64,000 nt of DNA from Natronorubrum aibiense. GTDB lineage: Archaea > Halobacteriota > Halobacteria > Halobacteriales > Natrialbaceae. Shown here one piece after another: positions 1 to 64,000 of this stretch (its first letter is position 1; the number at the start of each line of letters is the position of its first letter). Made by a program: the position numbers and the translations under genes. The notes below the pieces were generated by a model. It ran no database searches. It was not told the DNA's origin and saw only the letters and a list, made by a program, of their open reading frames with translations. The DNA lies in contig NZ_CP045488.1 of NCBI RefSeq assembly GCF_009392895.1, forward strand, positions 2,728,001 through 2,792,000, read 5' to 3'.

Positions 1-821
1 TCGAAAATCCCGAAGACGCCACGATGTTGCAGGACGACGTCTGTGGACTCTTGCCAGACGGCTCGGTGCCCGGCAGTGAGGGGCAGGGCCTGTTCATCAA
101 GACGATCGGCCTCGGTGAAGACGAACAGCCCGAACTGTACGAGGCCGCAACCGACGAGTCGGCGATCTTAGAGAACGTCGCCGTCGACGACGACGGCACG
201 GTCCACTTCGACGAGGATCGCTACACCGCAAACTCCCGTGCGATCATCCAGCGCGATCAACTCGAGAGCGCCGACGACGAGATCGACTTAGAGCGGATGG
301 ATCAGGTCTTCTTCATCACGCGGAACCCGCTGATGCCGCCGGTCGCGAAACTCAACGACAAGCAGGCCGCCGTCGCGTTCATGCTCGGTGAGTCGATCGA
401 GACCAGCGCCGGCGATCCATCCCGTGCGGGTGAATCGATCCGCGTCGTTGGGACGAATCCCTTTATTATGGGTCCCGAAGGCGAGGAAGGCAACATCTTC
501 CAGGATCTCATCGACGAACTCGACGCCGAGTGTTTCGTCATCAACACGGGCTATCTTGGCGCGAAGTCCAAAGATATCGGCGTCACCGAATCCGTCACGG
601 TGCTGACGGAAACTGCACGCGGGACGATCGAGTGGACCGACGACGACCGGACCGGATTGACGATCCCCGAATCCGTCCCCGGACTGGACATCGAGAAGTA
701 CTACGTCCCCGACCACGTCGAGGACTACGACGACGCCGTTGCAGAGTTGCGTGCCGAACGACGAACGTACCTCGAGCAGTTCGACGAACTCCGCGACGAA
801 ATCAAAGACGCCGTCTACTGA
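1..821 (+). CDS. pckA: Phosphoenolpyruvate carboxykinase (ATP), C-terminal part
   Basis: Converts oxaloacetate plus ATP to phosphoenolpyruvate and CO2, the entry step of gluconeogenesis in the cytoplasm. The gene enters from the left edge already in frame (codons from base 3), so only the last 272 residues are seen and the nucleotide-binding P-loop half is mostly outside. Visible family features are a TRNPLMPPVAKL stretch, the FMLGESIETSAG segment and the GTNPFIMG segment, which match the C-terminal half of haloarchaeal PckA-type enzymes; the protein ends in a charged helix. It stands alone before a promoter for the next gene. Its role agrees with the acetate-assimilating methylaspartate cycle genes further right. 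The ATP versus GTP class is inferred from resemblance to haloarchaeal PckA, not from a seen nucleotide motif. Confidence 0.85.
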   Translation, partial: ENPEDATMLQDDVCGLLPDGSVPGSEGQGLFIKTIGLGEDEQPELYEAATDESAILENVAVDDDGTVHFDEDRYTANSRAIIQRDQLESADDEIDLERMDQVFFITRNPLMPPVAKLNDKQAAVAFMLGESIETSAGDPSRAGESIRVVGTNPFIMGPEGEEGNIFQDLIDELDAECFVINTGYLGAKSKDIGVTESVTVLTETARGTIEWTDDDRTGLTIPESVPGLDIEKYYVPDHVEDYDDAVAELRAERRTYLEQFDELRDEIKDAVY

Positions 822-944
822 TTCAGACGGTCCGTTCACGCTGTATTCGATCCCCGTTTTGCCCTGTTGATCGTCTCTCAGCCGTGAGCGATGGCGTTGC
901 CGAACAGGAATACTGTTATATGAGTCCAGTTCTCACCTCCAGTA

Positions 945-1136
945 ATGAGTCCACAGGTACGAACGCCAACGGCCCGCGTATGCGAACGGTGTGGTCGAGC
1001 AGAACGATGGGACAGCGACCTCGAGGCGTGGCAACTCGCCCGCGAAGACGGCGAAAAGCAGGTCGGGAACCCACACTGTCTTCACGAGTGGGACATCAAC
1101 GGGACGTTCAATCCCGTCGCTGAACCCGACGAGTAG
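945..1136 (+). CDS. HEWD family small zinc-finger-like protein
   Basis: A 63-residue haloarchaeal protein of unknown role. It has a CERC pair at residues 13-16 and a later Cys-Leu-His (CLHEWD) near residue 45, so it could hold one zinc ion; the HEWD tetrapeptide gives the family its name. The start is supported by an AT-rich TATA-like element (gttata) about 28 nt upstream, typical of a leaderless haloarchaeal mRNA. No operon partner: the next gene has its own promoter region. Function cannot be assigned from sequence. Confidence 0.8.
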   Translation: MSPQVRTPTARVCERCGRAERWDSDLEAWQLAREDGEKQVGNPHCLHEWDINGTFNPVAEPDE

Positions 1137-1224
1137 CCGAACGTGTGATCGCGACGGCCTGTCGTCTGCGACGTGTCACGAGCGGTGCGCGGATCTTTTT
1201 GCAGTTTCGCTCGTACCCAACAGT

Positions 1225-1527
1225 ATGCCGACCGTCTACATCACGGCGCCGCCGGACGACGCCAACGAGATCGCCGAGACGCTGGTCGAGGAGCGACTCG
1301 CGGCCTGCGTCAACCGACTGTCGACGACCTCGACGTATCGCTGGGACGGCGAGATTCACCACGACGACGAAGCCGTCCTGCTCGCGAAGACGACCGACGG
1401 CGCCTACGACGACCTCGTCGAGCGCGTGCAGGCGCTGCATCCACACGACGTGCCGTGTATCGAGTGCTTCGACGAAGCGGACGTTCTCGAGTCGTTCGCG
1501 ACGTGGCGGGCCGAAAGCGTCGACTGA
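1225..1527 (+). CDS. cutA: Divalent-cation tolerance protein CutA
   Basis: A 100-residue CutA1-family protein, a trimeric ferredoxin-like-fold protein linked to copper and divalent cation tolerance. The N-terminal TVYITAPPDDANEIAETLVEERLAACVN segment (residues 3-30) and the STYRWDGEIHHDDEAVLLAKT strand region are the family hallmarks: the Ala-Ala-Cys-Val-Asn and the Trp-x-Gly-x-Ile turn. Length is normal for the family. An in-frame extension reaches back to 991, but it runs through the HEWD gene and has no family similarity, so the ATG at 1225 is chosen. The exact physiological role of CutA in archaea is not settled. Confidence 0.92.
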   Translation: MPTVYITAPPDDANEIAETLVEERLAACVNRLSTTSTYRWDGEIHHDDEAVLLAKTTDGAYDDLVERVQALHPHDVPCIECFDEADVLESFATWRAESVD

Positions 1528-1624
1528 TCGTCAGCCGCTCGCCAACACCGGTACGGTACGCCGTCACAGGCAGTGACTGCCCGAAAAAGCAACCCTTAAA
1601 ACTCGCGCACGGGTTATCACGGAT

Positions 1625-2107
1625 ATGGCTGGAACCATCGAAGTGCTCGTTCCGGGTGGCCAGGCCAACCCTGGCCCACCGCTCGGTCCCGAGCTCGGAC
1701 CGACGCCCGTCGACGTGCAGGCAGTCGTACAGGAAATCAACGACCAGACGGCCGCGTTCGACGGCACGGAAGTGCCCGTCACCGTCGAATACGACGACGA
1801 CGGCTCGTTCGACATCGACGTCGGTGTCCCACCGACGGCCGCACTCGTCAAAGACGAGGCCGGTTTCGAGACCGGCAGCGGCGAACCGCAGAAGGACTTC
1901 GTCGCTGACCTCTCGGTCGACCAGGTCAAGAAGATCGCCGAGCAGAAACACCCAGACCTGCTCGCCTACGACACGATCAACGCGGCAAAGGAAGTCGTCG
2001 GCACCTGCGCCTCGATGGGCGTCACCATCGAAGGCAACGACGCTCGAGACTTCAAGGAAAAAGTCGACAGCGGCGAGTACGACGACGTGCTCGCAGCAGA
2101 CGCGTAA
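1625..2107 (+). CDS. rpl11: 50S ribosomal protein L11 (uL11)
   Basis: Binds the GTPase-associated centre of 23S rRNA together with the L10-L12 stalk. The 160-residue protein begins with the standard uL11 signature: a V-P-G-G-Q-A-N-P-G-P-P-L-G-P-x-L-G run at residues 8-24 followed by the Pro-Val-Asp/Asn helix. The C-terminal RNA-binding domain carries the GTCASMGVTIEG motif near residue 128. A TATA-like cccttaaaa ends about 25 nt before the ATG, so the mRNA is probably leaderless. A T-rich inverted repeat follows the stop. It is split from L1-L10-L12 by a gene on the other strand, so it is a separate transcription unit. Confidence 0.97.
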   Translation: MAGTIEVLVPGGQANPGPPLGPELGPTPVDVQAVVQEINDQTAAFDGTEVPVTVEYDDDGSFDIDVGVPPTAALVKDEAGFETGSGEPQKDFVADLSVDQVKKIAEQKHPDLLAYDTINAAKEVVGTCASMGVTIEGNDARDFKEKVDSGEYDDVLAADA

Positions 2108-2134
2108 TCGGTTCGGACGTCGACGCCGGACGAG

Positions 2135-2161
2135 ACCGTTTTTTTACGACCGTAAAACGGT
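2135..2161 (+). terminator. T-run with inverted repeat after L11
   Basis: The 8-bp arm accgtttt (2135-2142) is complementary to aaaacggt (2154-2161), and seven T residues lie at 2139-2145, 32 nt after the L11 stop. A poly-T tract is the usual archaeal termination signal; the hairpin may be incidental. Confidence 0.55.
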
Positions 2162-2268
2162 GAGCGATCAGCAATCCGCTCGAAGATTGTGAGCGACAAC
2201 TCGATCATCGTTTACAAAGTACCGAAGCCGTTAGTCGATCGAGCGTCGCAGTCAGCTCGGGTCCAGTA

Positions 2269-2823
2269 TCAAACTTTGTTCGCGGGCGGGACGGTCCGCT
2301 CGTCGGGACTGGTCGTTCCGGCCGATCCGAACAGGACGCGGACGCCAGCGCCGACGCCGAGTGCGCCGGCAAGAACGGCAACGGCAGCAGTCGCGACGAG
2401 TGATAGGCCAGCAAGACCGGCGACAACGCTTCCGGTGATGACGCCGATCCACACCTGATCGGCACCGAACCGCGCCGCGACGGCGTGGCCGATCGCGACG
2501 AGTCCGAGCGCCGTCAGTATCGGCAGTAGTGTGAGACCAGTGATGACCAGTACGATGCCGAAGAACGTCCCGAGGCTCGTCCCGACGATCAAATACCCCG
2601 TCGCTGTAACCCCGCTGAGGACGAGAAGTGTCGGCAATCCGATACACAGTGAAATAACCGGACTGCGGCGTGATTTCGTCACGGTCCGAAGCCCGTACCC
2701 CTGTCCCAGGCCGAGCACGACCGAGGCGACCACGAGCATCGCGGCGAACTGGACACCGACGCGCTCGAGCGAACTCAGCGACTGGTACGTCTCGAGATCG
2801 AGTCCGGTAACGAAAAGCGGCAC
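2269..2823 (-). CDS. Conserved haloarchaeal multi-pass membrane protein
   Basis: No function is recognised. From a GTG start the protein has 184 residues with about five or six hydrophobic segments: a first helix (ERVGVQFAAMLVVASVVLGL), a central pair around SLCIGLPTLLVLSG and TFFGIVLVITGLTLLPILTA, and a C-terminal glycine/alanine-rich pair ending in a short DERTVPPANK tail. The open frame extends up to an ATG at 2877, but a strong TATA box (atttatatagtg, about 2861-2872) lies inside that extension, so transcription should begin near 2840 and the GTG at 2823 is preferred. It sits between L11 and L1 on the opposite strand and is unlikely to be a translation protein. Confidence 0.7.
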   Translation of the reverse strand: MPLFVTGLDLETYQSLSSLERVGVQFAAMLVVASVVLGLGQGYGLRTVTKSRRSPVISLCIGLPTLLVLSGVTATGYLIVGTSLGTFFGIVLVITGLTLLPILTALGLVAIGHAVAARFGADQVWIGVITGSVVAGLAGLSLVATAAVAVLAGALGVGAGVRVLFGSAGTTSPDERTVPPANKV

Positions 2824-3055
2824 GAACGACTCGAGTGTCGTCGAGCAAACGACACTATATAAATCTAATGGCCACATGCTGAAACGCTACAGTGGCATAT
2901 TCTATAGTATTTTCGGTAATTGATATTATTTCCACACGTGATAGAAACACGAATAGTCTCTCGGACCGATCACTCGGTTGGCTATCGGTGACAGTCGCCG
3001 TTCGCCTCGAGATCGGATCTCGTGGCCGGTTTTGGGAACTCCGTCAGGACAGTTC

Positions 3056-3154
3056 GACGGGTTTAAGTTCGACATGGCACTTCGTTCAACAGAGACAGGC
3101 ATTGCCTGTTTCACTGACCCGTAGGAGCATTCCTGCGTACTACGGAGGTGAACG
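3056..3154 (+). promoter_or_regulatory. L1 operon promoter and structured leader, candidate L1 autoregulatory site
   Basis: A TATA-like gggtttaag (3059-3067) predicts a start near 3088-3092 and a leader of about 65 nt, long for this organism. The leader holds a hairpin acaggc (3095-3100), loop att, gcctgt (3104-3109), then a second stem cgtag (3120-3124) paired with ctacg (3140-3144), enclosing a smaller gtagga/tcctgc stem. The strong Shine-Dalgarno ggaggtga (3144-3151) begins on the last base of that stem. In Halobacterium and Methanococcus L1 represses its own mRNA by binding a leader element that mimics its 23S rRNA site; that this leader does the same is inferred. Confidence 0.65.
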
Positions 3155-3787
3155 ATGGCAGATTCGGATATCACAACCGCAGTGGCTCGCGCACTCGAGG
3201 AGTCGCCGGATCGGAACTTTACCGAGACGGTAGACCTCGCGATTAACTTGCGCGACCTTGACCTAAACGAACCGTCGAACCGTGTTGATGAGTCCATCGT
3301 CCTGCCGTCCGGAACCGGCCAAGAGACGATCATCGTCGTTATTGCCGAAGGCGAAACGGCTGTCCGCGCCGAAGAGGTTGCGGACGACGTGCTTTCGATC
3401 GACGACGTGGCCGATCTGGACGACGACGAAGCCAAAGATATGGCTGACGAGACGGACTTCTTCATCGCCGAAGAGGCGATGATGCAAGATATCGCCCGGC
3501 ACCTGGGTACCATTCTCGGTCCCCGAGGGAAGATGCCGGACCCACTCTCGCCCGACGACGACGTCGTCGAGACCGTCAACCGGCTCAAGAATACCGTGCA
3601 GCTTCGCTCCGGCGACCGACGAACGTTCCACACGCTCGTCGGCGCCGAAGATATGGATGCCGAAGACATCTCGGACAACATCGACGTCATCCTGCGTCGC
3701 CTGCACGCCGACCTCGAGAAAGGTCCCCAGAACATCGACGCCGTCTACGTGAAGACGACGATGGGACCGTCCGTGGAGGTGGCCTAA
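3155..3787 (+). CDS. rpl1: 50S ribosomal protein L1 (uL1)
   Basis: Builds the mobile L1 stalk that helps release deacylated tRNA, and in archaea also represses its own operon. The 210-residue product is of normal length. Recognisable features are the N-terminal [17 protein letters not shown] segment, the central [15 protein letters not shown] loop (residues about 117-131, the LGxxGxMPxP family signature) and a C-terminal [10 protein letters not shown] strand. It starts an operon: the stop is followed after 1 nt by the L10 gene. The start is fixed by a ggaggtga ribosome-binding site 3 nt upstream, stronger than at most genes in this window, within a structured leader. Confidence 0.97.
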
Positions 3788-3788
3788 A

Positions 3789-4826
3789 ATGAGCGCACAG
3801 GCTGAACGCAAAACCGAGAACCTTCCCCAGTGGAAGAAAGAAGAAGTCGACGAGCTCGCGTCGATCATTGACAACTACGGGAGCGTCGGCATCGTCGGCA
3901 TTGCTGGCATTCCGAGCAAGCAGCTTCAGGACATGCGCCGTGACCTTCACGGGACTGCCGAGCTGCGCGTCAGCCGCAACACCCTACAGACGCGTGCGCT
4001 CGAGGACGCCGGACTCGGCGACCTCGTCGAGCACATCGAAGGGCAGGTCGGCATCGTCGCGACCGACGAGAACCCGTTCTCGCTGTACAAGGAGCTCGAG
4101 GCGTCGAAGACGCCTGCGCCGATCAACGAGGGCGAAGTCGCGCCGAACGACATCGTCATCCCCGAGGGTGACACCGGTGTCGATCCGGGGCCGTTCGTCG
4201 GTGAACTCCAGAGCATCGGTGCAAACGCACGCATCGAAGAGGGCTCGATTCAGGTCATGGAGGACTCGACGGTCTTAGAGGCCGGCGAGCAAGTCTCTGC
4301 GGATCTGTCGAACGTCCTCAACGAGCTTGGGATCGAACCCAAGGAAGTCGGACTCGACCTCAGAGCAGTCATTGCTGAGGGCGTGCTCTTCGACCCAGAA
4401 GACCTCGACATCGATATCGAGGCCTACGAGAGCGACGTGGCGACGGCCGCCGCTCGTGCTCGGAACCTCTCGGTCAACGCGAGCTACCCGACGGAAGCGA
4501 CCGCACCAACGCTCATCGCCAAAGCCACGGGCGAGGCCAAGAGCCTCGGCCTGCAGGCAGCGATCGAGGACGAAGCCCTGATGCCCGACCTCGTCTCGAA
4601 AGCCGACGCACAGCTGCGTGCGCTTGCGGCCCAGATCGACGACGAGGAAGCCCTGCCTGAGGAGCTGCAGGGCGTCGAGGCTCCTGCCGCACCGGCAGCA
4701 GCCGACGAGGGCGAGGACGAATCGGCAGACGACCACGACGACGCTGAGGCCGACGACGCCGACACCGACGACGACGAAGACGACGACGGTGACGGTGCCG
4801 AAGGACTCGGCGCAATGTTCGGATAA
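3789..4826 (+). CDS. rpl10: 50S ribosomal protein L10 / acidic stalk protein P0 (uL10)
   Basis: Anchors the L12 dimers on 23S rRNA and forms the ribosomal stalk that recruits GTPase factors. The 345-residue archaeal form is the long P0 type: an rRNA-binding uL10 domain (residues 1-105), an inserted P0 domain (about 106-180), helices that bind L12 dimers (about 210-285), then an acidic hinge almost free of basic residues and the terminal motif EGLGAMFG. L12 ends in the nearly identical EGLGELFG, as expected because both tails capture elongation factors. It lies 1 nt after L1 and 18 nt before L12 in one operon. Confidence 0.97.
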
Positions 4827-4844
4827 TCAACGGAGGACCTACCA

Positions 4845-5180
4845 ATGGAATACGTATACGCTGCACTCATCCTGAACGAAACGGACGAAGAGATCAACGA
4901 AGACAACCTGACGGACGTGCTCGACGCTGCCGGCGTCGACGTCGAAGAGTCCCGAGTCAAGGCGCTCGTCGCCGCACTCGAGGACGTCGACATCGACGAG
5001 GCAGTCTCGGAAGCCGCTGCCGTCCCAGCCGCAGGTGCCGCCGCAGGCGGTGCAGCTGCAGCTGACGAAGACGAGGACGCCGAAGAAACCAGCGACGTCC
5101 CAGACACGACGGACGAAGACGAGGACGACGACGAAGACGAGGACGCCGGTGGCGAGGGCCTCGGCGAACTCTTCGGCTAA
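4845..5180 (+). CDS. rpl12: 50S ribosomal protein L12 / acidic stalk protein P1
   Basis: The archaeal P1-type stalk protein, bound as dimers to L10/P0 and delivering elongation factors to the ribosome. The 111-residue product starts [19 protein letters not shown], the conserved N-terminal dimerisation helix, continues with an Ala/Gly-rich linker (residues about 48-68) and a run of Asp/Glu, and ends EGLGELFG. A cggagg ribosome-binding site lies about 10 nt before the ATG. It is the last gene of L1-L10-L12; a five-T tract follows at 5212-5216. It is not homologous to bacterial L7/L12 despite the shared name. Confidence 0.97.
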
Positions 5181-5203
5181 GTCGCGACGCGACGACACCG
5201 CGA

Positions 5204-5220
5204 AATCCCGATTTTTATTC
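5204..5220 (+). terminator. T-tract terminator after L12
   Basis: Five consecutive T residues (5212-5216) follow a GC-rich stretch 32 nt past the L12 stop. This fits an archaeal oligo-T terminator for the stalk operon. Confidence 0.45.
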
Positions 5221-5385
5221 GACGCAACAGCCGGCCAGCGATAGCTGTGTGTGCTGACGATGGTCGAAAGCGATCGACACACTGACACTTCAACAGCGAC
5301 TCGAGTCGATCGACGGCCGGCCCTCGAGTGAGCCGCCGCCGAATCGACCGCAGGTTTAAGACCGAACGGGCGGCCAGACGAGCCA

Positions 5386-6627
5386 ATGGCCACCGCTCCA
5401 ATCGAGTTCGTCACCGAGCCCTCGCTGACCCTGCAGTTGCTCGGCTGGATCGTGGCTGGCGCGGTGCTCGGAAGCTGTAGCGGACTCGTTCCCGGCCTCC
5501 ACGCGAACAACTTTGCGCTGTTGCTCGCCGGCGTCGCGCCGTCGGTTCCCGGGCCGCCGCTGTTCGTCGGTTGTGCGATGCTCGCGGCCGGCGTCGTCCA
5601 CACCTTTCTCAACGCCGTCCCTGCGATGGCACTCGGTGTTCCCGACGCCGAGATGGCTGTCACCGCGCTGCCGGCCCACCGGCTGGTGCTCGAGGGACGT
5701 GGCTACGAAGCGATTCGCCTCTCCGCACTCGGGAGCGTGCTGGCCGTCCTCGCAGCAGTCCCGCTGGCCATCCCGGTCACGTGGGGCGTGACGGCTGCGT
5801 ACCCGACGATCCGGGATAATCTGGCGCTCGTGTTGACGATGGTCGTCGTCGCACTGGTCGCCTCCGAACGGACGTGGCGCGGGTGCGTCGGCGCCGTCGT
5901 CTCGTTCACGCTCGCCGCCGCGCTGGGGCTAGCTGCGCTCGATCTCTCGCCGGACGCGCCGCTCGAGGCCGGCGGGATGCTCGCACCCCTGTTCGCCGGG
6001 CTCTTTGGTGCGCCGGTGTTGCTCGATGCGATCCGCAGGAGCGGGATCCCGCCACAGCACAACGAGACCATCGCGATGTCCCATCCACTCGTTGGAATAA
6101 CGGCGATCGTCGGTGCGTTCGCGGGTGCGGTCGTCGGCTACATTCCGGGGGTATCGGCGGCGATCGCCGCTGTCGCGGTGCTCGCGTTCGTCCCCGGCCG
6201 CTCCGGTGATCGAGGCTACATCGTCGCGACGAGCGGCGTCGACACGGCGAATACGATCTTCGCGCTGTTCGCACTGGTCGCGATCGGTCAGCCTCGGACG
6301 GGCGTGATGGTCGCCTTCGAGCGCGTCGGCGCACCGCTCGAGATTCCGATCTTACTCGCCAGTATCGTCCTCGCGGGACTGCTCGGATTCGTGCTCGTAA
6401 TCGTCGCTGGAGATGCATATCTCGAGGCCGTCGGGCGAATCGATTACTGGAAGATTTCGGTCGCCGTCCTCGCACTCCTCCTCTGTCTCTCGTATCTGTT
6501 CACTGGCGTTGTCGGGATCGCGGTCTTTTGCGTTGCGGCCGCGATCGGGATGGTGCCGGTTCGAGTTCGGGCCCGACGGATCCACCTGATGGGCGTGTTG
6601 ATCGGCCCGTTGTTCATCGGTATATAG
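5386..6627 (+). CDS. TctA/DUF112-family tripartite tricarboxylate transporter permease-like protein
   Basis: A 413-residue polytopic membrane protein related to the large permease (TctA) of tripartite tricarboxylate transporters. The N-terminal GCxxGLVPGLHANNFA segment (residues about 28-43) and the later SHPLVGITAIVGAFAGAVVGYIPGVSAA segment are the duplicated glycine-rich signatures of this family; about ten to twelve hydrophobic helices fill the rest. No TctB or TctC binding-protein gene lies nearby, which is usual for archaeal members, so transport partner and substrate are unknown. A TATA-like gtttaag is about 30 nt upstream. It is monocistronic. Confidence 0.8.
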   Translation: MATAPIEFVTEPSLTLQLLGWIVAGAVLGSCSGLVPGLHANNFALLLAGVAPSVPGPPLFVGCAMLAAGVVHTFLNAVPAMALGVPDAEMAVTALPAHRLVLEGRGYEAIRLSALGSVLAVLAAVPLAIPVTWGVTAAYPTIRDNLALVLTMVVVALVASERTWRGCVGAVVSFTLAAALGLAALDLSPDAPLEAGGMLAPLFAGLFGAPVLLDAIRRSGIPPQHNETIAMSHPLVGITAIVGAFAGAVVGYIPGVSAAIAAVAVLAFVPGRSGDRGYIVATSGVDTANTIFALFALVAIGQPRTGVMVAFERVGAPLEIPILLASIVLAGLLGFVLVIVAGDAYLEAVGRIDYWKISVAVLALLLCLSYLFTGVVGIAVFCVAAAIGMVPVRVRARRIHLMGVLIGPLFIGI

Positions 6628-6710
6628 AACGCCGCCATCAATTGCTGTATGTGAACATTTCACAAGTATTTTTTACCGAGATCGGTGTAGCGTTGTAAGG
6701 TGTCTTACCG

Positions 6711-7517
6711 ATGGTAAACGCGACAGTCGACGTCATCTACCGGGGCGGACTCGAGTGCGATCAGAACTACATGATCGAGGGACAGACGTTGGGGACTCAC
6801 GACGAGCCGAATCCGGACCTCGACTACGAGGAAATTCCGGTCTGGAATCTCGTCATCGATCATCCCGAAGCGACGATCCTCTGGGATACCGGCTCGCACC
6901 ACGACGCACTCGAGGGCCACTGGCCCGAAGGACTCACACAGGCGTTCTATCCACACGACGCCCACGAACACCGACTGGACGAGGATTTAGAGGAGGCAGG
7001 CTACAGTATCAACGACATCGACGCGGTTTTCCAGACCCATCTCCATCTGGACCACGCCGGTGGCCTCGAGTTCTTCGACGGCACCGACGTCCCGGTGTAC
7101 GTCCACGAGAAAGAGATCAAGTTCGCCTACTACAGCGCCAAGACCGATAAGGGGAGTGGCGCGTACATCCTCGAGGATTTCGACCACGACCTCAACTGGG
7201 AGATCATCCATCAGGATCGCGAGGAACACTTCGAGGACCTCGAGTTCGTCCGATTCCCAGGCCACACGCCGGGACTGACGGGGTCGGTGATCCACCTCGA
7301 CGACGACGGCACCGTCGTCTTCACCGGCGATCAGGTCTACCAAGCGCCCAACTACGAGGCGGAGGAACCGCTCGGAGCCGGCCTCCTCTGGGGGAAGACG
7401 GAGTGGTTCGACAGCCTCCAGCGGATCAAGGAACTCGAGCGCCGCCACGACGCGGAGGTCGTCTACGGCCACGACACAGACCAGTTCGCCGAGATCGAAG
7501 ACGGGTGGGGGCAGTGA
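6711..7517 (+). CDS. N-acyl-homoserine-lactonase-like metallo-beta-lactamase-fold hydrolase
   Basis: A 268-residue metallo-hydrolase of the AttM/AiiB lactonase subgroup. The di-zinc site motif HLHLDH is at residues 110-115 (H110, H112, D114, H115), with FPGHTPG giving the next histidine, FTGDQ supplying the bridging aspartate and VYGHD the last histidine. The N-terminal WNLVIDHPEATILWDTGSHHD is typical of lactonases rather than glyoxalase II. It is followed after 2 nt by an iron alcohol dehydrogenase gene, so the two are probably cotranscribed and may open a lactone and then oxidise the product. The true substrate is unknown; quorum quenching is only a family label. Confidence 0.85.
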   Translation: MVNATVDVIYRGGLECDQNYMIEGQTLGTHDEPNPDLDYEEIPVWNLVIDHPEATILWDTGSHHDALEGHWPEGLTQAFYPHDAHEHRLDEDLEEAGYSINDIDAVFQTHLHLDHAGGLEFFDGTDVPVYVHEKEIKFAYYSAKTDKGSGAYILEDFDHDLNWEIIHQDREEHFEDLEFVRFPGHTPGLTGSVIHLDDDGTVVFTGDQVYQAPNYEAEEPLGAGLLWGKTEWFDSLQRIKELERRHDAEVVYGHDTDQFAEIEDGWGQ

Positions 7518-7519
7518 CG

Positions 7520-8833
7520 ATGGGCTACGACCGCTCGGTGTCGGCACCCGAGCACGAACTCGGCCCGGAGACGGTCTGGCACCTCCAGATGCCACAGATC
7601 AGGTTCGGTCGCGACGCCGTCGAGGAACTGGGCTACCAGCTCGCCGATCTCGGGGTCGGCGGCGACGCCCACGGACTGCTCGTCACGGACGAGACCCTGG
7701 TCGATATCGGCCACGTCGGCCGCGTCAGGGACCACCTCGAGGACGCGGGCTACGACGTCACCGTCTGGGACGGAGCGGAACGCGAGCCGTCGATCGAGAA
7801 CGTCGACCACTGCATCGAGTTCGTCCGCGAGCAGGAAGGCGATGCGGGCTACGATTTCTACCTCGGCTTCGGCGGCGGAAGCTGCATCGACGTGGCCAAA
7901 ACGACTCGAGCGGTGATAGAAAACGGCGGGCAGGTACTCGATTACATCGCCGAGCCGACTGGCGAGGGCGAGGCGCTGACCGAGTCGGGGCCGCCGCTGA
8001 TACTCATGCCGACGACAGCCGGCACGGGCGCGGAGATTTCGCCCGTTGCGATCCTCTCTGTCGAGGATCAGGAGATCAAAGAGGGGATCTCGAGCAACCA
8101 CATTCGAGCCGACGCGGCCGTCCTCGACCCGACGTTTACGACGACGTTGCCGCCGGAGATGACCGCAAAGACGGCGATGGATGCGCTGGGCCACGCCATT
8201 GAGGGCTATACGACCCATCCATTCGACAGCCTCCTACGGGCGTCCGATCCGGGCTCGCGGCCGGTCTACGCCGGGCGAACGGGACTCACCGAGATGTTCT
8301 CCGAAAAGGCGATCGACCTCCTCTCGAGTAACGTCCGGACGGCAGTCCACAACGGTGACGATCTCGAGGCTCGTTCGGCGATGCTCAAGGGGGCCTTATT
8401 CGGCGCGATCGCGGGGCTGACGGCTGGCGCGAGCCTCTGTCACGCGATGGCCTACCCCGTCGGCAACCGGTATCACACCTATCACGGCGAGACTATCGCC
8501 GTCCTCACGCCGGCGACAACGCTCGGCTACAACGTGGCCAGCGATCCGGAGCGATTCGTTGCAGTCGCCGAGATGCTCGGTGCCGAGACCGACGGACTGG
8601 GCACTCGCGAGGCTGCAGATCGAGCCAGACAGGAGTACGTCCGGCTCCAGCAGGATCTCAACGTCATCCCGAGCGGTCTCAACGACCTCGCTGGGATCAC
8701 CGAGGAGGATATCGACTGGCTAGCGAGCCAAACCGTCGAAACTCAACAACGTCTGCTGCGCTGTAATCCGCGGCCGGTAACCGAAGACGACGCCGCCGAC
8801 ATCTTCCGGGACGCGCTGTACAACTGGGAGTGA
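7520..8833 (+). CDS. Iron-containing alcohol dehydrogenase
   Basis: A 437-residue group III (iron-dependent) NAD(P)-alcohol dehydrogenase. The dinucleotide-binding FGGGSCIDVAK motif lies near residues 118-128, followed by PTTAGTGAEISPVAIL. Metal-binding histidines are in MDALGHAIEGY and GASLCHAMAYPVGNRYHTYHGE. The long form with an insert (SDPGSRPVYAGRTG) resembles hydroxyacid-oxoacid transhydrogenase-like members. A longer reading frame begins at 7403 inside the lactonase gene; the ATG at 7520, 2 nt after the lactonase stop, is chosen because it begins family similarity. Coupling to the lactonase suggests oxidation of a hydroxyacid or alcohol; substrate not known. Confidence 0.88.
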   Translation: MGYDRSVSAPEHELGPETVWHLQMPQIRFGRDAVEELGYQLADLGVGGDAHGLLVTDETLVDIGHVGRVRDHLEDAGYDVTVWDGAEREPSIENVDHCIEFVREQEGDAGYDFYLGFGGGSCIDVAKTTRAVIENGGQVLDYIAEPTGEGEALTESGPPLILMPTTAGTGAEISPVAILSVEDQEIKEGISSNHIRADAAVLDPTFTTTLPPEMTAKTAMDALGHAIEGYTTHPFDSLLRASDPGSRPVYAGRTGLTEMFSEKAIDLLSSNVRTAVHNGDDLEARSAMLKGALFGAIAGLTAGASLCHAMAYPVGNRYHTYHGETIAVLTPATTLGYNVASDPERFVAVAEMLGAETDGLGTREAADRARQEYVRLQQDLNVIPSGLNDLAGITEEDIDWLASQTVETQQRLLRCNPRPVTEDDAADIFRDALYNWE

Positions 8834-8851
8834 GCCGAGCCGAAGGGGACC

Positions 8852-9694
8852 TTACGGGTGACTCGAGTCCCGCGCGGCCGCCATGAGGTTCTCGACGCGC
8901 TCGCGTGAGACTTGGTTCGTGGTTTCCCCGCCCGTTTTGAGCGCCGTGCCGACGACGACGCCGTCAGCACCCGCCTCGAGGCAGTCGCCGACCGTTTCGT
9001 TTGTGACGCCGCTGCCGACGAAGACAGGGATGCGCTTTGGCGTCGATGCTCGGTCCGCCAGCACGTCCGCGACTCGCTCGACGTCCTCGAGTGCGGTCTC
9101 GGCTCCAGTGCCGGGCCCGGAGACGATCACGCCGTCAGCCATGCCGCGCTCGACCGTCTCGAGTGCGGCCTGCTCGAGGCTCTGTTCGCCGACCGGCGTC
9201 GCGTGTTTGACGTGGACATCCGCGAGGACGGCGACGTCGGCCTCGAGCCGGTCGCGAAGCCGGAGCGTTTCGTGAGCCCGTCCCTCGAGGATGCCTTGAT
9301 CGGTCGCTGCAGTGCCTACGTGGACGTTTACCCGGATGAAGTCGGCCTCGGTGGCCGCGGCGATCGACAGCGCCGCGTCGGCGTCGTTTCTGAGCACGTT
9401 GATGCCGAGCGGGACGTCCACGGTTCGCTGTAGCGCCGACGCCAGCGCGGTCATATCCGTGACGACGTGGTTCGGAACGTCTTCGGAGTAAAACGGCGCG
9501 TCGCCGAAGTTCTCGAGCACGATGCCGTCGACCCCGCCGGCCTCGAGTTGGCGGGCGTCCTCGAGCGCGCGAGTGCGGACGGCTTCGCGGTCGCCATCGA
9601 ACCCCGGCGCGCCGGGAAGGGGTGGAAGGTGAACCATCCCGAGAACGGGTCGATCGGCGTCGAATCGGTCGCGGAGCGGCGTCGGTGTGAGCAT
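8852..9694 (-). CDS. BtpA/SgcQ family protein
   Basis: A 280-residue TIM-barrel protein of the BtpA family, named after a cyanobacterial photosystem I biogenesis factor but widespread in organisms without photosynthesis and related to SgcQ of sugar operons. Signatures are the N-terminal GMVHLPPLPGAP (about residues 20-31), GVDGIVLENFGDAPFY, the strand ADFIRVNVHVGTAATDQG, and the C-terminal VFVGSGVTNETVGDCLEAGADGVVVGTALK phosphate-binding region. The ATG at 9694 is preferred over an upstream in-frame one because the extension (MRTYLARAHTTA) lacks family similarity. It converges with the alcohol dehydrogenase gene, 18 nt apart. Function in haloarchaea is not established. Confidence 0.85.
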   Translation of the reverse strand: MLTPTPLRDRFDADRPVLGMVHLPPLPGAPGFDGDREAVRTRALEDARQLEAGGVDGIVLENFGDAPFYSEDVPNHVVTDMTALASALQRTVDVPLGINVLRNDADAALSIAAATEADFIRVNVHVGTAATDQGILEGRAHETLRLRDRLEADVAVLADVHVKHATPVGEQSLEQAALETVERGMADGVIVSGPGTGAETALEDVERVADVLADRASTPKRIPVFVGSGVTNETVGDCLEAGADGVVVGTALKTGGETTNQVSRERVENLMAAARDSSHP

Positions 9695-9768
9695 AGCGGT
9701 GGTGTGGGCTCGAGCGAGATAAGTCCGCACGACAAGCGGACGGGCGACACGGGATTCGAGATCGTTCC

Positions 9769-10125
9769 TCAGCCAGTCGACGGCTCAGTCGACGACTGGC
9801 TGGCGTAAAACCGGGTTCGTGCGACCAACAGATATGCAAGGACGACGAGCGAGACGGCGACGAGTGGCACGTGGCTGAAACCAAAGACAGCCGCCCCGAG
9901 TGTCAGATTGAGCAGCAATACCGCGTACAGTACGACGGCTGCGATCCACCCCATCAACGACCTTCGCCAGAGCAGGTAGGCGACAGCGAGCCCTGCGATG
10001 CCCATGTAAAACGCGAACGATGGCGCAGAGAGACTCGCAACCAGTCGCTCGAGGCCGTACAGCACCGTCAGCAAAACGACAGCGAGCACGCCGGGAGGGC
10101 GGGTGAGCGCGGATCCTCCGTCCAT
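9769..10125 (-). CDS. Small haloarchaeal membrane protein
   Basis: A 118-residue protein with four predicted hydrophobic helices: PPGVLAVVLLTVLYGLERLV, SFAFYMGIAGLAVAYLLW, LMGWIAAVVLYAVLLLNLTL and VPLVAVSLVVLAYLLVART. The family is not recognised. It lies upstream of the BtpA-family gene on the same strand, but 74 nt separate them, so cotranscription is possible but unproven. No catalytic or metal-binding residues stand out. Confidence 0.7.
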   Translation of the reverse strand: MDGGSALTRPPGVLAVVLLTVLYGLERLVASLSAPSFAFYMGIAGLAVAYLLWRRSLMGWIAAVVLYAVLLLNLTLGAAVFGFSHVPLVAVSLVVLAYLLVARTRFYASQSSTEPSTG

Positions 10126-10237
10126 AGCGAGAGAGACAACCGAGCACGGATAAATATGTAGTCCAACGTGAATCGAGTTAATCTCTAAAATAGATCTATA
10201 GAAACAACCTTATTCGTTGTGGATCAAATCTGTGGCG

Positions 10238-10720
10238 ATGCCAGAACCGTCCCGGCGTTCGGTCCTCCAAGCACTCGGTGGCGTGGGTCTCGGTGTCGCA
10301 GCCTCGAGACAGCCACAGTGGCCAGGCTTTTTCGGCGGGTATATCGAGGCAGCGCCGCTCGAACCGCTGCTCGACGCCGACGAGCACGACGATCAGCTTC
10401 CGCCGGATGAGTTCGTGACTCCCCACGATGATGACCTGCTCGTCGGCCTCGACCCGCTCCACGCAGCACTGGAACGACCCGACGAGCACGTCACGCTCTC
10501 ACGGCGGGAGTTTGGTGCCACGTTCACTGCCCTTGAGGAACTCCCAGTCTTCTACCCCCACCGTCACGAGGGACACGATCATCCGGCAGTCGCTCGTGGA
10601 CTCTACAGCCGTGATCTCGAGTATACGTACCGGGTCCAACTCGTTCCCTGGTGTAGTGACGCGTGGTGGATTCGGACGCGAGGAACGCCCGAGGGATGGG
10701 CCAGCTGTCGCGAGCGATAA
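10238..10720 (+). CDS. Putative Tat-targeted haloarchaeal protein, possibly damaged at its C-terminus
   Basis: A 160-residue reading frame whose N-terminus PSRRSVLQALGGVGLGVAAS (residues 4-23) looks like a twin-arginine signal peptide, placing the product outside the membrane. The next 120 residues are acidic and contain DPLHAALERPDEHVTLSRREFGATFTALEEL and a His-rich HRHEGHDHP patch. The last 25 residues (from about QLVPWCSDAWW) switch to a composition rich in Arg, Trp and Cys unlike the rest, so a frameshift or recent loss of the true end is possible. An in-frame start at 10217 exists but would put seven residues before the signal. The family is not recognised. Confidence 0.5.
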   Translation: MPEPSRRSVLQALGGVGLGVAASRQPQWPGFFGGYIEAAPLEPLLDADEHDDQLPPDEFVTPHDDDLLVGLDPLHAALERPDEHVTLSRREFGATFTALEELPVFYPHRHEGHDHPAVARGLYSRDLEYTYRVQLVPWCSDAWWIRTRGTPEGWASCRER

Positions 10721-10845
10721 CCGAGCCCGTGACTCCCCCACGGGTAGTCAGTAGTCAGCACCACGAACGGCTCCGCTCGAGCCTCGAGGCGGCAAGGCCG
10801 TCGCCGTCCACGACCGTTTTCCCTCCGCCGTCGAAACACCACGTG

Positions 10846-11949
10846 ATGACTGACCTGTTTACGCCACTCGAGTTGCGCGACCTCGAGGTACCGAACCGGA
10901 TCGCCGTCTCGCCGATGTGCCAGTACTCCTGTGAGCCCGATGGGCTCCCGACGGAGTGGCATCGCGTCCACCTCGGCAGCCGCGCCGTCGGCGGTGCTGG
11001 CATCGTCATGACCGAAGCGACCGCCGTCGAACCTCGCGGGCGGATCACGCCTCACGGTCTGGGTATCTGGAGCGACGAACACGCCGACGCACTCGAGCCG
11101 ATCACCGCGTTCATCCGCGAGCAAGGCGGCGTGCCGGGGATTCAACTGGCCCACGCGGGCCACAAGGCGAGCAAGTGTCGCCCCTGGGACGGCAATCTCC
11201 CGATTCAGCCCGACGAGACCGACCCCGACGGCGCGTCGGGCTGGGAGGTACTCTCGCCGTCGCCCGATGCCTATCCACCGTTCGACGGCGATCGTCCGGC
11301 GATGAAACGAGCCGATATAGACGACATTCAGGGCGTGATCGACGCCTACCGGGCCGCGGCCGAGCGGTCGCTCGCAGCCGGCTTCGAGATTGCCGAGGTC
11401 CACGCGGCCCACGGCTACCTGCTCCACGAGTTCCTCTCACCCGTGACGAACCACCGGGAGGACGACTACGGCGGGAGCTTCGAGAACCGCACGCGCCTGC
11501 TCCGAGAAGTCGTCGACGCGGTCCGAGACGTCTGGCCCGAGGACAAGCCCATCTTCGTTCGCATTTCGGGTACCGACTGGCTCGAGGGGAGAGACGCGTG
11601 GGATATCGACCAGTCCGTTCGACTGGCCGACGACCTCGCCGACCGCGGCGTCGATCTGGTCGACGTCAGCTCGGGCGGGCTCCACCCCGACCAAGCGGTT
11701 CCCGGCGGGCCGAACTTCCAGGTGCCACTCGCCGAGGCGGTCCGCGAGGGTGCAGACGTTGCCGTCGGTGCGGTCGGCGGCGTCACCGAACCCGAACAGG
11801 CCGACGCCCTCGTTCGCAACGACCGCGCCGACGTCGTTCTCGTCGGGCGGGAGTTCCTCCGCGATCCGTACTTCGGACTCCACGCGTCCGACGACCTCGA
11901 GGACGGTCCAACAGCGTGGCCGGAACAGTACCGGCGGGCGGTTCAGTAA
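10846..11949 (+). CDS. Old Yellow Enzyme family NADH:flavin oxidoreductase (YqjM-like)
   Basis: A 367-residue FMN-dependent ene-reductase of the YqjM class. Family features are LFTPLELRDLEVPNRIAVSPMCQYS (residues 4-28, with the Cys that tunes FMN), IQLAHAGHKAS, the substrate-binding and catalytic stretch EVHAAHGYLLHEFLSP (residues about 184-199), the NHREDDYGGSFENR signature, and phosphate-binding VGAVGGVT and DVVLVGREFLRDP near the end. The reading frame extends upstream to 10663 but the ATG at 10846 begins family similarity. It likely reduces activated alkenes using NAD(P)H; the physiological substrate is unknown. Confidence 0.92.
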   Translation: MTDLFTPLELRDLEVPNRIAVSPMCQYSCEPDGLPTEWHRVHLGSRAVGGAGIVMTEATAVEPRGRITPHGLGIWSDEHADALEPITAFIREQGGVPGIQLAHAGHKASKCRPWDGNLPIQPDETDPDGASGWEVLSPSPDAYPPFDGDRPAMKRADIDDIQGVIDAYRAAAERSLAAGFEIAEVHAAHGYLLHEFLSPVTNHREDDYGGSFENRTRLLREVVDAVRDVWPEDKPIFVRISGTDWLEGRDAWDIDQSVRLADDLADRGVDLVDVSSGGLHPDQAVPGGPNFQVPLAEAVREGADVAVGAVGGVTEPEQADALVRNDRADVVLVGREFLRDPYFGLHASDDLEDGPTAWPEQYRRAVQ

Positions 11950-11973
11950 CGCACTGATTGCTGGGCGACGCTC

Positions 11974-12576
11974 TCAGTCGTCGGTCCACTTGATCGAACA
12001 GCCCTGCGACGGCTGCCACTCGAGGTCGACCGATTCGCCTGCGAGCACCGCCTCGATCGCCTCCCGAATGTGGAAGCGTGTCGGCTCGTCGTCGGGATTG
12101 AGCGCGTCGTCGAGGCGGCCCTGATAGACCAGTTCGAAGCCGTCGTCTCGCGGCTCCGCCGCTCGATCGTCCGCGGCGCGTTGCGCCGCGCGTGCAAAGA
12201 GGAACGGGTCCGGCGTACAGACCGCGCCGTACGCGCGAGCGACCTCCTGGCTGGCGTCGCGCAGGTAGGCGTCGTACTGGATCGTGCCGTCCTCGACGTA
12301 CTCGCGCATCGACTCGAGGGAGTCCTCGGGATACTCCTCGGCGTCGTTGGGGTTGATCCCGACGACGGCGACGTCGTCGTACTCGGCGGCCAACTCGTTT
12401 AACAGATCGATCTTCGCTTTCGCGTACGGGCAGTGATTACATGTGAAAATGATCAGCAGTGCCTCGGCGTCGGCGAACGACTCGAGGGAGTAGGTCTCGC
12501 CGTCTGCCCCCTCGAGGTCGAACGCGGGGGCCGCGTCGCCGGCCGCGAGTTCGGAGTCGGATTCTTTGAGTACCAT
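11974..12576 (-). CDS. Thioredoxin-fold AhpC/TSA-like (redoxin) protein
   Basis: A 200-residue cytoplasmic protein with a redoxin fold. The active-site region reads FTCNHCPYAK (residues about 44-53), giving a CxxC pair (Cys-Asn-His-Cys) in the position of the peroxiredoxin catalytic cysteine. The C-terminal half has the cis-proline strand TPDPFLF and a WQPSQGCSIKW tail that is conserved in this thioredoxin-family subgroup. A disulfide-reductase or peroxiredoxin-like role is inferred. It converges with the Old Yellow Enzyme gene, 24 nt between the stops. Confidence 0.85.
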   Translation of the reverse strand: MVLKESDSELAAGDAAPAFDLEGADGETYSLESFADAEALLIIFTCNHCPYAKAKIDLLNELAAEYDDVAVVGINPNDAEEYPEDSLESMREYVEDGTIQYDAYLRDASQEVARAYGAVCTPDPFLFARAAQRAADDRAAEPRDDGFELVYQGRLDDALNPDDEPTRFHIREAIEAVLAGESVDLEWQPSQGCSIKWTDD

Positions 12577-12699
12577 AGTCGTCGGTTCCGGACCTGCGGT
12601 CTTAAGCGCCTCGCTGGTCCGTGGGCCCGAGCAACGGGTCGACCCAGCGGACGGTCAACACGACCTACATATTTGTACCCTCCGTGAGATCGATATCAT

Positions 12700-13377
12700 A
12701 TGCAAACGCTCGAGGTCACGGACGACCAGTACGCTGCCATCCAGTCGCTTCGCGAAGCGATCTCCGAGGACGTCGTCGGCGAGTACGGCTTCGTCCGCGA
12801 ACGCGATGCCGTCCAGTTCCTGCTCGACAATCTCGACGACGACGCGGCTGTATCCGTCGAGACGACAGTCGAGTCCTCGGCGACCGACGACGTCGCTGCC
12901 TCGGTCGGGGCCGCAATCGAGGGCGAGACGGACCCCCACGCACTCGAGGAAGTCTCCTACGACGAGGACGATTCCATGACGGACGGCGACGAAGCCAGCG
13001 GCGGTGACGGGGAGTCGATGGGCGAGTTGAGAGGAGACCCGAACGCTGGCACGACCACTGTCGGTAGCGATGTCGACGGTGGCAACGGGACCGAACGCGA
13101 CGCCACCGATGTCGACGATGACGGCAACGGCAGCGCCAGTGACAGCGACGATGCTGACGCTACCGAGACGGACGACGCGTCAGACGATTCGAGCGGTGAC
13201 GCCGACGACGACGATATGTTGAACGAGATGATGAGCCTCCTCGAGACTCACGACGACAAGTGGGGTGAGGCCGCCTCGCCGGATTATCGCTACAGCGTCG
13301 ACTTGCCCGACGGCACGACGGAACAGGTCCAGACGAAAGACGATGTCCGGGCGCTGTTGTTCAAAAACTATCGGTAG
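12700..13377 (+). CDS. Conserved haloarchaeal acidic protein with low-complexity middle
   Basis: A 225-residue protein of unknown function. The N-terminus (residues 1-55, MQTLEVTDDQYAAIQSLREA...) looks like a small ribbon-helix-helix-type or antitoxin-like domain. Residues about 85-170 are a disordered Asp/Ser/Gly/Thr-rich linker. The C-terminus (about 172-225) has a distinct folded-looking segment, MMSLLETHDDKWGEAASPDYRYSVDLPDGT followed by TKDDVRALLFKNYR. The architecture suggests two small domains joined by a flexible tether. A TATA-like acatattt lies about 30 nt upstream. DNA binding is only a guess from the N-terminal pattern. Confidence 0.65.
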   Translation: MQTLEVTDDQYAAIQSLREAISEDVVGEYGFVRERDAVQFLLDNLDDDAAVSVETTVESSATDDVAASVGAAIEGETDPHALEEVSYDEDDSMTDGDEASGGDGESMGELRGDPNAGTTTVGSDVDGGNGTERDATDVDDDGNGSASDSDDADATETDDASDDSSGDADDDDMLNEMMSLLETHDDKWGEAASPDYRYSVDLPDGTTEQVQTKDDVRALLFKNYR

Positions 13378-13481
13378 CGACGGGGCAGGGTCGTAGCTCG
13401 GCCACGATCGGTCACGGGTCCGGTCGTTCTGGACGAACGAACAACGGTAGAACTTTACTCACGCTTGCATTTCTGGGATGT

Positions 13482-13967
13482 ATGAGCGAACGCGAGGTAC
13501 TCGAGTTGCTTCGTGAGAACGCGCGTTATTCGACGGCAGATATCGCGCGAATGACCGGCCTCGACGAGTCCGAGGTCGAGACCACGATCGAGGAACTCGA
13601 GGCAGCAGGTGTGGTTCGTGGGTATCAGGCGGTCGTCGACTGGGACAAACTGGAAGACGAGCGCGTCCGCGCCGAAGTCGAGTTGAACGTCACGCTCGAC
13701 CGCGAGACGGGCTATGCCGACATCGCAGAGCGCCTCGCACGGTTCCCCCAGGTCAAAGCTTTGCGGCTGGTCAGCGGCGACTACGACTTCGATATGGAAG
13801 TCGAGGGCGACTCCATCCGCGAAGTGTCCCAGTTCATCAGCGAGAAGGTCGCGCCCGTCCCCGAGATCACCCAGACGGTCACCCATTATGTGATGACCTC
13901 GTACAAGGAAAATGGGATCGAACTCGGTGACGGCGACGACGACGAACGGCTGTCTGTCTCACCCTGA
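13482..13967 (+). CDS. Lrp/AsnC family transcriptional regulator
   Basis: A 161-residue regulator with an N-terminal winged helix-turn-helix (residues 1-55: ENARYSTADIARMTGLDESEVETTIEELEAAGVVRGY) and a C-terminal RAM effector-binding domain (about 65-140: RAEVELNVTLDRETGYADIAERLARFPQVKALRLVSGDYDFDMEVEG). Members of this family sense amino acids and control amino-acid metabolism. Two nt after its stop starts an aminotransferase gene, so the pair is an operon and the regulator most likely controls that gene. A TATA-like ctttact lies about 25 nt before the ATG. Confidence 0.93.
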   Translation: MSEREVLELLRENARYSTADIARMTGLDESEVETTIEELEAAGVVRGYQAVVDWDKLEDERVRAEVELNVTLDRETGYADIAERLARFPQVKALRLVSGDYDFDMEVEGDSIREVSQFISEKVAPVPEITQTVTHYVMTSYKENGIELGDGDDDERLSVSP

Positions 13968-13969
13968 TT

Positions 13970-15130
13970 ATGACGTTCGAACTGTCAGAACGCGTCCAGA
14001 CGGTGCCGCCGTCGGGGATTCGTCGGTTCTTCGAGATCGCCGAAGAGCGCGACGACGTGATCTCGCTGGGTGTGGGCGAACCCGATTTCTCGACGCCGTG
14101 GGCGGCCCGCGACGCCGCGATCACCTCCCTAGAGCAGGGCAAAACGTCCTACACCGCGAACCGCGGGATGCGTGAACTCCGCGAGTCGATCGCCGATTAC
14201 GTCGCCGACCGCTTCGAACTCGGCTACGACCCCGACGAGGAGATCATCGTCACCGCCGGCGCGAGCGAAGCCGTCGACCTCGCCTTCCGGGCGTTCGTCG
14301 ACCCCGGCGACACGGTCGCTATCGCCCAACCGGCGTACATCTCCTACGAACCCGGCGTGATCTTCGCCGGCGGCGAAGTGCTGTCGGTCCCGACGACGGA
14401 GGAAGACGACTTCCGACTCACCGTCGAGGGCCTCGAGCAAGCAGGCGCGGACGAAGCCGACATGCTCGTGCTCTGTTACCCTAACAACCCGACGGGCGCG
14501 ATCATGACCGAAGCCGACCTCGAGCCGATCGCCGAATTCGCCCGCGAGCACGACCTGCTGGTGCTCTCCGACGAGATCTACGCCGAACTCACCTACGACG
14601 GGAACGAGCACGTCTCGATCGCGACGCTCGAGGGAATGCGCGAGCGGACCATCGTCTTCAACGGCTTCTCGAAAGCCCACGCGATGACCGGGCTGCGACT
14701 GGGCTACGCGCTCGGCCCAGCCGAGGCGATCAACGCGATGAACAAGATCCACCAGTACACGATGCTGTCGGCCCCGACGACGGCCCAACACGCCGCACTC
14801 GAGGCGCTCGACTCCTGTGAGAACGACGTCGAGGCGATGGTCAACGAGTACGACCGCCGTCGCCAGTTCGTCCTCTCGCGGTTCCGCGAGATCGGGATGG
14901 ACGTCTTCGAGGCGAAAGGCGCGTTCTACTGCTTCCCCGAAGTGCCCGAGGGCTTCACCGCAGAGGAGTTCGCCGAAGGGATCCTGCGTGAACAGGGCGT
15001 CGCGGTCGTCCCCGGCGACGTCTTCGGCGAGGGTGGTTCGGGTCACCTGCGGGTCTCCTATGCGACCGGACTCGACGACCTCCGAGAGGCGCTGGCCCGA
15101 ATCGAGGCGTTCGTCGAGGACCACACGTAG
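13970..15130 (+). CDS. Class I/II pyridoxal-phosphate aminotransferase
   Basis: A 386-residue fold-type I aminotransferase of the aspartate/aromatic AspC-like archaeal group. Visible PLP-site elements are GASEAVDL (residues 97-104), PNNPTG (171-176), SDEIYAEL (200-207, the Asp that binds the pyridine nitrogen), and the Schiff-base lysine K235 in NGFSKAHAMTGLRLGY, with an arginine near the C-terminus in HLRVSYAT for the substrate carboxylate. It is cotranscribed with the Lrp-family regulator 2 nt upstream. The amino-acid substrate cannot be fixed from sequence. Confidence 0.92.
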   Translation: MTFELSERVQTVPPSGIRRFFEIAEERDDVISLGVGEPDFSTPWAARDAAITSLEQGKTSYTANRGMRELRESIADYVADRFELGYDPDEEIIVTAGASEAVDLAFRAFVDPGDTVAIAQPAYISYEPGVIFAGGEVLSVPTTEEDDFRLTVEGLEQAGADEADMLVLCYPNNPTGAIMTEADLEPIAEFAREHDLLVLSDEIYAELTYDGNEHVSIATLEGMRERTIVFNGFSKAHAMTGLRLGYALGPAEAINAMNKIHQYTMLSAPTTAQHAALEALDSCENDVEAMVNEYDRRRQFVLSRFREIGMDVFEAKGAFYCFPEVPEGFTAEEFAEGILREQGVAVVPGDVFGEGGSGHLRVSYATGLDDLREALARIEAFVEDHT

Positions 15131-15204
15131 TCTCGAGGACGGAATCGACGCACCGTCCGACGCGAGACACGAACTGTTTTCCTGCTTGCCCACACCTCCT
15201 CGGT

Positions 15205-16428
15205 ATGGTCGAGTACCGTCCCATCCCCGACGAACGGGACGTCTTCCACGAGTACCGCAGCTATGCGTTCCGGCCGGAATCAGGGGTGCCGGCGTACGAT
15301 CCCGACGAACACGAGACGCCGAGAGCAACGCTTGGCTCCCGCCGCGGGCTGTACGACCCCACTGCGGACGACACGGCCCCGCAGGCCGTCTGCCGACATT
15401 ACTGGCTCGAGGCCCACGTTCGCGGTGATCTCCACCGAATCGCCGGGCTCGCATCGGTCGCGACGCCGCCGGAGTACCGCCACAGCGGGTACGTCCGTCG
15501 ACTGCTCGCCAACTCGCTCGCGGAGTATCGCGACCGAGACGTTCGATTCTCGGTCTTGTGGCCGTTTCGCTATCGCTTCTATCGGCAGTACGGCTGGGAG
15601 ACCAGCAACCGAATCGTCACCCACGAGTGTGCGCCGACGGCACTCGAGTTCGCGACTGACGCTGCCGACACCGAGGGAACGTTTCGTCGCCTCGAGGCCG
15701 ACGAGTACGACCGGCTCGAACCGGCCTACGACGCACACACCGATCGATACGGCCTCGCCCTCGAGCGCGACGAACAGTGGTGGCGACGGCGCGTCTTCGC
15801 CGGCCACGACCGGGACCCGTTCGTCTACACCGTCGAACGCGACGGCGAAGGTCGTGGGTACCTCGTCTATACGATCGACGACGAACCGGCGGGACGGACG
15901 ATGGCCGTCTCCGAACTTGTCGCCGTCGACCACGACGCCGTGCTGGCGTTGCTCGCGTTCTGCCATAGACACGACTCGCAGGTCGAGCGGGTTCGCTTGC
16001 GAGTGCCCGCAGACGTCCCGATTCGGGACCTCGCTCGAGATCCCGACGAGATCGACACCGTCGTCGAAGACGGCCCGATGGTGCGCATCGTCGACGTTGC
16101 CGAGACGCTGTCGGCCTGCTCGACTCCCACGCTCGAGACCGACGTGACGATCGCCGTCGACGATCCGCTGGCCGACTGGAACGACGGGACGTTCAGACTC
16201 GAGGGGACAGACGGGGGATCGGCGTGGACGCGACTGGCAGACGACACCGACTCGGAAAGCGTCGACATACGCCTCGGCATCGCTACCCTCTCACAACTCG
16301 CCGTTGGCTCTCGGTCGGCACCGAACCTCGAGCGAACGGGCCGGCTGACAGCCACGGATTCGACTGCCCTCGAGACGCTTGCGACCTGCTTCCCAGAAAC
16401 AGATGTCTACCTCGGCGAGCATTTCTGA
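15205..16428 (+). CDS. Eis-like GNAT family N-acetyltransferase
   Basis: A 407-residue protein of the enhanced-intracellular-survival (Eis) type, with two tandem GNAT-like domains and a sterol-carrier-like C-terminal domain. The acetyl-CoA-binding core is GLASVATPPEYRHSGYVRRLLANSL (residues about 89-113; the R/Q-x-x-G-x-G/A variant is degenerate as HSGYVRRL), followed by SVLWPFRYRFYRQYGWE. Residues about 290-400 form the third domain (LETDVTIAVDDPLADWNDGTFRL...). Bacterial Eis proteins acetylate aminoglycosides and protein lysines; the archaeal substrate is unknown. It stands alone and converges with the amidase gene, 12 nt between stops. Confidence 0.83.
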   Translation: MVEYRPIPDERDVFHEYRSYAFRPESGVPAYDPDEHETPRATLGSRRGLYDPTADDTAPQAVCRHYWLEAHVRGDLHRIAGLASVATPPEYRHSGYVRRLLANSLAEYRDRDVRFSVLWPFRYRFYRQYGWETSNRIVTHECAPTALEFATDAADTEGTFRRLEADEYDRLEPAYDAHTDRYGLALERDEQWWRRRVFAGHDRDPFVYTVERDGEGRGYLVYTIDDEPAGRTMAVSELVAVDHDAVLALLAFCHRHDSQVERVRLRVPADVPIRDLARDPDEIDTVVEDGPMVRIVDVAETLSACSTPTLETDVTIAVDDPLADWNDGTFRLEGTDGGSAWTRLADDTDSESVDIRLGIATLSQLAVGSRSAPNLERTGRLTATDSTALETLATCFPETDVYLGEHF

Positions 16429-16440
16429 GGTACGTATCGA

Positions 16441-17886
16441 TCACCTGTAAGGATAGTGCTGCACCCAGGGTCGCGCTCGCTCGAGTGCCCCCGCGGCAGC
16501 CAGCACGTCCGATTCGGCGTATCGCCGGCCGACGATCTGCAGTCCGACCGGAAGTCCGTCATCGGTGAGTCCAGCGGGAACCGATGCGGCCGGATGGCCT
16601 GTAAGGTTGAACACCCACGTAAGCATCGCGTCGGTCGGGATACCCGCAACGTCCTGTCCGTCGATTTCCGTCGGATAGCGATCGCGCAGGTGTTTGCCGT
16701 AGGGTGGGACGGTCAGCGTCGGCGTCACGAGGACGTCCGCGCCTTCGAGTGCCGTCTCGATCGCGTCGTAGGCGTCGACCCGCGGCCCGTTCGCGCGTCG
16801 TTCCTCGAGTGGCTCCACATCGGCCCCAAGCGCGATGGTCGAACGAACCGTCTCCTCGACGTCGGTTTTCTCGAAGTCGATGCCGTATGCCTCCTCGACT
16901 CGGCTCGCGACCGCCGCGAAGTAACCGCCGACCTGCGTGTAGTAGGCCCGGCGAAGCACGTCGACGTCGGGGAGGGGGACGTCGACTGGCTCGACCGTCG
17001 CGCCGGCAGCCGCGAGGTCGTCGACGGCCGCCCCGACCGTCTCGCGGACGACGGGATCGACGGGCTGGAGGTCCAAGTCCGGGCTGTACGCGACCGACAA
17101 CTCGTCGGCTGGTCGAGCGACGGCTTCGAGGACGTCGTCATCACCGCGGGGGACACTCAGCGGGTCGCGATGGTCCGGGCCGGCCATGATCTCGAAGCCG
17201 AGTGCGACGTCCGCGGCGCTGCGGGCGATGGGGCCGCCGACCATGAACGGCGAGTGGCTGTCGAACGAGTCGAGTCGTGAGTTCGACGGGATTCGCCCGA
17301 ACGAGGGTTTGAGCCCGATGACGTTACAACACGACGCCGGAACTCGCAGCGAGCCGCCGATATCCGAGCCGGTCGCGAGTCGTGCGAGGCCGGCGGCGAC
17401 TGCCGCCGCCGACCCACCGGAGGAGCCACCCGCCGATCGTTCCGGATCGAACGGCGTCGCCGTCGCGCCGACGAGCCGGTTGTCGGTCTTGATCGTGTGG
17501 GCCAGCGCCGGCGTGTTGGTCGTGCCGACGATCACCGCGCCGGCGGCCTCGAGGCGTTCGACGGTGATCGAATCCTCCGTCGCCACGTTCTCGGACAGGG
17601 CGGCGAGTCCGAGCGTGTTTCGAACGCCAGCCTTGCGATCCTGGAGGTCTTTGATCGCGACCGGGACGCCATGGAGCGGGCCGAGGTCCTCGCCCGCAGC
17701 GGCCGCGCGGTCGGCCTCGCGGGCTCGCTCCCGAGCGGCTTCCTCGAGCACCGTGACGTAGGCGTTCAACTCCTCCGTAGCCGCGATTCGATCGAGGACG
17801 TCGTCGACGACGGCTACCGACGACGTCTCGCCGTCACGGATCATCGTCGCCAGATCACGTACGGATTCAGTGGTACCGTTAGTCAT
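16441..17886 (-). CDS. Amidase of the amidase-signature family
   Basis: A 481-residue amidase-signature hydrolase. The Ser-cisSer-Lys triad is complete: the lysine is in VAIKDL (about residue 79), the cis-serine in SAGGSSGGS (about 155), and the nucleophile in GSDIGGSLRVPAS (about 179). It is related to GatA, but no GatB or GatC gene is close, so it is more likely a stand-alone amide hydrolase. The ATG at 17886 is chosen over a GTG at 17901 because a TATA-like tttattatg lies about 27 nt before it. It neighbours an FAD oxidase and an ornithine-cyclodeaminase-like gene, which suggests nitrogen-compound breakdown. Confidence 0.9.
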   Translation of the reverse strand: MTNGTTESVRDLATMIRDGETSSVAVVDDVLDRIAATEELNAYVTVLEEAARERAREADRAAAAGEDLGPLHGVPVAIKDLQDRKAGVRNTLGLAALSENVATEDSITVERLEAAGAVIVGTTNTPALAHTIKTDNRLVGATATPFDPERSAGGSSGGSAAAVAAGLARLATGSDIGGSLRVPASCCNVIGLKPSFGRIPSNSRLDSFDSHSPFMVGGPIARSAADVALGFEIMAGPDHRDPLSVPRGDDDVLEAVARPADELSVAYSPDLDLQPVDPVVRETVGAAVDDLAAAGATVEPVDVPLPDVDVLRRAYYTQVGGYFAAVASRVEEAYGIDFEKTDVEETVRSTIALGADVEPLEERRANGPRVDAYDAIETALEGADVLVTPTLTVPPYGKHLRDRYPTEIDGQDVAGIPTDAMLTWVFNLTGHPAASVPAGLTDDGLPVGLQIVGRRYAESDVLAAAGALERARPWVQHYPYR

Positions 17887-17955
17887 GCTGAGTGTAACCA
17901 CAGCTTACATAATAAAGTCAGGGACAGCCACGTGATCGCGAGTACGGGTGTGTGA

Positions 17956-19107
17956 TCAGACGACGTTTCGTTCCCCTCGAGCCGACGGCGTCTCGAATCG
18001 GTCGCTCGAGAGCGCCGTCGGATCGACCAGCGACACCTCGCCGTCGGTGACGAGTTCAGCGACGAGCGTCCCGGTGGCAGGGGCGTGCTGAAAGCCGTGG
18101 CCCGAGAAGCCGGCTGCGGTAACGAAGCCCGGAACCGTCTCCTCGACGATCGCAGTGTCGTCCGGCGTCACCGCATACAGGCCCGCCCAGCCGCGCTTGA
18201 TCGCCGACTCGGGGCCGAAGTACGTCGTCCAGTCGACGGCGGCCTCGAGGGTCTCGACGGCCCAGGGAAACGCCATCGACCGGTCGTAGCCGTCGGGATC
18301 GCAGGCGGGATCGGAGTCGCCGACGTGGCCGCCGACCAGCGCGTCACCGTCGCGATCTGGCCGGAAGTACGTGCCGCTCTCGAGGTCGATCGTCAGCGGA
18401 TCGGTCTCGGGGACTGGCTGATCGGGGCCGACGACGGCTATCTGACGGTGCTTCGGGGTGATCGGGAGCGAGCAGTCGGCCATCGCCGCAACCTCGCCGG
18501 CCCACGGTCCTGCGGCGTTGACCACGAACTCGGCCTCGAGCCGACCGTCAGGCGTCTCGACGCCGGTTACCCGACCGGCGTCCGTTCGGAGCACGTCCAC
18601 GATCGGTGTCTGTGTCCGAACGTCGACGCCCTCGTCGGCTGCTGCCTGCGCATAGCCCTGCAACGCGAGGTGTGGGTCGGCGACGCCGTCCGTCGGGGAG
18701 TACGTCGCCGCGACGAACTGCTCGTGATCGACCCCGGAACAGTGGTCCTGTATCGCGTCGGGTTCGAGTACTTCGCTCGGAACGCCGCGGTCGTTCTGCA
18801 TGGCGACCGCCTCTTCGAACCGCGCCGCAGCCGCCTCGCTTCGGGCGAGAAAGAGATACCCTGTTCGCCGGTAGTCGATGTCGATGCCGAAGCGCTCGTC
18901 GAACGTGTCCCAGACACGCATGCTCTCGAGGGATAACTCGACGTTGATCGGCGTCGAAAACTGTGCTCGAATGCCGCCCGCAGCCCGTTCTGTGCTCCCC
19001 GAACCGAGCGAATTCTGCTCGCAGACGACGACGTCGACGCCGCGAGTGGCGAGTTCGTACGCACTCGCCATCCCGACGATGCCGCCGCCGATCACGATTA
19101 CTGTCAT
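17956..19107 (-). CDS. FAD-dependent amino-acid/amine oxidoreductase (DAO family)
   Basis: A 383-residue flavoprotein of the D-amino-acid/sarcosine/glycine oxidase family. The FAD-binding Rossmann motif VIVIGGGIVGMASAYELATRG is at residues 3-23, followed by VCEQNSLGSGSTERAAGGI. The C-terminal part has the typical YAVTPDDTAIVEETVPGF and GFSGHGFQHAPATG segments that contact FAD. The ATG at 19107 directly precedes the Rossmann strand; an upstream in-frame start would add 20 residues of unlike composition. Likely oxidises a secondary amine or amino acid. It is divergent from the ornithine-cyclodeaminase-like gene, 172 nt apart. Confidence 0.9.
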   Translation of the reverse strand: MTVIVIGGGIVGMASAYELATRGVDVVVCEQNSLGSGSTERAAGGIRAQFSTPINVELSLESMRVWDTFDERFGIDIDYRRTGYLFLARSEAAAARFEEAVAMQNDRGVPSEVLEPDAIQDHCSGVDHEQFVAATYSPTDGVADPHLALQGYAQAAADEGVDVRTQTPIVDVLRTDAGRVTGVETPDGRLEAEFVVNAAGPWAGEVAAMADCSLPITPKHRQIAVVGPDQPVPETDPLTIDLESGTYFRPDRDGDALVGGHVGDSDPACDPDGYDRSMAFPWAVETLEAAVDWTTYFGPESAIKRGWAGLYAVTPDDTAIVEETVPGFVTAAGFSGHGFQHAPATGTLVAELVTDGEVSLVDPTALSSDRFETPSARGERNVV

Positions 19108-19279
19108 GTTATGTCGAATCACACGTTCGTGGATAAGCGTTCGGTCGAGTCTCGAAAGCGGCGGCAAACAGTCCGGAGGACGTCGCTAGTGACTCTTCGA
19201 GCACCAGTCGATCCGCAACGAGTCCGGTTCGGTCGACGACGGTCCGACGACTAAAGTAGCCGACCGAGTATGTGCGTGT

Positions 19280-20269
19280 ATGGTTCGCGTCCTTTCCGAC
19301 GACGACGTCGCGTCAGTGCTCGATCTCGAGGCGCTGTTGCCGGTCGTCGCCGACGCGTTCGAGCAGCAGCGAGCGGGCGCGGTCGAACGTCCCGAACGAC
19401 CTCATTATCCGATCGGAGCGGGCCTCGATCCCGAGACGCCCGAGGAGCCGACCGGCACCGGGCTCTGTATGCCCGCGTACATCCACGGCAACGCCTACGC
19501 CGCGACGAAACTCGTCACCGTCTGCGAGGACAACCTCGATCGTGGACTGCCGACAGTGACTGCACAGCTCTCCCTTGCCGACGCCGAAACCGGCCAGCCG
19601 GTCGGCTACCTCGCAGGGAACCGGATTACCAGCGCCCGAACGGGCTGTATCGGCGGCCTCGCGGCTCGCGAACTCGCGGTCGACGGCGACCTCGAGTTGG
19701 CAGTGATCGGCGCGGGCACGCAGGCGCGCTGGCAGACGCGGGCGATCGCCGCCGCTGTCGGCGTCGACCGACTCGCGTCGATTCGGGTCTACTCGCCCAG
19801 CGACTCCCGCCTCGAGTGTGCCCGCGACCTCGAGTCGGAACTCGGCGTGTCGGTCACGCCGGTTTCGAGTCCGCGCGAGGCCGTCACGGACGCCTCGGTC
19901 GTCGTCACGACGACGACGAGCACGGAACCCGTCTTCTCGGGAGAGGACCTCGCCGACGGGGCGCTCGTGATCGCCGTCGGCGCGTACACGGCCACAATGC
20001 GCGAACTGGACGACACGACGATCGAGCGGGCGGCTCGAATTATCGCCGACGTGCCCGACGAAGCGCTCGAGACGGGTGATCTCCGGACTCACGACGACTT
20101 CGAGGTGCGCTCGTTCGGCGACGTGCTGGCCGATGGCGACGGTCGCCAGTCTTCGGACGAGATCGTCGTCCTCGAGAGCGTGGGCACTGCCGCTCTGGAT
20201 GCTGCAACCGCCGAATTCGTCTTCGATCGAGCCGAGGCAGACGACCTCGGAACGACGGTTTCGATCTGA
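19280..20269 (+). CDS. Ornithine cyclodeaminase / mu-crystallin / alanine dehydrogenase family protein
   Basis: A 329-residue NAD(P)-dependent protein. The N-terminal substrate half includes ATKLVTVCEDN (the Lys that binds the substrate carboxylate) and NRITSARTGCIGGLAARELA; the Rossmann half starts VIGAGTQARWQTRAI (residues about 141-155), and VGAYTATMRELDD is the family's conserved C-terminal region. Related enzymes deaminate ornithine to proline, make alanine from pyruvate, or reduce cyclic imines. The divergent FAD oxidase could yield an imino acid that this protein reduces or handles; that link is inferred. Confidence 0.9.
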   Translation: MVRVLSDDDVASVLDLEALLPVVADAFEQQRAGAVERPERPHYPIGAGLDPETPEEPTGTGLCMPAYIHGNAYAATKLVTVCEDNLDRGLPTVTAQLSLADAETGQPVGYLAGNRITSARTGCIGGLAARELAVDGDLELAVIGAGTQARWQTRAIAAAVGVDRLASIRVYSPSDSRLECARDLESELGVSVTPVSSPREAVTDASVVVTTTTSTEPVFSGEDLADGALVIAVGAYTATMRELDDTTIERAARIIADVPDEALETGDLRTHDDFEVRSFGDVLADGDGRQSSDEIVVLESVGTAALDAATAEFVFDRAEADDLGTTVSI

Positions 20270-20500
20270 AGCGCGGGCTCGAGTCCGACAGAGAGACGAG
20301 TTGCGGTGGCCCCCGCAATCGATGGCGAGGCCAGTGACATGATCTCGAACGGCACTGGAGCGTGCGGCCACGACACTGAAATAGTCGCTGCTCAAAGTAG
20401 GGCTCGAGTAGTTAGCGATGAGTGATCCGGCACTGCGAACCGAGGGCCTTCGTTCCACGGACAGTATGCCACTGGTCTCGAGTCAGGACGGAGAGACAGC

Positions 20501-22387
20501 ATGATGTCGGTTCGCTCCGTCCCGCTCGTCGACCGCGTCACGGACGCCTTCTTCGCACTCGATACGGACTTCCGGTTTACGTACCTCAACGAGCGCGCCG
20601 AAACGTTGCTGAAACGTTCGCGGGCGGACCTGATCGGCCGCGTGATGTGGGACGAGTTCCCCCAGACCGTCGAAACGCAGTTTCCCGATAGCTTCCATCG
20701 CGCGATGGACGAACAGGTTCCGGTTTCGTTCGAGGTCTATCACGCACAGTTAGAAACCTGGTTCGAAGCTCGCGCCTACCCCTCCGAGACCGGCCTCTCG
20801 GTCTACATGCGCGACGTTACCGAACGAAAGTCACAGGAGACGACGCTCGCCCAGCACGCGGCCGTCGTTGAGGCCGTCTACGACGCCATCCTCACGCTCG
20901 GTCGCAACCGAGAGATCGTCACCGTCAACAGCGCCATCGAAGACTTGCTCGGAGCCGATCGCTCTGACCTCATCGGCGAGCACGTCGAAACGCTGACCCA
21001 GCAAGCGGGTATTTCCGACGACGACGCCGTCGCCATTGGCCGTGCGATCACCGACGTCGACGTCGGCAACGCCACCAGACGTCAACTCGAGGTGGCGTTT
21101 ACCGCCGCAGACGGGAGCGATCGGATCGGCGAGTTTCGGTTCGTGCCGATCGAAGACGACCACGCAACCGTCGCTGCCGTCATCCGGGACGTCACCGACC
21201 GCCACGAGTACGAACGCGTCGTCACGTCGCTGCACGAAGTCACGCGATGGCTTCTCGAGTCCGACGATCCCGAAGAGATCTGTGCGGTCGCCGTCCACGC
21301 CGGCAGCGACCTGCTCGATCTCCCAATCAGCGGCGTCTGGTTGCTCGACGACGAGCAGGGGTATCTCGATCCTGTCGCCGGCACCGCCGGCGCACACGAG
21401 GAGCTCGGCGGGCTCCCCCGATTTTATCCCGGCGAGGGGCTCGTCTGGGACGTCTTCGAGGGCGGTTCGGTGGACCGGTTCGACGACCTCGAGGACGTCT
21501 CGGACCTCTATAACCCCGACACGCCGATCCGCTCGGAGATCATCGCCCCCATCGGCACCCACGGCGTGCTCATGACGGGCTCGATCGAGGCCAATCGGTT
21601 CGACGAGACCGACGTCGATCTCGTCTCGATCCTCGTCGAGAACACCCGTGCGGCGCTCGACCGAGCGACCCGAGAGCAGGTGCTCCGGGACCGGACGGCC
21701 GAACTCGAGCACCGGACCGAGCGACTCGAGTCGGTCGCCGAGATCCTCTCGAACGATCTCAAACAACAGCTGTCGGCCGTCGCAGACGCGCTCGACGAGG
21801 AGTCCGACAGCGAGTGGGAGTTTCCACTCGCGGAGGACTCGGTCGACGCCACGCTCGACCGGGCCGAAGGGCTCGTCGACGATATCCGTGAGTTCGCCCG
21901 AAACGCCTCGGCCGTCGGGCAGCGCTGTCGGCTCGATCTCGAGACGGCGATCGACGACGCACTCGAGCAGTCACGACTCGATGGGGACCGCGATCACGTC
22001 ATCGTCGAGCAGTCGGCGACGCTTCGGGCCGACGCGGAGCGATTCGGTCGCCTGCTCGAGACGGTGTTCGACGACGCGACGGCCCGCGCCGACGGCCCGG
22101 TGACGATTCAGGTCGGCGTCGTCGGCCTCGATGACTCGGATCGCTCTCGAGGGCTGTTTATCCGGGACGACGCCGTCACCCTCCCGCCGGCGGCACGGGA
22201 TCGCGAGCCGGAGTCACCCATCGAGCCCGTTTGCGGCGGGGAGCCGACCGCCACCGACGGGCTAGGGCTGACGCTCGTCAAGGCGATCGCCGAAGCCCAC
22301 GACTGGACGTTCACGATCGACCCCGGTGACACCGGCGGGACGCGCCTCGAACTTCGTGACATGACGACGCTCGAAAAACGCTCGTGA
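20501..22387 (+). CDS. PAS-PAS-GAF sensor with a degenerate histidine-kinase core
   Basis: A 628-residue soluble signalling protein. Domains in order are PAS (about 10-108), PAS (120-233), GAF of the haloarchaeal type (245-390), a DHp-like helix pair (400-470) and an HATPase-like domain (505-620). At the place where haloarchaeal kinases have S-H-D-L-R-N-P-L it reads LSNDLKQQL, so the phosphoacceptor histidine is asparagine at residue 418. The N-box asparagine is replaced by aspartate (ETVFDDA, about 520-526) and the DxGxG box is lost; only GLGLTLVK (587-594) survives. It is probably a sensor without autokinase activity, or a partner that modulates another kinase. It converges with a HalX receiver protein. 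Confidence 0.88.
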   Translation: MMSVRSVPLVDRVTDAFFALDTDFRFTYLNERAETLLKRSRADLIGRVMWDEFPQTVETQFPDSFHRAMDEQVPVSFEVYHAQLETWFEARAYPSETGLSVYMRDVTERKSQETTLAQHAAVVEAVYDAILTLGRNREIVTVNSAIEDLLGADRSDLIGEHVETLTQQAGISDDDAVAIGRAITDVDVGNATRRQLEVAFTAADGSDRIGEFRFVPIEDDHATVAAVIRDVTDRHEYERVVTSLHEVTRWLLESDDPEEICAVAVHAGSDLLDLPISGVWLLDDEQGYLDPVAGTAGAHEELGGLPRFYPGEGLVWDVFEGGSVDRFDDLEDVSDLYNPDTPIRSEIIAPIGTHGVLMTGSIEANRFDETDVDLVSILVENTRAALDRATREQVLRDRTAELEHRTERLESVAEILSNDLKQQLSAVADALDEESDSEWEFPLAEDSVDATLDRAEGLVDDIREFARNASAVGQRCRLDLETAIDDALEQSRLDGDRDHVIVEQSATLRADAERFGRLLETVFDDATARADGPVTIQVGVVGLDDSDRSRGLFIRDDAVTLPPAARDREPESPIEPVCGGEPTATDGLGLTLVKAIAEAHDWTFTIDPGDTGGTRLELRDMTTLEKRS

Positions 22388-22392
22388 GGCGG

Positions 22393-22974
22393 TTACGAGA
22401 TGGACTCGCTCGCGAGATCCTGATAGAGCCGCCGGTAGCCTCCCTGTTCTAAGAGTTCGGTCATCGTCTCGTCGAGTCGGACGCGACACAGCGCGAGGCG
22501 GTCTTGCAATTGCGCGTACTCGTCGCTCGATTTGCGTTCCGCCTCGGTCGTCTCGGCATCGAGTACGGCTTTCGTCGAGGCGAGCGAAAAATACTCTTGG
22601 AGCTGTTCGTCGTAACTCGTTCGCAACACGAGGTGTTCGACGATCCGGCGCAGTTCGTCTTTCGAGGCCGGTTTGACGAGATAGTCGTCGAATCCCATCC
22701 CGATGACATCGAAATCCGGTTCGACGGCGGAGACCATCGCCACGCGACACGCGAGGTCGCGCTCGCGAACGGTACTGAGGACTGTCTCGCCCGAGAGCCC
22801 GGGCATCCGCCGGTCGAGCAGGACGATGTCGATTGTTTCGTCGATGGCGTCGAGCGCCCGCTCGCCAGTCGATACCGTCTCGACGTCGTAGCTGCCCTCG
22901 AGCCAGGCGGCATACAGGCGTGCGAGGTCGGGTTCGTCTTCGACGATCAGGACGGACGGGGTCTCGGTGGTCAT
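22393..22974 (-). CDS. HalX-domain response regulator
   Basis: A 193-residue two-domain response regulator. The receiver domain has the acidic pair in LIVEDEPD (E12, D13), the phosphoacceptor D54 in IVLLDRRMPG and the conserved lysine K101 in DDYLVKPAS. The C-terminus (about 118-190) is a HalX coiled domain (DEQLQEYFSLASTKAVLDAE), specific to haloarchaea and without a known DNA-binding motif. The ATG at 22974 is preferred over upstream in-frame codons because gggagg is placed 10 nt before it and a TATA-like gatatacta lies farther up. Its stop is 5 nt from that of the degenerate kinase on the other strand. Confidence 0.9.
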   Translation of the reverse strand: MTTETPSVLIVEDEPDLARLYAAWLEGSYDVETVSTGERALDAIDETIDIVLLDRRMPGLSGETVLSTVRERDLACRVAMVSAVEPDFDVIGMGFDDYLVKPASKDELRRIVEHLVLRTSYDEQLQEYFSLASTKAVLDAETTEAERKSSDEYAQLQDRLALCRVRLDETMTELLEQGGYRRLYQDLASESIS

Positions 22975-23194
22975 TGCAAAGCTCCCTCCAAGAGTGGTTC
23001 GTTTCTCGAATTGTCTCGATAGTATATCAAAATATCGGGCACTCGGCTCGCGTCGGCTCGAGTAGTGCCACCGCGAACGGCGCTTATACTGCCGGACAAA
23101 ACGAGTCACGCACCGATCGCACGCGAACGCTCGTCGACTTCGCCGACGAGCCGTGAGACGCGATCGGGCGTTTACTGACTGTTGTCCGACAGTA

Positions 23195-25405
23195 TTACTC
23201 GAGGCCGTCTTCGATGGTCGAGCGGTGAGCGTCGATCGTCGCGGCGTCGGCCGCGATCGTCGCCGAACCGACTTCGATCGTCAGTTCGCCGTCGTCGGTC
23301 GCCGTCCCGAGTTCGACGACCGGGGCGACGCCGTCGAACGCCGCTGCAACGGCGTCGGGCGAGTCGGTCTGGATCACGACCCGACCCGGCTGTTCGTGGA
23401 AGAGCGCGGCCGCGGCCGTCTCGTCGTCGGCAGGGATCGAGACCTCGAGGCCGGCATCCTCGGTGACCATCTCGGCGAGGGTGACGGCGAGGCCGCCGTG
23501 GCTGACGTCGTGAACGGCGAGCGTCGACTCGTCGTTGGCCACGTCGGCCAGCGTTTCGATGACGGCGGCGGGGTCGGCCGGCAGTTCGGGGAACCCGTCA
23601 CTGCCGTCGAACTGGGTGAGGTACTCCGAGCCACCGAGTCGGAGGTCGCCGGCCTCGAGACCGACGTCGCCGACGAGCAACAGCGTGCCCTCAGATTCGA
23701 CCGACAGCGGCGGTGCGTCGTAGCCGTCTTTCGTCCCGACCATCGCCAGCGTCGGCGTCGGCGGGATCGGTCCGGCGACAGAGTCGTTGTACAGCGAGAC
23801 GTTCCCGCCGACGACCGGCGTCGACAGCGTCGAGCACATCTCCGCGAGCCCGTCGACGGCACTCTTGAAGCCGCCGTAGACGTCCGGTTTCTCTGGGTTG
23901 CCGCCGTTGAGACAGTCGACGGCTGCAAGCGGCGTCGCGCCTTTGGCTGCGATATTCGTCGCATTCTCGAGGGCGATCGCTTTGGCCCCGACGTAGGGTG
24001 CGGCGGCGGTCCAGTTCGGTGCCGCACCGGAGGAGATGGCGAGTCCCTGCCCGATCTCGCGGCTATCGCCGCTCGATTTATCCGCGGAGCGTGGCTCCGC
24101 GCTCGCTTCTCGGACAGCGATAATCGCCGCGTCGTCGCCCGGCCCGACGCTCGTTCGGACGCCGACCTCGTGGTCGTACTGTCGGTAGACCCACCGTTTC
24201 GAGGCCGTGTTCGGACTCGAGACGACCGTCTCGAACGCCGCCTCGAGGTCGACTTCGGGCAGATCGGTCTCGGGCTGGTCGACGGGCTCGCTCTCGAGAT
24301 CGTTCATCGGCGCGCCCTCGCCGAGGAAGTAGGCGTCGACGTCGACGACCGTCTCGCCCTCGAACGTGCAGGTGTAGTTCTTCTCGGTGACCTCGCCGAT
24401 GACCGAACAGCCCAGATCGAAGCGCTCGGCAATTTCGCGGACGCGGTCGACGTTGTCGGGTTCGACTTCGTAACACATCCGCTCTTGAGATTCGGCCAGC
24501 AGGATCTCGAGGGCGTTCATGTTCGGCTCGCGCTGGTGGACGCGCTCGAGTTCGATGTGCGCCCCGAGTCCGCCTTTGGCGACCAGTTCGCTCGAGGCAC
24601 CGCCGAGGCCGGCGGCACCGAGGTCGCGGGCGGATTCGATCAGTTGCTCTTCGACGAGCTGTTCGTTGGCCTCGATCAGCAGCTTCTCGGCGTAGGGGTC
24701 GCCGACCTGGACGGCCGGTCGGTCCTCGGTTTCGGCGTCCTCTGCGAGGTCCTCGCTGGCGAAACTCGCACCACCGAGGCCGTCGCGGCCGGTGCCGTTG
24801 CCGACGAGCACCAGCTTGTTGCCCGGCTCCTGTGCGACGGCGGTGACGAGTCGCTCCTCGTCGGTGAGCCCGACACAGGCGACGTTCACCAGCGGGTTGC
24901 CCTCGTAGTCGGGGTGGAAGTCGACGCTGCCCGCGACCGTGGGGACGCCGATACAGTTGCCATAGTGGCTGATCCCTTCGACCACGCCCTCGAACAGATA
25001 CTTGGAGTGTTCGCGGTCGAACTCGCCGAAGTACAGCGAGTCCGCGAGCGCGATCGGGTACGCACCCATCGAGAGAGTGTCGCGGACGATCCCGCCGACG
25101 CCCGTCGCAGCCCCGTCGAACGGGTCGACGTAGGAGGGGTGGTTGTGGCTCTCGATCCCCATCGTGATGTACGTGCTCGCACCGTCTTCGTCCTCGTCTC
25201 CGGGCAGGGCGACGACCGCCGCGTCGTCACCCGGTCCGATAACGACCTGCTCGCCCTCGCTGTCGAACGCGGAGAGCAGCGGTCTCGAGGAGCGGTACGC
25301 GCAGTGTTCGCTCCAGAGGTTCTCGAACAGCGCCGCCTCCGCCGGCGTCGGCTCTCGCCCCAGCTCGGATACGACGAGTTCACGGTCCGAATCGGCAAGA
25401 CTCAT
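23195..25405 (-). CDS. purL: Phosphoribosylformylglycinamidine synthase subunit PurL
   Basis: The ATP-dependent FGAM synthase subunit of de novo purine synthesis; it acts with PurQ and PurS, which are not in this window. The 736-residue protein is the short archaeal/Gram-positive form. Landmarks are the catalytic-region [15 protein letters not shown] (H34), the ATP/Mg loop [33 protein letters not shown], and the second half starting around [12 protein letters not shown]. An extra segment of about 20 residues ([16 protein letters not shown]) interrupts the strand leading to [12 protein letters not shown] and is encoded by palindromic DNA. The promoter has a TATA box overlapped by a 16-bp palindrome. 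Confidence 0.96.
24066..24101. repeat. Palindromic in-frame insertion inside purL
   Basis: Two adjacent inverted repeats lie within the coding sequence: gcggc tatc gccgc just after 24059, and the perfect 8-bp arms cgcggagc (24083-24090) and gctccgcg (24094-24101) around gtg. They encode the Ser/Arg/Glu-rich extra segment that other PurL proteins lack. Confidence 0.6.
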
Positions 25406-25712
25406 TCATGTCGGTGATGGAAGTCGGGTAGTAAAGGGGTTTCTATATACACGTTCGTGTATCGTTTCTGTGACCAGAATGGTGTGAGATACCGAATCAC
25501 AGACCACGTATCGCTCGCGAGTGGGTCGAGATCGTGCCCGGAGGCCCACAACTTGCGGCTCGAACCGCTCTGGACCGACTGAGACACAACTGGCGAGGAG
25601 CCCGACGTCGTCGACTCGCGTTCGTTCAGATCAGACGGTGGTTGTCACTGTATTCTAACACACCCACACGGCGGGCTCTAAGTGTATCGGCACTGACCGC
25701 AAGGAGTCCGTC
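25406..25712. promoter_or_regulatory. Intergenic region with purL promoter and palindromic operator candidate
   Basis: Reading toward purL, a TATA box (tatatag, 25443-25449) lies about 40 nt before the start codon. A perfect 16-bp palindrome, atacacg-tt-cgtgtat (25447-25462), overlaps its upstream end, where archaeal repressors or activators often bind. The remainder up to the HxlR gene (25463-25712) shows no convincing gene. Confidence 0.55.
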
Positions 25713-26063
25713 TCAGTGCTCGAGTTCGGCTTCGTCGAGCCACGAGCCGGCCCAGCACTCGATTTCGTCGAAGACGGGCTTGAGGGATTCGCCTTTCGAG
25801 GTCAGACTGTAGTAGGTCGCAATCGGGGCGTCTTCCTCGATGCGGCGCTCGACGAAGCCCATTTCGCCGAGGTCGTCGAGAACGCGCGAGAGGGTGCGCG
25901 CGTTCGCGCCGGTCGAGCGCTTGAGTTCGTTAAAACGCTGTTCGCCGGCCAGCAGTTCGTGGAGGACGGCCAGACGCCACTGGGAGCCGATTTGCTCGAG
26001 GGACTGGATTACGGGGCAGGCTCCGGCGTTCTGGTCGCGGGGTTCCGTCTGTGGAGATGACAT
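25713..26063 (-). CDS. HxlR family winged helix-turn-helix regulator
   Basis: A 116-residue DNA-binding protein of the HxlR family. The signature CPVIQSLEQIGSQWRLAVLHELLAGEQRFNELKR (from about residue 16) includes the single conserved Cys often used as a redox or electrophile sensor, followed by the recognition helix region ANARTLSRVLDDLGEMGFVERR and the wing (ATYYSLTSKGESL). It is downstream of an SRPBCC gene on the same strand, 111 nt apart. A palindrome-like ctaac-n5-gttag (26123-26137) and a perfect ggttcgaacc (26111-26120) lie in its upstream region and could be its operator. Confidence 0.92.
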   Translation of the reverse strand: MSSPQTEPRDQNAGACPVIQSLEQIGSQWRLAVLHELLAGEQRFNELKRSTGANARTLSRVLDDLGEMGFVERRIEEDAPIATYYSLTSKGESLKPVFDEIECWAGSWLDEAELEH

Positions 26064-26108
26064 TGTGGCGCTCTACACGCGGCTACGCCGTCGACGAGTT
26101 TAGCAGTT

Positions 26109-26140
26109 CGGGTTCGAACCAGCTAACACGGCGTTAGTAG
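26109..26140. promoter_or_regulatory. Candidate operator upstream of the HxlR regulator
   Basis: A perfect 10-bp palindrome ggttcgaacc (26111-26120) is followed by ctaac (26123-26127) and gttag (26133-26137) with a 5-nt spacer. They lie 48-75 nt before the HxlR start codon. Regulation by HxlR itself is inferred from position only. Confidence 0.35.
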
Positions 26141-26174
26141 TGTCAGCCCACAGATTAATGCGCCGACGGCGGCC

Positions 26175-26588
26175 CTACTCGGCCCCGAGCGCCGACTCGA
26201 GTGACTCGAGGGCGCGAAGCGAGACGGGAGCGGCCCCGACGGCGTGGGGTGGGAGTTCGACGGCGACCCGGCAGCGCGATTCCTCTAGGGCGTCGACTCG
26301 ATAGGCTCCAGATGGCATTCCGCTGAGGTGCCACCGCCAGCGGCGATCCGACCGCGAGCAGTCGGTGATCCGAAACGGTAGCCAGACGCCGGAGACGCGA
26401 ATGCGTCCGGTCGTGCCGGTCTGGACCCGTCGGTCGGTGGCTTCGACGCCGTTGACGAGCGGCATCCAGTCCGGCCACCTGGTCGTGTCTGCCAGCAGTT
26501 CCCAAGCGTCGTCTGCGGGCACCGACAGGACGTGTGAGGCCTCAAGGCGGCGACCGTCAGGCGTGTGTGCGGTCTGGAGGCGGGTCAT
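26175..26588 (-). CDS. SRPBCC (START-like) family protein
   Basis: A 137-residue helix-grip protein (139 if the ATG two codons upstream is used). The N-terminal strand and helix EASHVLSVPADDAWELLADTTRWPDWMPLVNGVEATDR is the typical polyketide-cyclase/START pattern, where a Trp-Pro-x-Trp follows the first helix. These proteins form a hydrophobic cavity for lipids or other ligands. It is upstream of HxlR on the same strand and divergent from the aldo/keto reductase gene. The ligand is unknown. Confidence 0.82.
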   Translation of the reverse strand: MTRLQTAHTPDGRRLEASHVLSVPADDAWELLADTTRWPDWMPLVNGVEATDRRVQTGTTGRIRVSGVWLPFRITDCSRSDRRWRWHLSGMPSGAYRVDALEESRCRVAVELPPHAVGAAPVSLRALESLESALGAE

Positions 26589-26721
26589 GTGCACTGACTG
26601 CTACGTGGGCCGTGGATATGAGGGTTCCACCGTCTGCACGCGTTGGGTCGCTCGGACGAATGAGTGCCGTGGGCGGTCGGTCACCACGTACTGTTTTTTG
26701 ACCGGCGTGCGTCCCTCCTGT

Positions 26722-27696
26722 ATGGAGTACACGACACTCGGTTCGACCGGGATGGAAGTCAGTCGGCTCTGTCTGGGCTGTATGAGCTTCGGCTCGAGCG
26801 ACTGGCGCGAGTGGGTCTTGGAAGACGACGAGAGCAAAGCGATCATCGAGCGGGCGATCGACCTTGGCATCAACTTCTTCGATACGGCGAACATGTACTC
26901 GAAGGGCGAATCCGAGCGGATCCTGGGCGAGGCCCTCGAGGGCCACCGCGAGTCGTCGGTCGTCGCGACGAAAGGCTACTTCCAGATGCGCGAGGACGAT
27001 CCGAACTCGGGTGGGCTCTCCCGAAAGGCGATCGAACAGGAGCTCGCCGCGAGCCGCGAGCGGTTGGGCATGGACACCATCGACCTCTACCAGATCCATC
27101 GATGGGACGACGAGACCCCGATCGAGACGACGCTTCGGGCGCTCGACGACGCCGTTCGACGGGGCCACGTCCGCCACATCGGGGCCTCGTCGATGTGGGC
27201 CCACCAGTTCGCCGAATCGCTCCACACGAGCGAGCTGCTGGACCTCGAGTGGTTCGTCACGATGCAAAACCACTACAACCTCGTCTACCGCGAGGAGGAA
27301 CGCGAGATGCTGCCCCTCTGTGAGAAGGAGGGTATCGGCGTCATGCCGTGGTCGCCGTTGGCTCGAGGCTATCTCACCCGGCCCCACGAGGAGATCGACG
27401 CCACGACGCGCGGTGAGACGGAAGAACACATGTACGACCACCCGTACCGTGACGGTGGCGGTCAAGAGATCAACGACCGCGTCGCGGAGGTCGCCGCCGA
27501 CAAGGGCGTGACGATGGCCCAGATTTCGCTGGCCTGGCTGCTCCACAAGGAGTGGGTCGACGCACCCATCATCGGCACGACGAGCGTCGAACACTTAGAG
27601 CAGGCCGTCGAGGCGCTCGAGCTCTCGCTGTCGGCGTCAGAGTTGGCCTACCTCGAGGAACCCTACGAGCCGGTCGTGGTCTCGGGCCACGAGTAG
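26722..27696 (+). CDS. Aldo/keto reductase
   Basis: A 324-residue NADPH-dependent (beta/alpha)8 oxidoreductase. The catalytic tetrad is visible: Asp and Tyr in FFDTANMYSKGESE (residues about 52-65), Lys in VVATKGYF, and His in LYQIHRWD. The cofactor segment is APIIGTTSVEHLEQAVEAL near the C-terminus. The reading frame continues upstream to 26365 through the divergent SRPBCC gene; the ATG at 26722 begins family similarity. Substrate unknown; the closest groups are voltage-gated-channel beta-like and YajO-like reductases. Confidence 0.93.
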   Translation: MEYTTLGSTGMEVSRLCLGCMSFGSSDWREWVLEDDESKAIIERAIDLGINFFDTANMYSKGESERILGEALEGHRESSVVATKGYFQMREDDPNSGGLSRKAIEQELAASRERLGMDTIDLYQIHRWDDETPIETTLRALDDAVRRGHVRHIGASSMWAHQFAESLHTSELLDLEWFVTMQNHYNLVYREEEREMLPLCEKEGIGVMPWSPLARGYLTRPHEEIDATTRGETEEHMYDHPYRDGGGQEINDRVAEVAADKGVTMAQISLAWLLHKEWVDAPIIGTTSVEHLEQAVEALELSLSASELAYLEEPYEPVVVSGHE

Positions 27697-27789
27697 CGTC
27701 GCACGACTTTTTCGGTCGAGCGTTCGGACGGAACGCGAGCGCCAGCACTCGAGCGAGCGACGACATCGTTTCGATTCCTGAATACAATA

Positions 27790-27928
27790 TTTGCCGTACG
27801 TAAACCAAATATGGTTTATAGAGAGTGGAATTCGGGGAAAGCATAATTAGAGTTCGTTTACAACGGATCGAACACCGACGACCGGAGCCGCCGTTCGACC
27901 GATCGCAACGCCGGCGTTCCGGCCACCG
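27790..27928 (+). promoter_or_regulatory. TFB gene upstream region with palindrome over the TATA box
   Basis: The perfect inverted repeat taaacca-aata-tggttta (27801-27818) overlaps an AT-rich TATA-like region (tggtttatag), about 110 nt before the TFB start. A second AT-rich stretch, cataattagag, lies at 27842-27852. The palindrome is a candidate operator; the regulator is not known. Confidence 0.4.
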
Positions 27929-28936
27929 ATGTCATCCAGGATAATGCCACACACGAGATTCCATTCGCCACCGGCGACCGCAGAGCGCGCGAGCGAGCAG
28001 TCCCCGTCCGGACGAACCGAAAACCGATCGACGGAGTACACGGCAACCACGACCTGTCCCGAGTGTGACGGCCGGCTAATCGTCGCGGACGACCAGACAC
28101 ACTGTGGAGACTGCGGCCTCGTCATCGACGAGAATCGCATCGACCGCGGCCCGGAGTGGCGCGCGTTCGACGCTGCCGAGAAAGACGAGAAATCCCGCGT
28201 CGGAGCCCCGACCACGAACATGCTGCACGATCGCGGCCTCTCGACGACGATCGACTGGCGGAACAAAGACGGCTACGGGAGCACCCTCTCGGCCCGAAAA
28301 CGCCGCCAGTTCCAGCGCCTTCGCACTTGGGACGAGCGCTTCCGGATGCGCGACGCGAGCGATCGGAACCTGAAACACGCCCTCGGCGAGATCGACCGCA
28401 TGGCGAGCGCGCTCGGCATTCCGGACGCCGCCTGCGAGACGGCGAGCGTCATCTATCGCCGCGCCCTCGAGGAAGACCTGTTGCCCGGCCGGTCGATCGA
28501 GGGGATGGCGACGGCCGCGCTGAACGCTGCGGTCCGACAGGCGGGCGTCCCGCGGTCGATCGACGAACTCGCGACCGTCAGCCGGATCGACTACCTTGAG
28601 GCCGCCCGCGCGTACCGGTATCTCGTCCGGGAACTCGAGCTCCCGATGGCACCGCCGGACCCGCTCGAGTACCTCCCACGGTACGCCTCGACGCTCGAGA
28701 TCCCCTCGGAGACGGAACGGCGCGCCCACGAACTGCTCGAGGGGGCGATGGAGTCGGGGCTACACAGCGGCAAACACCCGGTCGGCCTCGCCGCGGCAGC
28801 GATCTATGCGGCCGGGCGGCTGACGGGCGTGGATCTCACGCAGGACGACGTCTCGGACGCCGCCGACGTCAGCAAGGTGACGATCCGCAACCGGTATCAG
28901 GAACTGCTCGAGCACGAACTCGAGGGCCCCGATTGA
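27929..28936 (+). CDS. tfb: Transcription initiation factor TFB
   Basis: The archaeal TFIIB homologue that recruits RNA polymerase to the TBP-TATA complex. The 335-residue protein has an N-terminal zinc ribbon (C43, C46, C59, C62 in CPECDGRL and HCGDCGLV), a B-finger/linker (about 72-117, PEWRAFDAAEKDEKSRVG then DWRNKDGYG), and two cyclin repeats (about 125-225 and 226-330), the second ending SDAADVSKVTIRNRYQEL, the helix-turn-helix that reads the BRE. Haloarchaea carry several TFB paralogues, and this one stands alone, so it may be a condition-specific copy. An alternative start is five codons downstream. No TBP gene is in the window. Confidence 0.94.
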   Translation: MSSRIMPHTRFHSPPATAERASEQSPSGRTENRSTEYTATTTCPECDGRLIVADDQTHCGDCGLVIDENRIDRGPEWRAFDAAEKDEKSRVGAPTTNMLHDRGLSTTIDWRNKDGYGSTLSARKRRQFQRLRTWDERFRMRDASDRNLKHALGEIDRMASALGIPDAACETASVIYRRALEEDLLPGRSIEGMATAALNAAVRQAGVPRSIDELATVSRIDYLEAARAYRYLVRELELPMAPPDPLEYLPRYASTLEIPSETERRAHELLEGAMESGLHSGKHPVGLAAAAIYAAGRLTGVDLTQDDVSDAADVSKVTIRNRYQELLEHELEGPD

Positions 28937-29024
28937 CGAACGAAGCACGCACTGCTGGGTTTCGCCATGCGGTTTTTCACGTTCGCTCTATGTGTCGTAA
29001 TCGAGCGGAACGCGACAGCCCAGC

Positions 29025-30242
29025 CTAGCCGCGCCCGCCGGCCAACTGCGCCGCCTCCGGCCGAGAGCGCAGCCGGAGCATCGCTAGCGTGCCGATCAGT
29101 GGCCCGATCGCAAGCGGGACGAACGCCCACTGCCAGCCCACGGCGCGCTGGACGATGGGAATCAGCTGGATAGAGCCGATGGTGATGAGAAAGCCGATGG
29201 CCGTCTGGAGGGTGAGTGCAGAGCCGACGTAGCTGTCGTCGGCGAGTTCCGAGACCGCCGTGGAGAACTGTGCGGAGTCAGCGACGATGAAAAAGCCCCA
29301 GATAAGGACGAACGGTGCGGTCACGGCCAGCGACGAGCCGTAGACCACACCGGCGAGCAGACACGCAGTTCCGGAGACGATCATCGACGCGCTCGTGACG
29401 ATCGATCGACCCACGCGATCCGCGGCCGAACCGGCGAGCCACGCGCCGACGCCGCCGATGGCGATCGTCCCGAACGCGAGCAGGGCCGCCAGTCGCTCGG
29501 GGTTTGCCGTGTCGCTGGCCTCGAGGCTGGCGAGGAGGTAGACTGGAATCCACGTCCAGACCGCGTAGAGTTCCCACATGTGGCCGAAGTAGCCGGTGTT
29601 CGCAAGGACGACACCGCGATCGGAGACGATCCGACGAATCGCGCTCGGATCGAAGGGAGCCGTCTCGGGCTGGTGCGGGCCGTCCTCGTACGCCAGCGCG
29701 AGGAGGCCGCCGACGGCTGCGATGGCGGCCGTGCCGTAGAGGACGAGTCGTGGCTGGCCGATCCCGCCGACGGCCCGAAGCAGGTGTGGCGAGGCCGAAC
29801 CGACGGTGAGCGCGCCGACGAGGACGCCGATCGCGAGCCCGCGCCCTTTGACGAACCACGAAGCCATCATCTTCATTCCCGTCGGATAGACGCCGGCGAG
29901 GGCAACGCCGGTGAGAAATCGGAGGCCGATCGCCGGAAGTCCGCTCTCGACGACGCCAGCGATCAGCGCCGTCGCCGCCGCACCGACGAACGCACTCCCC
30001 GCAAAGAGGTACCGTGGGCGAACGACGTCAGCGATGGTAAGCGAGGCCGACAGTAACGCGCCGACGACGAACCCGAACTGGACGGCGTTGGTCAGCCACG
30101 CCGTCTGGGCGGGCGTGAGATCCCACAGGTCGGCCAGTTCCGGCCCGACGGCGGTCCCGCTGAACCACAACGTCATCGCGAACAGTTCGGCGATCCCGAT
30201 CAGCACGAGCGTGCGCCACTTGGTACCAGTAACCGCAACCAT
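29025..30242 (-). CDS. Major facilitator superfamily transporter
   Basis: A 405-residue transporter with 12 predicted helices. The N-terminal WRTLVLIGIAELFAMTLWFSGTAVGPELADLW is typical of NarK/CynX-like or nitrate/antibiotic-class MFS proteins in haloarchaea, and the central loop EDGPHQPETAPFDPSAIRRIV separates the two six-helix halves. The ATG at 30242 is chosen over one 36 codons upstream because helix 1 begins there. No linked gene indicates a substrate. Confidence 0.85.
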   Translation of the reverse strand: MVAVTGTKWRTLVLIGIAELFAMTLWFSGTAVGPELADLWDLTPAQTAWLTNAVQFGFVVGALLSASLTIADVVRPRYLFAGSAFVGAAATALIAGVVESGLPAIGLRFLTGVALAGVYPTGMKMMASWFVKGRGLAIGVLVGALTVGSASPHLLRAVGGIGQPRLVLYGTAAIAAVGGLLALAYEDGPHQPETAPFDPSAIRRIVSDRGVVLANTGYFGHMWELYAVWTWIPVYLLASLEASDTANPERLAALLAFGTIAIGGVGAWLAGSAADRVGRSIVTSASMIVSGTACLLAGVVYGSSLAVTAPFVLIWGFFIVADSAQFSTAVSELADDSYVGSALTLQTAIGFLITIGSIQLIPIVQRAVGWQWAFVPLAIGPLIGTLAMLRLRSRPEAAQLAGGRG

Positions 30243-30371
30243 TGCCGAATCATACAACGGATCGCTGATATAAATAGCGTGGCCCACGACTCGAGAGCCG
30301 TCACGGCTCTGATCGCCGAGAATCCTACGCACTCGGCTGGTCGACTCCACTCGAGATGGACCGATCGCCGC

Positions 30372-30911
30372 TTATGAGAACCGGGAAGCGATGTCCGCTT
30401 CGGTGATGATGCCGACCGTCTCGCCGGCTTCGGTGATCATCACGGCTTTGTAGTGCTCGAGGAGGTTGCTGATCTCGTCTAAGGTCGCGTCTTTCGACAC
30501 CGTCGGGAAGCTCTCGCTCATGTGCTCTTCGATCGGTTCGTCTCGAGCTTCGGCGTCGAGGTGGACGAGGTCGCTCTGGCTGATCGAGCCGACAGGAATA
30601 CCATCTTGGATGACTGCCAGTTGGGAGTAGGCTTCCTCCTCCATCTTTCGAGCAGCTTCCTTGACGGGGTCGTCAGGCGAGACGTTGACGACGGCCTCGT
30701 TCATCAGGTCCTCGGCGCGGACGACGTCGCTTTCGGCCTTCTCGAGCGCGTTGACGATTCGCCGGAGCGTCGACAGTCGCGGGTCGACGTCGCCGCCTTC
30801 GATGCGGGCGATCAGTGGCTGGGAGACGTCGGCCGTATCGGCGAGTTCGCTTTGCGTGAGCCCGAGTTCGGTTCGGCGCTGACGGAGATCCGCGGGCGTC
30901 GGGAGTTCCAT
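30372..30911 (-). CDS. XRE helix-turn-helix and CBS-domain transcriptional regulator
   Basis: A 179-residue protein joining an XRE-type DNA-binding domain (residues about 6-60, LRQRRTELGLTQSELADTADVSQPLIARIEGGDVDPRLSTL) to two CBS domains (about 65-175) that commonly bind adenosine nucleotides. This archaeal architecture suggests a transcriptional regulator responding to energy or nucleotide state. The start at 30911 follows an AT-rich region; the in-frame codon three positions upstream is less likely. Target genes unknown. Confidence 0.92.
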   Translation of the reverse strand: MELPTPADLRQRRTELGLTQSELADTADVSQPLIARIEGGDVDPRLSTLRRIVNALEKAESDVVRAEDLMNEAVVNVSPDDPVKEAARKMEEEAYSQLAVIQDGIPVGSISQSDLVHLDAEARDEPIEEHMSESFPTVSKDATLDEISNLLEHYKAVMITEAGETVGIITEADIASRFS

Positions 30912-30997
30912 ACAGTACAATAACTAAGGGTTATAGAAAATGCTTTGGGTCGACCCCTGTTTCGCCGTCAGCGACGTCGCGCAGACGCGCGGCGTCG

Positions 30998-31351
30998 TTA
31001 GTCTTCGTCGGGCACTTCGATGACTTCCACGACGGACAGCGGAACGTCTCGCAACGCGCCGCCGACTTCGCTCTTTGCGATCCGGGAGGCGTGTTCCTCG
31101 CCGTCGGCGTTGAACACTTCCATCTCGAGAGCGAGACCGACGAGTGCGGTGTCGGCTGCGATAAAGGCAGAGTCGAAGGGTTCCCCACAGGCCGGACAGC
31201 CCGTCGCACCGACCTCGACTTCGACGTAGTCCATGTCTTGGCTGTTGAGTCGTTTCCCGGCTTCGCTGACGGCGACGCCGATCGCGTCGTCGATCGCTTC
31301 GACGTCACGAACGAGCCATGCCGCTTCCATCGCGACGATATAATTGGTCAT
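30998..31351 (-). CDS. DUF555 (UPF0212) family protein
   Basis: A 117-residue archaeal protein of unknown function, conserved in many euryarchaea. It begins MTNYIVAMEAAWLVRDVEAIDDAIGVAVSEAGKRLN and has a CPACGEPFDSAFIAADTALVGL segment with one CxxC pair, followed by an acidic C-terminus. The ATG at 31351 is chosen over a reading frame 63 codons longer whose extension is rich in Arg and Ser and unlike the family. It lies upstream of the XRE-CBS gene on the same strand, 86 nt apart. Confidence 0.88.
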   Translation of the reverse strand: MTNYIVAMEAAWLVRDVEAIDDAIGVAVSEAGKRLNSQDMDYVEVEVGATGCPACGEPFDSAFIAADTALVGLALEMEVFNADGEEHASRIAKSEVGGALRDVPLSVVEVIEVPDED

Positions 31352-31756
31352 ATGTCGTGGTGGGCCCGAGGGGTCTCTTGTCTTGCGGTTCGTCGCTCGG
31401 AACGAGTCGACCCCGAATCGGAGCGAACGGCCCGCACTGCGTCGGTTAGACTGGACAATCGACGTGAGTGGCTGTTCGTCCGTATCGTCTCCCGGGCGGA
31501 ACGGTCCGACTGCCGAGTTCGGCGCGCCCGCAGTGCGCACGTGAACCGGATAATGCTCATAAGTTACGAGAATTGTGCGGGTCGATTGTCGCCAGCATAG
31601 CCGGATCTCGCCCCGAAATCCAACTCAAATGCACAGAATACAAGCTAAGTTTAATCGCATGACTGCGGCGACCTCGTTCGGTCACAACGATCGTTATGGA
31701 TTTCCAGTCTCAGTAATGTTTATATATCACCTCCGTCTGAGCCAGAGTGAACGCTG
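31352..31756. other. 405-bp intergenic region between DUF555 and the membrane microprotein
   Basis: No convincing gene is seen here. It must hold the DUF555 promoter on the minus strand near 31360-31400 and the strong TATA box of the next plus-strand gene (tttatata, 31719-31726). AT-rich stretches occur around 31545-31570 and 31620-31660. Confidence 0.6.
31719..31726 (+). promoter_or_regulatory. Strong TATA box for the 59-residue membrane protein gene
   Basis: The tttatata sequence lies 31-38 nt before the ATG at 31757, predicting a transcript with a leader of about ten bases. It is among the clearest TATA boxes in the window. Confidence 0.6.
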
Positions 31757-31936
31757 ATGATATCCCGCGTGTACCACGCGACCCTGTTCGCACTGTACCA
31801 ACTGTGCATCGTGATCGGTATCGTCGCGATGCCGCTCGCACTCGCCGCCCGCCAGGCAGGGGTTAGCCTGCCGATCCACCGCGTCCTCGAGAACGTCGAG
31901 GAGGCCTACGAAGCCAGCCACGCTCGAATGAAGTAA
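31757..31936 (+). CDS. Small single-span membrane protein (59 residues)
   Basis: A short gene encoding ISRVYHATLFALYQLCIVIGIVAMPLALAARQAGVSLPIHRVLENVEEAYEASHARMK after the initiator Met. Residues about 8-29 form one hydrophobic helix; the remainder is an amphipathic, acidic helix-like cytoplasmic tail. It is supported by codon usage, by the strong TATA box at 31719-31726 and by a clean stop before the proteasome promoter. Its role is unknown; small haloarchaeal membrane proteins of this kind are common and often left unannotated. Confidence 0.75.
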   Translation: MISRVYHATLFALYQLCIVIGIVAMPLALAARQAGVSLPIHRVLENVEEAYEASHARMK

Positions 31937-32058
31937 TCACGCCGGGAACGACGACGCTGTACCGAACCGTTTCTATCGCCCACTCACACTGTGAGTGAAC
32001 ACTGGGTATCGAGTGTTCGAAGCGAAAAAAGCGGAAACCGCCGTGGTGACCGCCGGTG

Positions 32059-32065
32059 TTTTATA
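32059..32065 (+). promoter_or_regulatory. TATA box of the proteasome beta gene
   Basis: ttttata ends 25 nt before the ATG at 32091, so the mRNA is predicted to be leaderless or nearly so, which also supports that start over the in-frame codons further upstream. Confidence 0.6.
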
Positions 32066-32090
32066 CCGTGCCGGTCGTAACGTTCGGTCA

Positions 32091-32822
32091 ATGCGAGCAC
32101 CTCAACATAACTCGGACTTCTCCCGCACCGTCGACCAGTTGGCCGACGATCCGAACCCCTACGAGCCCGAAATCGGCTCGCTGCCACAGAACGAACTCAC
32201 GCGTGCCGACCTCGACAACGTCAACAAGACCGGGACGACCACGATCGGCATCTCGACGGCCGACGGCGTCGTCATCGCGACGGACATGCGTGCCAGCCTC
32301 GGCGGCCGGTTCGTCTCGAACAAGAACGTCCAGAAGGTCGAACAGATCCACCCAACCGGTGCCCTGACGCTGGTCGGCAGCGTCGGTGGCGCACAGTCGT
32401 TCATCTCGAGTCTCCGCGCCGAGGTCAACCTCTACGAGGCTCGCCGTGGCGAGACCATGAGCATCGACGCACTGGCGACGCTCGCGGGCAACTTCGCCCG
32501 CGGCGGCCCGTTCTTCGCCATCCACCCGATCCTGGGCGGTGTCGACGACGACGGCAGTCACGTCTACAGCATCGACCCCGCCGGCGGCGTCATGGAAGAC
32601 GACTACACCGTCACCGGTTCCGGGATGCAACTCGCCTACGGTCACTTAGAGCAGGCCTACGAGGACGACATGTCCAACGAGGAAGCGAAGACGGTCGCCG
32701 CTCGCGGCATCAAATCGGCTGTCGAGCGTGACACCGGCTCCGGGAACGGTGTCTTCCTCTGTGAGATCACCGACGAGGGCGTCGACATTCACGGCCACCA
32801 CGACTTCGACGAAGTCCTGTAA
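32091..32822 (+). CDS. psmB: Proteasome beta subunit
   Basis: The catalytic subunit of the archaeal 20S proteasome. The 243-residue precursor has a 48-residue propeptide; autocleavage before T49 in KTG-TTTIGI would expose the N-terminal threonine nucleophile. D65 in IATDMRAS and K81 region (FVSNKNVQKVEQI) complete the active site, and GSGMQLAYG is the C-terminal family motif. Propeptide length matches that known for haloarchaeal PsmB. The start at 32091 is set by the TATA box 26 nt upstream; a longer frame from 31995 would include that promoter. No alpha-subunit gene is adjacent. Confidence 0.96.
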   Translation: MRAPQHNSDFSRTVDQLADDPNPYEPEIGSLPQNELTRADLDNVNKTGTTTIGISTADGVVIATDMRASLGGRFVSNKNVQKVEQIHPTGALTLVGSVGGAQSFISSLRAEVNLYEARRGETMSIDALATLAGNFARGGPFFAIHPILGGVDDDGSHVYSIDPAGGVMEDDYTVTGSGMQLAYGHLEQAYEDDMSNEEAKTVAARGIKSAVERDTGSGNGVFLCEITDEGVDIHGHHDFDEVL

Positions 32823-32988
32823 ACTGGCAACCACAGCCGATTTTCCCGTTTTGCCACCTCCGTAGCGGCGGGGCTGCCTCCCAACTGTCTCTCGTCCGTA
32901 AAGCCAGCAGTTAGCAGACTCGACAGGCACGACGTGCGACTCGCTATTGCCAGTACACCGATAGAAACTGATCCGCTCCGAACTCCTG

Positions 32989-34113
32989 TTAGTCGAGTTG
33001 CGTCGTCTGCTCGAGGTGTGCCTCGGAAACGGGTGCGTCCTCGAGTTCCACGGCACGTCCCGTCTCGCTCGAGCGATAGATCGCGTCGATCACGCGCTGG
33101 ACGGTGAGCGCTTCCTCGAGGGTGTTCGTCTCGGGCGGTGTCCCCGTCGCAACGGCCTCGAGGAACTGGGCGTCCTGTTCGGTGTAGCCGGTCAGCGACG
33201 AGTCGCCGGTGAGCGTCACGTCGGCGTAGTGGTCGCCGCCGGCGGTGCCCGTCTCCAGAATATCGAGGTTGGTGTCGCCGATATCGAACTGCGCGCCGCC
33301 CTCTGTGCCGCGAATTCGGAAGTCCATGCTCTCCTCGCGGTTGGTCGCCCACGCGGCCTCGAGCGAGATTGTCTGGCCCTCGGCGGTACGAATAAAGGCG
33401 CTGACGGAGTCGTCGACCTCGTAGGTCTCGGCTTCGGCGTCCCAGTTGTCGCCGAATCCGTCGGGGTCAGCGTACTCTTCATCGTGTCCGAACGTCGTTC
33501 TGGCGACGCCCGACACTTCCGTAATCTCGGGGAATTCGAGGGTGTAGAGGGCGAGATCGAGCGCGTGGACGCCGATGTCGAGCAGGGCACCGCCGCCGGC
33601 GAGTTCGGGATCGGTAAACCACGAGCCGGGGCCGGGAACGCCGCGGCGTCGAACGTAGTTCGCCTCGATGTGGGTGAGCTCGCCGAACCGGCCGCGCGCG
33701 TGGTACTCGTCGAACATCGCCATCGACGCGGCGTGGCGATTGTGAAAGCCCACCATGCAGATGCCGCCCGTTCTGGCCGCCGTCTCGGCGATTCGATCGG
33801 CACTTTCCAGGGAGTGAGCGAGCGGCTTTTCGACGAGTACGTCACAACCGGCCTCGAGTGCGTCGACGGTGATCGGTTCGTGGAACCGATTCGGCGTCGT
33901 GACGATGACGGCGTCGACGGCATCGTCGGCGACGAGTCCCTCGTGAGTTTCGTAGGTCGTCGCTCCGAACTCGTCGGCGAAGCGCTGGCGCTGGGCGTCG
34001 ACGAGGTCGGCACCGGCGACGACGTCTGCACCGAGTTCCGTGATACTTTGTGCGTGGAGATGCCCCATCCCACCGAGGCCGACGATCCCGACACCGATGT
34101 CCGAGCCGTTCAT
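32989..34113 (-). CDS. Gfo/Idh/MocA family NAD(P)-dependent oxidoreductase
   Basis: A 374-residue sugar- or inositol-dehydrogenase-like protein. The Rossmann motif IGVGIVGLGGMGHLHAQSI is at residues 5-23, DAVIVTTPNRFHEPITVDALEAG precedes the EKPLAHSLE catalytic lysine motif (about residue 96), and the C-terminal domain has GGALLDIGVHALDLALY, where the catalytic His lies. It is divergent from a ThuA-family gene, 278 nt between starts. Gfo/Idh/MocA with ThuA is a recurrent pairing in sugar and trehalose utilisation loci of bacteria, so a sugar-metabolism role is likely. Exact substrate unknown. Confidence 0.92.
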   Translation of the reverse strand: MNGSDIGVGIVGLGGMGHLHAQSITELGADVVAGADLVDAQRQRFADEFGATTYETHEGLVADDAVDAVIVTTPNRFHEPITVDALEAGCDVLVEKPLAHSLESADRIAETAARTGGICMVGFHNRHAASMAMFDEYHARGRFGELTHIEANYVRRRGVPGPGSWFTDPELAGGGALLDIGVHALDLALYTLEFPEITEVSGVARTTFGHDEEYADPDGFGDNWDAEAETYEVDDSVSAFIRTAEGQTISLEAAWATNREESMDFRIRGTEGGAQFDIGDTNLDILETGTAGGDHYADVTLTGDSSLTGYTEQDAQFLEAVATGTPPETNTLEEALTVQRVIDAIYRSSETGRAVELEDAPVSEAHLEQTTQLD

Positions 34114-34391
34114 CGGTACATCACCGACCGATGGTCGTTCACAACGGATATGTCGGAAGAAACGGTCAATTTCGCGGTCGTTTGCGTGCGATCCCGGTCC
34201 ATACGCACTGGCGGTCGGCGATCAAAATAAGAGTTATGACTGATTAATCTGCACTATTTATCCGGACTTTACACCACCACGAGATCAGTTGTACATATCT
34301 ACGATTTACGTCGATATAATTGTATATTTTAACCTGACTGTTCGGGTCGACGACCGACTCGACTAAACGGCTGGCTGCCGCGGTGTGGGCT
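34114..34391. promoter_or_regulatory. AT-rich divergent promoter region, Gfo/Idh/MocA and ThuA genes
   Basis: This 278-bp stretch contains an unusually AT-rich core (about 34225-34335). TATA-like elements are gtatatttta (34322-34332) facing the ThuA gene and, on the other strand, cttattttg near 34221-34230 facing the oxidoreductase gene. No gene is seen inside. Confidence 0.45.
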
Positions 34392-35096
34392 ATGACGACA
34401 GTCACGATCTGGAACGAGTTCCGACACGAACGCGAGGACGATGCCGTCGCGGCAATCTATCCCGACGGAATCCACGAGACAATCGCCGACGGCCTCGCCG
34501 CTGACGGGTCCGACCACGAGATTCGTACCGCAACGCTCGAGGAACCCGAACATGGACTCACCGAAACTGTCCTCGCGGAGACGGGCGTCTTACTCTGGTG
34601 GGGCCACGAGGCCCACGACGAGGTCTCGGAGGCAGTTGTCGATCGCGTTCAGGAGCGAGTCCTCGAGGGGATGGGACTGATCGTCTTACATTCGGGCCAC
34701 TACTCGAAACTGTTCAAGCGCCTCATGGGAACGACCTGCAGCTTACAGTACCGCGAGGACGGCGCGACCGAACGACTCTGGGTCGTCGACCCCGGCCATC
34801 CGATCGCCGACGGACTCGGCGAATCGATCGAACTGCCCCGGACCGAGATGTACGGCGAACCGTTCGACGTTCCCGAACCCGACCGGCTGGTGTTCGTCAG
34901 CTGGTTCGAAGGTGGCGAGGTGTTCCGCAGCGGCTGTTGTTACAGACGCGGCAGCGGTCGTATCTTCTACTTTCGGCCGGGCCACGAAACGTATCCGATC
35001 TACGAGAACGAGGCCATCCAGCGGGTGCTTCGAAACGCCGTCGACTGGGCGACGCCGACCGAGGGGGCCCCACGAACGTTTGGCAAGCGAGACTGA
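34392..35096 (+). CDS. ThuA domain-containing protein
   Basis: A 234-residue protein with the ThuA (trehalose-utilisation, glutamine-amidotransferase-like) fold. Visible elements are [29 protein letters not shown] at the N-terminus, [20 protein letters not shown], the [19 protein letters not shown] segment (about residues 97-115) and a C-terminal [34 protein letters not shown] typical of the family. It is divergent from a Gfo/Idh/MocA dehydrogenase, its usual functional neighbour in sugar metabolism. The ATG at 34392 is preferred over one three codons upstream. Substrate unknown. Confidence 0.88.
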
Positions 35097-35113
35097 CAAC
35101 GGCGACGTGCCGA

Positions 35114-36400
35114 TTACCCGCTTCGCTGGGTGTCGACCAGTTCGACGACGACCTCGAGGTCGACACCAGTCGCTGCCTCGAGTCGCTCGCGCACCTCGTC
35201 AGCGAATCCGGGCAACTCCTGTTCGCCCGGTGGCCGCTCGACGAGGACGGTGACCGACGGCTGCCCACCGGTGTAGACGTCTACGAGTTCGTACGCGACG
35301 TCGCTCTCTCGGAACTGCAGGTCGTCGAACTCGGGGTCGTCGCTCATCGCCTCGAGTTCGGTCTTGACGTCGTGTTCGACAGCAGCAGTCTGGTAGGTTC
35401 CGTACGTGACGCCGCCGAGAACGACCGACAGCAGCGCAATCGCGACGAGAAGGACAACGACTCGCGATCGGAGTTGGCCATACGCGCGTTCGACGTGCTC
35501 TGATCGGTCCGGACGATATCCTGAGACCCACAACAGGATCAGTGCAGTGAGGTTGATTGACAGGAGGTTCACGAGGACGAGCGTGCCCGCAGTGACGACC
35601 ACCATCGGATCCCCCCAGGCGATGCCGAGTCCAACGGTGGCCGCGGGCGGGACAAGTGCGACGGCAATCGCGACACCAACGAGGACCGATCCGACGTTGC
35701 GGGTGAGGCTGACGACCCCAGCCACGCCGGAGCCGAGTGCGAGAAAGAGCGCGAGCACGTTCGGCGAGATCCGTTCGGTGACCTGCGGAACGGTCGTAAT
35801 GTCGAATCCGGGTGGGAGCAACACCGTCCCCCTGAGTGTCCAGCCGATCGTCGCCGCCGTGGCAACCGAGACGACGAGTCCAGCGACCTGCAAGCCGACA
35901 CCGCGCGTCGCGAGTCCGTCGTCGTCGATGACGACGCCGACGCTTGCCGCCAGTGCCGGCCCCATCAACGGGGCCACAACCATTGCCCCGATGATCGTCG
36001 CCGCGGAATCGAGTAACAACCCGGCCGTCGCGATGGCCGTACTCACCACGAGCAAGATGAAGTACGTCGATGCGGCGGGGGCGAGATCCGCTGCTCGTGC
36101 CTGCAGTTCCTCTCGAGAGATCCTGGTCCCGGTAAACTGACCGGTCAACTCGTCCGTTCGGTTCGAGACGATCGTCTCCGTAGCCGTGACGACCGTGTAC
36201 GAATCCTCGTCGAGGCCGGCGGTTCGAAGCGACGTGAGAAACGGCTCGACGGCGGCTGGCGGCACAGGAACCGAGACGAGCGCCTCGAACTCTCCGTGGC
36301 TCGTTTCCTCGGTAACGGCGTAATCGAGGCCCGTCGACGCCGCCGTCTCGAGGACGAGCTCAAGTTCACCCTGTGGGACGAACACCTGTACGAGACGCAT
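35114..36400 (-). CDS. DUF389 (TIGR00341) family membrane protein
   Basis: A 428-residue membrane protein of the DUF389 family, with no proven function. The N-terminal 130 residues form a soluble ferredoxin-like domain (MRLVQVFVPQGELELVLETA... then the repeated SVPVPPAAVEPFLTSL). About six to seven membrane helices follow, including the family signature TIIGAMVVAPLMGPALAAS (residues about 136-154) and PPAATVGLGIAWGD. A C-terminal hydrophilic domain of about 80 residues follows the last helix. It converges with the ThuA gene, 17 nt between stops. Confidence 0.9.
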   Translation of the reverse strand: MRLVQVFVPQGELELVLETAASTGLDYAVTEETSHGEFEALVSVPVPPAAVEPFLTSLRTAGLDEDSYTVVTATETIVSNRTDELTGQFTGTRISREELQARAADLAPAASTYFILLVVSTAIATAGLLLDSAATIIGAMVVAPLMGPALAASVGVVIDDDGLATRGVGLQVAGLVVSVATAATIGWTLRGTVLLPPGFDITTVPQVTERISPNVLALFLALGSGVAGVVSLTRNVGSVLVGVAIAVALVPPAATVGLGIAWGDPMVVVTAGTLVLVNLLSINLTALILLWVSGYRPDRSEHVERAYGQLRSRVVVLLVAIALLSVVLGGVTYGTYQTAAVEHDVKTELEAMSDDPEFDDLQFRESDVAYELVDVYTGGQPSVTVLVERPPGEQELPGFADEVRERLEAATGVDLEVVVELVDTQRSG

Positions 36401-36556
36401 ACGCCCTTTAGGACGGACACGGACATAGGATGTCGTCTCCCAGACAAGAGTGTCAGGACTCCGTGTCAGTTCGCTCGGCTATAGGAAACCGGCTTGTGCC
36501 GATAGTCTGCCGCGTCGTTGTCGGCTCGTACACGGCGAACGCGCACACTCGCGCTG

Positions 36557-37408
36557 TCAGAACTCGTGGTGGCCTTCGTCGGTGATGACGCTCTCGAGCA
36601 GCGACACCGGCGTCGCGTCGTACGCCGGGTTCTCGACGGCGAATCCGTCTGCTGGCTCGGGCATGACCTCGCTGCCCGTTCGGAACTCGTTTTCGAAGAC
36701 GAACCCCTCGGAGACGATTTTCGACGCCGAGCCGAGGACGGTCACCGGCACGTCGAGTTGGCTCGCCGTGGCCGCGATCGGGAACGTACCGACGCGGTTG
36801 TACAGCGTGTCGTCGACGATACAGTCCATGCCGACGACGACGCGGTCACATTCCTCGAGGTAGACGCCGTGTGCGCTGTCGGTGATGAGCGTTGCGTCGA
36901 CGTCGTCGATCTCGGCCAGCGCTCGCGCCGTCTTGCGCCCGATGTACCGCGGCCGGGCCTCCGTGATGTAGACGTCGAAGGACTTGCCAGCCTCGACCGC
37001 TTGCTCGATGGCCTCGAGCACCGTCGAGGAGTAGTCGTGGGTCAACAGCGTTGCGCCGTCCTCGAGCGCGTCGACGGCGTTTTCGGCCGCCAGCCGTTTG
37101 CCGGATTCGACCCGCGAGATGACCGCGTCGATCTTGTCCTGCGTGTACCGTTTTGCCTCCTCGACAGTGTCGAGGTCGGCATCGCTGACGTCATCGACGA
37201 CCTCTCTGACTGCGGTCTGCAGCGATGCGTGTGACGGGTTCGCCCGCCGCAGCACCGTCCCGTTGCGCTCGAGCGAGCGAACGTACTCCTCGACGGTCGC
37301 GAACTCCCGATCGAGCAGTTCCTCGAGCGCCCGCGTCGCGTTTACGGCTATCACCGAGGAGCTGTGCGTCTGCATTTCCTGAATCTCCTCGACCGTCTCG
37401 TCGATCAT
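36557..37408 (-). CDS. eIF2B-like / ribose-1,5-bisphosphate isomerase family protein
   Basis: A 283-residue protein of the eIF2B alpha-beta-delta superfamily, which in archaea includes ribose-1,5-bisphosphate isomerase (e2b2) of the AMP salvage pathway. Features are an N-terminal helical region (about 1-100), LLTHDYSSTVLEAI, the VYITEARPRYIGRKTARAL phosphate-binding segment, DSAHGVYLEECDRVVVGMDCIVDDTLYNRVGTFPIA and the C-terminal VLGSASKIVSEG. The Cys-to-Asp residues used by true isomerases seem partly present (MDCIVDD), but whether this protein is an isomerase or a translation-factor relative cannot be decided. No AMP phosphorylase or RuBisCO gene is nearby. Confidence 0.8.
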   Translation of the reverse strand: MIDETVEEIQEMQTHSSSVIAVNATRALEELLDREFATVEEYVRSLERNGTVLRRANPSHASLQTAVREVVDDVSDADLDTVEEAKRYTQDKIDAVISRVESGKRLAAENAVDALEDGATLLTHDYSSTVLEAIEQAVEAGKSFDVYITEARPRYIGRKTARALAEIDDVDATLITDSAHGVYLEECDRVVVGMDCIVDDTLYNRVGTFPIAATASQLDVPVTVLGSASKIVSEGFVFENEFRTGSEVMPEPADGFAVENPAYDATPVSLLESVITDEGHHEF

Positions 37409-37482
37409 ACCTGCATGGATTCCCGTAAGTGCAAAAGGTGTTCCGGGTCAGCCAGTCTGAACGGATAACCCGACACCAACCC

Positions 37483-37845
37483 TCACTTACCGACCTCGTG
37501 CTCGAACCCGAAGCGTCGCCGCAACTCGCTTTCGATCCGCTCGGTGAACTCGTCGAGGACGGCCTCGAACTGCTCGTCGTCGACAGCACCGACACGGTCC
37601 TTCGGGTCGTCAGGAAGTTCGACGCTGAACTCGCCGTCCCCGTGATAGATCGGTTCGCTCTCGCTGAGCACCTGCCGATCGATCGCCCGGAGCACCTCGG
37701 AGTCGACGCGGCCGTGCAGTTGCTGATACGCATTCGAGTAGGCCGCCTCAAGTTCCTCGAAGTAGTAGACGTATTTTTCCTCGAACTGTTCAGGATCGAA
37801 CTCGGTGCCGGCGTTCGGGTCGGTTCCGGAGTCGCGCTCGCTCAT
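37483..37845 (-). CDS. DUF5783 family haloarchaeal protein
   Basis: A 120-residue acidic protein of unknown function restricted to haloarchaea. Visible is DPEQFEEKYVYYFEELEAAYSNAYQQLHGR (about residues 17-46), an aromatic-rich amphipathic helix, followed by PIYHGDGEFSVELPDDPKDRVG and a helical C-terminus DEFTERIESELRRRFG. The ATG at 37845 is preferred over a reading frame 101 codons longer that overlaps the next gene's promoter. It lies 74 nt downstream of the eIF2B-like gene's start. Confidence 0.85.
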   Translation of the reverse strand: MSERDSGTDPNAGTEFDPEQFEEKYVYYFEELEAAYSNAYQQLHGRVDSEVLRAIDRQVLSESEPIYHGDGEFSVELPDDPKDRVGAVDDEQFEAVLDEFTERIESELRRRFGFEHEVGK

Positions 37846-37957
37846 GGACTGGTCTCCGTTTGCCAGTCGGTAAACAGTTCTGTCACGGCAACCGTCTTGA
37901 GCGGTCGGGTGGGTCCGCGACCGCACGCTTACGGTCCGTGGTGCCGTACAATTACTA

Positions 37958-38305
37958 ATGACCGACTCCTCCTCATCCCCGATCACCGTCCGGTACACGT
38001 GCCCGCACTGCGACGCCGTCCACAGTATCGACCGCGCGCCTGATCTCGCGGACCGCTCGGTCACGAAACACTCACAACCGGGCTGGGAGTACGCCACGCC
38101 GGACGACGACCTCGAGGTCCGCGAGACCGCGGATGGAATCGCCTTCATCTGCGGCGAAGACGGCCCTGTTACCGATCTCGAAGGGAAGCAAATCGAGGGC
38201 TGTGGCCGGCCCTTTTACCTCAACTTCGTCCGTTTCGAGCAGGGCGTCGAACTCGATCCAAATCCGGCGACCTACGGCGGCCCGCGCTTCGATTTTAACG
38301 GGTGA
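37958..38305 (+). CDS. Small haloarchaeal zinc-ribbon-like protein
   Basis: A 115-residue protein. An N-terminal CPHC pair (about residues 15-18) and a later C at FICGEDGP and a Cys in IEGCGRPFYLNF suggest a zinc-ribbon with spaced ligands. The rest is a compact beta-rich sequence with no known family match to me. It precedes the Mrp-type ATPase gene on the same strand, 62 nt apart, so the two may be linked functionally. A TATA-like acaattac lies about 20 nt before the ATG. Confidence 0.65.
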   Translation: MTDSSSSPITVRYTCPHCDAVHSIDRAPDLADRSVTKHSQPGWEYATPDDDLEVRETADGIAFICGEDGPVTDLEGKQIEGCGRPFYLNFVRFEQGVELDPNPATYGGPRFDFNG

Positions 38306-38367
38306 CGGTTTCGGTCCCCATCTCGTGCGAACACAACCCTTTTCGACGGCGGGACCTACCTCCGGAC

Positions 38368-39444
38368 ATGGACGAAACCGCCGTTCGCGACCGCCTCCGG
38401 TCGGTCGACGATCCGGAACTCGGCGACGATATCGTGTCGCTCGGACTGGTCAACGACATCACCGTCGACGGCGATGAGGTCGCTATCGACCTCGCACTGG
38501 GTGCGCCCTACTCGCCGACGGAGAGTTCGATCGCCGCCGAGATTCGCGAACTGCTCATAGAGGACGGTCTCGAGCCGGAGCTCTCGGCGAGCATTCCGGA
38601 CCGAGACGACCTCGCGAGCGAAGAACAGGTGTTGCCGAACGTCAAGAACGTCATCGCCGTCTCCTCCGGGAAGGGTGGAGTCGGCAAATCGACTGTCGCG
38701 GTCAACCTCGCCGCCGGGCTCTCGCAGCTCGGGGCCCGCGTCGGCCTGTTCGACGCCGACGTCTACGGCCCGAACGTGCCGCGGATGGTCGACGCCGACG
38801 AGCCGCCGATGGCGACCGAAGATGAAACCCTCGTCCCACCCGAGAAGTACGGCGTGAAGCTGATGAGCATGGCCTTCCTGACTGGCAAGGACGATCCCGT
38901 CATCTGGCGCGGTCCGATGGTCCACAAGGTCATCACACAACTTACCGAGGACGTCGAGTGGGGGCATCTCGATTACCTCATCGTCGACCTGCCGCCGGGC
39001 ACGGGCGACACGCAGCTGACGATGCTCCAGACGATGCCCGTCACAGGAGCTGTCATCGTCACGACGCCCCAAGACGTCGCCCTAGACGACGCCCGAAAGG
39101 GGCTCGAGATGTTCGCGGAACACGACACGATCGTCCTCGGTATCGCCGAGAACATGTCGACGTTCGCCTGTCCCGACTGTGGCGGCGAACACGACATCTT
39201 CGATTCCGGCGGCGGCAAGACGTTCGCCGACGAACACGAGATGCCGTTTCTCGGTTCGATCCCGCTCGATCCCATCGTCCGCGAGGGCGGCGACGGCGGC
39301 GAACCGACGGTCCTGCGAGACGACAACGACACCGCCGACGCATTTCGGACGCTCACCCAAAACGTCGCGAACAACACGGGAATCGTCCACCGACGCAACG
39401 TCTCTCAGACGAGACGCAACGAAGCCGTCTCGAGCGACCGATAG
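38368..39444 (+). CDS. apbC: Mrp/ApbC P-loop NTPase (Fe-S cluster carrier)
   Basis: A 358-residue Mrp/NBP35-type iron-sulfur cluster carrier ATPase. The N-terminus (about 1-80) is a MIP18/DUF59 domain (RDRLRSVDDPELGDDIVSLGLVNDI). The deviant Walker A SSGKGGVGKST is at about residues 96-106, followed by the VDLPPGTGD switch region and TTPQDVALDD. A CxxC pair in FACPDCGGEHDIF (about residues 268-280) would hold the bridging cluster. The ATG at 38368 is preferred to an in-frame codon 22 positions upstream that overlaps the preceding gene. It probably delivers Fe-S clusters to apo-proteins. Confidence 0.95.
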   Translation: MDETAVRDRLRSVDDPELGDDIVSLGLVNDITVDGDEVAIDLALGAPYSPTESSIAAEIRELLIEDGLEPELSASIPDRDDLASEEQVLPNVKNVIAVSSGKGGVGKSTVAVNLAAGLSQLGARVGLFDADVYGPNVPRMVDADEPPMATEDETLVPPEKYGVKLMSMAFLTGKDDPVIWRGPMVHKVITQLTEDVEWGHLDYLIVDLPPGTGDTQLTMLQTMPVTGAVIVTTPQDVALDDARKGLEMFAEHDTIVLGIAENMSTFACPDCGGEHDIFDSGGGKTFADEHEMPFLGSIPLDPIVREGGDGGEPTVLRDDNDTADAFRTLTQNVANNTGIVHRRNVSQTRRNEAVSSDR

Positions 39445-39543
39445 GACACCTCCACTCGAACCCGATTACGTGCCGACAGCCGACCGCTCCGGTCACACGC
39501 CGGCAGCCGCGTCATTTTTGCGAGCGCGCTGCCACACTCCAGT

Positions 39544-40206
39544 GTGGACGCATATCAACGCTCTCGAGCGAACCCCTACGGCATGGACGAGGCGTGTCGG
39601 AACTGCCCGGCACTCTGTGAGACCCGCACACAGGTCGTCCACGGCTACGGCGATGTCGGTGCCGACTTCCTGTTCGTCGGCGAGCGCCCGACCGAAAGCG
39701 CGGACGAAGTCGGCGTGCCGTTTGCGGCCGCCCTCGGTAGCGAGACGGCAGCCGATCGTGACGAGTCGGGAACGACCCTTCGGCGACTCCTCGAGCGACT
39801 CGGCCTCTGTGATTCGACCTCGCCGATCGACCAGCCCGTCCTCGAGAACGCCTACCTGACGAACCTCACGCGCTGTCGCGACCCCGACCGCAAGCCGACC
39901 GACGAGGAGATCGGGAACTGCGAGCCCTTTCTCAACGCCGAAATCCGCTCGATCAACCCTCACATTCTCATTCCCGTCGGCGAGCGCGCTCTCGCCGAAC
40001 TCGGCGACGAGTATACGACGACCCCGGCCGAAGAGCTCTCGCTGCCGGCCGATCACGGGCGGCGAATCCGTGGCCGCGGGTTCGAACTCGTTCCCATGAT
40101 CGACCCGCGCGAGCAGTCCACCGAGCAGACCCAGGCGTGGCTCGAGGCGTTCGTCGAACTGATGGCCTCGGATTATCGCCAAACGAAAGGACAGCGGGAT
40201 CGATAA
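39544..40206 (+). CDS. Uracil-DNA glycosylase superfamily protein (divergent)
   Basis: A 220-residue protein with the fold of family 4-like uracil-DNA glycosylases. Cysteines suited to a [4Fe-4S] cluster are visible: CRNCPALC (residues 18-25) and, farther on, C in TNLTRCRDP and GNCEPFL. The active-site motifs are unusual: motif A reads VGERPTESADEVGVPF instead of the usual G-E-A-P-G-x-x-E-D, and motif B reads MIDPREQ rather than H-P-S-P. It starts with GTG. Base excision activity is therefore not assured; the closest label is UDG-superfamily. Confidence 0.8.
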   Translation: MDAYQRSRANPYGMDEACRNCPALCETRTQVVHGYGDVGADFLFVGERPTESADEVGVPFAAALGSETAADRDESGTTLRRLLERLGLCDSTSPIDQPVLENAYLTNLTRCRDPDRKPTDEEIGNCEPFLNAEIRSINPHILIPVGERALAELGDEYTTTPAEELSLPADHGRRIRGRGFELVPMIDPREQSTEQTQAWLEAFVELMASDYRQTKGQRDR

Positions 40207-40249
40207 CGGCCGACGCGGCCATCCAACGGCCGATCGTCAGCGAGCGTCA

Positions 40250-40489
40250 CTACCAGTACGGGCCTTCGCGCCATCGCTTGGATCGCGCACCAAGCACGAT
40301 TAGCAGTCCGACGACGACGGCCGTCACTGCTAACACACCGAGCGTCGAGGTCGCGTATTCGCCAGCCGACTCGAGCACGACGCCGTCGACGAAACTCCAG
40401 CTTCCGAGTACCACCAGTCCGACGACGACCAGCGTGCCGAGCAGGCCGACGGAACCAGGGATCGATCGCGTTACTGATTGCTCGTCCAT
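40250..40489 (-). CDS. Small two-helix membrane protein
   Basis: A 79-residue protein with two hydrophobic segments (PGSVGLLGTLVVVGLVVLGSW and TSTLGVLAVTAVVVGLLIVLGA) separated by a short acidic loop, and a basic C-terminus ending GPYW. It lies on the minus strand between the UDG-like and DUF2064-like genes. The longer open frame to 41221 is an antisense artefact; the true ATG is at 40489. Family unknown. Confidence 0.72.
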   Translation of the reverse strand: MDEQSVTRSIPGSVGLLGTLVVVGLVVLGSWSFVDGVVLESAGEYATSTLGVLAVTAVVVGLLIVLGARSKRWREGPYW

Positions 40490-40600
40490 AGCCGACTGCA
40501 GACACCCCACTACCATAATTCGTCCGGCGTCCGTCGCTCGATCGACGGGACCGTCCCCGGAAGCGCCGCGTTCAAGGAGTACGCAGACGGAGTGTCGTGT

Positions 40601-41374
40601 ATGATCGTCGTCGTTCCGGTCGATCCCCCTCGAGCCGGACTCGTGTTGTCGTCGCTCGTCGACCGAACACCCCTGACCGACGCCGAAGCGGTTACGCTCT
40701 ACGAGGCGTCGGTCAGCGACGTCTGTCGAGCCGTCGACGCGAGCGGCGGCGACCTGCTGGTCAACTACCGTGACGAGACGACCCTCCCCGAGGCGTTCGC
40801 CGACGGGGACGCCGAAGCCGAAATCCGGACGCTCGTCGCCGACGCACTCGGCGACCTCGAGACGCCCGACGACGACGGCCCACACGGCAACGAGCGCGTC
40901 CGGTTCGAACGCCAGGTCGGCTCGACTCACAGCGCCCGCATCGGCAACACCGTTACCCACCTCCTCGAGCGCGAAGACGCGAGCAGCGTGGGCGTCCTCG
41001 AGCCGACGGCCGCGCTGGTCGGCCGAACGCAGATCGACGGCGCGGCGATGTCGCTTCGCCGCCACGACGTCGTCCTCGGCCCCGCTGCGGACGGACGGGT
41101 GTATTTCGCCGGCTTCGGCGAGCCAATCGACTTCACCGACGCCTACGCCGGGCCAGAACTGCCCACGCTGGCGACCCGCGCTGAGAAGGCCGGTCTCGGG
41201 ATCGGGTTCGCCCCGATGCACCCAACCATCGCGACACCGGCTGGCCTGCGATCGACACTCGGACTCCTCGAGGCCCGGCGAGTCGCCGGCACGCCGGGTG
41301 CTGTTGCCACGGCTGCCGTCGTCGACGAGCTTGGTCTGACGATTGGCGACGACGGCTCGCTCGAGCGAGCGTAA
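40601..41374 (+). CDS. DUF2064-like (nucleotide-sugar-transferase-fold) protein
   Basis: A 257-residue cytoplasmic protein. The stretch HDVVLGPAADGRVYFAGFGEPIDF resembles the DVVLGPAxDGGYYLIGL signature of DUF2064 glycosyltransferases, and the N-terminus (VVVPVDPPRAGLVLSSLVD) suits the first strand of a GT-A fold. The usual metal-binding acidic cluster is not clear, so enzymatic activity is uncertain. The ATG at 40601 is chosen over an in-frame extension from 40478. It is followed 41 nt later by tRNA-Ser. Confidence 0.6.
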   Translation: MIVVVPVDPPRAGLVLSSLVDRTPLTDAEAVTLYEASVSDVCRAVDASGGDLLVNYRDETTLPEAFADGDAEAEIRTLVADALGDLETPDDDGPHGNERVRFERQVGSTHSARIGNTVTHLLEREDASSVGVLEPTAALVGRTQIDGAAMSLRRHDVVLGPAADGRVYFAGFGEPIDFTDAYAGPELPTLATRAEKAGLGIGFAPMHPTIATPAGLRSTLGLLEARRVAGTPGAVATAAVVDELGLTIGDDGSLERA

Positions 41375-41415
41375 CCGACAACCCTTTTTGACCGGACGGA
41401 AAAGAGGGCAGTGAG

Positions 41416-41498
41416 GTGGGGTGGCAGAGCGGCCTAACGCGCCTGCCTTGAGAGCAGGTGGCTGTCAAGCCTCATGGGTTCAAATCCCATCCCCACCG
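41416..41498 (+). tRNA. tRNA-Ser(UGA)
   Basis: A class II tRNA. The 7-bp acceptor stem pairs ggtgggg (41416-41422) with ccccacc (41491-41497), with G discriminator at 41498. The anticodon stem cctgc/gcagg encloses cttgaga, giving anticodon TGA (codon UCA, serine). A long variable arm, as in serine tRNAs, precedes the T arm atggg-ttcaaat-cccat. CCA is not encoded. A T-run follows directly. Confidence 0.95.
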
Positions 41499-41501
41499 TT
41501 T
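41477..41501 (+). repeat. tRNA-Ser 3'-end copy 1 of a 25-bp direct repeat
   Basis: The 25 bp beginning ggttcaaatcccat and ending ccaccgttt form the T arm, acceptor end and start of the trailer of tRNA-Ser. An identical copy lies exactly 150 bp downstream (41627-41651). Such duplicated tRNA 3' ends are the signature of att sites of tRNA-targeting integrases. Confidence 0.85.
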
Positions 41502-41626
41502 TTCGCGAACAACTGTGACGAGCGTAGCGAGGAGCACGTGAGCGGAAAACGACACGTTGGGATTTGAATTAGGGAAGTCGCAGCCCGGGAAGCGAACGAA
41601 GTGAGCGACCCGGAACGTCTTCACGT

Positions 41627-41651
41627 GGTTCAAATCCCATCCCCACCGTTT
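41627..41651 (+). repeat. tRNA-Ser 3'-end copy 2 (att-like direct repeat)
   Basis: Second identical 25-bp copy. Between the copies only 125 bp remain, with no integrase gene. An inverted 11-nt partial copy (tgggatttgaa, 41558-41568) of the same T-arm sequence lies in the middle. This is best read as the scar of an integrative element. Confidence 0.75.
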
Positions 41652-41751
41652 CGATAACAATCCTGCCTCAAGCAGCGAGACATCGTCGCATCGCTATCGA
41701 CTCGAGACAGCACGAAACAGACGACTCGAGAAGGAAGCCGTCGGACCGCGG

Positions 41752-42795
41752 TTACTGATAGGAGAGTTCGAGGGTGCGAGCGCGCTCGAGTAAGTCCGCG
41801 TCGTAGTACTCTTCAGTCTGCTCGGGGCGAGTGTCGTCGATCGCACGGACCTGCAGGATCGTGTTGCGGAAGACCTTGAACGTGGCCTCGTCGACCATCT
41901 GTCCGTCGAGGGTGACCGCGCCGGTCCCCTCCGCTTTGGCCTCGTTGAAGCGCTCGATCTTGCTCACGTCGCGCTCGAGTTCCTCGGCCGTCGGCATGTG
42001 GATCGTGTTCGCCTGAATCGTCTGTTTGGGATACAGCGACCACGAGCCGTCGAGGCCGAGGTGGGCTTCGTGTTCGACCTGATCAGCGTAGGCGTCGGCG
42101 TTGTAGTAGGTCAGACCGGCGCGCTCTTTGAACAGGTCGTCGAACGGGCCACCGATCGAGAGCAGGTCGCCGGCGCTGGCTTCGTTCGACAGTTCCTCTA
42201 ACAGCGCGTCCCAGCGTGGGCGACCGTCGCCGAGGTCTCGAGCACCGAGTTCGGCGGCGTAGTCGACGGGCCCGAAGACGAGTGCGGTGAGTCGGGATTC
42301 CTCGCCGAACTTCGAGATTTCGTGGAGATCCGAGCGAGCACGACCGGTCTCGATGATGATCGAGAGCTTGATCGAGCCGTCGGCGTAGCCGTGTTCGGCC
42401 TCGGCCTCGGCGACGGCCTCGGCGGCGCGTTTGACGTCATCGATGCGACCGACCTTGGGGACGACGACGCCGTCAATCTCGTCGCCGATCTCGCCGACGA
42501 GCTGGTCGATCTGTTCGCGACCGCGATTTCGGAACGACTCGTCTTCGTAGCTCCACTCGACACGGGGCCAGATCTCGCCGGCGAAGTCGTACTCGGGGAC
42601 GAGTTCGATCGTGTTCTCGAGGCCCTCGTCTTTCATGTTCGGCGCGGTGCCGTCTTCCATGTCGGGGACGAGCCAGTCGGGGGCCTGGAAGCCCTCAGCC
42701 TCGAGGCCCGAGCGGAGATATTTCGCCGAGTCGTCTTTTGGAACGGCGGCCGGTGCGGTCTGGAAGGTTCGGCAGAGTCGGATGTCGTCAGTCAT
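41752..42795 (-). CDS. citE: CitE-like beta-methylmalyl-CoA / malyl-CoA lyase
   Basis: A 347-residue CoA-ester lyase of the HpcH/HpaI (CitE) family. In the methylaspartate cycle it cleaves beta-methylmalyl-CoA to glyoxylate and propionyl-CoA. Features are WLVPDMEDGTAPNMKDEG with the first acidic metal ligands, PRVEW, GVVVPKVGRIDDVKRA, SIIIETGRA (with the conserved metal-binding Glu) and FGPVDYAAELG. The family's conserved lysine and arginine for CoA are plausible in YPKQTIQANTIHMP. It is the last gene on the minus strand of the cluster, 48 nt after mch. Confidence 0.9.
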   Translation of the reverse strand: MTDDIRLCRTFQTAPAAVPKDDSAKYLRSGLEAEGFQAPDWLVPDMEDGTAPNMKDEGLENTIELVPEYDFAGEIWPRVEWSYEDESFRNRGREQIDQLVGEIGDEIDGVVVPKVGRIDDVKRAAEAVAEAEAEHGYADGSIKLSIIIETGRARSDLHEISKFGEESRLTALVFGPVDYAAELGARDLGDGRPRWDALLEELSNEASAGDLLSIGGPFDDLFKERAGLTYYNADAYADQVEHEAHLGLDGSWSLYPKQTIQANTIHMPTAEELERDVSKIERFNEAKAEGTGAVTLDGQMVDEATFKVFRNTILQVRAIDDTRPEQTEEYYDADLLERARTLELSYQ

Positions 42796-42843
42796 GTCTG
42801 TGAATTCGTAGTTGTCTGCGTGCGATTATGATGTTCGATCGTG

Positions 42844-43908
42844 TTAGTTAGAACGCTTTTGGATTTCCGCCGTGCGTGTTCCCGAGTAGACAGGTTCGTC
42901 GTCTTGATTGAACGCGATGTGTTCGAAGGTGACGGTACCTGCCTGCTCGCTTGAGGCGTCGTCTTCGGCCGAGAGCACACGCGTAAAGGCGTAGACGGTG
43001 TCGCCCACGGCGACGAACGTGTGGAACGACTCGTCGTCGAAGCCGACCTCGCGCCAAGTCTGCTCGTCCGAGCGAGCGTGACCGAGTGCCGTCGAGCGGG
43101 TGACATCGCCGTAGGTGACGATGTCGCCCGACGGCGAGTCACTCATCACGTCGACGTTGTGGTGTTGTTTTGCCGTGTTGAGCGTCGACAGTGGGAGCTG
43201 GGCGACGGTGACGTCGTCCTGCGTCCGACCGCGTTCGTGGCGGTAAGCGACGGCCGCGTTCTCGCTGTCGGCTTCCTCGAGCGCCGCGACGAAGTCCTCG
43301 AAGTAGCCGCCGTCGGGCGTGATGAACACCTCGGGGAGGTCAGGTTTGTCGTCTTCCTCCTCGGCAGCGGCGGCACCACTCCCGTCAGTCGCGACAGGAT
43401 CGCGACGCGGGATCATGTTCGTGCGCTCGTAGGAACACAGCACCTCACCGGTCTCGGCATCTTTCCCGCGGGTGCGCCACGAGACGATTCCGTACTCGGG
43501 TCGAGAACTCGAGGTCGCTGTGTTGACGACTTCGCTTTCGACGTGGAGTTCGGTGCCCGTATAGACCGGCGTACCGGGGAAGCGAACGTCGGTGCGACCG
43601 AGGAAGTAACCACCCTTCTCACTGAGGTCTTCGACGGTGATGCCCAGCGTCGCGGCGGTCAGATAGTCGGGGTGAACTGGCGGCTCCTCGAAGCCCCGGG
43701 CCTCGGCGGCGTCGCTGCGCCAGTAGGCGGGATCGTGGTTGAGCGTCTGGCCCATCCACTGTTCGTTGCCGAACTGGGTAAGCGTGAGGCCGGGGTCGTG
43801 CTCGATGACATCGCCTTCTTCGAAGTCCTCGAAGCAGTTGCCCTTCTCTTTGGTTTCGACGTGCTCGAGTGCCTGTGCGAACGTGTCGGGATCGGTCCAA
43901 TCAGTCAT
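42844..43908 (-). CDS. mch: Mesaconyl-CoA hydratase (double MaoC hot-dog)
   Basis: A 354-residue dehydratase with two tandem MaoC-like hot-dog domains. It hydrates mesaconyl-C1-CoA to beta-methylmalyl-CoA in the methylaspartate cycle. The N-terminal ENCFEDFEEGDVIEHDPGLTLTQFGNEQWMGQTLNHDPAYW is the conserved first-domain start, while DVTRSTALGHARSDEQTW in the second domain and the LTQFGNEQW segment contain candidate catalytic residues. Between domains is a flexible acidic linker (SGAAAAEEEDDKP). Its start overlaps the end of mal by 8 nt, so the two genes are translationally coupled. Confidence 0.93.
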   Translation of the reverse strand: MTDWTDPDTFAQALEHVETKEKGNCFEDFEEGDVIEHDPGLTLTQFGNEQWMGQTLNHDPAYWRSDAAEARGFEEPPVHPDYLTAATLGITVEDLSEKGGYFLGRTDVRFPGTPVYTGTELHVESEVVNTATSSSRPEYGIVSWRTRGKDAETGEVLCSYERTNMIPRRDPVATDGSGAAAAEEEDDKPDLPEVFITPDGGYFEDFVAALEEADSENAAVAYRHERGRTQDDVTVAQLPLSTLNTAKQHHNVDVMSDSPSGDIVTYGDVTRSTALGHARSDEQTWREVGFDDESFHTFVAVGDTVYAFTRVLSAEDDASSEQAGTVTFEHIAFNQDDEPVYSGTRTAEIQKRSN

Positions 43909-45175
43909 CTGCAGTCACCTCGTCAGTCTGTTGTGGCTGGTTGCGTGCTCGTCGCGCGATCGTCCGTCGCATCTCGTTTTCGACGATCATGTAGCCCTCG
44001 TCGAAGCCCATTCCGGGCTTTGCGAGCACCTGCGCGGCGTTCGTCGCGAGCGCGACGTGGGCGCAGGCGCGTGCGGAGGTTTCCGTTTCGTTGCAGGTGC
44101 CACCGAGATACGCGCGAGTATCGGTCCCCTCACAGTAGCGGACCGCCTGACCACTGCGGTGGATGCCGCCCAAGTCGGGCGTCTTGACCTGCACGAGGTC
44201 GGCCGCGCCGGCGTCGACGAACGCCTGCACATCCTCGAAGGTGTTACACCACTCGTCGGCGACGATGTCGACGTCGACGCCGGCGTCGTCGAGTCCCTCG
44301 CGCAGTTCGACCATCGCCGAAATCTGGTCGGCACGGTTGCCGACGTCCATTGGTCCCTCGATCTGGATCGGATAGGGTGCGGCTGCCTCCTCGAGCGCCG
44401 CGAAGTAGTCGACCACGTCGTCGCGGTCGTACGGCGCGCCGAAGATCTCGCCGATCATTCCGTAGACGTCGATGTGGAATCGAGGCTCGTAATCGTCGGG
44501 ACCGAGTTCTTGGGAGCGCTCGACGAGCCACTCGACGTACTCGAGGAGCGTTTCGCCGTCTTCGCCGATCTTCTCGACGCTGTTGATCAGCGCGTGGGGG
44601 AGGACGGGAACGCCCTTGATGAACATCTTCTCGGTGTTGGTGTAGCGGTCGTCGCCGGACTGGCCGAAGACGGGCACCGGCTCCGTCGCTGGCTCCGTGC
44701 CGAGTGCGTCGGCCATGACGTCTGTGCGCGTCGTGTTTTCGGCTTCGGCCGCGGCGGCGAGCAGTGCCTGTGAGACGCCGTACCGGATCGCCGTGTGTAG
44801 GCGGTCGCCGTCGACTTCCATCTCCTCGAGCAGTTCGGCGTTGTCGAGGAAGTCGGTCGCGTCGTGGCCGACGAGTTCGTCGGCGACGGGGCCCCCGATC
44901 ACGGGGGCGTACTCCTCGGCTTTGAACAGCGGGTCGCGCCCGCCGGCACCGGAATACTGGACGGCGGCGCAGTCGCCGCGGACGACGGAGCCATCCTCGA
45001 GTTCGATGTCGACGATAATCGATTCGCCAGCCTGGCGAATCTCGTCGAAGCCGTCGGTGACGGGCTCGCCCTCGTAGGTGAAGCCGTCGTGTTCGGCACC
45101 TTGCTTGATCGCGCGCTGGTCGTCGAAGAAGAACCCGGAGTAGCCGGGCGTCGCGTATAGTCCTGTAATCTTCAT
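43901..45175 (-). CDS. mal: Methylaspartate ammonia-lyase
   Basis: A 424-residue enolase-superfamily enzyme that removes ammonia from (2S,3S)-3-methylaspartate to give mesaconate. Visible are the first metal ligand region HIDVYGMIGEIFG, the EGPMDVG Glu, VADEWCNTFEDVQAF with a second acidic ligand, and the catalytic lysine in LVQVKTPDLGGI (near residue 331). LAYLGGTCNETETSARACAH follows as in the family. It overlaps glmE by 4 nt (ATGA) and mch by 8 nt. It is the middle gene of the glmS-glmE-mal-mch run. Confidence 0.95.
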   Translation of the reverse strand: MKITGLYATPGYSGFFFDDQRAIKQGAEHDGFTYEGEPVTDGFDEIRQAGESIIVDIELEDGSVVRGDCAAVQYSGAGGRDPLFKAEEYAPVIGGPVADELVGHDATDFLDNAELLEEMEVDGDRLHTAIRYGVSQALLAAAAEAENTTRTDVMADALGTEPATEPVPVFGQSGDDRYTNTEKMFIKGVPVLPHALINSVEKIGEDGETLLEYVEWLVERSQELGPDDYEPRFHIDVYGMIGEIFGAPYDRDDVVDYFAALEEAAAPYPIQIEGPMDVGNRADQISAMVELREGLDDAGVDVDIVADEWCNTFEDVQAFVDAGAADLVQVKTPDLGGIHRSGQAVRYCEGTDTRAYLGGTCNETETSARACAHVALATNAAQVLAKPGMGFDEGYMIVENEMRRTIARRARNQPQQTDEVTADD

Positions 45176-46611
45176 AGTTTCACGTCACCCTGTGGGCGAC
45201 CGATGAGTTTGCCGTCGCTGATCGCGTCGACGTCGTCTGCAACCATCCGGAACGACTGTTTGCGACCCTCGGTGTCGGCCCGCTGGGACAGTCGCGCCTT
45301 GTGAATTTCTTTGATATCGTCGTCCATCGCGAGGTCGGCCCACTCGAAAATGCGGACGCGACCGTCGTCGTCTCGAGCCGGGAGCACCGCCCCTTTCGCA
45401 CTGTCGCTGGGGGCAAAGGGAACGTCGAGAGCGCCGGAGTCGAAGGCCTTGAGCGTCCCCTGCACGACGTCGCCGTCGCCGTGCTCGAAGATGGAGTCCA
45501 TCAGACACCGCGTCTCGCGCTCGATGAGGTCCTGTTCTTCTGCGATACCATCGATGTCGATCTTCTGCTCGATGGCCATGTCGATGACCTGACGCGTGGT
45601 GCGCAGACCGGCGGAGTTGGCCTCCTTCGTCGGGACGCCCTGGAACTCCTGTGGGGACTTGGTGATAACCTTGTCCGGCTGGGCGATGGCGGCGGTCATG
45701 CCACCGAAGCTGATGACGCCGTTGGCGCGGGCCTCATCCGGCGGGAAGCCGCCCATCCACTCGTGGAAGACCGTCGTAACGACGACCTCGTCCGGCAGAT
45801 ATTCGTTGCCCAGCTTTTTGAGGGCGTTCAGGGCGGCGACGTCTTGGACGACGTTGCCGACCTGTCCGTAGCCGAGCGTGATCGAGCGCACGCCCTGCGT
45901 TGCGGCGAGCTTGCCTTCGACCAGCATGATCGCGATCGCGATCGACGGCGGGACGAGCGTCCCGGTCAGCGGCCCGAACGGTTCACGGTTGATCCGCACA
46001 CCGCGTTCGGTATAAGCGCCCGCCAGTCGGTCGACAAACTGCCAGCGCTCGATCGTTTCCTCGAGCCCGTGGCGTTTCGTATACGGTATGTTGTAGGAGA
46101 TCGGGCCGCCTTCGAAACTCTGGAAGCCACCCGCGAAGGTGATCGCCGCCAGCAGCCGGGCGTCCGGCGTGCCGTGGCGGACTTCGATCGGCGCGTCGAT
46201 TGCGTCGATCAGTTTCCGACAGCCGTCGACGCCGTGGTTGACCGCCGGGAAGCCGTTCAGGGTGTCGTCGCCCGTCTCGCGGGCTTTCTCGAGTCCCTGT
46301 TGGGCTTTCTCGTACTCGTTGTCTCGCGTGTACGAGTCGATCGTGGTCGGGAGGAGATCCGCCTGCCCTTCTTTGTGGAGATATTCGAGGAGTTCGATCT
46401 GGTCGTCGAGCCGGGGAACACCGGCTCGTGGCTGCAAGAGCGGCTTGTCGGCCGACTCGAGGACGTCCGCGAATCGCTTGTGATCCGGCAGCGATTCGTG
46501 GTAGGCAATGGCGTCCTCGAAGTCGACGTCGGCGCCGGTGTGCCAGTCGGACCGAATCTCTTCGTCGATACGCCGTAGCTCGTCGGAGGGAATACGTTCG
46601 TCTCGTATCAT
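45172..46611 (-). CDS. glmE: Methylaspartate (glutamate) mutase subunit E
   Basis: The 479-residue catalytic subunit of glutamate mutase, a TIM-barrel adenosylcobalamin enzyme that interconverts L-glutamate and 3-methylaspartate with subunit S. Family landmarks are LLQPRAGVPRLDDQIELLEYL (residues about 56-76), VNHGVDGCRKLIDAI, EVRHGTPDARLLAAITFAGGFQSFEGGPISYNIPYTK and the EPFGPLTGTLVPPSIAIAI substrate-binding segment. It abuts glmS with no spacer and overlaps mal by 4 nt, an arrangement expected for a two-subunit enzyme and its next pathway step. Confidence 0.95.
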   Translation of the reverse strand: MIRDERIPSDELRRIDEEIRSDWHTGADVDFEDAIAYHESLPDHKRFADVLESADKPLLQPRAGVPRLDDQIELLEYLHKEGQADLLPTTIDSYTRDNEYEKAQQGLEKARETGDDTLNGFPAVNHGVDGCRKLIDAIDAPIEVRHGTPDARLLAAITFAGGFQSFEGGPISYNIPYTKRHGLEETIERWQFVDRLAGAYTERGVRINREPFGPLTGTLVPPSIAIAIMLVEGKLAATQGVRSITLGYGQVGNVVQDVAALNALKKLGNEYLPDEVVVTTVFHEWMGGFPPDEARANGVISFGGMTAAIAQPDKVITKSPQEFQGVPTKEANSAGLRTTRQVIDMAIEQKIDIDGIAEEQDLIERETRCLMDSIFEHGDGDVVQGTLKAFDSGALDVPFAPSDSAKGAVLPARDDDGRVRIFEWADLAMDDDIKEIHKARLSQRADTEGRKQSFRMVADDVDAISDGKLIGRPQGDVKL

Positions 46612-47052
46612 CTAGGAACTGATAGTGGCGCGTTCCGACTCAGTCGGTGTAATCTGCAGGTCCTGGCGAAGCGCTTCGATCGCGTCTTCGGCATCGGTCT
46701 CGGAGTCGAAAACCCGGTCGAAGCCGAGCTCCCGGAACGTCTTTCGAGTCTGCTCGAAATCGTCCTGCCCGACGGCGAGGTTGCCACCGATGTAGGTGAC
46801 TGCGTCGACGCCTGCATCCTCCAAGACCTGATGGAATCCCTGACAGTCCTGCTCGGCGTGGCCGTAGAGCGAGGAGACCAAGACGGCCTCGGCGTCGTGG
46901 TCTACAGCTGCCTCGGCGAACTCCTGCTGGGAGGTTTGGACACCGAGGTTGACAACGTCAAAGCCTGCTGCACTGAAGGCCTGCTCTAGGATTGTGATTC
47001 CAACGACGTGGGCATCGGAGCCGATCACGCCGAGGACGACCGTTTGGGACAT
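46612..47052 (-). CDS. glmS: Methylaspartate mutase subunit S (cobalamin-binding)
   Basis: The 146-residue small subunit that carries the base-off/His-on cobalamin of glutamate mutase. The hallmark DxHxxG motif is complete: SDAHVVG places D13, H15 and G18; VVNLGVQTSQQEF, LVSSLYGHAEQD and the VTYIGGNLAVG loop are the remaining conserved cobalamin-pocket segments. The ATG at 47052 is chosen over one eight codons upstream (MFLMVLHTM). The glmE gene follows with no spacer. It heads the operon; a TATA-like tttata lies about 35 nt before its start. Confidence 0.94.
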   Translation of the reverse strand: MSQTVVLGVIGSDAHVVGITILEQAFSAAGFDVVNLGVQTSQQEFAEAAVDHDAEAVLVSSLYGHAEQDCQGFHQVLEDAGVDAVTYIGGNLAVGQDDFEQTRKTFRELGFDRVFDSETDAEDAIEALRQDLQITPTESERATISS

Positions 47053-47204
47053 CGTATGCAAAACCATGAGGAACACCCCTATAAACTTAATGATCTTCCA
47101 TGATAATACTCCTTAAATCTCCTAACACCGTCTCAATGGGACAGTCTAACAAAGTACATGATCGATGGTAAGGGTTTAGGTCTTGGTATCGAAACTGCTC
47201 GTAC
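47053..47204. promoter_or_regulatory. Divergent promoter region, glmS-glmE-mal-mch and mct
   Basis: Only 152 bp separate the starts of glmS (minus) and mct (plus). A TATA-like tttata lies near 47087-47092 toward glmS, and gggtttagg (about 47171-47179) lies 25-30 nt before the mct ATG, predicting a leaderless mct mRNA. Shared space would allow a single regulator to control both arms. Confidence 0.55.
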
Positions 47205-48377
47205 ATGGGAGCGCTTTCGAACCTCCGTGTGCTCGATCTGACCCAGGTGCTTGCTGGGCCGTACTGTACAATGTTACTCGCGGATATGGGCGCAGACGTC
47301 GTCAAAATCGAGCGCCCGGGAGGGGACCTCATCCGATCGAATCCGCCGTTCGTCGACGACCCCGACGAAGAGGCCTACGGAGGGTACTTCCAGAGTGTCA
47401 ACCGTGGCAAAAAGAGCATCGAACTCGACTTCGGCGACGACGAGGATCGCGACGACTTCCTCTCGCTCGTCGAAGAGGCCGACATCGTCGTCGAGAACTA
47501 CCGAGCGGGGACGATGGAGAAATACGACCTCGGCTACGAGACACTAACCGAGTACAACCCCGAACTCATCTACTCCTCGATTCGCGGCTTTGGCGACCCA
47601 CGCACGGGCAAAACGGATCGTCAGGGACAGCCCTCCTTCGACCTCATCGCGCAGGCACTCGGGGGCGTGATGGAGATCACGGGTCAAGAAGACGGCCCAC
47701 CGACGAAAACCGGTCCCGGCGTCGGCGACCTTTTTACCGCGACGCTGAACTGCATCGGCATTCTGGCGGCGGTCAACCACCGTGCCCAGACCGGTGAGGG
47801 CCAGTACGTCGACACCGGCATGTACGACTCGATGCTCAGCTTCACCGAACGCGCGATCTACCAGCAGTCCTACACCGGTGAGGCACCGAGCCGACAGGGC
47901 AACTCCCACCCGACGCTGTTCCCCTACGATGCCTTCGAAACTGCGGATGGGTACACCGTCATCGCCGCCTTCGGCACCAACCACTGGAAAGAGGTCTGTG
48001 CAGCGATGGGCCGTGAGGACCTCGCCGAGGAGTACCCCACCGCAGCCGACCGCCTCGAGCACCGCGATGCCCTGCGCGAGGAGATGGCCGCCTGGACGGC
48101 CGAGTTGACCAACGACGAACTCATCGACACCCTCGAGGGCCGTGTGCCGGTCGCCCCGGTCCAGACCACCGAGGAGATTTTCGAGGACCCGCACGTCCAC
48201 GCCCGCGACATGCTCGTCTCGGTCGAACAGCCCGGCGCCGACCGCGAGGTCGAGATCGCTGGCAACCCGATCAAAATGTCCAAGACGACGCCCGAGCCGC
48301 GCGGTCGCGCGCCGTTGCTCGACGAACACCGCGAGGAAGTGCTCGGTGACGAAGCCGAGACAACGGCCGACGACTAG
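47205..48377 (+). CDS. mct: Class III CoA-transferase, mesaconate CoA-transferase
   Basis: A 390-residue CaiB/BaiF-family CoA-transferase. In the methylaspartate cycle it transfers CoA from succinyl-CoA to mesaconate. The N-terminal GALSNLRVLDLTQVLAGPYCTMLLADMGADVVKIERPGGDLIR is the class III signature, and DTGMYDSMLSF contains the conserved catalytic-aspartate region (about residue 206). Divergence from the glmS operon, and the presence of every other step next to it, supports the mesaconate assignment; without the neighbourhood it could only be called a family III transferase. Confidence 0.9.
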   Translation: MGALSNLRVLDLTQVLAGPYCTMLLADMGADVVKIERPGGDLIRSNPPFVDDPDEEAYGGYFQSVNRGKKSIELDFGDDEDRDDFLSLVEEADIVVENYRAGTMEKYDLGYETLTEYNPELIYSSIRGFGDPRTGKTDRQGQPSFDLIAQALGGVMEITGQEDGPPTKTGPGVGDLFTATLNCIGILAAVNHRAQTGEGQYVDTGMYDSMLSFTERAIYQQSYTGEAPSRQGNSHPTLFPYDAFETADGYTVIAAFGTNHWKEVCAAMGREDLAEEYPTAADRLEHRDALREEMAAWTAELTNDELIDTLEGRVPVAPVQTTEEIFEDPHVHARDMLVSVEQPGADREVEIAGNPIKMSKTTPEPRGRAPLLDEHREEVLGDEAETTADD

Positions 48378-48466
48378 CGAGATTCTGCTGTATTTCTGTT
48401 GGGCTCCCCTTGCCTGAAGCCGCCAAGCAACTGCGCTCGAGCGGTCGATCCGTGCGTGGATTCGAG

Positions 48467-48634
48467 TCAGCCGTTACTATACTCCGGCTGAAAGAGTGCA
48501 GGCGGCGCGTGACAGCCACAGGGCGAGGCGATGGCTTCCGTCGGACCGATAACGGTCAGCATCGTCACTGGCGACCCACAGGACGCACAGTCGGGAAACG
48601 ACGTGTCGGGCTCGAGGTCGTCGGCTACGTCCAT
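48467..48634 (-). CDS. Small CxxC zinc-finger protein (55 residues)
   Basis: A short gene with a good ribosome-binding site (ggagg) eight nt upstream of its ATG at 48634. The protein has the cysteines CASC (residues 16-19) and C-G-C (39-41) with a final His in CGCHAPPALF, consistent with one zinc ion. It resembles the many small CPxCG-type zinc proteins of haloarchaea, whose roles are mostly unknown. It is too short for routine gene calling and lies just past mct on the other strand. Confidence 0.72.
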   Translation of the reverse strand: MDVADDLEPDTSFPDCASCGSPVTMLTVIGPTEAIASPCGCHAPPALFQPEYSNG

Positions 48635-49280
48635 GAGGTCCTCCGTGACCGGGGCCGTCGGTCGATGAGATGTACGTCAGCAGCCGACAGCCGATCCGAG
48701 AAGCGTGGTCGAACTGGACGAGACAAGCGTCGGGTGAGCGGGGGGAGTCCCGCGAGTGGATGTGATGTCATGGTTCGTACCGTTCAGGGCCGAAAGCCGC
48801 CGTTCGCGAGGCATACCCGGACAGGTCGTTCCCGCAGGCGAGTTGTAGCTTCCGTTCGTCACAGTTTCGTACGGAAGCTTATAACTATTGTCGATTGTCA
48901 GAACTAATGGTCACGGCAAACGGTGATTAACCGTCGGGTTGCGTGAACTCCAGCCCACAGGGCCGATCTCGAGTCACCGGCCACGATGGCGTGGCCAAGA
49001 ACCGTGCTACTCGTCGTCCGATTCCTCGGGACGGTGGTCGACACCACACGCCTGCAGTACCTGTCGACGTGGTACGTCTTCGCTCCGGGATCGGTTTCTG
49101 CGAGCACATGCTCTCGAGATGAGCCGTGCATTCGTCGCTGAGTCGCTCGGGAGATCGTATCTGGACACGATTACACAGAGAGGACCAACGCTGCGACGGA
49201 AACGCACCGACTGACGGGTTGCGTCCACGAGTGACGGCCGGAGAGTAACTCTTTTGCGGGACCCCTACACACGTTCCCGT
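48635..49280. other. 645-bp region without a convincing gene
   Basis: Several overlapping reading frames exist, but none has typical haloarchaeal composition (all are Arg/Ser-rich or unlike acidic proteins). A TATA-like ttataagc (about 48877-48886, minus strand) could drive the small zinc-protein gene. A possible decayed Cys-containing reading frame lies on the minus strand around 48930-49130; no family is recognised. Confidence 0.5.
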
Positions 49281-49601
49281 ATGGACTGGCCACACGATCC
49301 CGACGGAGAGCAGGGCAGCGAAGGGATGCGCAAGTTCGATATGCGAATCATCGCCGACAAAGTCGACGAGGAAGAGGACTTCCCGCTCGACCGCGACGAG
49401 TTCGTCGACGAACACGGCGACGATCCGATTCGAATCAACCACAAACGAGTCGTGGCGATGCGCGAGATTTTCGAGTACGTCGACGAACCGGAGTTCGAGA
49501 CGATCCTCGATATGCACAAAGCGGTCGGCGCAGCGATGCGCACCGGTGACTTCTGGGACTACCACCCGAAAGGCGCAAACCCCGAGAAGAAACACGCCTA
49601 A
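49281..49601 (+). CDS. DUF5785 family haloarchaeal protein
   Basis: A 106-residue acidic protein, conserved in haloarchaea and of unknown function. It starts MDWPHDPDGEQGSEGMRKFDMRIIADKVDEEEDFP and contains NHKRVVAMREIFEYVDEPEF and AMRTGDFWDYHP. It is highly acidic, with no metal-binding or membrane segments. The ATG at 49281 is chosen because an upstream in-frame extension lacks family similarity. It stands alone between the large non-coding stretch and the GTP cyclohydrolase gene. Confidence 0.85.
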   Translation: MDWPHDPDGEQGSEGMRKFDMRIIADKVDEEEDFPLDRDEFVDEHGDDPIRINHKRVVAMREIFEYVDEPEFETILDMHKAVGAAMRTGDFWDYHPKGANPEKKHA

Positions 49602-49713
49602 CGGACTGTTCGCACAGTAATCGACTCGAGTCGATCGACGATCGCGTTTTTCGCCCATCACGAATCTGGATTACGTATCACTTATACGATGGCGTTCGAA
49701 AGAATCGAGCACC

Positions 49714-50475
49714 GTGACTAATACGCAGGTGACGCTCTTTCAGATCGACAACTACGGGCCGTGGACGGTGACGCCGGAACCACGACGGGAAGCGGACCTC
49801 CAGACGCTGCAGTCCCGGCTCTACGCCGACATTTCTCAGTTCGTCGGTAACCGCGGCGGCTACGTCTTCTTCACGCGCTTTGATAACATGATCGCCGTCA
49901 CGAACGGCTGCTCGTTCGAGGACCACGAACTCCTGCAGGAATCCGTCGGTAACCGCTACCCCGTGACACTCAGTATCGGCGTTGCGACCGGCACGAACCC
50001 CGTTCAGGCACTCGCCGACGCGACGGCCCGCATTCAAGAGGCCGGCAGCGCACAGGACAAGACCCGCCGGGAGTGTCTCGAGGGCCGAGTCATCGAGGCT
50101 CCTCATCGGACCGACGGAGACGTCCAGATTGCCCACTTCGACGTCGTCAACGCGACCGGTCAGTACACCGACGAACTCAACGCCTTCGATACGTTCATCG
50201 AGATCGAACAGGGGTATGCAGAACTCATGCGACACATGCGGTATGCCCACAACAGCCTCTCCTTTTTCGTCGGCGGCGACAACATCATCGTCGTCTGCCC
50301 GGACCTCGAGGCAGCCGACTACGAGGAAGCGGTCGCCCACGTCGAGGCGGCCGTCGACGTCGAGTTGCAGGTCGGGGTCGGTCGCGGCAAAAGCGCCCAC
50401 GACGCCGGCTTCGCGGCGAAACACGCCCTCGAAACGTGCCGTGCCGACGGCACCCGAGTCGAACTCGAGTTGTAG
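49714..50475 (+). CDS. gch3: GTP cyclohydrolase III (2-amino-5-formylamino-6-ribosylamino pyrimidinone synthase)
   Basis: A 253-residue archaeal GTP cyclohydrolase III, which opens the GTP imidazole ring to a formylated pyrimidine on the way to riboflavin and coenzyme F420. It has two nucleotidyl-cyclase-like halves: DNYGPWTVTPEPRREADLQTLQSRLYADISQFV with FFTRFDNMIAVTNG, and the second starting QIAHFDVVNATG with FFVGGDNIIVVCPDL; the two D-N pairs bind metal. The start is a GTG; a TATA-like cttatac lies about 30 nt upstream and no ATG is available nearby. Confidence 0.92.
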   Translation: MTNTQVTLFQIDNYGPWTVTPEPRREADLQTLQSRLYADISQFVGNRGGYVFFTRFDNMIAVTNGCSFEDHELLQESVGNRYPVTLSIGVATGTNPVQALADATARIQEAGSAQDKTRRECLEGRVIEAPHRTDGDVQIAHFDVVNATGQYTDELNAFDTFIEIEQGYAELMRHMRYAHNSLSFFVGGDNIIVVCPDLEAADYEEAVAHVEAAVDVELQVGVGRGKSAHDAGFAAKHALETCRADGTRVELEL

Positions 50476-50568
50476 CCGTCCCGAAACGGCGAACTACGGA
50501 CCTTCGACGCGAGTTCGCTTAAGTGTGGTGGAGGTAGCTTTTAGCCGGTCTGTGTGTATGTTTCACAT

Positions 50569-51177
50569 ATGGAATCGGAACTGTCCGTCAGGGATATCCT
50601 GACGACTGAATACGTGGGTGTCAGCGAGTCAGACACCGTTCAGGGTGCGGTCGAACTCATGCGCGAGGAACGAGCGAGTTGCGTGCTCGTCGTCCGCGGC
50701 AGCGACCCAGTCGGTATCATGACCGAGTGGGACGTCCTCGGTGTCGTCGCCGACGACCACGAGCCGAGCGAGACGACCGTTGGCGACGTGATGACGTCGC
50801 CAGTGATCACGTTCGGGCCTGACCGAGGGCTCACCGACGCCGCCAGCACGATGGCCAGAGAGAACATCCGCAACATCGTGATCGAGGACGACAACGGCGT
50901 CGTAGGGCTGGTGACCCAGCGAGACGTCATCGCCGCTGCGGGCTCGTTTCAGGCCACGATGACGCCGACGCGGTCGAACGCCACACTCGAGGGAGAGCGC
51001 CCGCCCGAGGAACGGGCCCAGTCGGGTGCCTCCAGTGACGACCTCGACGCGCCGGCGATGACCAACGGCGGCGACGAGTACACGACGCAGGGCGTCTGTG
51101 AGGCCTGTGGATCGCTTGCGGATTCGTTATGGGAGTCGAACGGACAGCTCGTCTGTGCGGACTGTCGAACGGTGTGA
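50569..51177 (+). CDS. CBS-pair protein with C-terminal zinc ribbon
   Basis: A 202-residue protein with two CBS repeats (residues about 5-60, SVRDILTTEYVGVSESDTVQGAVELMREERASCVLVV; and 73-130, TVGDVMTSPVITFGPDRGLTDAASTMARENIRNIVIED), a Pro/Ser-rich linker, and a C-terminal zinc-ribbon-like pair CEAC...CADC (about 180-199). CBS pairs often bind adenine nucleotides. The ATG at 50569 is supported by a TATA-like cttttag 25 nt upstream (leaderless), over an in-frame ATG five codons earlier. Partner unknown. Confidence 0.87.
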   Translation: MESELSVRDILTTEYVGVSESDTVQGAVELMREERASCVLVVRGSDPVGIMTEWDVLGVVADDHEPSETTVGDVMTSPVITFGPDRGLTDAASTMARENIRNIVIEDDNGVVGLVTQRDVIAAAGSFQATMTPTRSNATLEGERPPEERAQSGASSDDLDAPAMTNGGDEYTTQGVCEACGSLADSLWESNGQLVCADCRTV

Positions 51178-51310
51178 CACCCTGGGTTCGACCACTCGCG
51201 TCCGTTCTCGTGGGTCACGGGCGCGTCGAATACTGTGCTATGTTACCAGTCATCGGGCACGATTTCTCCGATAGAAAGACCTTTCGGGGGCCGCGGTGGA
51301 CTGGTCGATA

Positions 51311-52537
51311 ATGACCGATACCCTCGACGACCTCGACGTCGAAGGGACCACCGTCGGCGTCCGCATCGACGTCAATAGCCCCATTGGTGATGACGGCATG
51401 CTAGCCGACGATGCCCGACTACGCGCCCACGTCGACACCCTCTCGGAACTGATCGAGCGTGGCGGCCGGGTCGCTGTCCTCGCTCATCAGGGCCGTCCCG
51501 GCGGTGACGACTTCGTCACCCTCGAATCGCACGCTGATCGGCTCTCGGAACTGCTCGACCATCCCGTCGACTACGTGGATGCCACGTTCAGCGCCGCCGC
51601 CCGCGAGGCCGTTTCGAACCTCGAGAACGGCGACTGCGTCGTTCTCGAGAACACCCGCTTTTACAGCGAGGAATACATGGAGTTCGAACCCGAGCGGGCC
51701 GCTCGAACCCATCTCGTGACGGGGCTAGAACCGGTGCTCGATGCCTACGTCAACGACGCCTTCGCTGCGGCACACCGTTCCCAGCCCTCGCTGGTGGGCT
51801 TTCCGACCGTCTTACCCGGTTACGCCGGGCGCGTGATGGAAGCCGAACTCGACACGCTCGGCTCGATCGAGGAGACGCCCGAGCCCCGCATCTACGTCCT
51901 CGGCGGGGCGAAAGTCTCCGACTCGATCGATGTCGCCTGGTCCGTCCTAGAGAAGGGCCTGGCTGACCACGTCCTCACCGCGGGCGTCGTCGGTAACGTC
52001 TTCCTCATCGCCGACGGGGTCGATCTCGGCGACGCGAGTTCCGATTTCATCTACGATCAGGGCTACTGGGACGAGATCGACCGCGCTGCGGACTTACTCG
52101 ACGCCTACGGCGAACAGGTCGCGCTCCCGCGTGACGTCGCCGTCGAACGCGACGGACAGCGACACGAACTCGGCATCAACGCCTTGCCGCCGCAGGACGA
52201 CGAGGCCGCCATGGATATCGGGAGTTCGACGCTCGCCTACTACGAGCGACTGCTCGAGGATGCGGGCACGGTGATTCTCAACGGGCCGGCCGGCGTCTTC
52301 GAGGACGAGGCCTTCGAGATGGGGACACGACGGCTCTACAACGCGGCGACGGACGTCGAGACGAGCATCGTCGGCGGCGGCGACACGGCCTCGGCCCTGC
52401 GTCAACTCGGTGTCGAGGGCTTCTCGCACGTCAGCACCGGCGGTGGTGCCGCGTTGCGGATGCTCACGGCGGAACCGCTCCCCGCAGTTACGGCCCTCGA
52501 GAATGGCCCCACACAACAGCAGCCAGCCGACGATTGA
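51311..52537 (+). CDS. pgk: Phosphoglycerate kinase
   Basis: A 408-residue phosphoglycerate kinase, transferring phosphate between 1,3-bisphosphoglycerate and ADP. Archaeal features are VRIDVNSPIGDDGMLADDARLRAHVDTL, VAVLAHQGRPGG, the C-terminal GPAGVFEDEAFEMGTRRLYNA and the nucleotide-binding GGGDTASALRQLGVEGFSHVSTGGGAALRMLTAEPLP. The ATG at 51311 is preferred over one five codons earlier. The 3' end overlaps the next gene by 35 nt, implying coupled translation. Confidence 0.96.
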   Translation: MTDTLDDLDVEGTTVGVRIDVNSPIGDDGMLADDARLRAHVDTLSELIERGGRVAVLAHQGRPGGDDFVTLESHADRLSELLDHPVDYVDATFSAAAREAVSNLENGDCVVLENTRFYSEEYMEFEPERAARTHLVTGLEPVLDAYVNDAFAAAHRSQPSLVGFPTVLPGYAGRVMEAELDTLGSIEETPEPRIYVLGGAKVSDSIDVAWSVLEKGLADHVLTAGVVGNVFLIADGVDLGDASSDFIYDQGYWDEIDRAADLLDAYGEQVALPRDVAVERDGQRHELGINALPPQDDEAAMDIGSSTLAYYERLLEDAGTVILNGPAGVFEDEAFEMGTRRLYNAATDVETSIVGGGDTASALRQLGVEGFSHVSTGGGAALRMLTAEPLPAVTALENGPTQQQPADD

Positions 52538-53027
52538 ACGGGCGTCCCCGAGCGATATCGACGCCGTGGCGGAGCTGTGGGTTCGCCTTGCCCGAGACCA
52601 ACGCGCCTACGACTCGGTCGTCCGCGCCGACGACAACCGAGAGACGATGCGCGAGGCGCTGGCGGCCCATCAGGTCAACGACGGCCTGTTCGTCGCCCGC
52701 CTCGAGGGAGAACTCGTCGGCTTCGCGTCCTTTACCGTCGAACACGGCTCGCTCGAACTCGACGCTACGCGCGGCCACCTCTCGAACATCTACGTCGAAC
52801 CCGACGTCCGCAGCCGCGGGATCGGCACCGCGTTGCTCGAGGCCGTCGAGGACGCGCTGGCCGACCGCGGGGTGGAGGTGCTCGTCCTCGAGGTGATGGC
52901 CGACAACGAGGCCGCACGGCGGTTTTACGACCGACACGGGTACGACACCCATCGGGTCGCGATGACGCGCTCGCTCGAGGACAGGAAGCAGTCGGAAAAC
53001 GATACACACTCAAAGGAGGACCACTAA
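52503..53027 (+). CDS. GNAT family N-acetyltransferase
   Basis: A 174-residue single-domain acetyltransferase. The acetyl-CoA-binding motif A is RGHLSNIYVEPDVRSRGIGTALLEAVEDAL (residues about 95-124, with R-S-R-G-I-G-T-A), followed by VLVLEVMADNEAARRFYDRHGYD (motif B). The start at 52503 lies inside the end of pgk, a 35-nt overlap, suggesting cotranscription with pgk. Substrate unknown; N-terminal amine acetylation is one possibility. Confidence 0.9.
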   Translation: MAPHNSSQPTIERASPSDIDAVAELWVRLARDQRAYDSVVRADDNRETMREALAAHQVNDGLFVARLEGELVGFASFTVEHGSLELDATRGHLSNIYVEPDVRSRGIGTALLEAVEDALADRGVEVLVLEVMADNEAARRFYDRHGYDTHRVAMTRSLEDRKQSENDTHSKEDH

Positions 53028-53038
53028 TCGCAAACTGC

Positions 53039-53112
53039 GCCAGGGGAGCATGGGTGGTTCATGCACTCGACTTGTAATCGAGACTCCCGGGGTTCAAATC
53101 CCCGCCCTGGCT
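53039..53112 (+). tRNA. tRNA-Thr(UGU)
   Basis: The acceptor gccaggg (53039-53045) pairs with ccctggc (53105-53111); discriminator is T. The D stem gcat/atgc, anticodon stem ctcga/tcgag around cttgtaa (anticodon TGT, codon ACA, threonine), a five-base variable loop and T arm cgggg-ttcaaat-ccccg are all canonical. Position 8 is G and position 14 is G instead of the nearly universal U8 and A14, which is unusual. CCA is not encoded. Confidence 0.9.
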
Positions 53113-53541
53113 TCTTCGTCGCGACCAAATCGTGAGCGACGCGAAGCGAGAACTGGTTTTGAATTACGGAACGAGTACGTGACGCGGTCAACGTGCAAGG
53201 TGTCTAAATCCGGTCTGTCGTTCGTTTTCGACGGGTAGACAGTCGACAGGCTATGAGTGATTACAGCAACGCGTGTCACAATCCGGTCGGACTGAGAGAC
53301 GCCGGCCGACGAAGGCCGACGAGTGATCGATGACGACGAGGGTCGATGTCTCAGAGTGAGAACCCATTCGTGGCAACGAGTGGTATTCTGCCCTCGTCGT
53401 CGGAAAAATTGACACGGATTTTGATAGTATTATACCCTAAGCATGTTGGTGAGAGAATCAGTACCACGATTCCGAGGCCGTCGCACTCGGGTTTTCGGGG
53501 CCCGAGCGGACAGCCAGCCGACGTGATAAGCGCCGACGCGA
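53113..53541. other. Region downstream of tRNA-Thr without a gene
   Basis: No convincing coding sequence. It contains a gagcgacgcgaagcgag stretch and gttttgaattacgg (53152-53165) resembling the atttgaattaggg (41562-41574) in the spacer downstream of tRNA-Ser, possibly remnants of related elements. An AT-rich gatagtattatacccta (about 53420-53437) could be a promoter, but no gene follows it. Confidence 0.5.
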
Positions 53542-54663
53542 TCAGTACGGGCAGTCGCTGTTAGAGCCGGCTGTCGTGGTTTCCGGGGCCTCGAGCGTCG
53601 GGTCAGAGACGTTCCACACGGGTTCGGTGGTGACCGTCCCGTCGCTCGTGATTACCCAGGGAATCACCTGGAAGGTGTCACAGAGGCCGCTGTCGACGGA
53701 GAGCGTCGCCGTATCCGACGCCCCCGAGACGTCGCTGACCCCGAGGAGCCGATCCGCCTGCGAGAGCCACCAGACGACGCGCTCGAGGGTCCCGTCGGGA
53801 TCGGCAACGTCGAGTTCGAAAGTTACCGATTCGTCGGGCGTGACCTCGAGGGTCCCCGCTGCCGGCCGTGCAGCGTCGATGGTGGGTCGTTGGAGTCCGT
53901 TCGGCGTGACGGTGACCGTCCAGTTCGCGCGGTACTGCTCGCCGTCGACGTCGACGCCCGCAACGACCTCGTAGGTGCCGTCGGTCTCGAAGGATTCCTG
54001 CCAGTAGTGGGCGTCCTGTTCGACGTAGTAGACGCCTTGCCACGGGTTCGCCAGCGTGTCTCCGACGTTCTCGCCATCGATCCACCAGGTGGTCGTCTGG
54101 AAGACGTCGGGGTCGACGGCCCCGACCTCGAACTGGACCGTGGTCTCCGGCTGGACGGCCAGTTCGGGGTCGGGAAACTGCAGCGTCGGGTCCAGTTCGG
54201 GGGTTTCACGGAGCCCGACGGTGCGCTCGTCGGCGTCGACTCCGCCGTCGACTTCGACCCGAACCGTCACCTCGTCGGCTTCGGCGACGGGTTCGGTCCG
54301 GTAGCTCGGGGGAAACGGCCGTTCGGTTTCGCCGGGGCCGACGGTCAGAGTGATATTCCCCGCCTGCTCGCCGTCGACGACGTACTCGAGCGTCGGCCGG
54401 ATCGCCTCCGCGGTCAGGTTCTCGACCTCGACGGTCCACTCGAGGAGGGCTCCGCCGGTAATCTCGTCCGGGAGTTCGACGATGCGGACGGAGACCGGTG
54501 TCTCCTCGCCGTCGGCAGGGTCAGTATCAGTGCCGGTGTCGGATGCACCTTCGTCTGCGGTGGTGGTGCCGGCTGTGTCGTCGCCGAGCGTTGCGGTTCC
54601 GACGGACGCAGCCGGAACGAGGCTCCCTGCTGTAACCCCTCGTAGAAGCGTTCGCCTGTTCAC
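53542..54663 (-). CDS. Tat-exported protein with tandem Ig-like (WW) repeats
   Basis: A 373-residue secreted protein. The N-terminus MNRRTLLRGVTAGSLVPAASVG has the twin-arginine RR and a hydrophobic h-region. After a Thr/Asp linker come beta-rich domains; two copies of a repeat are clear: VQPETTVQFEVGAVDPDVFQTTTWWIDG (about residues 168-195) and VTPDESVTFELDVADPDGTLERVVWWLS (about 280-307), each with the conserved Asp-Pro-Asp and Trp-Trp. The fold suggests extracellular immunoglobulin-like or CARDB domains, possibly cell-surface. No lipobox Cys or transpeptidase site is seen; the only Cys residues are in the C-terminal part. Function unknown. Confidence 0.78.
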   Translation of the reverse strand: MNRRTLLRGVTAGSLVPAASVGTATLGDDTAGTTTADEGASDTGTDTDPADGEETPVSVRIVELPDEITGGALLEWTVEVENLTAEAIRPTLEYVVDGEQAGNITLTVGPGETERPFPPSYRTEPVAEADEVTVRVEVDGGVDADERTVGLRETPELDPTLQFPDPELAVQPETTVQFEVGAVDPDVFQTTTWWIDGENVGDTLANPWQGVYYVEQDAHYWQESFETDGTYEVVAGVDVDGEQYRANWTVTVTPNGLQRPTIDAARPAAGTLEVTPDESVTFELDVADPDGTLERVVWWLSQADRLLGVSDVSGASDTATLSVDSGLCDTFQVIPWVITSDGTVTTEPVWNVSDPTLEAPETTTAGSNSDCPY

Positions 54664-54955
54664 GTCTCGACCCTCATACCGACACCCAACCCGAAATCAC
54701 AGCATAAGTGCGTGCCATCGTTGTCCAGCCAAATTGGACATTGGAAACGCACGAACACTCCAGTCGTTCCGATGGTAGAGCTTACAGGACTGTTGTGTCC
54801 GCATAATGTCGAGGCGGTCGCCCCACGCTCGCCGACTCGAGTGCCGTTCGGGCGATACGGAAGGGCGGCCCGTCGAACAGCGACAGCACGACACGGAAGC
54901 GCGAGCGGCGGAAAAAGCGACACCTATAACCCGATCGGACGGCCGTTCGTTCTGC

Positions 54956-55582
54956 CTACTCGGCGCATCTCGCGATCCGGGCGTCCCCCGAGAGCGCGTC
55001 GACGTGGACGTGGACGGTCGACCCGTCGGTTTCGAACGGGACGATCCAAGAGGCGCTCGTTCGATGTGGTTCCTCGATCACCGTCGGCTCGTCCGCCTCG
55101 ACCGCGTCGGCCTCGGCTGCGAGGGTTTTGCGGGCGATCCGTTCGGCCTCTGCGGCGTCGGTGATCCGTATCTCGTCGGTCAGGCGGACGGTCACGACCG
55201 GGACGTCGGCCATGCGAACGACGCGTTCGGTGACGCTGCCGACCAGCACCCGATCGAGGCCGGTTCGGCCCTGTGTCCCCATGACGATCATGTCGACGTC
55301 GTGCTCATCAGCGTACTCGAGAATGACCTCGTGTGGGACCCCCTGTTCGACCGCCGTGACGGCCTCGACGCCGTCTCGAGTCGCTTCGGCCTCGATTCGC
55401 TCGACAGCGCGGTGGGCGGCGGGTGTCGCGGCGTCGTTCTGGAGCGTCCCGAGTGGCCCTTCGGGGACGACCGAGAGGGCGTGAATCGTCGCCCCGAATC
55501 GGTCCGCAATCGTCAGGCCGTGCGTGATCGACTGGCGCGTTCCGTCGCTCCCGTCCGTCGGAATGAGGACGTCCTGATACAT
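54956..55582 (-). CDS. Universal stress protein with C-terminal extension
   Basis: A 208-residue UspA-family protein. The N-terminal 140 residues hold the ATP-binding features: VLIPTDGSDGTRQSI at the start and VMGTQGRTGLDRVLVGSVTERVVRMADVPVV (the G-x2-G-x9-G-S/T phosphate loop). About 65 residues follow (ADAVEADEPTVIEEPHRTSASWIVPFETDGSTVHVHVDAL), a haloarchaeal add-on not present in the minimal Usp fold. It is divergent from the acyl-CoA ligase gene. Its exact stress role is not defined. Confidence 0.9.
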   Translation of the reverse strand: MYQDVLIPTDGSDGTRQSITHGLTIADRFGATIHALSVVPEGPLGTLQNDAATPAAHRAVERIEAEATRDGVEAVTAVEQGVPHEVILEYADEHDVDMIVMGTQGRTGLDRVLVGSVTERVVRMADVPVVTVRLTDEIRITDAAEAERIARKTLAAEADAVEADEPTVIEEPHRTSASWIVPFETDGSTVHVHVDALSGDARIARCAE

Positions 55583-55740
55583 TACTGTGGGGTTGGGAGC
55601 ACGAACGTAATAGCGTGCCGGCTACATTCGGTGGACACTCGCAGACGAACCCTCCGTCCCAGCAACTGATCGGTGCCCTACTCGAGAACCGGGCAACCCC
55701 GATGCCCTTTGGTAATCCTTTTTACGGTACATGAAAACGT

Positions 55741-57351
55741 ATGCCACGGAGCATGACAAATCTTGTCACAAATCTCGCGGCCGCCGTCGAGAAGTACGGC
55801 AAACAGACCGCGGTTGGCTATCAGGGGACTGAAACGAGTTACGAGGAGTTCTGGGGACAGACGGGGGCGTTCGCGGCGGCGCTCGACGCCTGCGGCGTCG
55901 GTGGCGGCGATCGGGTCGCGATCTATCTGCCGAACGTCCCGCCGTTTCTGATCGCGTTCCACGGGACGCTTCGGGCCGGCGGGGTCGTCGTCCCGATGAA
56001 CCCGCAGTATAAAGCCCGCGAGATCAGCCATCTGCTCGGCGACAGCGAGGCGTCGGTAGTCGTCACGCTTTCGGATCTCGTCCCGTTCGTCGATGCTGTC
56101 CGGGACGAGACCAGCGTCGAGCACGTCGTCAGTGTCGACGGCGACGCGGAGGGTGCAACCGCACTCGAGGCCTTTCTCGAGCCCGGCGACCCCGACATCG
56201 TCGAGCGAGCCGACGACGACGTGGCCGTCCAGCCCTATACGTCAGGAACGACCGGGCAGCCAAAGGGCGTCCAGCTTACTCACAACAATCTCGCGTCGAA
56301 CGCTCAGTCCGCAGGGGAACTCATTCCGGACGGGATCCGATCAGATGACAAACAGCTCGGCGTCCTCCCGCTGTTTCACATCTACGGCATGACCGTCGTG
56401 ATGAACGCGACGCTGTTCAACGGTGGCGCGTTTTACCCGTTGCCGTCGTGGGACGCCCAGGAGGCCGTCTCACTCATCGAAAACGAGGAGTTGACGCTGA
56501 TGCACGGCGTGCCGGCGATGTACAACGACGTCATCAATCAGCCGAACGCCGAGGAGTTCGACCTCTCGTCGCTACGGCTGTGTGGCGTCGGCGGCGCCGG
56601 CATCCCCGTCGAGGTACTGCGTCGGTTCGAAGAACTGTACGAGCCGAAGGTCTACGAGGGCTACGGGCTGACCGAGACGAGCCCGGTTACGCACTTCAAC
56701 AGCCCGGTCAAAGGCCGCCGCGTCGGTAGCATCGGCAAACCAGTCCCCGGTGTCGACTCGAGGGTCGTCGACGGCGATTTCGAGGACGTCGCACCAGTCG
56801 AGCAGGGACCAGTCGATGAAGACGAAACGGATCTCGACGAAATCACCGGCGAAATCGTCGTCGCCGGGCCGAACGTCATGAAAGGCTACTACGGGCTGCC
56901 CGAGGCCAACGAGGAAGTGTTCACCGAGGACGACGGCCGAACGTGGTTCCACACGGGTGACCTGGGCTATCGCGACGAAGACGGCTTCTTCTACGTTGTC
57001 GACCGGGAGAAACACATGATCGTCACCGGCGGCTACAACGTCTACCCACGGGAAGTCGAGGAATTGCTCTTCGAACACGAGGCGGTTGCCGACGCCGCCG
57101 TCGCCGGGATTCCGGACGAACGCCGCGGTGAGACGGTCAAGGCGTTCGTCGTTCCCACGCCCGACGCGGAGATCACGGAAGACGAACTCAAAGAGTACTG
57201 CCTGACAAACCTCGCGGAGTACAAACATCCCCGTGAGATCGAGTTCGTCGAGGAGCTTCCGCGGACGACGACGGGGAAGGTCCAGAAATTCAAACTCCGC
57301 GAACGAGAGGAGAGTGCGGAGGATACGGAGCCGGAAACGGAGGCCGAGTGA
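55741..57351 (+). CDS. Acyl-CoA ligase (AMP-forming, long/medium-chain)
   Basis: A 536-residue member of the adenylate-forming family, which activates carboxylic acids with ATP and CoA. The AMP-binding motif YTSGTTGQPKG is at residues 166-176, YEGYGLTETSP is the second core, and the hinge region TGDLGYRDEDGFFYVVDREKHMIVTGGYNVYPREVE precedes the C-terminal lysine in PRTTTGKVQKFKL, the adenylating residue. An in-frame ATG four codons downstream is also possible. The next gene overlaps it by one nt (TGATG), an enoyl-CoA hydratase, so both act in fatty-acid or related acyl-CoA metabolism. Confidence 0.93.
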   Translation: MPRSMTNLVTNLAAAVEKYGKQTAVGYQGTETSYEEFWGQTGAFAAALDACGVGGGDRVAIYLPNVPPFLIAFHGTLRAGGVVVPMNPQYKAREISHLLGDSEASVVVTLSDLVPFVDAVRDETSVEHVVSVDGDAEGATALEAFLEPGDPDIVERADDDVAVQPYTSGTTGQPKGVQLTHNNLASNAQSAGELIPDGIRSDDKQLGVLPLFHIYGMTVVMNATLFNGGAFYPLPSWDAQEAVSLIENEELTLMHGVPAMYNDVINQPNAEEFDLSSLRLCGVGGAGIPVEVLRRFEELYEPKVYEGYGLTETSPVTHFNSPVKGRRVGSIGKPVPGVDSRVVDGDFEDVAPVEQGPVDEDETDLDEITGEIVVAGPNVMKGYYGLPEANEEVFTEDDGRTWFHTGDLGYRDEDGFFYVVDREKHMIVTGGYNVYPREVEELLFEHEAVADAAVAGIPDERRGETVKAFVVPTPDAEITEDELKEYCLTNLAEYKHPREIEFVEELPRTTTGKVQKFKLREREESAEDTEPETEAE

Positions 57352-58151
57352 TGGCTCTCGGTGACGCCGTTCAGCTTGAGCTCGATGCAGACGGTCCGGC
57401 AACGATCACGCTCGATCAGCCCGAGCGGCGCAACGCCCTCTCGGAGGCGATCGCCGCCGGCATTTCGGCTGCCCTCGATGAGATCGAGGGCAGCGACGCT
57501 CGCTGTGTGCTCCTCGAGGGGTCGGGCGGGTCGTTTTCGGCCGGCGGCGACATCGAGCGGATGATCAAGGGGATCCAGACCGACGCGCCGATCGACGAGC
57601 GCGTGCGCGCCCTCGAGCGATCGACGAACGAACTGATCGGCCGGCTGGTGTCGTTTCCCATTCCGACGATTGCGCTCGTCGACGGGGCTGCCGTCGGCGC
57701 TGGCGCGAACCTCGCGCTCGCGTGTGACATGCAACTGGCGAGCGAACGGGCCGCCTTCGGCTTCGTCTTCCGGCAGGTCGGGCTGAGCGTCGACGCCGGC
57801 ACCTCCTACCTGCTCCCGCGCGTCGTCGGCGAGAACGTTGCCAAAGAACTCGTCCTCACGGGCGACATTATCGGGGCCGATCGGGCGCACGAGCTCGGCC
57901 TCGTAAATCACGTCTACGACGCAGACGAGTTCGACGAGGCCGTCGAGACGTTCGTCGAGAAGATTACCTCTGGCCCACCGGTCGCGCTGCGCCACGCCAA
58001 CCGACTGCTCGGCGAGGGCCTCGAGAAATCGCTCGAGCAGGCGTTGACCGACGAAGCGGTCGCACAGGGCATCGCGTTCGACACCGACGATCACGAGGAG
58101 GGCGTGACCGCTTTCCTCGAGGACCGCGATCCCGAGTTCGAGGGACGCTAA
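57351..58151 (+). CDS. Enoyl-CoA hydratase/isomerase family protein
   Basis: A 266-residue crotonase-fold protein. The oxyanion-hole and CoA-binding stretches are GGSFSAGGDIERM (residues about 62-74) and VDGAAVGAGANLALACDMQLAS (about 105-126), with the FGFVFRQVGLSVDAGTSYLLPR segment following. Of the two catalytic glutamates of true hydratases, neither is clearly present at the expected places (VGAGANLAL lacks the first, and QVGLSVDAG has Asp), so it may be an isomerase or another crotonase activity. It overlaps the acyl-CoA ligase by one nt. Confidence 0.88.
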   Translation: MALGDAVQLELDADGPATITLDQPERRNALSEAIAAGISAALDEIEGSDARCVLLEGSGGSFSAGGDIERMIKGIQTDAPIDERVRALERSTNELIGRLVSFPIPTIALVDGAAVGAGANLALACDMQLASERAAFGFVFRQVGLSVDAGTSYLLPRVVGENVAKELVLTGDIIGADRAHELGLVNHVYDADEFDEAVETFVEKITSGPPVALRHANRLLGEGLEKSLEQALTDEAVAQGIAFDTDDHEEGVTAFLEDRDPEFEGR

Positions 58152-58217
58152 CGTCGGCCACAGTCCGTTGGGACAAGCGACGACCGGCGACGAGGAGGCG
58201 ACTCGAGCCCGAGTTGC

Positions 58218-58673
58218 TTACTCGCTGTGGGCGACTCCCGTCCCGACCGAAACGAGCGTCGACACCCGCGCGTTCTCCTTGATTTCGAGGCCACCGTCGG
58301 CGACCGACAACGGGAGCAGCGGCAAGTGGTCTCGGACCTGCACTGACGGATGAGAGCCGCCGCGAGCGAGCAGTTCGTTGCGCGGCTGGAGCTGCAGTGG
58401 CTCGTCGAGGCCAGTCAGGAACTCGTTGTGCTGGATGACGTATTGGCCCCCTTCGAGGTGCCACCAGCCGAACTCGTCGTCGGGGTCGTAGAGGTCGGTC
58501 GCGATGGGCTCGAGGTCGGCGTCCTCGAGTTCGTCACCGCCGAAATCGAGTCGGCCGGGTGCAGTGACCTCGTACACCGCGCTGACGGTCAGATCGATGC
58601 CGTGGTCGTGAATCTGTGCCGGTTCGTACACGAGATTGTCGACGGCGTCGGCGAGTGGATTTTCGGCAGACAT
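58218..58673 (-). CDS. dCTP deaminase/dUTPase-fold protein (divergent)
   Basis: A 151-residue protein whose central QYVIQHNEFLTGLDEPLQLQPRNELLARGG segment matches the dCTP deaminase and dUTPase fold, followed by the LPLSVADGGLEIKENARVST region. The usual catalytic motif (A-R-S-S-x-x-R/G-x-G and the downstream loop) is altered here to PRNELLARGGSHPS, so nucleotide hydrolysis or deamination is not assured. The ATG at 58673 is chosen over a longer frame to 58868 that crosses the MOSC promoter. It is divergent from the MOSC gene. Confidence 0.7.
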   Translation of the reverse strand: MSAENPLADAVDNLVYEPAQIHDHGIDLTVSAVYEVTAPGRLDFGGDELEDADLEPIATDLYDPDDEFGWWHLEGGQYVIQHNEFLTGLDEPLQLQPRNELLARGGSHPSVQVRDHLPLLPLSVADGGLEIKENARVSTLVSVGTGVAHSE

Positions 58674-58855
58674 TTCGGTTGTCCTGACGGTTTCGAGTGG
58701 CAAAAACGTGTCCTCGAGCGGAACGCGGTAGCAGAACCGGCAGGCGACTGACCGGCGGTGGGGCAGAGCGCGAAAGGCGACGGCATTCGGGTCTGCAGAC
58801 GAGGCAAGCGACCGAACGGATACACATATGCATCGCCGCCGCGACGGCACGCACA

Positions 58856-59698
58856 ATGGCACAGCCACAGCTCGCGTCCATCCGTGTCCATCCGATCAAG
58901 TCCCTCGGAGGGGTGTCGGTCACCGAGGCCGAGATCGTCGACAACGGCGGCCTATCGTGGGATCGACGGTACGCGATCGTCGAACAGTCGCCGGAGGGGA
59001 CGACAGGGACCGAGCCAGGCGGCCGGTACGTCAACGGGAAACGGGAGCGCCGAATCCACGGCCTCGAGGCGACGTACGATCTCGACCGCGAGACGGTTTC
59101 CATCGGGGAACGCGACAGCGACGAGCGTCACACGTTCCACCTCGACCTCGACCGTGACTGTTTCACGTCGTGGCTTTCTGACTTCTTCGGCTATCCGGTC
59201 GATCTCGTTCGCGACGACGAGGGCGGGTTCCCGGACGATACGGATGCCACGGGACCGACAGTGATCAGTACGGGCACGCTCGAGGCCGTCGCCTCGTGGT
59301 ACGAGGGGATCGACGCCGACGAGATGTGTCGGCGGCTCCGTCCGAATCTGGTCCTCGAGGCACCTGCGTTCTGGGAGGATCGCCTCTACGAGGCACCCGG
59401 ACAGGTCGTCCCCTTCGAGGTCGGCTCAGCGACGTTGCAGGGCGTCAATCCGTGTCAACGGTGTGTCGTTCCGACCCGCGATCCCGACACCGGCGAACCG
59501 ACCGACGGATTTCGGGAGACGTTCGTCGAGCAACGGGCAGCGACGCTCCCCGAGTGGGCGAGCGAGGACTGGTTCGATCACTACTTCCGGCTGATGGTGA
59601 ACACGCACGTGCCCGACGCTTCGTGGGGGACGACGCTCGCCGTCGGCGACCGCGTGACCGTCGACAAATCGACGGTCGATCCGAAGTCAGTCGACTGA
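58856..59698 (+). CDS. MOSC domain-containing protein
   Basis: A 280-residue protein with an N-terminal MOSC-N beta-barrel (IRVHPIKSLGGVSVTEAEIVDNGGLSWDRRYAIVE, residues about 7-41) and a C-terminal MOSC domain (about 135-275). The conserved cysteine predicted to bind sulfur or molybdenum cofactor is in GVNPCQRCVVPTRDPDTGE. These proteins are thought to carry sulfur or use Moco, as in mitochondrial amidoxime reductases. The ATG at 58856 starts family similarity; the reading frame upstream is unrelated. Substrate not known. Confidence 0.9.
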   Translation: MAQPQLASIRVHPIKSLGGVSVTEAEIVDNGGLSWDRRYAIVEQSPEGTTGTEPGGRYVNGKRERRIHGLEATYDLDRETVSIGERDSDERHTFHLDLDRDCFTSWLSDFFGYPVDLVRDDEGGFPDDTDATGPTVISTGTLEAVASWYEGIDADEMCRRLRPNLVLEAPAFWEDRLYEAPGQVVPFEVGSATLQGVNPCQRCVVPTRDPDTGEPTDGFRETFVEQRAATLPEWASEDWFDHYFRLMVNTHVPDASWGTTLAVGDRVTVDKSTVDPKSVD

Positions 59699-59799
59699 TC
59701 CCGAAGATCCCGTCACCGCCGGCGAGTCGACTGCGGCTGGTTTTCAGTTCTGGTACTCACGGGTAAAACGCAAAGAGGGCGCTCCGGCTTTCGGTGGGC

Positions 59800-62214
59800 A
59801 TGAACTACGGTCTCGATATCGAGCCCGATGGGATCCGGGTCGCTACCGATACGGCGGATGGGGTGGACCTCGAGTCGGTACCAACCCTCACGGCTCCGAC
59901 AGACGCGGAGCCGACTTTGGCGACGGACACTGACCCGAACTCCGGTGACTCGCTGCTCTCGAACGGCGTATTGATGACGGACGACGACGCCGAGGAGACA
60001 CTCGAAGCGCTGCTCGAGGACGTCCTCGGCCCCGACGCCGCTGACGACGGTCGACTCTGTTATACGACGTCCGGGACGGTGGTCGACGGAGCCGAACCGA
60101 TCGATGCCCGTCGCGACGCCGTCGCCTCGGTTGTTGACGACTGGGGGCTCGAGGCGACGCCGATCAACAGCGGGTTCGCCGTCGTCTACGACCAGTTCGC
60201 CGACGACAACTACACTGGCCTCGGTGTCCGGATCGGCCCGCAGACGACGAGCGTCGCGCTCGCATACTATGGCGTGCCCGCGGTGTCGTGTTCACTCGCG
60301 AAGGGCAGCGAGTGGGTCATCGACCGGGCGGCCGACGACACGGGACGGGACCCGGCACAGGTCACCACCGTACTCGAGTCGTTCGTGTTCGACCCCGACG
60401 CGGCGACGGACGAAATCGAAGCCGCACTCGCGACAGCGTTCGACGCGCTGGTCGGTGACCTCGCCGACACACTCGAGCGCGAAGCCGGCGAGGCCGACAT
60501 CCAGCGAGGGCTGGCCGTCCCGCTCACCGTTGCGGGGTCGGGCGCGGTGGCGGGTCTCGAGTACCTGATAGCGGGACGGTTCGACAGCGCGCTGCCGATT
60601 TCAGTCCGCGATCCGCGACGTGCCGACGAGCCGGCCGCAAGCGCTGCCAGAGGGGCCCTTGAAGCCGCGAAAGACGGCGTCGAGGGCCACGATGCCGTGG
60701 CGTGGTCGCCAACCGACGCGACCGACGGCGACAAGAACGACGGGTTCACGACCGTGACTGAACCGACCGGCGAGATGACGCTGACGTTCGACGACTCGCT
60801 CGAGGACAGCGCCGAGACGGACCGCGCTCGAGCCGACGACGCGATCGAGCAGTTGTTCGATCGACTCGCGGACCGAGACGACGAGATCCTGTCGATCCGG
60901 GCCGACCTCGAGACGGTGAGCGATGCCCTCGACGACCTCGATGCACGGGCGGCCAACGCCGATGCAGTTAGGGCCTTGGAAGCCACTCTCGAGGGGCTCG
61001 AAGACGACCTGATCGCGCTCGAAGCCGAAAGCGAGCGCTACGCGAGCGGAGAGGTAGTTTCGAGCCTCGAGGACGACTTCGACGTCCTTTCGACCGCGTT
61101 CGACAGGCACCGAGCCGACGTCGACGAACTCGAGTCGGCGATGAACGACGAGTTCGACACATTCGAGGCGTCGATCGAGGCCCTCGAGACGACGACAGCG
61201 GACGAACAAGCGGTGCTCGATGCCCGAATCGGAGACCTTGTGGCCGATCTCGATGAAATCATCGCGGACACGAACACGCTCGACGAGCGCCTCGAGTCGC
61301 TTCAATCCGAGCAGGAATCGCTCGAGACGATGGCTGCATCGGCAGCCGACCTCGATGCCGTCACGGAAACCGTCTCGCGGTTCGAAGACGAACTCGGGGC
61401 CGTCGACGAGACCATCGACCGACTCGGAACGCGAGCCGACGGGTTCGCTGGTCGACTCGAGGAACAGGCGATCCAGCTCGACGACGTTGACGATCGGCTT
61501 ACGGCCCGCGCGGAACAAGCCGACGAAGAACGGAAACAACTCGGAGACGACATCGAGGCAGTCGAAGCGGCGCTCGAGGCGGAACTCGGTGCTCTCGAGC
61601 GTGACTTCGAGACGCTCGAGCGGCGATTCGACGAACTCGACGACACGGTTACCGAGCGGATCGACACACTCGCAGCCGACCGCGACGAGCCAGTCAGCGA
61701 ACTTCGGGCGGCGATCGACGCCCGTCTCGACACGCTCGAGGCGGAACTCGAAGCCGTCGCGGACACTGAGGATCGAACCAACCGACTCGATGATCGGATG
61801 AGCGATCACGCGACTCGTCTCGAAACGCACGCCGAAACGCTCGAGGACTACGACGGCCGCCTCAAGTCGCTTACAACCGACGTCGCCGACCTCGCGGCGA
61901 CGCTCGACGGAGCTGACAAATCGAGTGAGGCGCAGCTATCGTCGATCGAAACGCGCGTGGACGAACTCGAGGCCAGAGTTGAAACCGACCGGGAGGATGA
62001 TCCCGAGGCGATTCGGGCAGAGCTCGAAACGGTGCAAGATCGACTCGAGATCGACGACGCCCCGTCTTTCGGCGCGCAACTCGCTACCGGTGGAGGCAGT
62101 GCCGGCGTCGTCGCTGGGAGCGTCGCTGCGCTTACGGGTGCGGTGACCATTGGGGCCGCTGCGGCCGTCCTCGGGCTCGTCGTGATCGCCGTGGTGGTCG
62201 GACACGAGCGCTAA
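59800..62214 (+). CDS. Actin/MreB-like ASKHA domain fused to a long coiled coil and C-terminal membrane anchor
   Basis: An 804-residue protein. Residues 1-290 resemble the ASKHA fold of MreB, FtsA and Hsp70: the N-terminal YGLDIEPDGIRVATD (phosphate 1), NSGFAVVYDQFADD (connect-1, 123-136), GLGVRIGPQTTSVALAYYG (phosphate 2, 140-158, with Arg in place of the usual Asp) and LTVAGSGAVAGLEYLIAG (adenosine motif, 242-259). Residues about 340-755 are a continuous coiled coil of heptads rich in Leu, Glu, Asp and Ala. Residues about 768-800 form a glycine/alanine-rich hydrophobic helix next to the C-terminal GHER, so the protein should be tail-anchored. A GTG two codons upstream is less likely the start. 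The ASKHA assignment is inference from motifs. Confidence 0.8.
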   Translation: MNYGLDIEPDGIRVATDTADGVDLESVPTLTAPTDAEPTLATDTDPNSGDSLLSNGVLMTDDDAEETLEALLEDVLGPDAADDGRLCYTTSGTVVDGAEPIDARRDAVASVVDDWGLEATPINSGFAVVYDQFADDNYTGLGVRIGPQTTSVALAYYGVPAVSCSLAKGSEWVIDRAADDTGRDPAQVTTVLESFVFDPDAATDEIEAALATAFDALVGDLADTLEREAGEADIQRGLAVPLTVAGSGAVAGLEYLIAGRFDSALPISVRDPRRADEPAASAARGALEAAKDGVEGHDAVAWSPTDATDGDKNDGFTTVTEPTGEMTLTFDDSLEDSAETDRARADDAIEQLFDRLADRDDEILSIRADLETVSDALDDLDARAANADAVRALEATLEGLEDDLIALEAESERYASGEVVSSLEDDFDVLSTAFDRHRADVDELESAMNDEFDTFEASIEALETTTADEQAVLDARIGDLVADLDEIIADTNTLDERLESLQSEQESLETMAASAADLDAVTETVSRFEDELGAVDETIDRLGTRADGFAGRLEEQAIQLDDVDDRLTARAEQADEERKQLGDDIEAVEAALEAELGALERDFETLERRFDELDDTVTERIDTLAADRDEPVSELRAAIDARLDTLEAELEAVADTEDRTNRLDDRMSDHATRLETHAETLEDYDGRLKSLTTDVADLAATLDGADKSSEAQLSSIETRVDELEARVETDREDDPEAIRAELETVQDRLEIDDAPSFGAQLATGGGSAGVVAGSVAALTGAVTIGAAAAVLGLVVIAVVVGHER

Positions 62215-62292
62215 TCGAGGTGGCTGTACGGGGGTGACGTAACAGCCCGATGGCCCACGGCGGGATCCTCGTGCTTCAGCGCGGAGAAGCTG

Positions 62293-62424
62293 TTACCCTC
62301 GTATCAACTCGACGTTTCGCATCTCACCCCCGCAGCGTCGGCAGGTACTGAGAAGTGCATCCGCGACCGTCTCCCGGCGGCCACAGACGACACACTCGTA
62401 CTCGATTGGTTCAGCAACAGACAT
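62293..62424 (-). CDS. Rubrerythrin-like (DUF7129) small zinc-ribbon protein
   Basis: A 43-residue haloarchaeal protein with two CxxC pairs, CVVC (residues 11-14) and CRRC (28-31), separated by 13 residues, and an acidic N-terminus MSVAEPIEYE. The pattern is that of a rubredoxin- or zinc-ribbon-like knuckle; family members are often called rubrerythrin-like but have no ferritin domain. A palindrome (caccac-gtat-gtggtg, 62427-62442) lies directly upstream of the start codon. The ATG at 62424 is the only sensible one. Confidence 0.75.
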   Translation of the reverse strand: MSVAEPIEYECVVCGRRETVADALLSTCRRCGGEMRNVELIRG

Positions 62425-62426
62425 GA

Positions 62427-62442
62427 CACCACGTATGTGGTG
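62427..62442. promoter_or_regulatory. Palindrome immediately upstream of the rubrerythrin-like gene
   Basis: The perfect inverted repeat caccac-gtat-gtggtg lies 3-18 nt before the ATG (minus strand), between the TATA-like ttaacata (about 62446-62453) and the start codon. Its position suits a repressor operator. Confidence 0.4.
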
Positions 62443-62515
62443 AAGTATGTTAACTCTTTTCGTGGTAAAGCATGGGTAGGACTGTGGCCGCACGCATCGA
62501 GCGTGCAACGGCTCA

Positions 62516-63718
62516 CTAGAGGAGCCAGAGCGCGATCCCGAGTCCCGTCGCAGCGACGATTGTGGCCGCGAGCAGCCAGAACGCAGCCCGGAAACCGACG
62601 GTCTCCGAGAGCGTGCCGACGATTGCGGGTGCGACCGCGCCAGCTCCCATCAACATCGTTCGGACGACGCCCAGTCCGCCACCGGCGACATCGTCGGGAA
62701 TGGTCGACATCAGGTACGCCCCCCGGACGGGTCGAAAACCGTGTGAACCGACGCCGACGGCGACGAGCGCAGCGCCGAGGACGACCGGACCGGCCGTACC
62801 AGTCAGCGAGATGAACGCGATCAGCGCGAGCGAGGCAAGTCCCAACGTCGCGACGATGATCGGCAGTTGGCCGATTCGGTCGCTGAGATCTCCCGTGACG
62901 AGTTGAACCAGACTCGCGAGAAAGAGCGCACTGTAAAGTACGCCCGCGACTGCGTCCGTCAGTCCGGCCGTCTGCGTGAGATACAGCGGGGCGAACGCGA
63001 CGAACCCGTTGTAGGTGAACGAAAACAGGATCGTCAAGAGGGCAAACAGCGAGAATCGCCAGTCCCGAAAGAGCGTGACGTACTGGCTGACGCCGACGGC
63101 TGTGGTCGCAGTCGACGAGACATTACCTTCGGATTCTTCCGGAAGGCGTCGTGGGACCCGAATTCGGAACGCGATGGCGAGGCCGAGTCCGATCAGCCCG
63201 GCAAGCAGAAAGACAAGCCGCCAACTGTCTCCGAGTCCGAACGAAACGCCTGCAACAGCGACGACGGCGGCAGGTGCGATCACGCCGCCGAACGCACCGA
63301 ACGTGTCGAGGATTCCGAGCGCCCGGCCGGTTCGGGACGGGTACGCTCGAGACAGCAACCGGACGGCGACAGTCTTGTGCGCGCCAGTTCCGGCACCCAT
63401 CACGAGCATCGCCCCGACGAGGACGAGAAACGGGGAGTCGACGGCGAGTGCGAGCGCCGCGACGGCCGCGACGAGCGCACCGGCGGTAATAACGACGATC
63501 GAACCGAGTCGATCGGCGAGCACCCCCGAGGGAAACTGCATCACAGCGTAGGCGAGCATGAATCCGGTAAACACCGTCCCGAGGATCGAGTTCGAGACGC
63601 CGTAACTCGCCTGAAACGAGCCGAACAGCGGCGGAAACGCGTACCGAAGAAACTTCCCGAGAAACCAGATCGCCGCCGTCACCACGAGCACATCGTACTG
63701 TGTGAGCCGGCCAGCCAT
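62516..63718 (-). CDS. Major facilitator superfamily transporter
   Basis: A 400-residue transporter with 12 predicted helices. Visible are the first helix LTQYDVLVVTAAIWFLGKFLRYAFPPLFGSF, the loop 2-3 GxLADRxG motif in PSGVLADRLGSIVVI, and the central charged loop IRVPRRLPEESEGNVSSTATTA that divides two halves. The ATG at 63718 begins helix 1; the longer frame to 63799 does not add a helix. Substrate unknown; the sequence resembles sugar-phosphate or nitrate-type MFS members only weakly. Confidence 0.86.
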   Translation of the reverse strand: MAGRLTQYDVLVVTAAIWFLGKFLRYAFPPLFGSFQASYGVSNSILGTVFTGFMLAYAVMQFPSGVLADRLGSIVVITAGALVAAVAALALAVDSPFLVLVGAMLVMGAGTGAHKTVAVRLLSRAYPSRTGRALGILDTFGAFGGVIAPAAVVAVAGVSFGLGDSWRLVFLLAGLIGLGLAIAFRIRVPRRLPEESEGNVSSTATTAVGVSQYVTLFRDWRFSLFALLTILFSFTYNGFVAFAPLYLTQTAGLTDAVAGVLYSALFLASLVQLVTGDLSDRIGQLPIIVATLGLASLALIAFISLTGTAGPVVLGAALVAVGVGSHGFRPVRGAYLMSTIPDDVAGGGLGVVRTMLMGAGAVAPAIVGTLSETVGFRAAFWLLAATIVAATGLGIALWLL

Positions 63719-64000
63719 CGTGCGAATCGACGCGTCGTTCACGCTCGGCAGTAGGTCAGTGGACGAACGAATACGCTCCGATTCGAGACTCGAGCGCACC
63801 CGGATACGGACGCCGGTCCCTCAGAGCCGGTGTGCTCGCAGGACGGTCGCCGTTGCACCGGGACATCGATACAACGGACAGCTGAATCGAATCCGACGTA
63901 TGGCCGAACGCCACCGACCCCGCGCTCGAGTGGTCGCGGAATCCATATCGCTTCCAACACACGAAAATAGATACTAATGAGGTTAAATATCACACAGGTG
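63719..64000. other. Terminal region with a possible gene start at the window edge
   Basis: No complete gene is seen. At 63977 an ATG follows an AT-rich aaaatagatacta; the short frame MRLNITQV continues to the end of the window and could be the start of a gene beyond it, but nothing supports it besides position. Confidence 0.3.

Follow-up and report, generated by a model that had tools for sequence, protein, structure and literature searches.

A long, putatively membrane-anchored paralogue of the archaeal actin volactin in Natronorubrum aibiense

Coding sequence and domain architecture

A stretch of 64,000 nucleotides of the Natronorubrum aibiense genome (contig NZ_CP045488.1, positions 2,728,001 to 2,792,000; referred to as the window) contains a gene of which the product appears to combine an actin-like N-terminal part with a long coiled coil and a hydrophobic C-terminus. 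This raises the question to which actin family such a protein belongs, whether its nucleotide site could still sustain a filament cycle, and what an actin fold may do on a predicted membrane anchor. The coding sequence started with ATG at position 59800 and its stop codon ended at position 62214 of the forward strand (804 codons), in agreement with a first-pass annotation made from the sequence alone. The following features were distinguished:

59741..59758, forward strand: conserved upstream element TTTTCAGTTCTGGTACTC, 18 bases, with about 40 bp between it and the start codon
59800..62214, forward strand: coding sequence of the long volactin paralogue, 804 amino acids (open reading frame and translation)
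59800..60699, forward strand: actin-fold (ASKHA) head of the Volactin family, residues 1-300 (PF25216, AlphaFold2, Foldseek)
59815..59832, forward strand: degenerate phosphate-1 loop, residues 6-11, DIEPDG (canonical DVGTMN; head alignment)
60169..60171, forward strand: connect-1 position, Ser124 (Glu in every canonical volactin; head and MreB alignments)
60229..60231, forward strand: phosphate-2 position, Arg144 (Asp in MreB, Ser in canonical volactins; head and MreB alignments)
60532..60543, forward strand: degenerate adenosine motif, residues 245-248, AGSG (canonical TGGT; head alignment)
60700..60813, forward strand: acidic disordered linker, residues 301-338 (full-length AlphaFold2 model, with a pLDDT of 31-41 for the greater part)
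60814..62046, forward strand: coiled coil, residues 339-749 (model helices and heptad statistics)
62071..62208, forward strand: predicted membrane hairpin, rich in glycine, at the extreme C-terminus, with helices at 758-778 and 782-803 (hydrophobicity, full-length model, homologues)

Hence, the head (residues 1-300) is followed by the linker (301-338), the coiled coil (339-749) and the C-terminal hairpin (758-803), and this order of head, coil and hairpin was kept in all 40 complete long copies, the window copy included. The full-length AlphaFold2 model had a mean pLDDT of 72 and a pTM of 0.45, so that the relative placement of the parts in it carries no meaning. A search of positions 55000-64000 against Rfam returned no matches.

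An actin-fold head of the Volactin family

The head, which the first-pass annotation had left unclassified, turned out to belong to a described family. Indeed, residues 48-290 matched Volactin (PF25216; model positions 75-321 of 321) with an E-value of 4.2e-88 and a score of 296 bits versus a cut-off of 35, and this was the sole family matched; the head had no match above cut-off to the MreB and FtsA family models (PF06723 and PF14450). A match to PF06723 elsewhere in the genome belonged to another gene, a 636-amino acid frame that probably encodes DnaK. Similarly, the salactin model (PF25229) had no match in the N. aibiense genome at an E-value of 0.001 and was matched weakly by two of the 46 aligned heads. 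The ASKHA fold proposed earlier for residues 1-290 was upheld by structure prediction, since the AlphaFold2 model of the head (46 aligned sequences) reached a pLDDT of 88.6 and a pTM of 0.88, and its Foldseek matches in the PDB were FtsA, PilM, MreB, Mbl, MamK and actin, with E-values down to 8.5e-13. FtsA and PilM were the best matches by E-value, and the TMq with MreB of Caulobacter (4czl) was 0.68. A viral fold library gave no lead, yielding just ASKHA matches of the Hsp70, actin-related and RuvC types.

In the alignment, roughly 27-33 residues that are present in the subdomain-IB region of most relatives were missing from the window protein. This stretch was also largely lost in the Natronorubrum thiooxidans orthologue and in two other proteins, and such a loss apparently occurred more than once among long forms. 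A lost or shortened IB stretch was seen in the window head, L037, L061 and L096, and never in the aligned canonical volactins.

The nucleotide site of the long forms

The four ASKHA motifs noted earlier were placed correctly, yet their sequences proved degenerate. The window head reads DIEPDG, NSG, GPQTT and AGSG where canonical volactins read DxGTxN, NEG, GxGxT and TGGT, respectively. All 21 haloarchaeal canonical volactins and all eight methanogen-type volactins (a label given to families f19, f21 and f22 from their place in the phylum) had the connect-1 Glu, versus none of the 55 long heads, which carry R, K, T, S, P, A or Q instead. Similarly, the phosphate-1 Asn (21/21 canonical haloarchaeal versus 0/55 long) and the second Gly of the adenosine motif (21/21 versus 1/55) separate both groups, whereas the phosphate-1 Asp and the phosphate-2 Thr are mostly retained in the long heads. 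Alignment of canonical volactin with Caulobacter MreB placed INEGMA opposite IDEPMA and ISFGAG opposite VDIGGG; the Glu of the MreB motif IDEPMA is the catalytic residue. Judged from these alignments, canonical volactins show no variation in the nucleotide site, which is eroded in the long forms.

The first-pass annotation had read Arg instead of Asp at phosphate-2 as a sign that hydrolysis may be lost. This basis does not hold, as the position is occupied by Ser in all 21 canonical haloarchaeal and all eight methanogen-type volactins, and VolA of Haloferax volcanii nevertheless forms dynamic filaments (PMC10869688). Because canonical volactins carry Ser at the same position, Arg144 is uninformative on its own. 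The idea itself is retained on other grounds, namely the absence of the connect-1 Glu, the adenosine Gly and the phosphate-1 Asn, from which we infer that the window head has lost ATP hydrolysis. The degenerate site may still be able to bind ATP.

Linker, coiled coil and predicted membrane hairpin

The head is followed by the disordered linker, of which a motif is conserved among long forms. The long coiled coil described before was borne out by heptad statistics, its start being shifted to residue 339, after this linker. In the full-length AlphaFold2 model, the helices of the coil ran from residue 339 to 732 with short breaks, and then from 735 to 749. Over residues 336-735, the excess of hydrophobic residues at the a and d positions was 0.69, versus 0.41 +/- 0.02 in shuffled sequences, and the periodicity was 101.9 degrees, or 7.07 residues per two turns. 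The heptad signal had a z value of at least 5.9 in all 40 complete long copies. The length of the coil ranged from about 100 to 890 residues across long forms, and this variation suits a spacer. Coil-library matches to SMC, Rad50, ASRP and SpiroCoCo fell far below their cut-offs and were considered compositional, and the crescentin-like model Rod_CreS (PF19220) scored an E-value of 0.029 and 13.8 bits, far below its cut-off of 100.

The C-terminus was strongly hydrophobic, with a best 19-residue Kyte-Doolittle window of 2.82 beginning 23 residues before the end of the protein. A hydrophobic anchor had been proposed before as one membrane helix (residues 768-800); the anchor stands, but two helices (758-778 and 782-803) are predicted instead, modelled at a pLDDT of about 53-70, thus with low to moderate confidence. 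As each of the 40 complete copies has two hydrophobic stretches with a short turn between them, the anchor is better read as a hairpin with both ends in the cytoplasm than as a single helix. The conservation of this hairpin points to a membrane protein, membrane insertion being predicted. Among the other proteins of the N. aibiense genome, no convincing second copy of the hairpin tail module was found. The head fold, the coil and the conserved hairpin support the earlier suggestion that a long coil links an actin-like module to the membrane.

Distribution, origin and constraint of the long form

The N. aibiense genome contains a second volactin gene about 260 kb away from the window gene; it encodes a canonical volactin of 340 residues, in an open frame of 360 amino acids. 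Some volactin match was present in 124 of 125 Natrialbaceae genomes, and the long form occurred in 88 of the 125, as an open frame of more than 500 amino acids in 87 genomes and as a fragment in one. These long-form genomes had at least two volactin matches each, and a canonical gene was found, among the matches listed, in those checked individually. Long forms also occurred in three more haloarchaeal families (f7, f10 and f3). Their presence in many genomes and in four families argues against a one-off fusion. No long form was found in the other haloarchaeal families sampled, nor was one reported, besides the canonical volactin, for the H. volcanii control genome. Outside Natrialbaceae, the long form was present in six of 54 genomes with a canonical volactin versus none of 114 without it (Fisher p=0.0009, for species that are not independent and a sample in which 15 genomes were picked for having several copies). 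Relatives of the same phylum outside the haloarchaea (f19, f21 and f22) had the form of 326-370 amino acids only. Non-haloarchaeal families of the phylum also had canonical volactins with a complete nucleotide site (L120-L128; G422, G440, G539, G425, G553 and others). Extra canonical copies occurred in G264, G320 and G342 (family f4, genus g47), G264 also having a split copy on another contig.

In a tree of 51 heads, rooted with the methanogen-type volactins, the long forms made up one group (support 99/98) and the haloarchaeal canonical volactins another (93/95), with the caution that some branches are long, above all that of the f3 member. The same division between long and canonical forms appeared in an unrooted tree with a different sampling. 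As the window protein falls outside the canonical clade of the rooted tree, it is not the orthologue of VolA. The tree indicates an ancient and single origin of the long paralogue at the base of the haloarchaea, one early duplication followed by losses being the simplest reading.

The closest copy came from the same genus, the N. thiooxidans orthologue, which is 102 residues longer than the window protein, mainly in the coil. Between both, the whole gene had a dN of 0.23 and a dS of 0.62. The head was 74% identical (dN 0.15, dS 0.55, dN/dS about 0.27) and the coil 60% identical (dN 0.28, dS 0.70, dN/dS about 0.40). Overall, the head of the long forms changes rapidly, in contrast to the nearly invariant canonical volactin.

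Comparison with known systems

The window protein shares the actin fold with volactin (VolA, HVO_2015, PF25216) of H. volcanii and belongs to the same family over residues 48-290, but it sits in a separate paralogous clade with 28-30% identity to canonical volactins, adds a coil of about 400 residues and a membrane hairpin, lacks the nucleotide-site residues and has a shortened IB region. Indeed, volactin sensu stricto is a single domain of about 340 amino acids, compared with 804 amino acids here. Salactin of Halobacterium salinarum (PF25229) is also a haloarchaeal protein with an actin fold, but of another family. MreB, MamK and FtsA have the fold in common with the window head, without a family-level sequence match, and lack the long coil and the hairpin; FtsA does tie an actin fold to the membrane, by an amphipathic helix. 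Crescentin and other coiled-coil-rich proteins share the long coil, to which the window protein adds an actin-fold head.

A coiled-coil membrane paralogue was looked for and not found in the papers on volactin and salactin and in the Science 2025 tissue paper. Within the papers searched, this fits the earlier remark that no protein with an ASKHA-coil-anchor order is known to have been described. The long-form branch is old, widespread and apparently undescribed, and its apparent absence from the usual model H. volcanii would explain why it was missed.

Proposed role and alternatives

Tentatively, we favour the window protein being a non-hydrolysing, membrane-tethered pseudo-actin that would nucleate, cap or anchor canonical volactin filaments at the membrane. 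From sequence and model, the C-terminal hairpin would sit in the cytoplasmic membrane and the coil would hold the head out in the cytoplasm, at a distance of up to about 60 nm if fully extended. Because residues invariant in canonical volactins are lost in this volactin-derived head, it most likely runs no ATPase filament cycle of its own. The head would probably join the end or side of canonical volactin filaments of the same cell and thereby serve to nucleate them at the membrane, or to cap or anchor them there. In favour of this role are the volactin head with its actin fold, the canonical gene alongside wherever checked, the erosion of the nucleotide site, the hairpin and coil retained by all 40 complete copies, and the single origin. 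The volactin filaments of H. volcanii are dynamically unstable, span the cytoplasm and contact the membrane by their tips, and volactin-binding factors have been proposed (PMC10869688). The partial loss of the IB region in the window protein and a few others suggests that classical filament contacts are not needed. Against volactin anchoring, no long form turned up in most haloarchaeal families, nor was one reported for H. volcanii, so that tip anchoring seems to be independent of it there. The genes of both paralogues are not linked, and a fast-evolving head facing a nearly invariant canonical volactin does not readily suggest a tight and conserved interface. Moreover, polymerisation is retained by proteins of the FtsA type, although these have no subdomain IB either.

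Several other explanations have to be weighed against such a volactin-anchoring pseudo-actin. The coil is the largest part of the protein, retained in every complete copy at whatever length, and together with the eroded nucleotide site this could fit a membrane-bound rod scaffold independent of volactin, in which coils pack laterally as in intermediate filaments and the head is a binding or oligomerisation module. We consider this unlikely, as the head is more constrained than the coil in the comparison with N. thiooxidans, the length variation fits a spacer better than a lattice, and the long form was not found without a canonical volactin. An adaptor of the FtsA or PilM kind, using the fold as a docking surface that brings a non-volactin partner (from the division, pilus, S-layer or DNA machinery) to the membrane, would agree with the degenerate site and with FtsA and PilM leading the Foldseek list; this is rather improbable, since fold matches mirror the superfamily, the nearest kin in sequence is volactin and not FtsA, and no conserved functional partner gene adjoins the long form, the neighbours being just MOSC and MFS genes.

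The scaffold imagined by the first-pass annotation implied a true membrane-bound actin that polymerises by ATP binding and hydrolysis. The overall intact fold of the head model and the largely retained phosphate-1 Asp and phosphate-2 Thr speak for it, but the loss of the connect-1 Glu, the second adenosine Gly and the phosphate-1 Asn, and the missing part of the IB region, make it very unlikely. Finally, fast evolution and large length changes might be expected of a decaying, functionless duplicate, but this is hardly conceivable in view of the 87 of 125 genomes with frames of more than 500 amino acids free of internal stops, the conserved upstream element, hairpin and linker motif, and dN/dS values well below 1.

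With volactin anchoring as the preferred role, it is possible, albeit quite uncertain, that duplication of volactin and fusion to the coil and hairpin gave rise, in haloarchaea, to a pseudo-actin tethered to the membrane and dedicated to nucleating or anchoring volactin filaments, in a role like that of eukaryotic actin-related or end-binding proteins. As a link between volactin and the membrane, the long paralogue is a concrete candidate that occurs widely. It also documents the early duplication of an archaeal actin, after which one copy gave up the conserved nucleotide site and acquired both spacer and anchor; such an evolutionary path is otherwise mostly discussed for eukaryotic actin-related proteins.

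Upstream element and gene neighbourhood

The upstream element TTTTCAGTTCTGGTACTC was present in nearly all aligned Natrialbaceae long-form loci, even where the upstream neighbour differed, and had a single exact match in the whole genome. Both its conservation across differing neighbours and the lack of a second exact copy make a promoter of the gene itself likely, and the element is probably a promoter or an operator. The monocistronic organisation assumed earlier agrees with such a gene-specific element. A regulon was not apparent, as no second good site occurred in the genome and none upstream of the canonical volactin gene. Long and canonical paralogues showed no gene linkage. A MOSC gene upstream and an MFS gene downstream were often conserved at long-form loci, but a pathway shared with these neighbours was rejected, as the arrangement fits inherited gene order. 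On the reverse strand, a 216-amino acid open frame without Pfam match (58218-58868) was kept in several related loci, its true start probably lying further in. Also on the reverse strand, a 43-amino acid zinc-ribbon-like small protein (62293-62424; DUF7129, E-value of 5e-9) was encoded in the space that separates the MFS transporter gene from the window gene.
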